Below, piece after piece: positions 1-33,727 of a stretch of DNA of 33,727 bases. A model generated the notes under the pieces. The model ran no database searches. It saw nothing but the letters and a program-made list of their open reading frames with translations, and was not told the origin of the DNA. Within the stretch, counting starts at the first letter, position 1. Each line of letters starts with the position of its first letter. The stretch lies in the IMG/VR virus record IMGVR_UViG_3300025570_000056, positions 1 to 33,727 of that record; one strand, given 5' to 3'. A program made the translations under genes and the position numbers. The DNA is from a virus.

Positions 1-1218
1 TGTTAGTTTAAAGGTTTTTCCTTTAAATTTAAAGACCACTCCTTCTGTTGGGATGATCGACTCAATACCACCAATTCCCTCTAGTCTTTTTAGTTCTTTT
101 TCAACCTTTTCAATTTGAGTAAGGTCGCCATTCTTTTTAATCTTGCCAGCTTCAGTTCTAATCTGATTATGTAATCTTGCTTTCTCAGCATCTGGATTAG
201 CAGCTACAAAATTAGAAGCGTTCTTTAAAACATCTGCACCTAACTCTAAAAATAGATTCTCAAAAGGTAAAATGTTTTCTTTATACTTCTTATTTCTTTG
301 ACCATCAAACTCTTTAACAGCCTTATTTTGTTCCGGGGTTAATTCCTTCTTTAATGCAGTTAACTTAAGTGTCTTCTTATCTAAGTAAGCCCATCTTAAA
401 AGTAAACCCTCTTTATGTGCAGGTTCTAAATCCGCAAAGTTCTCTTCGATCTGACCTCTCCACCACATCTCGTGATACATTTTAACCTCATCTTGATCTG
501 ATAGACTATAAGTATCTCTTAGTTTATTTATCGCCTTTTCATAATAGCCGACTCTCTCGTCAAAGTTAACGTCTTTAGCTAACTTTAAAATTTGAGGGGG
601 AATTATTGTAAACGTCTTTTGAACATCTGACTTTAATTCTTTAAGTGCTTTAACTAGTTCTCCAGCAACGTTTTGCTTTCCAGTTTGATTACCTTCACCA
701 TCAGTCTCTATAATACCATGAAATTGAATAACATCTCTGTCATAATAGATAACATTAGGGTTTTTAGAGTAAATTAGTTCCATATTAACGAAATTCAATC
801 CGTTCGCGAACATTGATTGATCCTTAAGCGCTGGGAGCGCCTCTGCTAGATCTTTAGCAGCAAAGATATATGTTTCTTCAACCAGCTGTGAGGCATGGCC
901 AGTGAACATCTTAATGATACCATTTAGATCTAGTGGATTTATCATTTGCCCTTTATTTCTGGCAAACATTGCTTGACCATCTTTTACAGTTGCAAATAGG
1001 TTTTGACCATCAGTCTTTTCAGTTGCAGCCTCTTCGAAATCTAACCCACCTTGCAATGAAGATTTAACAATAGTCTTAAAATCTGCAAAAGTTAATGAGT
1101 GGTCATCGAAAGGGTGCATCATGTGTCCTGCTGCTCCACCTTCAAATACGAAATCCTCCAAGTTGTTCACCTGGAGTTTCTCGTTTAAAAATTCTGTAAA
1201 ATTAGTGTATATCTTCAT
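1..1218 (-). CDS. Ligase/capping-type covalent nucleotidyltransferase, truncated by window edge
   Basis: This gene starts at the ATG at 1218 and stays open for 406 codons to base 1, so its stop codon lies outside the window. The translation shows the signature of the covalent nucleotidyltransferase superfamily (RNA/DNA ligases, capping enzymes). Motif I is EKTDGQNL with the candidate nucleophile Lys68. A following FARNKG resembles the conserved Arg/Gly motif, NMELIYS is a motif III-like segment, and EGVVFKFKGK is a motif IV-like segment at the edge. Motif V is probably just beyond. Family knowledge predicts lysine-NMP formation and sealing or capping of nucleic acid; the substrate cannot be told. 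The N-terminus (MKIYTNFTEFLNE) resembles the capsid-targeting peptides of T4 internal head proteins and has a Leu-x-Glu cleavage-like site. It follows the 577-aa gene by 20 bases and probably shares its transcript. Confidence 0.72.
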   Translation of the reverse strand, partial: MKIYTNFTEFLNEKLQVNNLEDFVFEGGAAGHMMHPFDDHSLTFADFKTIVKSSLQGGLDFEEAATEKTDGQNLFATVKDGQAMFARNKGQMINPLDLNGIIKMFTGHASQLVEETYIFAAKDLAEALPALKDQSMFANGLNFVNMELIYSKNPNVIYYDRDVIQFHGIIETDGEGNQTGKQNVAGELVKALKELKSDVQKTFTIIPPQILKLAKDVNFDERVGYYEKAINKLRDTYSLSDQDEVKMYHEMWWRGQIEENFADLEPAHKEGLLLRWAYLDKKTLKLTALKKELTPEQNKAVKEFDGQRNKKYKENILPFENLFLELGADVLKNASNFVAANPDAEKARLHNQIRTEAGKIKKNGDLTQIEKVEKELKRLEGIGGIESIIPTEGVVFKFKGKTFKLT

Positions 1219-1238
1219 AAGAAGTTTTTAGATTATTT

Positions 1239-2972
1239 TTATCCTAATGATGCAGTTAGTGCGCCGACAGCAGCACCATAGTCTTCACCATGCTTAGACA
1301 ATAAACCGTCTACAACTTCTTGTGCTTTTTCTTCATCAAATTTATCTCCAAATGCTTTTCCTAAAACAGCGAATGCATACTCTTTAAAATCTTCGTCAGA
1401 TTTAACTTCAGCTTCATTTACTGTTGGAGCTTCTACTGTATTAGCAGATTCAACATATAGGTTTACATACCTGCTACCTTTTTCAGAGTAAATTGAAGTG
1501 ATTTTAAAGTCACCATCAATTTTATTACCAGTATCTTTTTTATACCAATCTGCATAATAAGCTTTAAAGTATAAGTTTGGTTCTAGTTCTCCAAAGAAGT
1601 GTGATAATTTACCAATAAAAAACTGAGCTGATGGATAATAAGTTGTTATATCCGCTTTAGTTTCAGCATCTAAAACTCCTTTATCAAAATCTTTTACAAA
1701 TTTAGCCTCAGTAACTTCTTCAGTAGCTTCTTCTTCAACTTCGTCTTCTTCAAGTTCTTTAGCTAATTCAATTGCAGCCAATGCCTGAGATACTTTACCT
1801 TCTTCAACTTCTTCAACTCCTTCTTTAATAACTGGGAATTTCTTACCGTTAAATTCAAATTCTTCAGCATCTTCTTCGATCGCCTTAGCTCTTGCAGCTA
1901 AAAATGCATTACCTTCGTTCATTACAGACTCATTAGCCCATATTAATTCAAATGCATCTACAATTTTTTGAGCAGTATCACTATGTCCGAATCCATCTAA
2001 GAATAAAGCCATACCTTCAACAATACCAATACCTGACCATCCTGCAGCGTTTGCCATGAATGCTCCTTTATCGTCTAATAGATTAATGATTGATTTTTTA
2101 CCAACTGGAACTGTCATTCCACCAAGGTTATCAATCTTTACCATTACAGTTGCAAGCTTACCTTTAATTACTTTACTCACTGGTTCTCTATAAGAGTGGA
2201 AGTTAGCATCTGTTAAAGATTCTGCTAGCATATATTTACATACTCCTAAAAGAATACCAGGTGCTGCTAAAGCAGGATGATCCATAAAGAATTGCTCTAA
2301 AGATTTTGCTACTTTCTTAGCATCTCTTGCATTACCTTTACTTGGTTTAAATGATTCATTAATTATCATAGATTCAAATGCAGGAACTAAATCGTAACTG
2401 TCATAAACATCAACCATGTACCATTTAGAATCTCTTTCAGAATATAGGTAGATGAATTCAGCTCCGCCGTTATTAGCAGCGTCTTTTACAAACTTCTCAG
2501 TATCTTTCATATTCCCGTCAGTAGTGGTCTTGTCGCCGTAGAATTTAATATCGTCTACATTTGCTTCTAGACCTGAACCACCCCCTTTCTTCAGTAGTAA
2601 GTCTACTGCCTTTCCATCTTTGTAACCCTTTTTAATTGTAGGTAACATGTGGTCTGGGTAACCATCATAGTGCATATACACTGTTGAGATTTTTCCGTTC
2701 TTTTTAATTTTACCGATTTGAGATCTTGTGCCCTCTTCTATAATTGCTATTGATTCAGAGATTTCAGAAGCACCTAGCTTTCTAAAAAACTTATTTCTAT
2801 CTTCTTCGTTAAGGTCTTTTATAGACGTAACTCCAAATTCAGCTAGCAAGGTTTTAAATTCGTATGCTGCATCTTCACGAGCAGATTTTTGTTCTTCTTC
2901 TAACTTTGCAGTTGCAGCTATTTTAGATGCATTTGCATAGTCTTCGAAAGATTGTAGTTTTAGTGAACCCAT
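1239..2972 (-). CDS. Phage protein with HYDGYP domain, 577 aa
   Basis: I do not recognise a function. The N-terminal 80 residues are helical and charged. Residues 98-145 contain VYMHYDGYPDHMLP followed by a GYKDGKAVDLLLKKGGGSGLE stretch, which resembles a domain I recall from uncharacterised phage proteins (xYxHWDGYxxG type). The middle (about 230-350) is mostly helical. An acidic linker around 390-425 is rich in Glu and precedes a 150-residue C-terminal domain. IIEEG at 78-81 fits the Ile/Leu-x-Glu consensus cut by T4-type prohead proteases, so a head-associated role is possible but speculative. The start is the ATG at 2972; the gap to uvsW carries the GATATATAATA motif 32 bases upstream, suggesting that a new transcript begins here. 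The ligase-like gene follows. Confidence 0.6.
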   Translation of the reverse strand: MGSLKLQSFEDYANASKIAATAKLEEEQKSAREDAAYEFKTLLAEFGVTSIKDLNEEDRNKFFRKLGASEISESIAIIEEGTRSQIGKIKKNGKISTVYMHYDGYPDHMLPTIKKGYKDGKAVDLLLKKGGGSGLEANVDDIKFYGDKTTTDGNMKDTEKFVKDAANNGGAEFIYLYSERDSKWYMVDVYDSYDLVPAFESMIINESFKPSKGNARDAKKVAKSLEQFFMDHPALAAPGILLGVCKYMLAESLTDANFHSYREPVSKVIKGKLATVMVKIDNLGGMTVPVGKKSIINLLDDKGAFMANAAGWSGIGIVEGMALFLDGFGHSDTAQKIVDAFELIWANESVMNEGNAFLAARAKAIEEDAEEFEFNGKKFPVIKEGVEEVEEGKVSQALAAIELAKELEEDEVEEEATEEVTEAKFVKDFDKGVLDAETKADITTYYPSAQFFIGKLSHFFGELEPNLYFKAYYADWYKKDTGNKIDGDFKITSIYSEKGSRYVNLYVESANTVEAPTVNEAEVKSDEDFKEYAFAVLGKAFGDKFDEEKAQEVVDGLLSKHGEDYGAAVGALTASLG

Positions 2973-3004
2973 TGTAATAATTTTATTTTATTATTTTAGT
3001 ATTG

Positions 3005-3015
3005 TATTATATATC
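3005..3015 (-). promoter_or_regulatory. GATATATAATA motif, copy 1
   Basis: Minus-strand GATATATAATA lies 32 bases before the ATG of the 577-aa gene, at the very 3' end of uvsW. It is identical to copies upstream of the 64-aa, 780-aa and 2737-aa genes. The sequence is similar in kind to the T4 late promoter box (TATAAATA) but not the same. A candidate phage promoter that separates the replication genes from the following genes. Confidence 0.45.
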
Positions 3016-4515
3016 CCCTTCAAATGTGACATTTTTTATCTCAAACGGGAACTTCTGTTCTCGATAGATTTTTTGTCTAGCTTTTGAATGCCTAATAAGG
3101 TAATTATCCCAATCAGGAGACGATAAGTCGTCTACAAAATCTATAATATTTACATCCGTTTTTGACTTATGTTTTCTTAGTCCTCTACCGATAGACTGTC
3201 TAATAATCACTTCTGATTTAAACGATTCGGTAAAGAATATATTATGTATCTTGTTAATTGATATACCAGTTGAAAATGTACCATAAGATGCTACAATGAT
3301 AATTTCAGCGCCTGCTTCCATTTTCTTTTTATACTCTTCTCTAATATCTTTATCTGTATTACCGTCTACATAGTAAACATTCTTTTCAGACTCTTGGCGC
3401 AATTTCTCATAAATCTTTTTACCATGTTCAATCCTATGGAATAGGACAAGACCATTACCCTTAACTCTGGAAATAATACTGCAAATAAATGCAAGCCTAC
3501 CTGGCGACTGTATAACATAATTACTTTCAAATTTATAGACATCTTTACTTTCATATCTGTTTTGTGACATTTCTCTAAAAGCATTTTTAGTACTTTCAGC
3601 AGCATAATCCATTTTTATTACTTTTACTTTACACCCTGCAATAAAACCTTCTTCTTGTAAAAAGTTCGCACTGACCTCTGTAATTACAGGACCAGTATAA
3701 GCCATAAGTGTTAATCTATCTAGGCTACCAGCTTTTGGAATTGTACCTGACATTCCAAATCTATAGTTAGCAGCTGTGCATTTTTGTAAGATAGTTTTAA
3801 TAGATTGAGATTTAGCCTTATGTGTTTCATCGATAAGTACTGCATCAAATTGTTGGAAATATTCTTTATCCTTTTTAACTAGGGATTGATATGTACCGAT
3901 TACTACGTTTCTACCCGGTCTAATCTTTTGACCAGAATAAATCTGTTGTACTTTAATTTTAGCTTGGTTTCTCCAGTTATAGTCTTGAAAATCTTCTGAA
4001 CCCTGAACAACAAGTGAAACATTAGGTACAATAAATAGTACTCTACCTGCCTTTTGTTTTTCTAGTAGGTATGATATTACCATAAATGAGATTAGAGTTT
4101 TACCAGCCGATGTAGCCAACTCACTTAGACAATTTCTAAATTTAAGTATATTATATGCTGCTTCAATTTGATAGTCTCTAGGTTGCATCTCTGAGCCATC
4201 AAAGAAATCCATTGCCCACTCTTCAAAGTCTGCAGCTTTTATATTAGTATCAAACAGTCTTGTAATGCCATTTAGTTTAAGCTCGTATTTATACTGCTTA
4301 CACATATTCATTACCTCTCGCCATAGACCAGATGGAATCCATTTATCATCTTTAATATACGAGATGTAACCATCCCATAAACCCTTTTTAACAAGGGGAT
4401 GAAACCTCCAAGATTCAATACGTCTATTTAATGTAATGTTAAGTTGTTCAACTTCCATTTCAGACGCCTCGTCTACACGCAGGAACTGTTTGTTATCTGT
4501 TAACGTTAATTCCAT
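3007..4515 (-). CDS. uvsW: UvsW-like RNA-DNA/DNA helicase
   Basis: This is a superfamily 2 helicase of 502 residues, almost exactly the length of T4 UvsW (about 503). Visible motifs in order are a Q-like RDYQIEA at 113-119, Walker A ATSAGKT at 134-140, motif II DETH at 229-232, motif III SGT at 256-258, and motif VI RQSIGRGLRKH near 439-449. The N-terminal 100 residues form a separate domain as in T4 UvsW. In T4 this enzyme unwinds R-loops and branched structures, promotes branch migration and fork regression, and shifts replication from origin-dependent to recombination-dependent start. It lies 7 bases after the UvsY-like gene, as expected for a recombination operon. Assignment to SF2 is firm; the UvsW name rests on length, motif spelling and neighbours. 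Confidence 0.92.
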   Translation of the reverse strand: MELTLTDNKQFLRVDEASEMEVEQLNITLNRRIESWRFHPLVKKGLWDGYISYIKDDKWIPSGLWREVMNMCKQYKYELKLNGITRLFDTNIKAADFEEWAMDFFDGSEMQPRDYQIEAAYNILKFRNCLSELATSAGKTLISFMVISYLLEKQKAGRVLFIVPNVSLVVQGSEDFQDYNWRNQAKIKVQQIYSGQKIRPGRNVVIGTYQSLVKKDKEYFQQFDAVLIDETHKAKSQSIKTILQKCTAANYRFGMSGTIPKAGSLDRLTLMAYTGPVITEVSANFLQEEGFIAGCKVKVIKMDYAAESTKNAFREMSQNRYESKDVYKFESNYVIQSPGRLAFICSIISRVKGNGLVLFHRIEHGKKIYEKLRQESEKNVYYVDGNTDKDIREEYKKKMEAGAEIIIVASYGTFSTGISINKIHNIFFTESFKSEVIIRQSIGRGLRKHKSKTDVNIIDFVDDLSSPDWDNYLIRHSKARQKIYREQKFPFEIKNVTFEGDI

Positions 4516-4522
4516 TTAAGTT

Positions 4523-4945
4523 TTATAGATCTTTTAGAGCCAGTCTATTTCTAATAGCAAAGCCCATATTATCTAGTGTTTTTACAGAGTCTCTTAGCCA
4601 ATCCATTTGGTTTTCTAAATGTGACAAAATCATATTGTCATCTGCTAAGTCGTTCTCTAAGAATTTCTCTTTCTGCTTTTCACCCAGTTTGTAATCATAA
4701 TTATAGTATCTAATATATGCTTCTCGGTATCTTGCAGCAATCGTTTTCTTTTGTTGTTTTATTTTGACATTTATATATGCCATTTGATCTACAAGTGTCT
4801 GTCTAGAAGATAACACGTCAGCAATAGTAATCTCCATTGTGTTAATGTTACGAAGACTTTGTGCTAGGTTTCTAATTGTGACTGACCACTCGTTTCTCTG
4901 TGCACTTAATTTTTGATCTAGTGCTAATATCTTTTCGTTACTCAT
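4523..4945 (-). CDS. uvsY: UvsY-like recombination mediator
   Basis: This is a 140-residue, highly helical and charged protein, against 137 for T4 UvsY. The C-terminal half resembles UvsY: a basic segment with a Tyr-rich stretch (RYREAYIRYYNYDY) and an ending like MGFAIRNRLALKDL, comparable with the SRGFAIKHIQDM end of T4 UvsY. In T4, UvsY loads UvsX recombinase onto gp32-coated single strands. The frame stays open upstream to 5077, but that extension overlaps the neighbouring gene almost completely, so the ATG at 4945 (MSNEK) is preferred; it leaves a 10-base gap after the previous stop. The position directly before uvsW matches the uvsY/uvsW association in T4. No UvsX gene is seen in the window, so it must lie elsewhere. 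Confidence 0.75.
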   Translation of the reverse strand: MSNEKILALDQKLSAQRNEWSVTIRNLAQSLRNINTMEITIADVLSSRQTLVDQMAYINVKIKQQKKTIAARYREAYIRYYNYDYKLGEKQKEKFLENDLADDNMILSHLENQMDWLRDSVKTLDNMGFAIRNRLALKDL

Positions 4946-4955
4946 ATATCTTATA

Positions 4956-5165
4956 TTAAAATAGCGACGGTTTGTTCCTATCTGGTTTAATAAACTTTGC
5001 AGCCTTTTGACCCTTCTTAAGTTTAGGTTTGCTGAATTCCATATCGGGATTATCAGTCTTAAAGTCTGGCATCTCAAAATCGATTAACATCCTCATCTTC
5101 TTGAATCGGTCGCTATCCTTAAAAAAGTCCTCTAATGTATCTTCCATTTCCTCTATACGTACCAT
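4956..5165 (-). CDS. Small conserved-position protein between primase and uvsY
   Basis: This is a small protein of about 69 residues with no recognised domain. It has an acidic N-terminus (MVRIEEMEDTLEDFF) and a basic, Pro/Lys-rich C-terminus (KPKLKKGQKAAKF, ending DRNKPSLF). The frame is open to an ATG at 5210, but that start would lie well inside the primase gene; the ATG at 5165 gives a 13-base overlap with the primase end and is preferred. A further ATG at 5147 would avoid the overlap and cannot be excluded. It sits tightly inside the replication-recombination operon, so a role as an accessory to replication or recombination is a fair guess from position only. T4 also carries small unassigned genes near uvsY. 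Confidence 0.6.
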   Translation of the reverse strand: MVRIEEMEDTLEDFFKDSDRFKKMRMLIDFEMPDFKTDNPDMEFSKPKLKKGQKAAKFIKPDRNKPSLF

Positions 5166-6232
5166 AAGTCTAAATCGCTTGATGTGAAATAATTTTCTAT
5201 TTGTTTCCAAGCATCAGATTTCTGCTTGTAACATACTTTTATCAAGTCGTTTAGATCTTTGATATTATATGTATCTAACTTAAAATCGTCTAGAAATTTA
5301 GACCACATAAATACGGGTCTGCCTCTCTTTAGCTTCTCAATCATTTTCTTTTTACCAGTTGCATCATTATCAAACATATATCTAACTGTCGCCATTTCGT
5401 CAAATTCTTCTGTCGATCTACCTGCAGTTGCAAGGGCAATAGAGTTATGCATAAACTTCGCATCAATCGGTCCCTCAAATAGAGTGACTGGTTGTTGGAA
5501 ATTAACCTGCATAATTCCAAATAGAGTAGAAGCCTTTGCTAGTTTAGTCATTACATCAGGTTCTAGCTCTAGCGGTTTATTCCACTCTTCATATATTTTT
5601 GGTAGGTCATAGGTTAAATACCTAGACCCATAGCCTTTCATTCTTCTGGATTGTGCGCCGATAATCTTCCCGTTAATCCCCATGTTTAAAATCCAAAGGC
5701 GATTACCTTTTGGGGAAAAAAGAAACTCACTAGCTTTAGTGTGTAATAGCCTCTCTTTTAACTGAAACCAAATCCATTCTCCAGGCTCAATTTCTTTAGC
5801 GCCAAATACTTGTTTAAATTCATCTATAGTTAATGCCAGTTCTTGGACGCTTGCAAGTGACTGGTTTTGTAATACTTGTTCTTGACTAACCTGTTGTTTA
5901 TTCTCTTTAATATAGTCTATAATAGTAAAGGAGTCGCCAGTGTTAGGCATTCTTACCTCATGGTCTTTTAATAGACCGTATAGATTAGTATGGTGAGAAC
6001 AATTGTAACAGTGATACTGAAGAGTGTCCCAATACATGTTACCACGCTTCTTGGTATCATCTTCATGAGAGTCACCACAATAAGGACATGCCAGGGTTAT
6101 TCGCCCTGGCATATCTTTAAGCAGCTGTTTATTAGGAGTAGTGTGATGTTCTACACAAACTTGTTTGAGTGCAACTTTTATTCTACTCTTAAGTTCTTCA
6201 GTTAACTGTATGTTATTAGATGTTGAGGTCAT
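5153..6232 (-). CDS. 61: T4 gp61-like DNA primase
   Basis: This is a 359-residue primase of the T4 gp61/DnaG type (T4 gp61 is 342). The N-terminus carries a zinc-ribbon with CPYC at 49-52 and CYNC at 75-78. A Toprim-like catalytic core follows, with EGPIDA (Glu253) and the acidic triad FDND at 287-290. NGKIIGAQSRR near 187-197 is the conserved strand region seen before the Toprim core in phage primases. In T4-like phages it makes short RNA primers for lagging-strand synthesis together with the gp41 helicase and acts on gp32-coated template. Its start codon lies 17 bases inside the end of the gp32 gene, so the two are probably translationally coupled. The gp41 helicase itself is not in the window. 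Confidence 0.9.
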   Translation of the reverse strand: MTSTSNNIQLTEELKSRIKVALKQVCVEHHTTPNKQLLKDMPGRITLACPYCGDSHEDDTKKRGNMYWDTLQYHCYNCSHHTNLYGLLKDHEVRMPNTGDSFTIIDYIKENKQQVSQEQVLQNQSLASVQELALTIDEFKQVFGAKEIEPGEWIWFQLKERLLHTKASEFLFSPKGNRLWILNMGINGKIIGAQSRRMKGYGSRYLTYDLPKIYEEWNKPLELEPDVMTKLAKASTLFGIMQVNFQQPVTLFEGPIDAKFMHNSIALATAGRSTEEFDEMATVRYMFDNDATGKKKMIEKLKRGRPVFMWSKFLDDFKLDTYNIKDLNDLIKVCYKQKSDAWKQIENYFTSSDLDLWYV

Positions 6233-7139
6233 CTAGGAAAGAGTCTAAGTCATCATCTGTAGTTACCTTACTTTCAGCAGGAGTTTCAGCTTTTGCTGGC
6301 GCAGCAGAACCTGCAGTTGCAGTTTCAGTTACTTTCGCCTTTGGAGCTGGAGCAGATTTTGGAGCAGAAGTTACTGCAGCAATATCATCACCTGGATTAA
6401 GATACATTCTCAATACATTGTTTACAAAGGCTCTCGTGTCTTCGTCCCACGCTTTGTAATCATATTGAGCTAAAGATGGTGCGCTTTCAAGTTCTTCCTT
6501 GATAGTTCCCATGATCTCTTTCGTTCTTTCTGCTGGAGCGTCGCCCACTACAATAGCACCTTTACTTGAAGAGAATTTAGATTTGTCATAGTTATTATAT
6601 TCACCTTGTCTTGTAATTACAAGCTCGAAGTTCTTACCTTCGAATAGGTCGAATACTTGTGTTGGTTCACCAAAGTCTGGCTTCAACTCAGAATCAATCT
6701 TCTCTTTAATCTTATATCCAAATTTGAATACTTTGTAAGTACCTTCCATTTCTGGATTTTGTGGATCTTTAATGATCTTAATAAGAGAATAATACTGTTG
6801 ACGTCTTTTAAGCTTTTCAGAAGCTTTTCTGTCTACAGCAGAATCTGATTTTCTCAACTTCCAGAATACATCTGCAATAGGGCAGTGTTCTCCAATAGTT
6901 TGAGGTGAGTCTACTAGTTTACCATCTCCAGAAGAGTTAGTTAACCAGTGTACGTATTTTTGAACCAAAGATTTTCTTGGGTTCTCTGGATTAGGTACAA
7001 AACGAATTAATGCTTTGTAAGTTCCGTCTTTGCCGTCGTCGGCAGTTGGTTTGTAAACTTCGTTTGTTGAAGTTCTTTCAGGCTGGTGTGTTTCCACATC
7101 TTCCACGCCTAAATTAAAAATGTCAAATGAGTCGCTCAT
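6216..7139 (-). CDS. 32: gp32-like single-stranded DNA-binding protein
   Basis: This is a 307-residue homologue of T4 gp32 (301 residues), which coats single-stranded DNA at forks and recombination sites. Recognisable core segments are KALIRFVPNP near 42-51, KYVHWLTN near 61-68, and the stretch from HCPIADVF (85-92) through YSLIKIIKDPQNPEMEG (117-133), which lines up with the T4 CPVC...VKDPAAPENEG region. Only Cys86 of the CPVC pair is kept and the fourth position is Ala, so the T4 zinc site appears lost. An Ala/Pro/Lys-rich linker (about 255-290) leads to an acidic tail, DDDLDSFLDDLNI, typical of gp32 and used to recruit partner proteins. It heads the replication-recombination operon and has its own promoter-like sequence upstream. 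Confidence 0.92.
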   Translation of the reverse strand: MSDSFDIFNLGVEDVETHQPERTSTNEVYKPTADDGKDGTYKALIRFVPNPENPRKSLVQKYVHWLTNSSGDGKLVDSPQTIGEHCPIADVFWKLRKSDSAVDRKASEKLKRRQQYYSLIKIIKDPQNPEMEGTYKVFKFGYKIKEKIDSELKPDFGEPTQVFDLFEGKNFELVITRQGEYNNYDKSKFSSSKGAIVVGDAPAERTKEIMGTIKEELESAPSLAQYDYKAWDEDTRAFVNNVLRMYLNPGDDIAAVTSAPKSAPAPKAKVTETATAGSAAPAKAETPAESKVTTDDDLDSFLDDLNI

Positions 7140-7206
7140 AATTTTCTTTTAGTTGTTTAATTGTTTAAAAAATTGAAATACTTTAATTGTCTTTCGTTAC
7201 CTTATA

Positions 7207-7243
7207 GTTGTACAATATACAATAGTTTCAGTCTAATGTCAAA
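7207..7243 (-). promoter_or_regulatory. Sigma70-like promoter and dyad before gp32
   Basis: Read on the minus strand, TTGACA (7242-7237) is followed after exactly 17 bases by TATATT (7219-7214). The Bacteroidota-type elements TTTG and TAxxTTTG also overlap it loosely. An inverted repeat, TTGTA-CAATA-TACAA (7208-7222), covers the -10 region and could be an operator. The promoter overlaps the end of the 64-aa gene and would give a leader of about 65 A/T-rich, largely unstructured bases before the gp32 start. That would suit T4-style autoregulation of gp32 by binding its own leader. No transcript data support this; it rests on sequence match alone. Confidence 0.45.
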
Positions 7244-7422
7244 TAAGCTGGATGATTCCCAGACCTTGGGTCTGTAGGAAGTTCCTTCCATCTACCGTCC
7301 TTTTGCTTAATCAGCCCTGATTTGTGGAGTAACTCCTCACGCTCGTTAGTCGTGATCTGGTTCGCTGCCACCATTTTATTTAGGATTTCGCTGAGACGAA
7401 AGTAATCCGCTGTAATTAACAT
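7228..7422 (-). CDS. Small hypothetical protein, 64 aa
   Basis: This is a 64-residue unrecognised protein. The first 35 residues are predicted by eye to be helical (LSEILNKMVAANQITTNEREELLHKSG), and the rest is polar with Pro and Gly (WKELPTDPRSGNHPAYLTLD). There is no signal peptide or membrane segment. The length, open frame, strand and the GATATATAATA motif 27 bases upstream of its ATG support it as a real gene. It is the first gene to the left of the divergent region and lies 88 bases before the gp32 gene, whose promoter-like element overlaps its 3' end. The helix-rich N-terminus could be a small protein-protein or DNA-binding module, but nothing specific can be claimed. Confidence 0.6.
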   Translation of the reverse strand: MLITADYFRLSEILNKMVAANQITTNEREELLHKSGLIKQKDGRWKELPTDPRSGNHPAYLTLD

Positions 7423-7580
7423 ATCACTGTAGTTATTGTTTATTATACTTATTATATATCGTTATTTTGTTTTGTTTCTAGATAGTATGTTAATATCTTT
7501 TTTGCAAAATAATTGCCTAAATATTTTTTTATGTCAGTTATTTTTCGTATATTAGTACTGTAATTAAAAACATATAAATC
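7423..7580. promoter_or_regulatory. Divergent control region
   Basis: This 158-base AT-rich gap separates the only plus-strand gene from the leftward block. For the leftward gene it contains GATATATAATA at 7460-7450. For the rightward gene a weak Bacteroidota-like pair can be drawn: TTG at 7513-7515 and TATTTTTC at 7539-7546, spacing 23. TATATT at 7548-7553 is another possible -10 but has no matching -35. The plus-strand start is preceded by the A-rich sequence AATTAAAAACAT, not by a Shine-Dalgarno-like purine box. The divergent gene layout makes promoter function likely; the exact elements are uncertain. Confidence 0.4.
7450..7460 (-). promoter_or_regulatory. GATATATAATA motif, copy 2
   Basis: The same 11-base motif, 27 bases before the ATG of the 64-aa gene, within the divergent gap. 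The flanking sequence differs from the other copies, so this is not just a repeat of a longer block. Confidence 0.45.
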
Positions 7581-7913
7581 ATGAGTAATCCACACTACGA
7601 ACACCAATTAAAATTAGACGCTATGAAGAAACATACTAAATTATCGTCGAGAAACAAAACCCTTCTTTTAATGGGGGCTAAGACCACTGGAAGCTTTCTA
7701 GAGGGTTATTATTATATAGAGGAAAGTTTATACATCGATGAGGCTAACTCGCTTCATTCATTCTGTACATGGATTGATGACATCATCGGTGGTGCAGGTC
7801 CAGTTAATATTGATATGCTTTGGTTAGGTTTTAAATACCCGGAAGTAGACAGATATTCTGAAGCCTGTGTAGAAATCAAGAAACAAATGGATGAAATTAA
7901 GGCTTTTCTTTAA
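7581..7913 (+). CDS. Hypothetical protein, 110 aa, lone plus-strand gene
   Basis: This is an unrecognised 110-residue soluble protein and the only convincing gene on the plus strand. It begins with a basic helical stretch (MKKHTKLSSRNK), then an aromatic, acidic middle (YYYIEESLYIDEA, FCTWIDDIIGGAG), and ends in an amphipathic helix. No catalytic motif, signal peptide or membrane segment is visible. It lies between a divergent control region and a convergent gap shared with the RuvC-like gene. Being on its own against a long leftward array suggests separate timing, for example early expression, or later acquisition; this is inference. The ATG at 7581 is preceded by A-rich sequence of the Bacteroidota type. 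Confidence 0.65.
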   Translation: MSNPHYEHQLKLDAMKKHTKLSSRNKTLLLMGAKTTGSFLEGYYYIEESLYIDEANSLHSFCTWIDDIIGGAGPVNIDMLWLGFKYPEVDRYSEACVEIKKQMDEIKAFL

Positions 7914-8088
7914 TCAGAATAGGCCTTTTAAAAAAAGATTGCAGATTTGTTGAACCTTTTTGAAACCTTTTCTGGGAACTAGCATATAAGTAATGTCTTT
8001 AAGCCAAAGCCAGATAAGGTCCTGGAAGTAAGCTTTAAGTCTGCAAGCAGAGATTGGTACCAGTTGAGGGCTTGAAGCAGAGACTTGG
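7914..8088. other. Convergent intergenic gap with degenerate repeats and possible RNA structure
   Basis: This 175-base gap lies between the 3' ends of the plus-strand gene and the RuvC-like gene and encodes no convincing protein. Its right half is visibly less AT-rich than its surroundings. Three related units occur: AAGCCAGATAAGGT (8007-8020), AAGCAGAGATTGGT (8045-8058) and AAGCAGAGACTTGGT (8075-8089). CTGG (8022-8025) can pair with CCAG (8060-8063) around an inner TCTG-CAAG-CAGA hairpin (8040-8051). At the left end, AAGGC within the end of the plus-strand gene can pair with GCCTT at 7923-7927, followed by mixed A/T runs, a weak terminator-like arrangement. A structured transcript or a bidirectional terminator is possible, but I do not recognise a known RNA family. 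Confidence 0.3.
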
Positions 8089-8790
8089 TTAGTCCGGCAA
8101 ATTTTCCCCTAGTTGCTGAAGCAAATAATGATTAAGGAACCAAGCGTCGACTAGATCATCAAATGGTTTCGGGACTTTTTTAACCTCATCACCTATATCA
8201 TTTACACAATACTTAAATAAAGAAGTCTTAGCTAACTCTGGACTCTCTACTATATTATTTAAGAAAGCAACCCAAAGAGCTAACTTATTCATATTCCCTT
8301 TACCAGCATGTTTCTTAATTGTAGTAGGTGCAACGGTCAGTAAATTTTTGACCTCGAGTCTATTAATCATTTGTTCTTTAAGGATCGCAGCTCCCGCTGC
8401 CATGTCAATCATATTATTAGTTCCCATTTTAGAACCGTATGACGTACCTTCGAAAGCAATATGATAATCTTCTTCTGTGTTTGTTATTCCTAATATCAGA
8501 TTAATTATATCATCTGCAGTTTGGATATATCTTTTAATCTTTGCAAATTCGTTTTTAGAGTAATCTCCGACTGAAGATTTCCAATCAGGTTGATGAACAA
8601 GAGTTACATCTGAAAATGTACTTATTTCTTCTTGTCTTCGCTGTTCGGCTTTTGTGCCAGAACCAGCTTTAATATAGGAGATAAAGTGATATTCATTCGT
8701 GTCAGATTGCCAGACACAAATACCAGGGGAATTAAGCGAGAAGTCAACTGTAACTAGATTCAATTTAGATTCTTTTACCCATCGCAGCAC
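8089..8790 (-). CDS. RuvC-like Holliday-junction/branch nuclease
   Basis: This is a protein of about 233 residues with the RNase H-like resolvase layout of the RuvC family. First acidic residue: Asp16 in LVTVDFSLNSPGICVW. Second: Glu114 in HIAFEGTSYG. C-terminal acidic cluster: Asp211/Asp212 and Asp215 in PFDDLVDAWFLNHYL. APTTIKKHAGKGNMNK at 154-169 matches the conserved basic segment before the last helix in RuvC-like proteins. The likely role is cutting branched DNA before packaging, the job done in T4 by the unrelated gp49 endonuclease VII. The ATG start at 8790 overlaps the upstream gene by 26 bases. A TTG at 8763, one base after that gene's stop, is an alternative that still keeps the first catalytic Asp. 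Confidence 0.75.
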   Translation of the reverse strand: MLRWVKESKLNLVTVDFSLNSPGICVWQSDTNEYHFISYIKAGSGTKAEQRRQEEISTFSDVTLVHQPDWKSSVGDYSKNEFAKIKRYIQTADDIINLILGITNTEEDYHIAFEGTSYGSKMGTNNMIDMAAGAAILKEQMINRLEVKNLLTVAPTTIKKHAGKGNMNKLALWVAFLNNIVESPELAKTSLFKYCVNDIGDEVKKVPKPFDDLVDAWFLNHYLLQQLGENLPD

Positions 8791-9142
8791 CTAGAGCAGC
8801 ACCGACTAATCTGGAAGTTAATAAATCGTAGAAGATACCTTTCTGAATACCAAGAACTTTACAGATCATTTTGCCTACGGATTTTCCTAATGCAAAACCT
8901 GCAAGACCACCAAAGATAGAACCTAAAAGTCCTTCATTAACAAGTCCCTCTTCTAATCTATCTAAATCAAAAGAACCATCTTCGTTTGCAAATTGTTGAG
9001 CAAACTGTTCTAGTGCAAAATCAACCTTATCTTCTAAATCTTGAGTCCACTCTGATTGTAAACCTTCTTGTAAAAGTTTCATGTCAGTCTTAGTTAGCTT
9101 TTGCTCAACTAAGTATTCATTAAATGTTTTAGTATCTTTCAT
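8765..9142 (-). CDS. Glycine-zipper protein with capsid-targeting-like N-terminus, 125 aa
   Basis: This is a 125-residue unrecognised protein in three parts. The N-terminus, KTFNEYLVEQ at 5-14, closely resembles the capsid-targeting peptide of T4 internal proteins (MKTYQEFIAE) and contains Leu-Val-Glu, a prohead-protease-like site. Residues 20-70 are acidic and helical, with further LQEG and LEEG sites. The C-terminal half has two glycine-zipper hydrophobic segments, LLGSIFGGLAGFALGKSVGK (72-91) and LVGAALGAAMGK (112-123), which could insert into or pass a membrane. It follows the tail-tube-like gene by 14 bases. An injected head protein that acts on the host membrane is an attractive inference; a holin-like or minor structural protein is an alternative. 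GATATATAA lies only 3 bases before the start codon. Confidence 0.55.
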   Translation of the reverse strand: MKDTKTFNEYLVEQKLTKTDMKLLQEGLQSEWTQDLEDKVDFALEQFAQQFANEDGSFDLDRLEEGLVNEGLLGSIFGGLAGFALGKSVGKMICKVLGIQKGIFYDLLTSRLVGAALGAAMGKRI

Positions 9143-9156
9143 AGTTTATATATCTT

Positions 9157-9708
9157 TTATTCTATTTCTAATCTCAAGTTTAACTTATTGTAAACAAATG
9201 AACATTCAAATGTAGAAAAATCAGATACATTCTCTGCCATGTTTAAGTTTAACTCATTAATAGATGTCATGATAATACCAGAGTATTCCATGTAAGCTAC
9301 TGAAGCTCCTTCAGCATCTAATATTCTTAAAGTCAATGGTTCAATAAACGCCTGTTTAGTAGACCTAGCATAATAATAAAGTAAAGTGTCCATCATTAAC
9401 CAATAGTTAATAAAACCATCTAATAATTGAAACGTTACTGTAAATTCTCTAGAAATTGTATTTTGAATTGGCTGTGCACCTCGATGGCTTCTTATAGTAC
9501 CATCATTATCCGATTGAGTAACAGGATCAAACGTTACACCTGGGATATTAAGCCCTTGGATAGAATAATTTACAAAATCAATTGGCTCTGCTAAAAGTCC
9601 ACCTGGAACTCTATTCAAATATTTCTTATACTTGTTAGCAACCTCTTCTGGAATAAACTTCCTAGGGAATCTAAAATCGTATGCGTTATTTCTGCTATTT
9701 AAAATCAT
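9157..9708 (-). CDS. Tail-tube/tube-initiator-like structural protein
   Basis: This 183-residue protein has the look of the gp19/gp54 tail-tube family of T4-like phages: a short N-terminal arm, a beta-rich core beginning NYSIQGLNIPGVTFDPV, a central strand-helix REFTVTFQLLDGFINYWLMM that resembles the conserved tube core, and closing beta strands (SFECSFVYNKLNLRLEI). Tube proteins stack as hexamers beneath the sheath; paralogues start the tube at the baseplate. Which paralogue this is cannot be decided here, and the main tail-tube gene could lie outside the window. Its ATG overlaps the stop of the 690-aa gene by one base, so it belongs to the structural transcript. The family call is from fold-like sequence features, not an alignment. 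Confidence 0.55.
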   Translation of the reverse strand: MILNSRNNAYDFRFPRKFIPEEVANKYKKYLNRVPGGLLAEPIDFVNYSIQGLNIPGVTFDPVTQSDNDGTIRSHRGAQPIQNTISREFTVTFQLLDGFINYWLMMDTLLYYYARSTKQAFIEPLTLRILDAEGASVAYMEYSGIIMTSINELNLNMAENVSDFSTFECSFVYNKLNLRLEIE

Positions 9709-11780
9709 TATCCAATAGTAAATTTACCTTTAGTAACCATAGTTTCTTCTGTTCCATTATCAATGCTAATATAGAAAGCGTCAGTTTGCATACCTCTAAT
9801 ACTGGTTGCATTAGCCTCGTTTATCGTAAACAAAACTTCACCACTACCCATATCAACATCTTTATTGTACACATGATTAAATTTTAACTTTGTCTTACCA
9901 TCATTAAAAGTAAGTATAACTCTTTCTGCATTTTCAAATGAAATCATATCGAAATCATCTCCTCTCTTTTTAGCTATTACAAATTTATAGTAAGATGCAA
10001 AAGGAGGAATACTAATAGATAAATCACCTTCGTCCACAAAATCAGTCGTATCAAATTCTTCAACATCTTTTATGATTGGATTATTACCAGCACCTACTAA
10101 ATTAACTTTTGCAGAACTAGCAATTACATTATGTCTTTCAACAAACGCGGGTACTGTTTTTACTGATCTTGGTAAATTGTCAGTAATAAAACCTGAGATA
10201 ATTTTATTAGCAGCAAGGCTAGGTAAAACATTGTAAACCTCAGTTAATATGTTTGGATTATCAATCTTTAAAGTACTTAACTTCTTACCGTATCTATTAG
10301 CTTGATCTACTGTTAAACTTGCTCTCTTTACAATTTGAGTATTATCTGTTTGATTGTAAATTCTCATAGTTACCTCAATAGAAAAGTTAACTGCTACATT
10401 AGCCTTATTAATTACAGGTCTAAATCTAATCGGAGTATTAAAATCTTCATACTGAGTAAATGTTGTTGTATATGATTTAATTTGAGCAGTACCTATTTGT
10501 TCAAATACATCTACATCGAAAATAACAACTATATCATCTGACGATGTTCTAATTCTATCTAATATATGACCCTCAAAGTTTGCTAGTGAATTATCTTTCT
10601 CTCCGTAAATATTAAAGTAATCACCATCAGTTGCATCTTCAACTACAACTGTAAAATCAGCAAATTCATCTTCTCTTGAAACCGTAAATACATTTTCTTC
10701 TCCAGTATAAACATAGTCATACCCTTCAATAGTTTTTAAACTATCTAGTAATGCAAATCTAATTCCGTAATTAGAAGTAGGATCTAAGTTACTTGAACCT
10801 ATAACACCATCTCCATAAAATCTATCATTAAATTCTGAATTTTGTCCAACAAGTGCTGGTACTTTTAAATTAATAAACTTAGACCAAAGAGTCTCACCTA
10901 AAATAAAAGGCTTAGGGTTAGAGAACTCATAATTACTTTGGTTTAAATAAACTATTTGAGATAAGTAATTTTGTACACCGCTTAATCTACCAGCTGTAAC
11001 TTCAAACAAAAAGCCTTCATATCCTCTTGCAGCAAAACTAAAACCAGCCTTTAAATGTAGTCTAATACTATCATATAAGATATAGTTAATATTTTGAGTA
11101 GCCTCGGATTGGTAATTTAAAAGATCTGCTTCATTACCACCTTGCCAATCTGAATTATTATTAATGTAATTATGCATATCATAATCACCGGTTGAATCAT
11201 AACCTAAAAGAGCATACTTTGTAGTATCTGTTGTACCTGGTGTTTTTACAGCATGGTATCTTCCAATTGTTTGGTTAATATCATTTCCTGTAGCCTCATC
11301 TGGTGAAGAGAATAAAGGATTAGCTCTAGTATCAACATAAATCACACCACCTATTAAATTCGGATATGTATATTCTATTTTACCGTTTATCGTTGGAGTG
11401 AATGTACCTATCATAGTCGTTGCCGAATAACTATAAATACCTAAAGCACCAGATATAGTAAAATCAGCAGGATTAGGTAAAGCACTTAAATCGAATTTAT
11501 ATGTTTTACCACTTTGTAATAACAAAGTTCTGGCTGCAAAGTTTTCTATAGCAATATAACCGCTAATAACAGTGGCATCAAAATTAACTACAGCAGAACC
11601 TAATTCATTAATTAAGTGCCTTGCTTGATACGGATTTTGATCTACCGTATCTAGAAACATAACCTCACTACCATTGTCATCTACCTCAATTCGATACTTC
11701 TCTGCATCTCCTTGATCGTGGTAAATAAACTCTAACAGGATGTCTTCGTCTATTCTAAAATATCTACTTGATTGCGCCAT
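9708..11780 (-). CDS. Large virion structural protein, 690 aa
   Basis: This is an unrecognised 690-residue protein, rich in beta-strand patterns and Asn, Thr and Asp, typical of phage tail or baseplate surface proteins. It starts MAQSSRYFRIDEDILLEFIYHD. No signal peptide, membrane segment or enzymatic motif is visible. Around 440-600 there is a beta-sandwich-like region (INKANVAVNFSIEVTMRIY and following strands). It sits directly next to the 269-aa membrane-anchored gene with no spacer and overlaps the tail-tube-like gene by one base. The setting makes a baseplate or fibre-network role likely. A counterpart of T4 gp8 or gp10 is conceivable from position but has no sequence support here. Confidence 0.6.
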   Translation of the reverse strand: MAQSSRYFRIDEDILLEFIYHDQGDAEKYRIEVDDNGSEVMFLDTVDQNPYQARHLINELGSAVVNFDATVISGYIAIENFAARTLLLQSGKTYKFDLSALPNPADFTISGALGIYSYSATTMIGTFTPTINGKIEYTYPNLIGGVIYVDTRANPLFSSPDEATGNDINQTIGRYHAVKTPGTTDTTKYALLGYDSTGDYDMHNYINNNSDWQGGNEADLLNYQSEATQNINYILYDSIRLHLKAGFSFAARGYEGFLFEVTAGRLSGVQNYLSQIVYLNQSNYEFSNPKPFILGETLWSKFINLKVPALVGQNSEFNDRFYGDGVIGSSNLDPTSNYGIRFALLDSLKTIEGYDYVYTGEENVFTVSREDEFADFTVVVEDATDGDYFNIYGEKDNSLANFEGHILDRIRTSSDDIVVIFDVDVFEQIGTAQIKSYTTTFTQYEDFNTPIRFRPVINKANVAVNFSIEVTMRIYNQTDNTQIVKRASLTVDQANRYGKKLSTLKIDNPNILTEVYNVLPSLAANKIISGFITDNLPRSVKTVPAFVERHNVIASSAKVNLVGAGNNPIIKDVEEFDTTDFVDEGDLSISIPPFASYYKFVIAKKRGDDFDMISFENAERVILTFNDGKTKLKFNHVYNKDVDMGSGEVLFTINEANATSIRGMQTDAFYISIDNGTEETMVTKGKFTIG

Positions 11781-12590
11781 TTAAAATCTTAAAAATTTTG
11801 GTGACCAATATAAGCCAAGTCCTATTGAAGGACCTGTACTAATCACTTGATTGTTGTTTAAATTAATACCATATCCTACGCCAATACCAATACCCCAACC
11901 AGCTGTTTTCTCTGATCTTCTATTTAGTCTAGTATTAACTAGGTTGATATTTTCAATATCTTTAATCACTAAACCAGGATACGTCGTTGATAGTTTTAAT
12001 CTATCTGCACCATCTTCGCCCTCTTCAATTGCAGCCATTAGGCTTAGTGTTTGTTTTAACTCAAATTTAGACTCTAACACTTTAAACTGACCAAAGTCAT
12101 ATTTAACAGTAGAGAACCCGGTTAAAAACCTTGAGTTACCGTTGCCGAAATCTGTACTAGATTCGAAATTAATTTTTGTTGTTGTAGTATCTACAATCTC
12201 TGTTGTCGTTGCAACATCTAGACTATCTGTAATTTCTAACTCTGCAGAAATCAGGGAGTTAACCTTCTTTAAGTCATCATTTAACGCAAGTGCCTTTTGG
12301 TACTTTTTAGTTAATTTAATTTGACTACCCTGTAAGTTAGATAGATCAAATTCAAAAGATCTGATCTGTGCTAACTGGTCTCCGTTATCATTTCTTAAAA
12401 CCGTAACTGAATCTTGAGCAGCTTTAAAATTATTTAGATTTCTATCAGCATCTTGTTGTGCTAACTTAACATCTTGTTTTAAATTCTCAATACTATTACA
12501 TTGTTTAAGAAATAATAAACATAGTAAAGCTCCCGCAACAAAAGTTACCAGAGTCTTATTCGATAATATATTTTTTATTTTGTCCTTCAT
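11781..12590 (-). CDS. Membrane-anchored coiled-coil protein, spanin-like
   Basis: This is a 269-residue protein with a single N-terminal membrane segment (about 13-29, LVTFVAGALLCLLFL) after a basic start, then a periplasm-type coiled coil (about 32-115), a polar Thr-rich linker and a beta-rich C-terminal region. The last 40 residues alternate Gly and hydrophobic residues (GWGIGIGVGYGI, GPSIGLGLYW) and end in Phe, like the closing strands of outer-membrane beta proteins. A chain running from inner membrane across periplasm to outer membrane is the layout of spanins, which fuse the two membranes at lysis. The LKQC near residues 28-31 does not fit a lipobox. Lysis function is inference; a membrane or superinfection role is also possible. 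Confidence 0.5.
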   Translation of the reverse strand: MKDKIKNILSNKTLVTFVAGALLCLLFLKQCNSIENLKQDVKLAQQDADRNLNNFKAAQDSVTVLRNDNGDQLAQIRSFEFDLSNLQGSQIKLTKKYQKALALNDDLKKVNSLISAELEITDSLDVATTTEIVDTTTTKINFESSTDFGNGNSRFLTGFSTVKYDFGQFKVLESKFELKQTLSLMAAIEEGEDGADRLKLSTTYPGLVIKDIENINLVNTRLNRRSEKTAGWGIGIGVGYGINLNNNQVISTGPSIGLGLYWSPKFLRF

Positions 12591-12596
12591 AATTTA

Positions 12597-13196
12597 TTAT
12601 TGCGCGTTACACCAGTCTTCAACAGGAACATAACCTGCTGTGTAATTTTCCGCCTTTTCAGTTGAACCAAACGGAAAGAAAAGCTCACCTTCGTAACCTG
12701 TTCTATTCCATGACACTTTCCATAGATCTAGCTCACCTAGTTTTTCTATAGAAGTAGCATTGCGTCTTCTATAAACATTTGATTTAACTGTCGTTTCTTC
12801 ATCAATAGTGATAGTAATTTTATCCCAGCACCCAATTTTAAAGAAGCTTCTAGTGAAACCTAAAGGGCTAGACCAATGATATGGAATTGCTTTAAGATCA
12901 ACAAAGAATTTATTATCTAATGCTAATTGTTGCGCGCTTACTAATATAGATTGTAGTAAAGGTAATTCACTAGAATCATATACTTCACCAGATAATGGTG
13001 TTAACACTATATCAGCATCTAGTGAATCCTGAGATCCATTAGCCATTCCACCTACAATATGCCAATTATAGCTATTATAGTTTGGTACATTTTGCTTTAC
13101 TGCTTCCCACCATGCCTTAACTTTAGCAGGTGTACACCTCTTAAAATCTGTAGGATCTTGGGTAGAAACGTTTGGGCCTATATTTAATATATACAT
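12597..13196 (-). CDS. Putative minimal nucleotidyltransferase-fold protein
   Basis: This 199-residue protein contains the nucleotidyltransferase (polymerase-beta-like) signature: Gly49-Gly50 in HIVGGMANG, then Asp60-Ala-Asp62 in DADIVLT, and a third acidic position, Asp100 in FFVDLKAI. The spacing and surrounding hydrophobic residues match hG[G/S]-x(9-13)-DhDh ... hDh. The reaction would be transfer of a nucleotide to an unknown acceptor. After residue 105 it is rich in Trp, Tyr and Phe and ends in a cysteine-containing tail (EDWCNAQ). It lies between the collagen-like fibre gene and the spanin-like gene, an unexpected place for an enzyme. It could modify a fibre, a host surface molecule or a nucleic acid; none is shown. 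Divergent or inactive copies of the fold also occur. Confidence 0.55.
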   Translation of the reverse strand: MYILNIGPNVSTQDPTDFKRCTPAKVKAWWEAVKQNVPNYNSYNWHIVGGMANGSQDSLDADIVLTPLSGEVYDSSELPLLQSILVSAQQLALDNKFFVDLKAIPYHWSSPLGFTRSFFKIGCWDKITITIDEETTVKSNVYRRRNATSIEKLGELDLWKVSWNRTGYEGELFFPFGSTEKAENYTAGYVPVEDWCNAQ

Positions 13197-13214
13197 CTTT
13201 TATTCTTTTAATTT

Positions 13215-15557
13215 CTAATCGCCAGAAGACCCGCCACCAGAGTCATCACAGCCGTTTATTGTTTTTGTATCTGATACTGGCGATATTGCTTGTCCGTTTG
13301 AATCAAAACCTGACGCCGTACATGTAAGAATTGCATCTTCTTCTCCTCCACTACATATACCAGTTCCAATATAGGCTACAGTACATGTCTGCGAACTTGC
13401 GTTAGTTAATTGGAATTTATTAGCATTTATTCCGGACAGTGCCCATGAGAATGACGGATTTCCATTTCCACCAGAACCGAATATATTAGTAGGAGTTCCT
13501 ACATAATCTTCAGATCCTTGTGCTGTGTAAATCCATTCTGCTCCTGTTATTGCTACTGAAGCGGATCCACCACCAGAGTTACAGTTAAACCAACCTCCGT
13601 TTAGAGGTTCATTATTATTATTCATTTGTATTGCCCAACCTCCCCAAGAGAAGCTAGGTTCGCTAGAGCTAATTATTTTTATCGAGCTTGTAGTACCAGT
13701 TACTTGGTAGTTATTTAAGAAGTAGTTCTGGAAGTTTACTCCACCTTCACCCTGTGGGTATGCGAATGTATTATTACTAACAGTTTCACTACATATTGTA
13801 CTAAAATCATCTGTTTCTACAACGTCCACTGTATATGTATATTGACTTACAGTACCTGCTATTCCTATATCGAAAGAAAGATTATTTGGATCTATTGTAT
13901 CGTTCCATCCAACAACAACCCTACCTGCTGAATTCACGTTAGGGTTAACAAAAGTATTAGAGCCTCCACCGCCCCATGAAGATATATTAACTTGAGAAGG
14001 ACTAATATTATAGCCGGCATCTGCTTCAACATAGAACGCATCGTTAATAGCATCACCTGCTCCTCCGGTTTGCGTAATAGTGTTATTAGGCGAACCTCCA
14101 GATGCAACATTATAGATTGACGCGTTTGCTATCGTACTATTTGCTCCAATTGTAACGGTATATTGTTGAGTTGGACATGGATCAACGCTTGTTAAACCTC
14201 CGGAACCATCATATTCAATAAATTCATTTACAGTAGGAATTGTCCCATTATTATGATCAGATATAGCCGTTACTTTAAAGTGTTCACCTGCAGCTAGAAG
14301 GCTTGGATTATCATTAAAGTAATCTAAAGCATCATTACGCGCAGCTGTTTGCCATTCTGCATTACTCGGATTAGGAATTCCAGTTATTTCTACTGGTACA
14401 GCTCCGACATAAGTTCCTGATCCTGAACATACAACCCCTCCACTAGAACCATAGTTTAAATTCATTTGTCCAGTTAATGTTACTGGCGCTTGATAACTAG
14501 TTGGTTGTACTACTGTAACAGAACCTGCAACAGTTTGACCTACATTATCATATCCAGAAGGAACTGTAACTGTAACCGTGAAAGATACATTATTAGTTCC
14601 AGCTGTTGTATTAGCAGCTACTGGGCCTACAGGATCTGTAACCACAGTTGTAGCATTACCATTATTAATAGTTACCACACCTGCAGCATCAACAGAAACA
14701 CTACCATTCCAGTTACTATATTGGAAAGTCGGATTACCTCCTACTAAACTTCCGTCTACATTAAGGTTTAAGTTAGTACCGCTAATTGAGATACTACCAC
14801 TAGAACCCCCAGCACCACATGGTGCTGTACATAATTCAACCCATGCATTATTAATATAACCCTCAAACTTATTAGCGCCGGAGTTATATCTAAGCATGCC
14901 GTCTTCAAAATTACCAGTAATATTAAAATTATTTAATCTAAATTCTCCAGTATATGTTGTCGGTAAATTTATTTGAAACCTAATATCTTCAGGGTTACTA
15001 TTTGGTACAATAGGCTCAACTGCAGAAAGATTAAATCTAGTATAATTATTTACACCAGTTACATCTTCGGAGTCTAATTTAATTTTAACACTAGAACTAT
15101 GCCAAAATGTAGCATATTCAGCAGCAACAGCGGAACCATTAATATCATAATGTCTACCAACATTCAAAGTAGATCTTAATGTGGTATCCCCATCATTTGC
15201 GCCAACGCCTTCGTCTAAAAATGAACTATCACCTAACCAAATAACAGGAGTCTCTAAATCAGTTCCTGGTTTTGGCTTTAAAATTCTAACGTTATTTTTA
15301 CCATCGCTAAGGTTTAAATCTATGGCAATATTTTTCCATGGGCTGGTAGTTTCACCAGAATCCCCTTTATTACCCTTGTCACCAGTATTACCAGTTGCAC
15401 CAGTTTGACCTGTGCTACCTGGATTACCTAAATCTCCTTTTGGACCAGCAGGTCCACCTCCATTAACAACTAGTTGATCGAAGTTATAGTTAATCTTCGA
15501 GAACTTGATACTGTCAGAGTCACTAGGGTGTAGTATTTCTTGAATGTTAATTGCCAT
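13215..15557 (-). CDS. Collagen-like tail fibre protein, 780 aa
   Basis: This is a long fibre protein. The N-terminus (MAINIQEILHPSDSDS ... INYNFDQL) is probably the attachment domain and is shared in outline with the 186-aa protein. Residues 35-70 form twelve Gly-X-Y triplets, including GPAGPKG and GDKGNKG, a collagen-like trimer stalk. The rest is beta-rich, with repeated immunoglobulin-like or cadherin-like strands, many Gly, Ser, Asn and Thr, and a few Cys. It ends in a Gly/Ser tail (DDSGGGSSGD). Such proteins form trimeric fibres that bind host surface sugars or proteins. It follows the 2737-aa gene by 3 bases, and a GATATATAATA motif lies 56 bases before its ATG, inside that gene. It is probably a host-range factor. 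Confidence 0.72.
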   Translation of the reverse strand: MAINIQEILHPSDSDSIKFSKINYNFDQLVVNGGGPAGPKGDLGNPGSTGQTGATGNTGDKGNKGDSGETTSPWKNIAIDLNLSDGKNNVRILKPKPGTDLETPVIWLGDSSFLDEGVGANDGDTTLRSTLNVGRHYDINGSAVAAEYATFWHSSSVKIKLDSEDVTGVNNYTRFNLSAVEPIVPNSNPEDIRFQINLPTTYTGEFRLNNFNITGNFEDGMLRYNSGANKFEGYINNAWVELCTAPCGAGGSSGSISISGTNLNLNVDGSLVGGNPTFQYSNWNGSVSVDAAGVVTINNGNATTVVTDPVGPVAANTTAGTNNVSFTVTVTVPSGYDNVGQTVAGSVTVVQPTSYQAPVTLTGQMNLNYGSSGGVVCSGSGTYVGAVPVEITGIPNPSNAEWQTAARNDALDYFNDNPSLLAAGEHFKVTAISDHNNGTIPTVNEFIEYDGSGGLTSVDPCPTQQYTVTIGANSTIANASIYNVASGGSPNNTITQTGGAGDAINDAFYVEADAGYNISPSQVNISSWGGGGSNTFVNPNVNSAGRVVVGWNDTIDPNNLSFDIGIAGTVSQYTYTVDVVETDDFSTICSETVSNNTFAYPQGEGGVNFQNYFLNNYQVTGTTSSIKIISSSEPSFSWGGWAIQMNNNNEPLNGGWFNCNSGGGSASVAITGAEWIYTAQGSEDYVGTPTNIFGSGGNGNPSFSWALSGINANKFQLTNASSQTCTVAYIGTGICSGGEEDAILTCTASGFDSNGQAISPVSDTKTINGCDDSGGGSSGD

Positions 15558-15560
15558 TGC

Positions 15561-18500
15561 TTATGACTTTATTTTTACCATAGGCTTAATTCGATAAGAA
15601 TAACCTAATCTTTTATTATATATCAACCTAAAATTAAGGGGCTTTTGTTCGTGCGACTTAAATGTAAAATTCGTATCGTTCATATAGCCTCCATCATCTA
15701 GATTTTCAACACTCGCAGAAGATATAACCTCAGAATCTACACCCTTAATTCTACTAGTGTAAATTTTTATCATATCTAAATTAAAAGTGTTTAGCAAGTT
15801 GTTTTCTACATAAAGCTGCGCATCATCTTTAGTTGTGGTTTTATCACCAGCAGAATTAGCAGCTGAAACGTATTTATTAATAGAGTCTAAAACACCTTCA
15901 CTACTTAATAGTTTATTAAGAGTACTAGTAATGTAAAAATCCATATAAACATATTTCTTATCTTCAAATAAAACTACGTCATATTTTTCGTCGTTATTAG
16001 CTAAAATTCTATCTTGTTGCTCCTGCGTACTAGCTCTATATGAAGTAAAGTTAATCATATTGTATGAATCTTTTACCTTCATGATTGTAGAACCTAAATA
16101 AGATCTTTCTTCTTTAGTTTCAAATGTACCAGGTACCGCTTCGTTTGCTCCACCGGATAAAGATCTAGTATAATAGTTTTTATCCCAAGAAGATCTAAAT
16201 ACATTTACATCTTTTTTGTCTATTGCAATCTCACCTATTAGTGGGTAAAGAGGTAACTTATCTGTAGATCTTGATAATTTAGTAACACCTGCAGAATTAG
16301 TCTCATTTACTTTTCTATAAAAGTGGTTTTTAATTATACCCCAAGAAGAATCATGAGTTCCACCATCTTGTATAAAGCCTAAATTAAATGAAGTTCCACA
16401 TCTGTTATATCGTTTGTAATAATCTCTAGCTAATTTAATTTCTTCAGCACTAGTTAAAGAGTGCTTATACATTGGCTCCTCAAAGTTTAACTCAGTTTCG
16501 TTTAGCGTAGTTTGAAGTGTATTTGTTTTAAAATGAGAATACGTATCTGTAAATGTTACAACAGGTCTAGTATCTACCGTGTAGCTACCGTTGTGTCTAA
16601 CTAAGAACGGATAGTAAGTATCGCCTTGTTCAATATCAAACCCAATAACACCTTGTTTTAATTTAAAAGTTTTAGGCTTATCTTGATCTGGTGATATAGT
16701 TAAATTAGAATCTTTAATTATCTCTACTCCATTTTCAAAATCTAATTCAAATTGATTATTTAATATAGTACCATCTTCTTCAATAGTAGTATATACAACA
16801 CTACCATCGTTTAGTAATAATAAATCAGCAACTGATCCAACAGACAGTTGGTCTAAGATCGACGTAAACGCATTCTTACCCCCTTGTTTATATACATACT
16901 CTGCACTATTTTGAACATAACCAGATATGTTAGAAACATTAACAGCATTACCGTTTAAGTCTTGAGGGGCTCCTTCTAGAGTTATTTGATTTTGATCGTC
17001 TACTGATTGTATTTTTAGTATAAAAGTAACAGGTCCAGTAGAGTCCGTAACTGTAATTTCAATATTACCAAATATGTCATCATCATCTGAACTAATTTGA
17101 TCTAAAAAGCTAGCAGTAGATCCGTCAGCGTGATTAATACCAGTTGCTACTAGATAATCAGCACCGTTTGGATTCGTAAAGTTAATATCGTTTAAGTTAA
17201 GGGCTCCTGATAATGCAACATCAGAATAGCCAAAGTTTTGATTTTCATGATTCCAAACAAAACTATGATTCATTTCATATAGAAGTTTTCTATTTAAAGC
17301 ACCATCAATCCACAAATCATCTAATGATACTGTAATTAAAAAGACAACAAACTTAAATGCTTTATTTTGAATTACCTCATATTGTATTCCGTTATTATCA
17401 CTACCACCTCTTACTAATACTAAAGTGCTAAACTTATAGCCATTAAAATCAGAAGTTTTAACAAACTCACTAGCTTTAGTGTTTACAAATTCTTTTCTAT
17501 TTTTAAAGTCTACTCTAATACCTTTAAAAACTGTATTAGCAAATGAAGCGTCATTACCACCAGAGACTAAAGTATATTTCTTTTGTAGATTTGTTTTAAT
17601 AAACGACTTTATGTCATATTGATCTTTTACTTCAAACCCATCAGTAACCATAAACTTATCAAAGTAATTATATGATGTACTTTTAAAGTGAGAAGGTTTT
17701 ATCTTAAAATCACTTAAGAAATTAACATAACTAAATGTGCTGTTAAGTTGGTTATAGTCTAAATACTTTGGAAGGTTATCCATATAAAACCATTCATGGG
17801 TCATTCCCAGTCTATCTCTACCAACAGAATTAAAGTCCGGTGAGAAGTTAGTTCTACCAAAAGCCTCGTTAGCATTTAGATAATAAGGTTGCTCTCTTAC
17901 AGTTAAACTATCTTTTAGTGTCCATTTATTTATATTAGGAACTACTCTAGATTGTATTGCAAATTCTTTTAAATTATTCTCTTGTAACCTATCATATTCA
18001 GTAAACAATTTAATCTCATCATTCTCGGCTTCAGTTTCCTCTCCTAAACGATCGTTAATTCCACTAAAATAAGTATATGGATCTGATATATCGTAATCAG
18101 TACTAAACACCTCGAGTGTATTTTGTTGACTTCTTTCAGGCTCATAGTTAATAATTGCTGGAGTTTCATACTCTAATTCCTTTAGCTCAGAGTTTTCTAT
18201 ATCATAGAAATCAAAGTTCATATCATGAATATCATAGGCTGAGAATAATCCAAGTCTAGCTATATTTTCAGAGTATAATTTTTGTTCGCCACTTTCAATG
18301 TAATTCTTTTTATCTAGTATTAGTTTCTGGTAAATAGTATTAGGTGTTGTAATATCATCGACTATGTCAATAATCTCATTGTAAACACCAACTGAAGGTG
18401 TTGGTAACATATTACCGACAGCAACATCTGAAACAGAATCTTTAGTTACTAAAACTGATTTACCAGCAGAATTACCACCATTCATGTAATGTACAAAGTT

Positions 18501-21500
18501 ATTGTCAATTATATTTTCTGAAAGTTTAAGTAAACCACCAGGGTTATTTACTGTTTTTAAGTCTCTGTTGTTTAATGTAATAAAAGTATTGGCATTATTA
18601 GCAGGTATTAAAATACCGGACTGTAAAAGTCTATAACCACTTACCGCATTCTTAATATAGAAATCAGACGCACCGTCATTTATTATTGCAGTAAAGTTGA
18701 TACTACTATTGTTAACACATCCTACAATCGCTTTAGCGATCTCAGAGGTCGTGCCTTCTAGGGAATAAAAATTACCATTGTATGAACCAGGCGCTAGTGA
18801 GTGTGTTGCAAAGAACGTAGAGCTATCTAAATTAATAGAAGTCTGCATCTGTGTAACCTTAGCAATACTACTAGTATTTACTCCGTTTCCTGTAAACGAA
18901 AGTTGTAAATCTTGTAAAGAAGCGTTAACCTCATTAATAAAAATAGTATTAGGATATTTACTGTTTGGACCCTCATAAGTAATAGCTATATTGTCTTTGT
19001 ACGCATTAAGTGCGTTTTTAATTGCTGCGTAAGCATCCCCAACATCGTTACCAATGTTAATAACAGGAATATTAATTACAGCACCGTCAATATTAATAGA
19101 CATGTTCCAGGATTCATTTGGTATATGTCTTAAAAACTTAATTGAATATACTGATTCTCTAGACTCAAATACTGTAAACCTATCGTTTACCGCAGGTGTT
19201 CCCGTGACAGTGAACTTAACAAAATCAAATCCTGGTAAATCACTTTTAATAATATCAATAGAATTACCATTAGGAGCTGTTTTAATCTCGGCAGGTATTT
19301 GATTGTTACTATCTTCTACAATTACATTTAGATTATTAGTGTCATACTGGGCTCTTGACGATACTTTATAGAACTCGTCGCTTATATTAAGATATGCCAA
19401 TGTAGGAGTTGTTGATACTTGTTTAAACGATGGTATTGCAGATTTTGGAAGATCGTTAATATGTGAGTTTAAACTTTTAAAAATAACATCTCCATTATTT
19501 GCAGAACGTATACTACCATATCCTGAATCAATATCATTTACATACAGCCCAAAATATCTATTAATAGAATAGTCTTTAGCGTTATGGTCATCAAATAAAA
19601 ACTCTATATTGATTAAGTTAGCACATGCAAGTTTATTTCTTTCAAAACCGTCTGTAATCATTTCATTACTAGCAATAAGAGGGCTATCAGCTCTAACAAA
19701 GTCTTTATGTAAATATTCACCCTTGCTAGTAAATCCACCCTTTCCTAAATCAATACCATTAAAGCTACTTTTCTCTCTCTTTTCAAAGTTAAACTGTATT
19801 GGTGATTTAGGGAACGACTCAGCATTAACATGGTTTCTAATATATTTACCAATTGCTGAATCTGTAGTTAAATCAAAGGTCTTAATAATTTCAGAGTTCT
19901 TTAGAAGATCCTGTATATTGTCAAAGTTAGTTCTTGTATCAAAGTCCATTTCTCCAACAGGGTCGTTAACTCTAAATATAACAAACTTTTTAGGAATATC
20001 TTTATCTAACCAAATAGGTGCTAACATTCTTAACTCTTCAGTATGAAGTTTAGAATAGTTATATGTTGTTCCGTAATGATAAACCTCTTCAATTTGTTTA
20101 TCAAAACTATCTTGTACTGTAAAATCTGAGTAATCAGCCCTTGTCGCGTACATTATATCAGAAGGAGTGGAACTACTCTTGTAAAACTTGTATAAGTCTT
20201 GAGACCACTGTCCCTCTGGGTTAAGCGCCCATTTCTTATACTCAACTGAAGCTAACTCTTTAGTCGCATCAATAGATTCAAGAAAAATCTGATCAGTACT
20301 ATTTGCTACTAATTTAGCATTAGTTGTTAATTTAGGGTTTGTTCTTAATAGGGGTTTAGATACATTATCTAATACGTAGTTTTCTTCTAAATTAAAATTA
20401 GGAGATGTTCTATTTAATACCTCAGCATTATCCATTGCTGGAAATGCATACGTAGCCCAGTTGTGATTAGTTCCTTGAGTTCCTGATGCACATGAGTAAC
20501 ATATTGTACCCTCTTCTCCTTGTGTAAAGTTTCTCCAAACAACAGATGCTTGGCTACCTAATCCAAAATCAACCGCATTAATAGAAATTGCCTTGGCATC
20601 CATATCTCCGGATCCTGCAATTATATCGATTTCATTTTGCATTAAATCTACAGCCTCCTCAATATTTGTTGCAGCTATATAATTTATATAAGTAAAACAT
20701 TTACCATCTATTTTAACCTGAGCTCTAACGTTTTTATCACCAACGTTAATAGTCCTCATAAAATCGTTAACATAAGATACTCCACTTTCGCTAAACTGTT
20801 CAATATCTACCATACCATCTACCACATAAACAGGGTAATATGGTTGACCTCCAGGTATACCTGGATCTAATTGAGGCTCACATGCGTAAAATGCAAAGAA
20901 TATAGAATTTTTAGAACCCAGATGGTTACCTACTTGTATCGTGTCAATTACACCCAAGTTATCGTCAAAATCAACTTGTTGAGTTATACTCCAAAGGGCA
21001 TCTCTTTGATAATCTGCTAAAGGACCTGCAATACCATCGCTACATGTTCCTAATTGTGAACTAGTAGCAGCCTGTTCTAATACATTATTAGTATCGAATG
21101 CAAACCAGTTATATGTACCATCATACCCAGTATAATCATCATTATCCCATAATACAAAGCCACCGCTAGTAGCATCTAGTAAAACTGAACTAGGCTGTAA
21201 TAATGAATAATTTTGACTTTCTGCCCCACTAGCAGTTACAAAAATTTGAATCTTAGAACCACTATTAATGGTTGTTTTAGCAACGTCTAATAGGCTTGGG
21301 TTTTGATTAGCATTAGCAGCATCCCATCTAAAATAAATTGTAACTAAATCAAAACGTTCATCATCGACATCAGCCCACGGTAAACCTCCTATAGCATTAC
21401 ATACTGCACCTATATTAGTAGGATCAGCACTATAATATCTAACATCTAGTGATTTTGTTATGTATGTTATTGGTGTCGGACATGTAATAAGATAGACTCC

Positions 21501-23774
21501 AGGTGCGTTTGTTGGATCTGGTTCTAACCAATCTGCAATTGCAGTATCCCAGTAAAAATATTGATTAGATGTAATACTAGAATCTCCGTATGCACCTTGT
21601 GCTAATATGACGCTTGCTGGAGCAGTTTGGCCCGCATATTGGTTTGCCCAATATTCCGATGCAAATAATTGACCGCCTGCTGCCACAACATCAGTTAAAG
21701 TTACAGTACCTCCGGATTGCTGCGGATCTAAAACATTTTGCCAAACATTACCTGTTTGATATATTCCGTTACAATAATCAGCAGCCTGTGCGTTATATGT
21801 AACATTAAGTATTTCCCATGCAGCACCACCGGCGGTTGTACAATTTAATATACTTTCTATTGCCCCGGTTGTTGCATTTAATTGAAGTGCTTTTACAGTT
21901 CCCTGTGATGTTTCTTCTACAGAAACCCACGTGCTACTAGCACTTGTAGGAATTACCCTACTTGTAGGCTGTAAGTCATCATCGACATAAATAAAGTCTC
22001 CTACTGCTAAAGTAGATAAGAACGTTGTACCGTTAGGCGCTGTTTCGTAATAGTATTGATCTAGCCCAGTGCTTCTAGCTTGTGCACATGCTGACTGATC
22101 AGAGTTTGTAAATGCAGAATACTGAATCCCTCTATATGGCACCTCTGTTATAGTAAACTGATAAGTAAGAACTGATGTTGTAATTCCGTCATTCGCAGTT
22201 AAGGTTACTGTAGTTTGACCTGCAGTTATTCCATTAACCGTAAAGGTCTCAGTACTAGCACTATAATTTGCTGTAGCACTTCCATTTGGATTGACATTTA
22301 CCGAATAACTTAAACTTTGATTTGGATCAACATCTGTAGCAGTTAAGCCAGTAACAGTAAATGGAGAGCCGGCTATAATAGCAATTGAATTGCCTGGAGC
22401 GCTATATGCTTGCCCATTCTGTTTCCATACCGGGGCCGTATTACTAGTTGAAGTATTATTAACAGTTACTTGAATCGGAGCAGAATCGTCAGTACCATCA
22501 TTTGCTTTATAGTAAAAAACATCTGTTAGTGTAGATGGGTTAGAACCTGGAGCAATGTATAATTGAGTATTTTGTGTATACTGAAAAGTTTGACCGGAAC
22601 CTACTTGAGTTAAAGCCCCATGGTTTAACGAGGGAAGACCGGTTGTTACACCTGATGCATTACACCAATTAAAAGTCATACTCTGGTTCTCAGGGTCGGT
22701 CGCAACTCTAGTAAAAGTATCGGAATTAGTATTACCGTCGGCTACTAAGCTTATGGTTATTGGATTACCAGTTGGAGGTTGATTAGCAGGTGCATTAACG
22801 TTTATTGTAATTGTACCAATATTTGATACACCGCCGTTATCGTCTTCTGCTCTAAATGTAAAATTAACTACACCGCCTGCAACTGTATTACCAGGGTGGT
22901 ATTTAACTATGTAGTTATTTCCACCACCATCTGTTTGTAGTTCATAAACCAATTGCCCTGTAGTAATTGCAGCAGAAGGATCATAATTATCTCTTAACTC
23001 ACCTGTTGCCGGTAAAGTAATAATTTTCCATATTAATGGGTCACTCTCTGGGTCACTAGTAATCTGTTGAAGATCTATTGTTACACTATCAGCAGCGTCA
23101 TTATTTTGAGTTACATTAAATGTTTGGCTATTTACAGTCGGAGCGCTGTTAGGGGTTTCTGATGTATCATTTATAGTAACATCGTGTGTAAGTGTGCCTG
23201 TTGTAATACTATTATCATCGAGTGCGTCTAATGTTAAAGTTAATGTCTCAGCACCTTCTGTAGTAGTATCTTCAGCTAGAGTAAATGTAACAGAACCAGA
23301 GTCACTCGTAATGGTTATAGTACCTGTTAGCGAACCTACTGTAAAATCATTACCATCAATGTTAGTACCCGATAAAGTATAACCTACTTCTGTACCATTT
23401 GGAATATTAGTAGTAGCTACTGTAAATATAACAGAACCACCCTCATCGACACTTGATACGTTTGAACTTAAAGTATCATAAGACACGGGAGTAATAGTAT
23501 CAACCTGTCCTATATCAGTGACACCATCTAATTGTATTGCACTTTGGTTTGTTTCATCCCAGTGCCACCCATTACTGCCAGGTGCATATACTGTACCTGT
23601 TGATGGGTTAGTATCACTTGTATCATAAAGTATATTACCTACCTCTAATACACCAGCATTCGCATTACTGGAATCATCAAAGTATTTTGTACTATTGTTT
23701 ACGCTACTAGGACCATTCTGAATCGCTAGGATTGCAGATGTTTCTAAATTACCTTTAAGTATTAATTGTGCCAT
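15561..23774 (-). CDS. Giant structural protein with adhesin-like N-terminal modules, 2737 aa
   Basis: This is the largest gene here. Residues 1-95 form a short beta domain. A Calx-beta-like domain follows (about 100-205, SSVDEGGSVIFTVA, ending DVTINDTSE), then three cadherin/Ig-like domains (about 210-330, 330-445, 446-546) joined by Pro-rich linkers such as ANQPPTG and NTAPVW. Next come Cys-containing modules (about 548-912) with phrases such as GDFIYVDDD and YFYWDTA. From about residue 930 to the end there is a continuous, less repetitive 1800-residue region with structural-protein character (LAPIWLDKDIPKKFVIFRVNDP). A fibre or baseplate-attached scaffold carrying adhesive arms is the best reading. 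It starts 74 bases after the 1242-aa gene; this gap holds a hairpin and a GATATATAATA motif. No protease or lyase motif was noticed. Confidence 0.68.
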   Translation of the reverse strand: MAQLILKGNLETSAILAIQNGPSSVNNSTKYFDDSSNANAGVLEVGNILYDTSDTNPSTGTVYAPGSNGWHWDETNQSAIQLDGVTDIGQVDTITPVSYDTLSSNVSSVDEGGSVIFTVATTNIPNGTEVGYTLSGTNIDGNDFTVGSLTGTITITSDSGSVTFTLAEDTTTEGAETLTLTLDALDDNSITTGTLTHDVTINDTSETPNSAPTVNSQTFNVTQNNDAADSVTIDLQQITSDPESDPLIWKIITLPATGELRDNYDPSAAITTGQLVYELQTDGGGNNYIVKYHPGNTVAGGVVNFTFRAEDDNGGVSNIGTITINVNAPANQPPTGNPITISLVADGNTNSDTFTRVATDPENQSMTFNWCNASGVTTGLPSLNHGALTQVGSGQTFQYTQNTQLYIAPGSNPSTLTDVFYYKANDGTDDSAPIQVTVNNTSTSNTAPVWKQNGQAYSAPGNSIAIIAGSPFTVTGLTATDVDPNQSLSYSVNVNPNGSATANYSASTETFTVNGITAGQTTVTLTANDGITTSVLTYQFTITEVPYRGIQYSAFTNSDQSACAQARSTGLDQYYYETAPNGTTFLSTLAVGDFIYVDDDLQPTSRVIPTSASSTWVSVEETSQGTVKALQLNATTGAIESILNCTTAGGAAWEILNVTYNAQAADYCNGIYQTGNVWQNVLDPQQSGGTVTLTDVVAAGGQLFASEYWANQYAGQTAPASVILAQGAYGDSSITSNQYFYWDTAIADWLEPDPTNAPGVYLITCPTPITYITKSLDVRYYSADPTNIGAVCNAIGGLPWADVDDERFDLVTIYFRWDAANANQNPSLLDVAKTTINSGSKIQIFVTASGAESQNYSLLQPSSVLLDATSGGFVLWDNDDYTGYDGTYNWFAFDTNNVLEQAATSSQLGTCSDGIAGPLADYQRDALWSITQQVDFDDNLGVIDTIQVGNHLGSKNSIFFAFYACEPQLDPGIPGGQPYYPVYVVDGMVDIEQFSESGVSYVNDFMRTINVGDKNVRAQVKIDGKCFTYINYIAATNIEEAVDLMQNEIDIIAGSGDMDAKAISINAVDFGLGSQASVVWRNFTQGEEGTICYSCASGTQGTNHNWATYAFPAMDNAEVLNRTSPNFNLEENYVLDNVSKPLLRTNPKLTTNAKLVANSTDQIFLESIDATKELASVEYKKWALNPEGQWSQDLYKFYKSSSTPSDIMYATRADYSDFTVQDSFDKQIEEVYHYGTTYNYSKLHTEELRMLAPIWLDKDIPKKFVIFRVNDPVGEMDFDTRTNFDNIQDLLKNSEIIKTFDLTTDSAIGKYIRNHVNAESFPKSPIQFNFEKREKSSFNGIDLGKGGFTSKGEYLHKDFVRADSPLIASNEMITDGFERNKLACANLINIEFLFDDHNAKDYSINRYFGLYVNDIDSGYGSIRSANNGDVIFKSLNSHINDLPKSAIPSFKQVSTTPTLAYLNISDEFYKVSSRAQYDTNNLNVIVEDSNNQIPAEIKTAPNGNSIDIIKSDLPGFDFVKFTVTGTPAVNDRFTVFESRESVYSIKFLRHIPNESWNMSINIDGAVINIPVINIGNDVGDAYAAIKNALNAYKDNIAITYEGPNSKYPNTIFINEVNASLQDLQLSFTGNGVNTSSIAKVTQMQTSINLDSSTFFATHSLAPGSYNGNFYSLEGTTSEIAKAIVGCVNNSSINFTAIINDGASDFYIKNAVSGYRLLQSGILIPANNANTFITLNNRDLKTVNNPGGLLKLSENIIDNNFVHYMNGGNSAGKSVLVTKDSVSDVAVGNMLPTPSVGVYNEIIDIVDDITTPNTIYQKLILDKKNYIESGEQKLYSENIARLGLFSAYDIHDMNFDFYDIENSELKELEYETPAIINYEPERSQQNTLEVFSTDYDISDPYTYFSGINDRLGEETEAENDEIKLFTEYDRLQENNLKEFAIQSRVVPNINKWTLKDSLTVREQPYYLNANEAFGRTNFSPDFNSVGRDRLGMTHEWFYMDNLPKYLDYNQLNSTFSYVNFLSDFKIKPSHFKSTSYNYFDKFMVTDGFEVKDQYDIKSFIKTNLQKKYTLVSGGNDASFANTVFKGIRVDFKNRKEFVNTKASEFVKTSDFNGYKFSTLVLVRGGSDNNGIQYEVIQNKAFKFVVFLITVSLDDLWIDGALNRKLLYEMNHSFVWNHENQNFGYSDVALSGALNLNDINFTNPNGADYLVATGINHADGSTASFLDQISSDDDDIFGNIEITVTDSTGPVTFILKIQSVDDQNQITLEGAPQDLNGNAVNVSNISGYVQNSAEYVYKQGGKNAFTSILDQLSVGSVADLLLLNDGSVVYTTIEEDGTILNNQFELDFENGVEIIKDSNLTISPDQDKPKTFKLKQGVIGFDIEQGDTYYPFLVRHNGSYTVDTRPVVTFTDTYSHFKTNTLQTTLNETELNFEEPMYKHSLTSAEEIKLARDYYKRYNRCGTSFNLGFIQDGGTHDSSWGIIKNHFYRKVNETNSAGVTKLSRSTDKLPLYPLIGEIAIDKKDVNVFRSSWDKNYYTRSLSGGANEAVPGTFETKEERSYLGSTIMKVKDSYNMINFTSYRASTQEQQDRILANNDEKYDVVLFEDKKYVYMDFYITSTLNKLLSSEGVLDSINKYVSAANSAGDKTTTKDDAQLYVENNLLNTFNLDMIKIYTSRIKGVDSEVISSASVENLDDGGYMNDTNFTFKSHEQKPLNFRLIYNKRLGYSYRIKPMVKIKS
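15614..15624 (-). promoter_or_regulatory. GATATATAATA motif, copy 3
   Basis: The same 11-base motif, inside the last 70 bases of the 2737-aa coding sequence and 56 bases before the ATG of the collagen-like fibre gene. Being inside a gene makes this copy the least certain, since codons alone could produce it. Confidence 0.35.
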
Positions 23775-23792
23775 TCAGTTTTAAATCTTATT

Positions 23793-23813
23793 ATAGAGAT
23801 CTTTCGTCTCTAT
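23793..23813 (-). other. Intergenic hairpin before the 2737-aa gene
   Basis: ATAGAGA (23793-23799) and TCTCTAT (23807-23813) form a perfect 7-base-pair stem with a 7-base loop, in the 74-base gap between two large structural genes. It sits just downstream of the GATATATAATA motif in the direction of transcription, so it would lie in the 5' leader of the 2737-aa gene's transcript. No T-run follows it on the minus strand, so it is not a classical terminator. It could protect or process the transcript or affect translation. The stem is short and AT-rich, so chance is possible. Confidence 0.35.
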
Positions 23814-23821
23814 TATATATC
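23811..23821 (-). promoter_or_regulatory. GATATATAATA motif, copy 4
   Basis: The same 11-base motif, 36 bases before the ATG of the 2737-aa gene in the only sizeable gap of the structural block, partly overlapping the base of the hairpin at 23793-23813. Confidence 0.45.
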
Positions 23822-23848
23822 AAGATTATTATCTAACTAAATGAAGGA

Positions 23849-26800
23849 TTACTGCTGAAAGATGTTTCGTCTACCGTTACTAGATGGGCTATACCAGCTA
23901 TTAATTGGTGCTGACGTATTTCTCGTTAATCTTGCCGCTCTAATTGAGTTTAAATTCTTACCTTTAGGGCTATATTTAGCAAACACCTCTAAGTCAAAAG
24001 AGAACTGCTCACCAAATTTATCGAAAATATCAAAACCAACCTTCTTAGTATAAGTCAAGTTATTGTAGGCTAATCTAGCGAATCCTCCAACTCTACCAGT
24101 ATCTGTATCTGGATTATTACCAAAATAATCAGTCATTCTATATTGAAATACAATTTCAACAGAAACGGCATTAGATGAATTATCTTTTTTAGGGTTTATT
24201 TGTTTTTTACTTCTTTTAGTATCACCGCCAACTTTTAAAGTCTCTATATTAACAGGGTTCATATATAAAAATGCACCACAAGACCTACCACCTAGTAAAT
24301 ATTGATCGCTTTCTTCATAAGACATTTTAATAGGTCTATCTAAATCTTCAGGTGTATTAGAATTAGCCCATAAAGTCTTTTCTTTTAAACCCCTCCCGTT
24401 ATGATATGCAGTTTGTTGTTTATTTCCAACTTTTGCATTTGCTAAAAGGCTATTGTAACCAAAGAAACTAAATAGCGTAGAGCCTGTCGCTTTTGTTGCA
24501 GTTTTAGGCATTGAGAAAATCATTGACTTTCTAAGAGCATCAACATCAACTATTGTACTCTGCTCTGCAGCACCCGACCATAGGTTTTCTAAAAGAGGGT
24601 GGTCTTTATGTACAAACATACCCACATTATATTGATAAAGATTAAGGTTAGTAGAACCAATAGGGGCTGTATTTATGTGATCTGTAGACCATCCATTTGC
24701 CCAATCATAGCTGTTAAAAGTACCACTCCAAATAAAATCATTTGCACCGCCAGTTTCAGCTAATTGAAGTGCAGAACTATAACTTAATCCATACTCATAG
24801 TCGGTAATATCATAAGGTGTTGTTTCTGATTCTAAAGGCTCAACAATATAGTGGGAGTCTTGATTTGCAACATCCATAAATCTGCTATAAATAAACTGAC
24901 CCCTTCTTTGTGTTGATTGATATGGAGCATCTCCAGTCTCTTCAAAATCATTAGTATTTACGTTTTGGTACTGTATAGGTGCTAAATCATATTTACCTTC
25001 AACCAAGTAGTAACTATCGTTTTCTACTTTTTTATCTACCGCTTCACTAAGACTATCGTTTTGTTCAATACCAAATCCGTTACTAGCCTCTGTTGAGTTT
25101 GCAGTAGAAGATCTATATGCAGCTTTATCTCTATTACCAACTAGTTTAGATACTAATTCTAATTTAGTAGCTTTACTATTTTCTAATTGTAATCTAAATG
25201 TCTTGTTTACAATATGTCCTTTTCTAATTGCTAAATCAGCAACCTCATTTACATAATACCCAGCAAATAATTGAACTGTTTGATCTTTAGTAACGTTAGT
25301 CACTGTACCATCTTCATCAACAATTTTAACAACCAATTCACCAACTTCAGCTTCAACAGTACCTTTAAGTCCTGCTAGTGCAGCTTCTAATTCTGCAATT
25401 TTATCGTATACAGAAATAGGCTTTTGTTCGTCTGTTAAAAACCCTGATGCAATATTAGTTGCAACGTGAGCATAATAACTTTCATTTGCAGAGAAAGAAT
25501 CTCCGACGTGAGTGTAAACACCCTGAGCGGTTAACTCTTCAATCATTCTTACTCTAGCTAATTCAGCTAGATTGGCTTCAACTGTTGCAGCAATATCATT
25601 AGTATCAATTTCTGCTTCTGGAAAAGCAACCGTCATTGACTCTGACCAATCTGACATGATTGGGTTTTGAGGGTAACCTGCCTCTGAAATAGATTTAACT
25701 CTAATTTCTACAGTTTCACCTTGACTAATTGCAATATCTAATTGATTGAAGTTAATTTCTTGACCATCTTCAACTCTTGATGGCTGCCATGAAAACTTAG
25801 TAGCAACTGTACCATCTGGTGCAATTGACTTAGCTCTTGGTCTTACTTTAGTTTTCTTTTCATTCCAGTTTGAGAATACTGCAGTTTTTTCTCTACCATC
25901 TTCTGCAAACTTAAGTTGAGCAGCCTCTCCTGATTTACCAGAAGTAGATAGGTATCTATATGCAACAATAAACTGTACTACTTCTTGATCTGCAGTATCT
26001 GCAACCTTCTTAGCACCTGGTATTGCCCAGAAACCTCTAATTCTATATTTAGGGCTAATCTTCTTAACGTTAGTATCTGTAGAAACACTTTGTATTTGAT
26101 TTACAATAGAGCTAAACATTTTAGATTCTGAAACTCTTTCTTCTATAAGTGAGTTTAATTCTGATTTATCTTTATCTCTTTGTACTTCAGATCTATATTT
26201 CTTGGTAGCAATTTCTCCACGTTTCTTAGAAATAGTTGAATCTAATTTCTTAACAGACTCATCAACTGTAATTTTATCAGCACTTAATTTTGAAATCTTA
26301 CCCTTAGCATCATTTGCACTTAAGTGTGTATTAACCTGTACAACTTTAAAGTTTTCAGAATTTAAAACAGGAGCATCTGGAGTTACACCAATTGCTGCAG
26401 GAGGAATTGAATCTACTTTTAATGCATCAATCATTCTACTGAAATCAGCTACATTCTCTTTATAGTATTCTGCTAATGTAATTTTTATACCATCCTCTTG
26501 AGTAAGAATTAATTCGTTTGTATAATAACCAACACCTGGAGACCAGTTCTCTGCTAATAGTTTAGAATCAGCATCAATTGCTTTCATAAACATTAAAACT
26601 CTCTCGTTGAATCCACATGGTATTTCAATTTGTAAGTTATTATCTTCGTTCTTATAGATACCTAACGCGTTAGCTCCAATTTTAATTGGCTCATAGCCCT
26701 CAATCAATCTAAGCTCAACCTGTCTAGTTGAAGAGTCCAGCTTGTTAATTCTATATCTTGTGTTTTTAGATCCACCAGCGACCATCAATTCATCTCCTAC

Positions 26801-27577
26801 GCGGATTAATTCAGTCTGGTCTAGATCTTTACCTTTATCAGAGTATGTTAATTTATCTAAAGTGTATAATTTAATAGCTTGTTTTGTAGTAACACCATCA
26901 ACTAAAACTTCTCTTTGTGAATTCGAGATCGATAGGACATCAAACTTTCCAGTATATTGTCCAGTTCTATATGGCATATCTCTTAATTCTTCATCAACGA
27001 TATATGCAATGTTATTATTTACTACATCTCTAATTGCAGTTAAATAATCGATATTCTCTTGGTTTCTATAATTTTCATTAAACCAATCCACAGCAGTCTG
27101 ATTTGAAGAATCAAAAATAATTCTTTTTACTAAAACTCTTTCTGTATCATTTGGTATTTGACCACTTATGTCAAAAGAAGTTTTTAGCATTGGATTTAAG
27201 AAATCCTCAGCAAAATAATTTGGAGCAGTAGAAAACGTAATAGGTCTTGCTACAGCAGTAAAGTCATTTGCAGGACTCTTAAGAGCAGATGTAATAATAT
27301 TTTGAAAAGTACCATCTGGTAATTTAATCTTAGTTGAACCTTTGCCTAAACCAGTTAGCGCTTTTAGATTAGTATCTAATCTTTGCAATTCTTTTTGCAT
27401 AAAGTTAAACCCAGGAATAGACACTATTTTAGTACCCTCATCTGTAAGTATTTCTAATGGAATACTTTTTTGATCAGTAGTAACTGCTTCATTAATTCTT
27501 TCAAAAGTTTTTAATGAATTAGTATTAAGCTCTAAGAGCCTCTTTAATGAGTTGGAAATAGAATTGTTTGTGTTCAT
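23849..27577 (-). CDS. Large tail/baseplate structural protein, 1242 aa
   Basis: This is an unrecognised 1242-residue protein. It has a helical N-terminus (about 1-75), a mixed region, a strongly charged coiled-coil segment (about 423-497, with LDSTISKKRGEIATKKYRSE), then a fibronectin III-like beta domain (about 505-650, IRGFWAIPGAKKV ... FIVAYRYLST ... SDWSESMTVAFP). A second helical stretch around 675-745 precedes a long C-terminal region with many Asn and Tyr. It has no signal peptide or membrane segment. The ATG lies 1 base past the stop of the 645-aa gene. The mixture of coiled coil and FN3-like modules fits a tail or baseplate peripheral component. No specific T4 counterpart can be named; gp10-like wedge proteins are a positional possibility only. 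Confidence 0.6.
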   Translation of the reverse strand: MNTNNSISNSLKRLLELNTNSLKTFERINEAVTTDQKSIPLEILTDEGTKIVSIPGFNFMQKELQRLDTNLKALTGLGKGSTKIKLPDGTFQNIITSALKSPANDFTAVARPITFSTAPNYFAEDFLNPMLKTSFDISGQIPNDTERVLVKRIIFDSSNQTAVDWFNENYRNQENIDYLTAIRDVVNNNIAYIVDEELRDMPYRTGQYTGKFDVLSISNSQREVLVDGVTTKQAIKLYTLDKLTYSDKGKDLDQTELIRVGDELMVAGGSKNTRYRINKLDSSTRQVELRLIEGYEPIKIGANALGIYKNEDNNLQIEIPCGFNERVLMFMKAIDADSKLLAENWSPGVGYYTNELILTQEDGIKITLAEYYKENVADFSRMIDALKVDSIPPAAIGVTPDAPVLNSENFKVVQVNTHLSANDAKGKISKLSADKITVDESVKKLDSTISKKRGEIATKKYRSEVQRDKDKSELNSLIEERVSESKMFSSIVNQIQSVSTDTNVKKISPKYRIRGFWAIPGAKKVADTADQEVVQFIVAYRYLSTSGKSGEAAQLKFAEDGREKTAVFSNWNEKKTKVRPRAKSIAPDGTVATKFSWQPSRVEDGQEINFNQLDIAISQGETVEIRVKSISEAGYPQNPIMSDWSESMTVAFPEAEIDTNDIAATVEANLAELARVRMIEELTAQGVYTHVGDSFSANESYYAHVATNIASGFLTDEQKPISVYDKIAELEAALAGLKGTVEAEVGELVVKIVDEDGTVTNVTKDQTVQLFAGYYVNEVADLAIRKGHIVNKTFRLQLENSKATKLELVSKLVGNRDKAAYRSSTANSTEASNGFGIEQNDSLSEAVDKKVENDSYYLVEGKYDLAPIQYQNVNTNDFEETGDAPYQSTQRRGQFIYSRFMDVANQDSHYIVEPLESETTPYDITDYEYGLSYSSALQLAETGGANDFIWSGTFNSYDWANGWSTDHINTAPIGSTNLNLYQYNVGMFVHKDHPLLENLWSGAAEQSTIVDVDALRKSMIFSMPKTATKATGSTLFSFFGYNSLLANAKVGNKQQTAYHNGRGLKEKTLWANSNTPEDLDRPIKMSYEESDQYLLGGRSCGAFLYMNPVNIETLKVGGDTKRSKKQINPKKDNSSNAVSVEIVFQYRMTDYFGNNPDTDTGRVGGFARLAYNNLTYTKKVGFDIFDKFGEQFSFDLEVFAKYSPKGKNLNSIRAARLTRNTSAPINSWYSPSSNGRRNIFQQ

Positions 27578-27578
27578 A

Positions 27579-29516
27579 TTATCTTAGTATATCTGCTTCA
27601 AATACGTAATTAGATGGGTCCATACATACAACTTCAATATAAGGAGTTGTTGTAATCAACCTTGAAGGGTCGATATTAGCAACTGCTTGTGTGAAACCTG
27701 TAGAAGTACCTGTCCAAATTTTTATATTGTTTCCGTTAATGTCTATATTATCTAATGCAACTCTAAAGATCTGGCCTTTCGCCCATCCGTTAGTAGAATC
27801 ATCAATGTATATATTTAGATTTCCGTTGAATACCCCAGAGTCTGTAATATTCTTTAGACTTAATCTATTAGAGAAGGGTACTAACTTAGACCAAACACCA
27901 TACTGATTAGCATTGGTTGGGTCGTATAAGTTATTTGTAGTTAATTGACTAACCACAGTCGATGAACCTAAGTCCCATCTAAATACGTCAGCAATAACAT
28001 ATCCGTCAACGATATTGTTTACTTTAATTTTACCGGCTATTGATTTATCAACCGTAGTTCCCTTTCCTGCAAATATTACATCTGTATTATATTGTAATTC
28101 TACTGGAATTGTACCATCTATTAATTGATTAATTTTACCATGTGCGTTATTTACAAGATCTAACAAAGAGCTTGAATCCTGTAACTGCAACGAAGACGCT
28201 GTAAAGTCATCTTCTAATTCTTTTATTCTAGCTTCTAGAGCAGCTGCTTTTGCAGTACCTAGAATTATATTCTCTAAACTATCTAATCTATCAGTAACTT
28301 TACCATATCTATTATTAGTTTGTAATAATAAATCTGTTGCATTTTCTAGGGCTGTAGTCGTATCCATAAAAAGGTCCATCGAGAAAGTAGTAAAGTCATT
28401 TACACTTGTCTCAACACCTACATTATCTAGAGATGAATTAAATTTAAGATTTAATTTTAATGAATAAGCATTACCATTAAGACCGGTAACTTCATTAGGC
28501 TTAAACTTAATTTGTTCATGTATTTTTGTACCAGGGCCTGGATTGTCTACAATATCATCTAAGATTAAGATACCATAAAGGTTGGTAGATCTGTTTGCTG
28601 GAATTGACTGGCTATATAAATCATAGTAAACTAGAACGGCATTAAATCTAAATTGTTGTCCAGTCTTTGCAAAGTCTAATAAAGACTTTACATCAGGGTT
28701 ATTCTGAATTCCTGCATAAGAGGTTGAGTCCCAATCAATACCTACTGAATTTGTACCATTGGTCTGAATATCGTAAAACCCTCCATCTTGTGAAGACCAG
28801 CCATCTACAACCGGTGCTAAGTTAATGTTTGGATCTGGGTGTGTTTGGCCCTCTCTACCTTCGATATTCTGATTATTTGAATCTAAATAAAGTTTTGAAT
28901 TTGTCGTATTATAGTCGTATGGTCTAAATAAAACCAACGGAGTATTACCGACAGACGTAGGTACATTAATGTAGACTTCGTGATATGTATTACCTTGGTA
29001 AGCCACATCATTCTCTGCATCGATACTACCTAAATACTTAACTACTCTATCGTAGTTCGAACCTCCTAGAATTGCATTATCGTTCTCTGAATACGCGCCA
29101 TTACTAGATTCGTTAGAATCTGTAGGTCTAAAGTCCATCGCTCCAAGAGCAGACATCCACTTAAAGAAAATCTTCTCAGCGTCAGATGCTAAAATAATTG
29201 GATCGTAGTCATCGTCCTGAAGTAGAAGCTCTTCCATATTTAAGGCATAGTTCTGGAAAGTCTGTGCCCAATCTACATTGGGTTGTCCAGCTACATAAGC
29301 CTGTCCTGATGCTTGCTTTAAATTCAATTCAAAGTCAATAGTATTAGAGCCGTACACAGAGTCTGTAAAATCTGGTAAGTCTAGTAAAGCGTATTTACTA
29401 AACTCAAAGTTCAGATCAGAACTGTTAAATGCCCTAGTCATATCTCTTGCTGAAGAAGCAAAAGCATACATCGTGCCACCTTGTGGCTGTGGTATTCTAA
29501 CTAAAGGAGTTGCCAT
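27579..29516 (-). CDS. Virion structural protein, 645 aa
   Basis: This is a 645-residue protein without a recognised domain. The N-terminus (MATPLVRIPQPQGGTMYAFAS, then FEFSKYALLDLPDF) is compact and probably binds a neighbouring tail component. The middle is mostly beta with many Asn, Asp and Tyr. A helical segment around 390-460 (LENATDLLLQTNNRYGKVTD, LEARIKELEDDF) looks like a short coiled coil and could trimerise or bridge subunits. The C-terminal third is beta-rich. There is no signal peptide or membrane segment. It lies 24 bases after the short fibre-like gene and 1 base before the 1242-aa gene, in the baseplate part of the block, so a baseplate or neck-fibre role is inferred from position. 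Confidence 0.58.
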   Translation of the reverse strand: MATPLVRIPQPQGGTMYAFASSARDMTRAFNSSDLNFEFSKYALLDLPDFTDSVYGSNTIDFELNLKQASGQAYVAGQPNVDWAQTFQNYALNMEELLLQDDDYDPIILASDAEKIFFKWMSALGAMDFRPTDSNESSNGAYSENDNAILGGSNYDRVVKYLGSIDAENDVAYQGNTYHEVYINVPTSVGNTPLVLFRPYDYNTTNSKLYLDSNNQNIEGREGQTHPDPNINLAPVVDGWSSQDGGFYDIQTNGTNSVGIDWDSTSYAGIQNNPDVKSLLDFAKTGQQFRFNAVLVYYDLYSQSIPANRSTNLYGILILDDIVDNPGPGTKIHEQIKFKPNEVTGLNGNAYSLKLNLKFNSSLDNVGVETSVNDFTTFSMDLFMDTTTALENATDLLLQTNNRYGKVTDRLDSLENIILGTAKAAALEARIKELEDDFTASSLQLQDSSSLLDLVNNAHGKINQLIDGTIPVELQYNTDVIFAGKGTTVDKSIAGKIKVNNIVDGYVIADVFRWDLGSSTVVSQLTTNNLYDPTNANQYGVWSKLVPFSNRLSLKNITDSGVFNGNLNIYIDDSTNGWAKGQIFRVALDNIDINGNNIKIWTGTSTGFTQAVANIDPSRLITTTPYIEVVCMDPSNYVFEADILR

Positions 29517-29540
29517 CTATTAGGTTTCAGTTTAATTAAT

Positions 29541-30101
29541 TTAAGATATAGTACAAGCGTATGCGCTAATAATATACCATTTGTTTTCAAAACATCTTAA
29601 CGTTATTGTTGAGTTTAAGTTATCTAATGCTATTGAAGTTGCACCTAAAGCTGCATTCAAAGATGTTACTGCAGTACTTGCTGCAGCAGCATTAATTAGA
29701 GTCACTTCTGTTCCATCAATTGCTGTTGGAAGATCAAACGAACTGTTAATGAAGTATGAACCTTTTGTAATTTCAGACGGGTTGTTCGTTGCTGTAGGAG
29801 CTGAAGCAGTTCCAACAACACCGGCCTTGACAATTCTGCCACCGAATGAAACATTGTTACTAAACGTAGAGTCTGTACTAACAGTTAAACCTGCTGTACC
29901 TACTACTAAAAGATTCGTACCATCACTAACTGTTAAGCTCGCCGTTACTGCGCTAGTTAATCCAGATAACGTTGAAGTTGTTGGATTAATTAAAGCAATT
30001 ACTGAAGCTAACTCGTCGTTTAACAACTCAAAGTTACTGTTAATAGTTGGTCTTGAAGACGATACCGAGTCGGTACCTAAAATTTCTGTAATGTTTGCCA
30101 T
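29541..30101 (-). CDS. Short fibre-like protein, 186 aa
   Basis: This is a 186-residue, Ala/Ser/Thr-rich protein with the character of a small trimeric fibre. Its N-terminus, NITEILGTDSVSSSRPTIN and then SNFELLNDE, matches in outline the first 30 residues of the 780-aa collagen-like fibre. The central part alternates Ser, Thr, Val and Gly in a beta-helix-like way (LTVSDGTNLLVVGTAGLTVS). The C-terminus is a small globular domain (ITLRCFENKWYIISAYACTIS). It has no signal peptide or membrane segment. It follows the gp7/I-like gene by 6 bases. The best reading is a baseplate-attached short fibre or an adaptor for longer fibres; the exact role is unknown. Confidence 0.6.
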   Translation of the reverse strand: MANITEILGTDSVSSSRPTINSNFELLNDELASVIALINPTTSTLSGLTSAVTASLTVSDGTNLLVVGTAGLTVSTDSTFSNNVSFGGRIVKAGVVGTASAPTATNNPSEITKGSYFINSSFDLPTAIDGTEVTLINAAAASTAVTSLNAALGATSIALDNLNSTITLRCFENKWYIISAYACTIS

Positions 30102-30107
30102 TTTAGT

Positions 30108-32858
30108 TTATTTTACTTTTATCATATTACGTCTTATGACGTTTTTGTTGTTATATGTATCTTCCGCTTCCAGCTCAATAGAGTAGTCGCCCGGCTCCTT
30201 GAAAATGTACGTTAGCCACATATTATTATAGTATATATCATTGATTTCTGGGTTACTTAAATTAGTAATAGTCCATTTTGCATTTTTAGCTCCAGGAAAC
30301 TTAGAAATATCAGTTGATATAGTTACATGAGTAGATCGATCTACTGTCGCATGGTGTTTAAACACTCGCGTGTCGTCCCATGTTGGGTTGTAAGATTTAT
30401 GGTGGATAAATCCACTAACTTGCGCGTTTGAAGCATTACTTGCCTTAACAATCTCTACACTTTCAAAGTCATAAGTTCTAGAATATTCTTGACCTACACA
30501 TAATATATGATGCATATAATCGTATATAAGTCCACCGTCATTAAAATCCTCAAATATAGGATTAAAATTAAATTTATTTATTATTGGATCAGTACTTGTC
30601 TCAAGATCTGCGACGACGGCTTGCCATCCTGCAAAATCTGCAGCATTAACAGGAGTTGGAGTAGTAATAGTATGTTCTCCAAAAGAAGTAACACCTGTTA
30701 CAGGATCTTTATATACAATTCTTAAAAGATCCCCATATTCAATCCAGTCAATCTTAAAAGATGCCGCTAAATCCGGACCAACTCTCATTGCATCCCACCA
30801 TAAGTGGCTTGTATCTTTCCATCTAAAAGTAGACTCATCATAAGTATAAGGTCCAGTAGTTTCTGAATATCCAGTATCTGAATAAACATCTGAATATCTT
30901 CTTACAGTAGAGAATCTAACTCCTTGTTCAGCGTCATGTATATAGTTTGATCTATCTAACGTTAAATACATTGGTGCAATATTATCCTCGACTTTAGTTT
31001 GGTTGTCCTGAGGGAATCCCCAGTAACCGCCAGACTTATTCCACTCTATCTTTTTAGAATCCCAAGTAAATGGTTTATCGTCTTGGTCTATATCTAACCA
31101 TTTATAGACACCATACAATTCTAGATCTTTTAATTTAACCTCAAATAAGTCTTTTGTTTTATAGAAAGACATGTGACCAAATAAGTCGTATGTTCTCATT
31201 TCTACAGTATATGAACCTACATAAGGTAAATTAAGTGCTATTTGTTTATAGTCATCGATAGCACCTCTGTATTCTTGGTGTAAATCATTTGGTCCATCAA
31301 TTAACCATTCAATTTCGTAAACCCATTTCTTCCACCAGTTATCCCAAGTTACTTTTAAGTTTGCATTTGCATCTATGGCATCGTCCCATATAAAATTAGC
31401 TTCATCCCATACATCATCAAAAGAAGGTACACCATCTAAAATAACTGGACATCCAATTGGAATGTCTTCATTATATGAATGTAATTCTCTGTCGTGATAC
31501 GTTTCGTAAAACTTTCTGTATAAATCTTTCATCTCAGTTCTTTGAGCCTCTGTTAGAGTACTCTCACCTCCTGGTTGAAGATTTAGGAATGTATTATAGT
31601 TATTAGAACTATCATTTTGGTCTAGGGTAGCCTTTAATACATTTGAAGTATCTTCAATGAAAAGATCTCTATCATTAGGAAATACTTCGTATTTAATTTT
31701 ATGTCCTTCTGTAAAGAATCCAATTGGGTTTTGGATTTTCCACATATTTACATTTCTGTTTGTAAAGTAATCACCCTCACCAGTAATATCTATAATCTTA
31801 GCTTCAAGTGGTAGATAATCTGTTTGTAATCTATTCTTTAAACCATATAGCTTAATGATAACCTCGTCAGGAGTATAATCAAATACTTCATCAACGTTTG
31901 CAATATCCCAATAGTCAAAAGTTCCATTAGGCTCATTTAATCTATAGACTAAAGAAAATCTACTAGTCTTCTTTTTTGTTGAAGAAGGTACTTTAAACTT
32001 TAATCTCTTTCTAATCCTCTCACCTCTTACAGATGAGTTAGGCACTGGAATAGCGTGTAGCTTACCAAAGTTATTCTCTGATTTATCTACATTAATCCAA
32101 TACTCTTTAAGTGTAATTTTATCATAACCAAAATAATCTATCGCATTTAAGATAGCCTTATATGTACCGACAAAAGGTTTAATATTATGTAATTCTAATA
32201 AGAGTTCTTTTCTCTTTGCATTCATTAAGACCTGGTCAGGTGATTGCTCAGATATATCATGTGATTTGAATAACAAGAAATCTGAATCATCTAACGTTGC
32301 TCCTAGGTTAGCTAAAAGAACTTTTAATCTTTCATCTTCACCTTCAACTTCACCATAAACTCTAACTCTAGCAACTACATCATTACCAGCTTTAACCTCT
32401 AATACTCTTTTATGAATACCTTCTCTCATAGAGTTAAGAGCAATATTAACTTGAATAGCAACATTAGTATTCTCAGTTAAAGTTTTAAGATAATCAGCAT
32501 CTTGGCTAATGATATTTGAAAATAAACCTAAGTCTTTGTTTTGAGATTTTAATTCTTTAATAAACGGTTTACCATCTGTTAAAGTATAACCATACATAAT
32601 AATATCTTCAGACTCATCTACTTTAGTCGGCTCCCATTTAAAATCAAATGTAGTTATTGTACCATCTGGAGAAACTGGAGTATTAATAATAGAATCACCA
32701 CTAGCGTCTATGGCCTCTTCTAAGATAAACAGGTTAACTGTTTCATATAACTGAGTAGATACAACAGGTAAATAGATAGAACCTTCCCAGATGCCATCTA
32801 CTTGCTCGAGTTGTAACTCGTTCGTTGTTCCGTTAAAAAATCTTAAGTTATTCCACAT
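30108..32858 (-). CDS. Baseplate wedge protein, gp7/gpI-like, 916 aa
   Basis: This is a 916-residue protein whose residues 213-254 (NAKRKELLLELHNI ... GTYKAILNAIDYFGYDKI ... KEYW) resemble the core of P2 gpI-family tail proteins: Lys-Arg, a helix, Gly-Thr, Ala-Ile, then Gly-Tyr and Glu-x-Trp. T4 gp7 (1032 residues) carries the equivalent region, and gp7 with gp6 forms the wedge core that holds the baseplate together. Residues 1-200 form a separate beta-rich domain. The C-terminal 500 residues are rich in Trp, Asp and Tyr and end in PKD-like strands (GDYSIELEAEDTYNNKN). It follows the 90-aa gene by 2 bases, and a gp6/J-like gene lies just upstream, the order expected from T4. No alignment was run. 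Confidence 0.6.
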   Translation of the reverse strand: MWNNLRFFNGTTNELQLEQVDGIWEGSIYLPVVSTQLYETVNLFILEEAIDASGDSIINTPVSPDGTITTFDFKWEPTKVDESEDIIMYGYTLTDGKPFIKELKSQNKDLGLFSNIISQDADYLKTLTENTNVAIQVNIALNSMREGIHKRVLEVKAGNDVVARVRVYGEVEGEDERLKVLLANLGATLDDSDFLLFKSHDISEQSPDQVLMNAKRKELLLELHNIKPFVGTYKAILNAIDYFGYDKITLKEYWINVDKSENNFGKLHAIPVPNSSVRGERIRKRLKFKVPSSTKKKTSRFSLVYRLNEPNGTFDYWDIANVDEVFDYTPDEVIIKLYGLKNRLQTDYLPLEAKIIDITGEGDYFTNRNVNMWKIQNPIGFFTEGHKIKYEVFPNDRDLFIEDTSNVLKATLDQNDSSNNYNTFLNLQPGGESTLTEAQRTEMKDLYRKFYETYHDRELHSYNEDIPIGCPVILDGVPSFDDVWDEANFIWDDAIDANANLKVTWDNWWKKWVYEIEWLIDGPNDLHQEYRGAIDDYKQIALNLPYVGSYTVEMRTYDLFGHMSFYKTKDLFEVKLKDLELYGVYKWLDIDQDDKPFTWDSKKIEWNKSGGYWGFPQDNQTKVEDNIAPMYLTLDRSNYIHDAEQGVRFSTVRRYSDVYSDTGYSETTGPYTYDESTFRWKDTSHLWWDAMRVGPDLAASFKIDWIEYGDLLRIVYKDPVTGVTSFGEHTITTPTPVNAADFAGWQAVVADLETSTDPIINKFNFNPIFEDFNDGGLIYDYMHHILCVGQEYSRTYDFESVEIVKASNASNAQVSGFIHHKSYNPTWDDTRVFKHHATVDRSTHVTISTDISKFPGAKNAKWTITNLSNPEINDIYYNNMWLTYIFKEPGDYSIELEAEDTYNNKNVIRRNMIKVK

Positions 32859-32860
32859 AA

Positions 32861-33133
32861 TTATCTAATGTACTTGTCATCTTTTTTAACTGTATAGTTC
32901 TTGTAACCCTTTAGAAATCTATTACCGTTTAATATATTTAAAAGATAATCATTTAAGAAAGAAATAAAATCATTAAGGGTTGTATTTCTTTGAATGTGCT
33001 TAGAAATCATTCTTTGGAATAAACCAATCTCTTGATAATCCGCACCGACATTTAGCCTAGAATCTTTTCTAGTTCTGGCCGCCTTGTAAAGGCTATTTCT
33101 TTTATATGCTAATAGATCTTTATATAATGACAT
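32861..33133 (-). CDS. Small hypothetical protein in the baseplate cluster, 90 aa
   Basis: This is a 90-residue, basic and mostly helical protein (LLAYKRNSLYKAARTRKDSR, then LFQRMISKHIQRNTTLNDFISFLNDYLLNILNGNRFLKGYKN). No known domain was recognised. Its ATG overlaps the stop of the gp6/J-like gene by one base, and the gp7/I-like gene starts 2 bases after its end, so all three are probably translated from one transcript in a fixed ratio. The position between the two wedge-core genes suggests a small baseplate component or assembly factor. T4 gp53 is a small wedge protein, but no similarity to it can be seen by eye. Confidence 0.55.
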   Translation of the reverse strand: MSLYKDLLAYKRNSLYKAARTRKDSRLNVGADYQEIGLFQRMISKHIQRNTTLNDFISFLNDYLLNILNGNRFLKGYKNYTVKKDDKYIR

Positions 33134-33708
33134 TATTTCAAGGCTTTTCTGTTTCCAGCCTGTACTCTAGTGTATATCGTCCTAGGCACTGGCGTTGGGT
33201 CGAAGTTAACAGACAGAGCTGCTTCTGCATTAATTAGAGCTTTATCAACAATCTCGTCACCATCACGATCTTGCCATCCGCCTCTAAAGACTGCAACTTC
33301 CTCTTTCTCCATAATTATATCACCCCACTGGTCTAAGCCAGCAACAGTGTACGGTATTACTGTAGTTTCATCAACGTCAACGACCCTGACTTCTTCTACT
33401 TTTTTGAAAAAGATATATTTTTGCTTACCGTTACCTATGTCTTCTAAGACTACTGGCTCTTGTGGTTGAATCGTTGTTGTAACCGACTCAAAGTAACCTA
33501 GTCTTCTAGCTGTTTCTTCAGTTTCTGAAATAAACCTAACGTTAACAGCATCAATACCTTCTATTTCCTCTAGAATATAGACAATATCAGATTTAGGCAG
33601 CTTATCTCTTCTTGTTACATTTAACATGTAATCACTTACCTTTGCTCTGACATCATTAAAAATCTCTTCTTTGTTAAACCCTGAAAAATATCTAATATTA
33701 ATATCCAT
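33133..33708 (-). CDS. Baseplate gp6/J-like C-terminal domain protein, 191 aa
   Basis: This is a 191-residue protein. Its first 60 residues (INIRYFSGFNKEEIF, KVSDYMLNVTRRDKLPKSDI, IEGIDAVNVRFI) resemble the ferredoxin-like C-terminal domain of gp6/gpJ baseplate proteins, where a helix, a 'kseiv' strand and a 'gV..V' turn are conserved. The rest (65-191) is a beta-rich extension with no recognised match. In T4 the gp6 protein is a single 660-residue chain; here the domain stands alone, so the main wedge-core part may lie just past the right edge or be split. The start ATG at 33708 is 19 bases from the window end, so its upstream neighbour is unseen. The one-base overlap with the next gene shows it heads or continues the baseplate transcript. 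Confidence 0.45.
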   Translation of the reverse strand: MDINIRYFSGFNKEEIFNDVRAKVSDYMLNVTRRDKLPKSDIVYILEEIEGIDAVNVRFISETEETARRLGYFESVTTTIQPQEPVVLEDIGNGKQKYIFFKKVEEVRVVDVDETTVIPYTVAGLDQWGDIIMEKEEVAVFRGGWQDRDGDEIVDKALINAEAALSVNFDPTPVPRTIYTRVQAGNRKALK

Positions 33709-33727
33709 ACTATATTTTCTAACCTGA

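What the first reader, a model, noticed from the sequence alone, without database searches (positions are those of the whole stretch)
1..1218. A ligase/capping-family nucleotidyltransferase placed after a late-like motif, not in the replication block
EKTDGQNL (Lys68), FARNKG, NMELIYS and EGVVFKF form a credible series of covalent nucleotidyltransferase motifs, but the overall sequence does not look like T4 DNA ligase, RnlA or RnlB. The motif IV-like segment comes unusually late (after 390 residues), with a long helical insert around 170-370. It follows the 577-aa gene, which has a late-like motif. It may be a distinct phage subfamily.
Basis: partly seen in the sequence, partly recalled or inferred. 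Interest (0 to 1): 0.55.

Follow-up and report, generated by a model that had tools for sequence, protein, structure and literature searches.

The report
Phage RNA-ligase-like enzyme tagged for capsid
This marine T4-like phage gene encodes an unrecognised relative of RNA ligases that carries what looks like a capsid-entry tag, so the phage may pack the enzyme in its head and inject it with its DNA.

Summary
The minus-strand gene at 1-1218, cut 17 residues short by the window edge, is a covalent nucleotidyltransferase of the RNA-ligase fold: model pLDDT 87, the 37 best Foldseek rows all ligases or capping enzymes, best VIA Z 9.6. Lys68 and motifs I, Ia, III and IV are invariant. No Pfam, PHROG or NCBIfam model recognises it, and the III-IV spacing is 140-177 residues longer than in T4 Rnl1 or Rnl2. 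It differs from an ordinary ligase in four ways. (1) It starts with a tag (MKIYTNFTEFLNE) like T4's capsid-targeting sequence (MKTYQEFIAE), followed by a conserved (V/I/L)xE|GG site. Two phage records with relatives carry 27 such N-terminal tags, mostly on unrelated proteins. Eight of nine host records encode T4-type prohead protease and Gp23. (2) The next gene, just outside the window, joins an Rnl2-like ligase fold to an NMN-adenylyltransferase-like domain and ends in a similar tag. (3) In a sister clade the enzyme is fused to a domain of that superfamily, once also to a poly(A)-polymerase/CCA-type head. (4) Motif V has an invariant Thr where Rnl1 and Rnl2 have a second Lys. Best reading: a head-packaged, injected RNA-end-repair enzyme. 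Fold ~0.95, packaging ~0.75, RNA sealing ~0.45. All inferred from sequence.

The parts
1..1218 (-). Ligase-like nucleotidyltransferase gene, 406 of about 423 codons; the 3' end lies beyond the window
   Evidence: relatives of 98% identity end 17 residues later
1180..1218 (-). Capsid-targeting-like N-terminal tag MKIYTNFTEFLNE (residues 1-13)
   Evidence: 72 of 82 distinct N-termini have the core pattern; compare T4 IPII/IPIII; tag recurs on unrelated proteins
1135..1149 (-). Conserved VFE|GG (residues 24-28), candidate second prohead-protease site
   Evidence: (V/I/L)xE before GG in 112 of 112 distinct proteins in which the site was found; lies in a segment of pLDDT < 50
1000..1020 (-). Motif I, EKTDGQN, Lys68 (residues 67-73)
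   Evidence: invariant
949..966 (-). Motif Ia-like FARNKG, Arg87
   Evidence: R87 invariant; in register with Rnl1 in hhalign
769..786 (-). Motif III, NMELIY, Glu147
   Evidence: E147 invariant; aligned with the Rnl1 motif III
715..732 (-). Motif IIIa-like VIQFHG, Phe166
64..672 (-). Helical insert between motifs IIIa and IV (about residues 183-385), with invariant or near-invariant W253, R275, K281, K313, N315, E320
   Evidence: secondary structure of the model; conservation
31..45 (-). Motif IV, EGVVF (residues 392-396)
   Evidence: invariant E392, G393
1..12 (-). Motif V-like FKLT (residues 403-406): K404, with an invariant T406 where Rnl1/Rnl2 have a second Lys
   Evidence: register by spacing only
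1239..2972 (-). 577-aa gene upstream, conserved neighbour; begins MGSLKLQSFEDY
   Evidence: homologue in 87 of 90 distinct relatives with enough flank; phrog_1987, unknown function
3007..4515 (-). UvsW-like helicase, conserved neighbour
   Evidence: phrog_16 E 7e-88; homologue in 75 of 75 loci with enough flank

Best explanation
The gene encodes an ATP- or NAD-dependent RNA-ligase-family nucleotidyltransferase that the phage makes late, draws into the prohead through its N-terminal tag, trims with its gp21-type protease and injects with the DNA. In the cell it would form a covalent nucleotidyl-Lys68 adduct and seal or adenylylate RNA ends, most likely tRNAs cut by host defence nucleases. It would work with the protein of the next gene (an Rnl2-like ligase fold joined to an NMN-adenylyltransferase-like domain). 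Shown by computation: the fold, motif conservation, tag, neighbour and fusions. Inferred: packaging, cleavage, injection, nucleotide used and RNA substrate. Likelihoods: fold 0.95, head packaging 0.75, RNA-end sealing as the activity 0.45.
For: Fold: confident model (pLDDT 87.3, pTM 0.82); the 37 best of 50 Foldseek PDB rows are all RNA ligases, DNA ligases or capping enzymes; the 50 VIA rows shown are all ligases, best Naegleria RNA ligase Z 9.6 (185 aligned, 3.9 A), T4 Rnl1 8.7, T4 Rnl2 8.1. hhalign to Rnl1 puts motifs I, Ia, III and IIIa in register, E 0.02. Catalytic set invariant in 115 distinct sequences apart from gaps. Packaging: N-terminus MKxxxxFxEFLxE in 72 of 82 distinct N-termini, against MKTYQEFIAE in T4 IPII and IPIII. 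In two records 13 of 236 and 14 of 185 ORFs (>= 80 aa) carry the tag N-terminally against 1.5 and 1.8 expected from internal windows; with the tag cut off, the 27 bodies give 6 cross-hits: 3 pairs between the two records, and one set of three mutually similar proteins, two of them in one record. Gp21-type protease and Gp23 in 8 of 9 host records each. Published: ten residues of IPIII suffice for head targeting and carry the processing signal (PMC9026906, passages seen). RNA theme: next gene has an Rnl2 fold (Foldseek E 7.5e-8) plus an NMNAT domain (Z 14.9); one fusion carries a poly(A)-polymerase/CCA-type head, E 1.5e-29; tRNA genes in both records examined.
Against: No virion proteome of any member was seen. 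The sequence-profile links to Rnl1 (probability 2.3%) and Rnl2 (0.1%) are not significant, and Foldseek's best PDB E-value is only 0.011. T406 replaces the second motif V Lys, so standard three-step ligation is not assured. There is no C-terminal domain after motif V, unlike T4 Rnl1, Rnl2 and DNA ligase. The next gene's ligase domain often lacks the KxDG motif. Nine or ten of about 82 distinct N-termini miss the tag pattern. The gp23 cleavage site of the marine phages aligns only loosely with T4's. No end-healing enzyme was looked for beside it. The protease and Gp23 were not found in one of nine records, G004.
Confidence: 0.5

Rival explanations
1. Injected DNA nick or end sealer: the enzyme is packaged, but works on the phage's own DNA as it enters (sealing nicks or protecting ends) before new ligase is made.
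For: Same packaging evidence. It sits beside UvsW-like, primase and SSB genes (UvsW in 75 of 75 loci). DNA ligases share the fold (Z 5.3 to 7.3).
Against: The best RNA ligases rank above all DNA ligases (Z 8 to 9.6 against about 5 to 7). The chain ends about 17 residues after motif V, so the OB domain that DNA ligases carry there (recalled) is absent. The RNA-type partners (Rnl2 fold, poly(A)-polymerase head) point to RNA.
Confidence: 0.17
2. NAD-linked counter-defence or capping: the ligase fold and the NMNAT-like domain act as a pair in NAD chemistry, for example rebuilding NAD+ or using NMN/NAD to modify RNA 5' ends, rather than joining RNA strands.
For: Next gene in 87 of 90 distinct members with enough flank, 70 of 87 within 75 nt; 15 fused members contain a GRFQP HIGH-type motif. 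NMNAT is the best structural match of that domain and archaeal NMNAT among its best profiles, E 3.6e-8. Phage NAD+ rebuilding is known (PMC9503650, passages).
Against: HIGH-superfamily domains have many substrates and PPAT scores nearly as well (Z 13.8 against 14.9). The archaeal NMNAT score is far below that model's curated cut-off, 33 of 181 bits. No NadV or Nudix partner was sought.
Confidence: 0.2
3. Structural or assembly protein: a ligase fold kept as a scaffold, as T4 RnlA (annotated RNA ligase 1 and tail fibre attachment catalyst) has a second role in assembly; the N-terminal sequence would be a generic late-protein tag.
For: T4 record annotates RnlA that way. The tag pattern also appears N-terminally on a small ORF between portal and prohead protease in one record, G005 165325-165681. 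T406 in motif V could mean lost catalysis.
Against: K68, D70, G71, R87, E147, E392 are invariant, which an inactive scaffold would not need. T4 RnlA, RnlB and gp30 carry no tag.
Confidence: 0.13

Closest known systems
T4 RNA ligase 1 (RnlA, gp63)
   Same: Nucleotidyltransferase core, KxDG, N(M/F)E motif III and the stretch after it in register; motif IV to first motif V Lys 12 against 13 residues; VIA Z 8.7
   Different: No C-terminal domain after motif V; III-IV spacing 245 against 68; second motif V Lys is Thr; carries a capsid-type tag that RnlA lacks
T4 RNA ligase 2 (RnlB)
   Same: Core fold (Z 8.1); motifs I and Ia in register
   Different: hhalign E 0.43; III-IV spacing 245 against 105; no C-terminal domain
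Naegleria gruberi RNA ligase (Rnl5 type)
   Same: Best structural match, Z 9.6; nucleotidyltransferase domain is the last domain of the chain
   Different: No N-terminal OB module (recalled for the Naegleria enzyme) in the phage protein; the helical insert is extra
T4 internal proteins IPII/IPIII and Alt (packaged, injected)
   Same: IPII and IPIII begin MKTYQEFIAE; T4-type protease and Gp23 in the host records
   Different: None is a ligase; packaging of this family is not shown
Polyvalent proteins of phages and plasmids (PMC5512222)
   Same: Multidomain, thought to be injected with the DNA; phage ones lie near late genes (passages seen)
   Different: In the passages seen, no ligase or HIGH-type nucleotidyltransferase is among their domains; the standalone form here is single-domain

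Membership tests
Covalent nucleotidyltransferase (ligase/capping) superfamily | KxDG lysine motif plus motifs Ia, III, IV conserved | tested here: met
   K68, D70, G71, R87, E147 in 114 of 115 (one gap); E392, G393 in 112 of 115 (three gaps)
Covalent nucleotidyltransferase (ligase/capping) superfamily | Core fold | tested here: met
   on a predicted model
Covalent nucleotidyltransferase (ligase/capping) superfamily | Motif V with two lysines (KxK) | tested here: inconclusive
   K404 with invariant T406; Rnl1 K240/K242 and Rnl2 K225/K227 invariant; register by spacing, not by a residue-level structure alignment
RNA ligase 1 (Rnl1) | Significant profile match to Rnl1 | tested here: inconclusive
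   hhalign E 0.02, probability 2.3%, motifs in register
RNA ligase 1 (Rnl1) | C-terminal domain after motif V | tested here: not met
   chain ends about 17 residues after motif V
RNA ligase 2 (Rnl2) | Significant profile match and C-terminal domain | tested here: not met
   hhalign E 0.43; chain ends about 17 residues after motif V
ATP-dependent DNA ligase / mRNA capping enzyme | OB domain after motif V | tested here: not met
   no residues left for it
RNA ligase (activity) | Adenylylation and sealing of RNA ends | not testable with these tools
   needs biochemistry
T4-type capsid-targeted internal protein | N-terminal targeting-like sequence ending in a protease-like site | tested here: met
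   (72 of 82 distinct N-termini); compare
T4-type capsid-targeted internal protein | T4-type prohead protease in the same genomes | tested here: met
   8 of 9 records
T4-type capsid-targeted internal protein | Presence and processing in virions | not testable with these tools
   needs mass spectrometry

The most novel reading that the evidence does not exclude
A virion-delivered RNA-repair machine: marine T4-like phages pack two RNA-ligase-fold proteins, one joined to an NMN-adenylyltransferase-like domain, into the head by short capsid-entry tags and inject them with the genome, so that RNA repair (or NAD-coupled end modification) starts before any phage gene is expressed.
Probability: 0.4. 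Interest if true: 0.82.

Novelty: new variant of a known kind. Interest (0 to 1): 0.62.

Why it matters
The known phage RNA ligases (T4 Rnl1/Rnl2) are made in the infected cell (recalled). One carried in the virion could act on defence nucleases that cut tRNA at the first moment of infection. The family is common in ocean phage contigs (at least 586 in one capped scan) but matches only 3 of 50,697 phage records, so it has gone unseen. The tag found here also gives a simple sequence rule for listing other proteins that such phages may inject, which makes their takeover sets testable.

Tried and rejected
Rejected: naming it a DNA ligase, capping enzyme, Rnl1 or Rnl2. Rejected: the late-promoter argument. 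Led nowhere: PDB sequence search with the family profile (nine rows, best E 0.077, unrelated); hhalign of the two neighbouring ligase-like proteins with each other (E 0.43); hhalign of the downstream protein with Rnl2 (E 0.48, wrong region) and with Rnl1 (E 0.086), although its model matches Rnl2; T4 gp23 alignment in the marine records, where the cleavage site is ambiguous. Papers: seven searches gave no paper on a packaged or capsid-targeted RNA ligase in their listings; I saw search listings plus passages of PMC3012670, PMC9026906, PMC5694885, PMC5512222, PMC9503650, PMC7824862 and PMC13282480, no whole text. Four stretches of the phage T4 record served as yardsticks; one search held no gene I needed. 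Whether the insert is a known fold is therefore open.

Full report
The gene. The open frame at 1-1218 on the minus strand reads 406 codons and leaves the window. Relatives of about 98% identity end 17 residues later, at 423 aa. No Pfam or PHROG model matches the window protein above noise, and the full-length relative matches no Pfam or NCBIfam model and no PHROG better than E 0.2.

How common it is. A single-protein scan of viral contigs gave 88 relatives (80 kept). Bacterial and archaeal genome contigs gave four loci, all on metagenome-assembled contigs. Among 50,697 phage records only three match: Microcystis phage Mel-JY01 and two uncultured huge phages.

Fold. An alignment of 49 sequences gave a model of the 423-aa L005 protein with pLDDT 87.3 and pTM 0.82. 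Against the PDB, Foldseek's E-values are modest (best 0.011), but the first 37 of the 50 rows shown are all ligases or capping enzymes; row 38 is a proteasome. VIA rows shown are all ligases: Naegleria RNA ligase Z 9.6 (185 residues, 3.9 A), T4 Rnl1 8.7, trypanosome editing ligase 8.5, T4 Rnl2 8.1; DNA ligases mostly 5.3 to 7.3. Profile comparison with Rnl1 aligned motifs I, Ia, III and IIIa in register with E 0.02 but probability 2.3%; with Rnl2 E 0.43. So the superfamily is secure from fold plus motifs, and the closest family is probably Rnl1-like but not proven.

Active site. In 115 distinct sequences K68, D70, G71, R87 and E147 are the same in 114 (one gap), E392 and G393 in 112 (three gaps), K404 in 112 with one Arg and two gaps, T406 in 112 (three gaps). 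In Rnl1 K240 and K242, and in Rnl2 K225 and K227, are both invariant. By spacing (E392 to K404, 12; Rnl1 E227 to K240, 13), T406 stands where the second lysine should be. From motif III to IV there are 245 residues against 68 (Rnl1) and 105 (Rnl2). The extra stretch is helical and has its own conserved residues (W253, R275, K281, K313, N315, E320). The chain stops about 17 residues after motif V, so there is no OB or other C-terminal domain.

The tag. Standalone members begin MKxxxxFxEFLxE(K/R). The pattern [FYW][LIVM]xE occurs in the first 22 residues of 72 of 82 distinct N-termini; a slightly different count, which also allowed Ala in the second place and D, Q, K or T in the last, gave a match in 72 of 81, ending in Glu in 67 and in Asp in 5, none in 9. 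T4 IPII and IPIII begin MKTYQEFIAE. The literature passages seen state that ten residues of IPIII suffice for head targeting, with residues 4 and 7 for targeting and 8 and 10 for processing (PMC9026906). A second conserved site, (V/I/L)xE|GG, is present in 112 of 112 distinct proteins in which it was found, in a segment predicted to be disordered.

The tag is a genome-wide system. In a 212-kb and a 170-kb record, 13 of 236 and 14 of 185 ORFs of at least 80 aa have it at the N-terminus, against 1.5 and 1.8 expected from internal windows (14 of 2253 and 17 of 1770 windows). A looser earlier pattern gave 15 of 286 and 16 of 224. Examples are MKKIKLFEQFIAE, MKHIKLYEDFINE and MKYLKLFEQFLLE. Some hits look like chance matches (for instance MYKNRLSDYIGDT and MDYGKEFEKYAMS). 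With the tag removed, the 27 bodies give six cross-hits: three pairs between the two records, and three hits that tie two proteins of G002 and one of G005 together. T4 controls: IPII and IPIII are hit; IPI, Alt, gp67, gp68, gp21, gp22, gp24, RnlA, RnlB and gp30 are not. Peptidase S77 (gp21 type) and Gp23 are each found in 8 of 9 host records; G004 lacks both. In Mel-JY01, gp23 QLISE|A lines up with the T4 site FLTE|A; in the marine records the region has KLYE|D but the alignment is loose.

Neighbours. In the window the order is SSB, primase, (small genes), UvsW-like helicase, 577-aa gene, ligase-like gene. Of 100 distinct standalone proteins, 90 have at least 1500 nt of 3' flank and 87 of those have the same next gene, 70 of 87 within 75 nt; the three misses (L155, L161, L162) are 5'-open fragments that group with the fused clade. 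The 577-aa homologue is upstream in 87 of 90 with enough flank (misses L109, L118, L145), and UvsW in 75 of 75 loci, not deduplicated.

The next gene (L005:7272-9128, 619 aa; outside the window). Its model (pLDDT 83.5, pTM 0.59) has an N-terminal domain closest to T4 Rnl2 (Foldseek E 7.5e-8) and a C-terminal domain closest to NMN adenylyltransferase (Z 14.9, M. jannaschii, residues 422-598); PPAT is close behind (13.8). The archaeal NMNAT model gives E 3.6e-8 but 33 bits against a cut-off of 181; Pfam CTP_transf_like 6.8e-9. Its motif I varies (EKIDG, EKIQA, EKIAA), and profile comparison with Rnl2 failed. It ends in a tag-like TFEQFI.

Fusions. In 15 loci the ligase-like domain is part of a 595-1907-aa protein that contains a GRFQP HIGH-type motif (lengths). 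Pfam CTP_transf_like was found at E 0.0085 or better in the nine such proteins scanned, four of them above its curated cut-off. L166 also has a poly(A)-polymerase head (1.5e-29) and RNA-binding domain, and L004 a ParB-like domain (4.4e-4, below its cut-off). Many of these begin with a short stretch ending in (L/I)xE. A poly(A)-polymerase/CCA-type domain is encoded elsewhere in 5 of 9 records, and 12 and 15 tRNA genes lie in the two records examined.

Mechanism. The best-supported reading is a capsid-targeted, injected RNA-ligase-type enzyme. Fold, motif conservation, tag, neighbour and fusions are computed. Packaging, cleavage, injection and RNA substrate are inferred. The RNA target is favoured by the RNA-ligase ranking, the second Rnl2-like domain and the CCA-type fusion. 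DNA sealing, NAD-linked chemistry and an assembly role remain open.

Novelty. Reviews of jumbo-phage RNA repair, NAD systems and polyvalent proteins (passages of PMC7824862, PMC9503650, PMC5512222) describe phage RNA ligases, NMNATs and injected multidomain proteins separately; I saw no description of this combination in those passages or in the listings. I class it as a new variant of a known kind.

Noticed in passing
window 8765-9142, minus strand: A 125-aa ORF begins MKDTKTFNEYLVEQ, a tag like that of the ligase-like protein; ORFs at the matching place in both long records (G002 106688-107056, G005 125588-125956) are tagged too by the looser pattern, only the G002 one by the stricter.
   Followed up: partly
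window 1239-2972, minus strand: The 577-aa neighbour carries phrog_1987 (unknown function, E 6e-16) at residues 81-192 and starts MGSLKLQSFEDY, tag-like but without a clear LxE; several xxE sites follow. It may be packaged too.
   Followed up: no
G001-G003 and G005-G008 (loci L171-L177): The prohead protease domain (Peptidase S77) lies in open frames of 606-831 aa, much longer than T4 gp21 (212 aa), so the protease seems fused to other parts.
   Followed up: no
L205-L207 (G005 about 129931-133306, 147460-150638, 152937-155460): UvsW-like, ribonucleotide-reductase-like and RecA-like genes of G005 look interrupted by inteins (ends such as HNYFANGLNVSNC and NHNFYGDDILVHNC); read by eye only.
   Followed up: no
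L166:835-6555: A 1907-aa protein joins ParB-like (by eye), poly(A)-polymerase head, HIGH-type and ligase-like domains; the contig is filed as a Flavobacteriales MAG but is probably phage.
   Followed up: partly
L148-L160, L163-L167: Between the HIGH-type and ligase-like domains many fusions carry a conserved DDGPxxFY...AExLG domain of unknown kind (seen by eye).
   Followed up: no
G002 106203-106661 and 115376-117220: Tag-like sequences also occur at C-termini (LLLFEQFIDKH; MTFEQFVKKD), which would be an unusual place for a capsid-targeting signal.
   Followed up: partly
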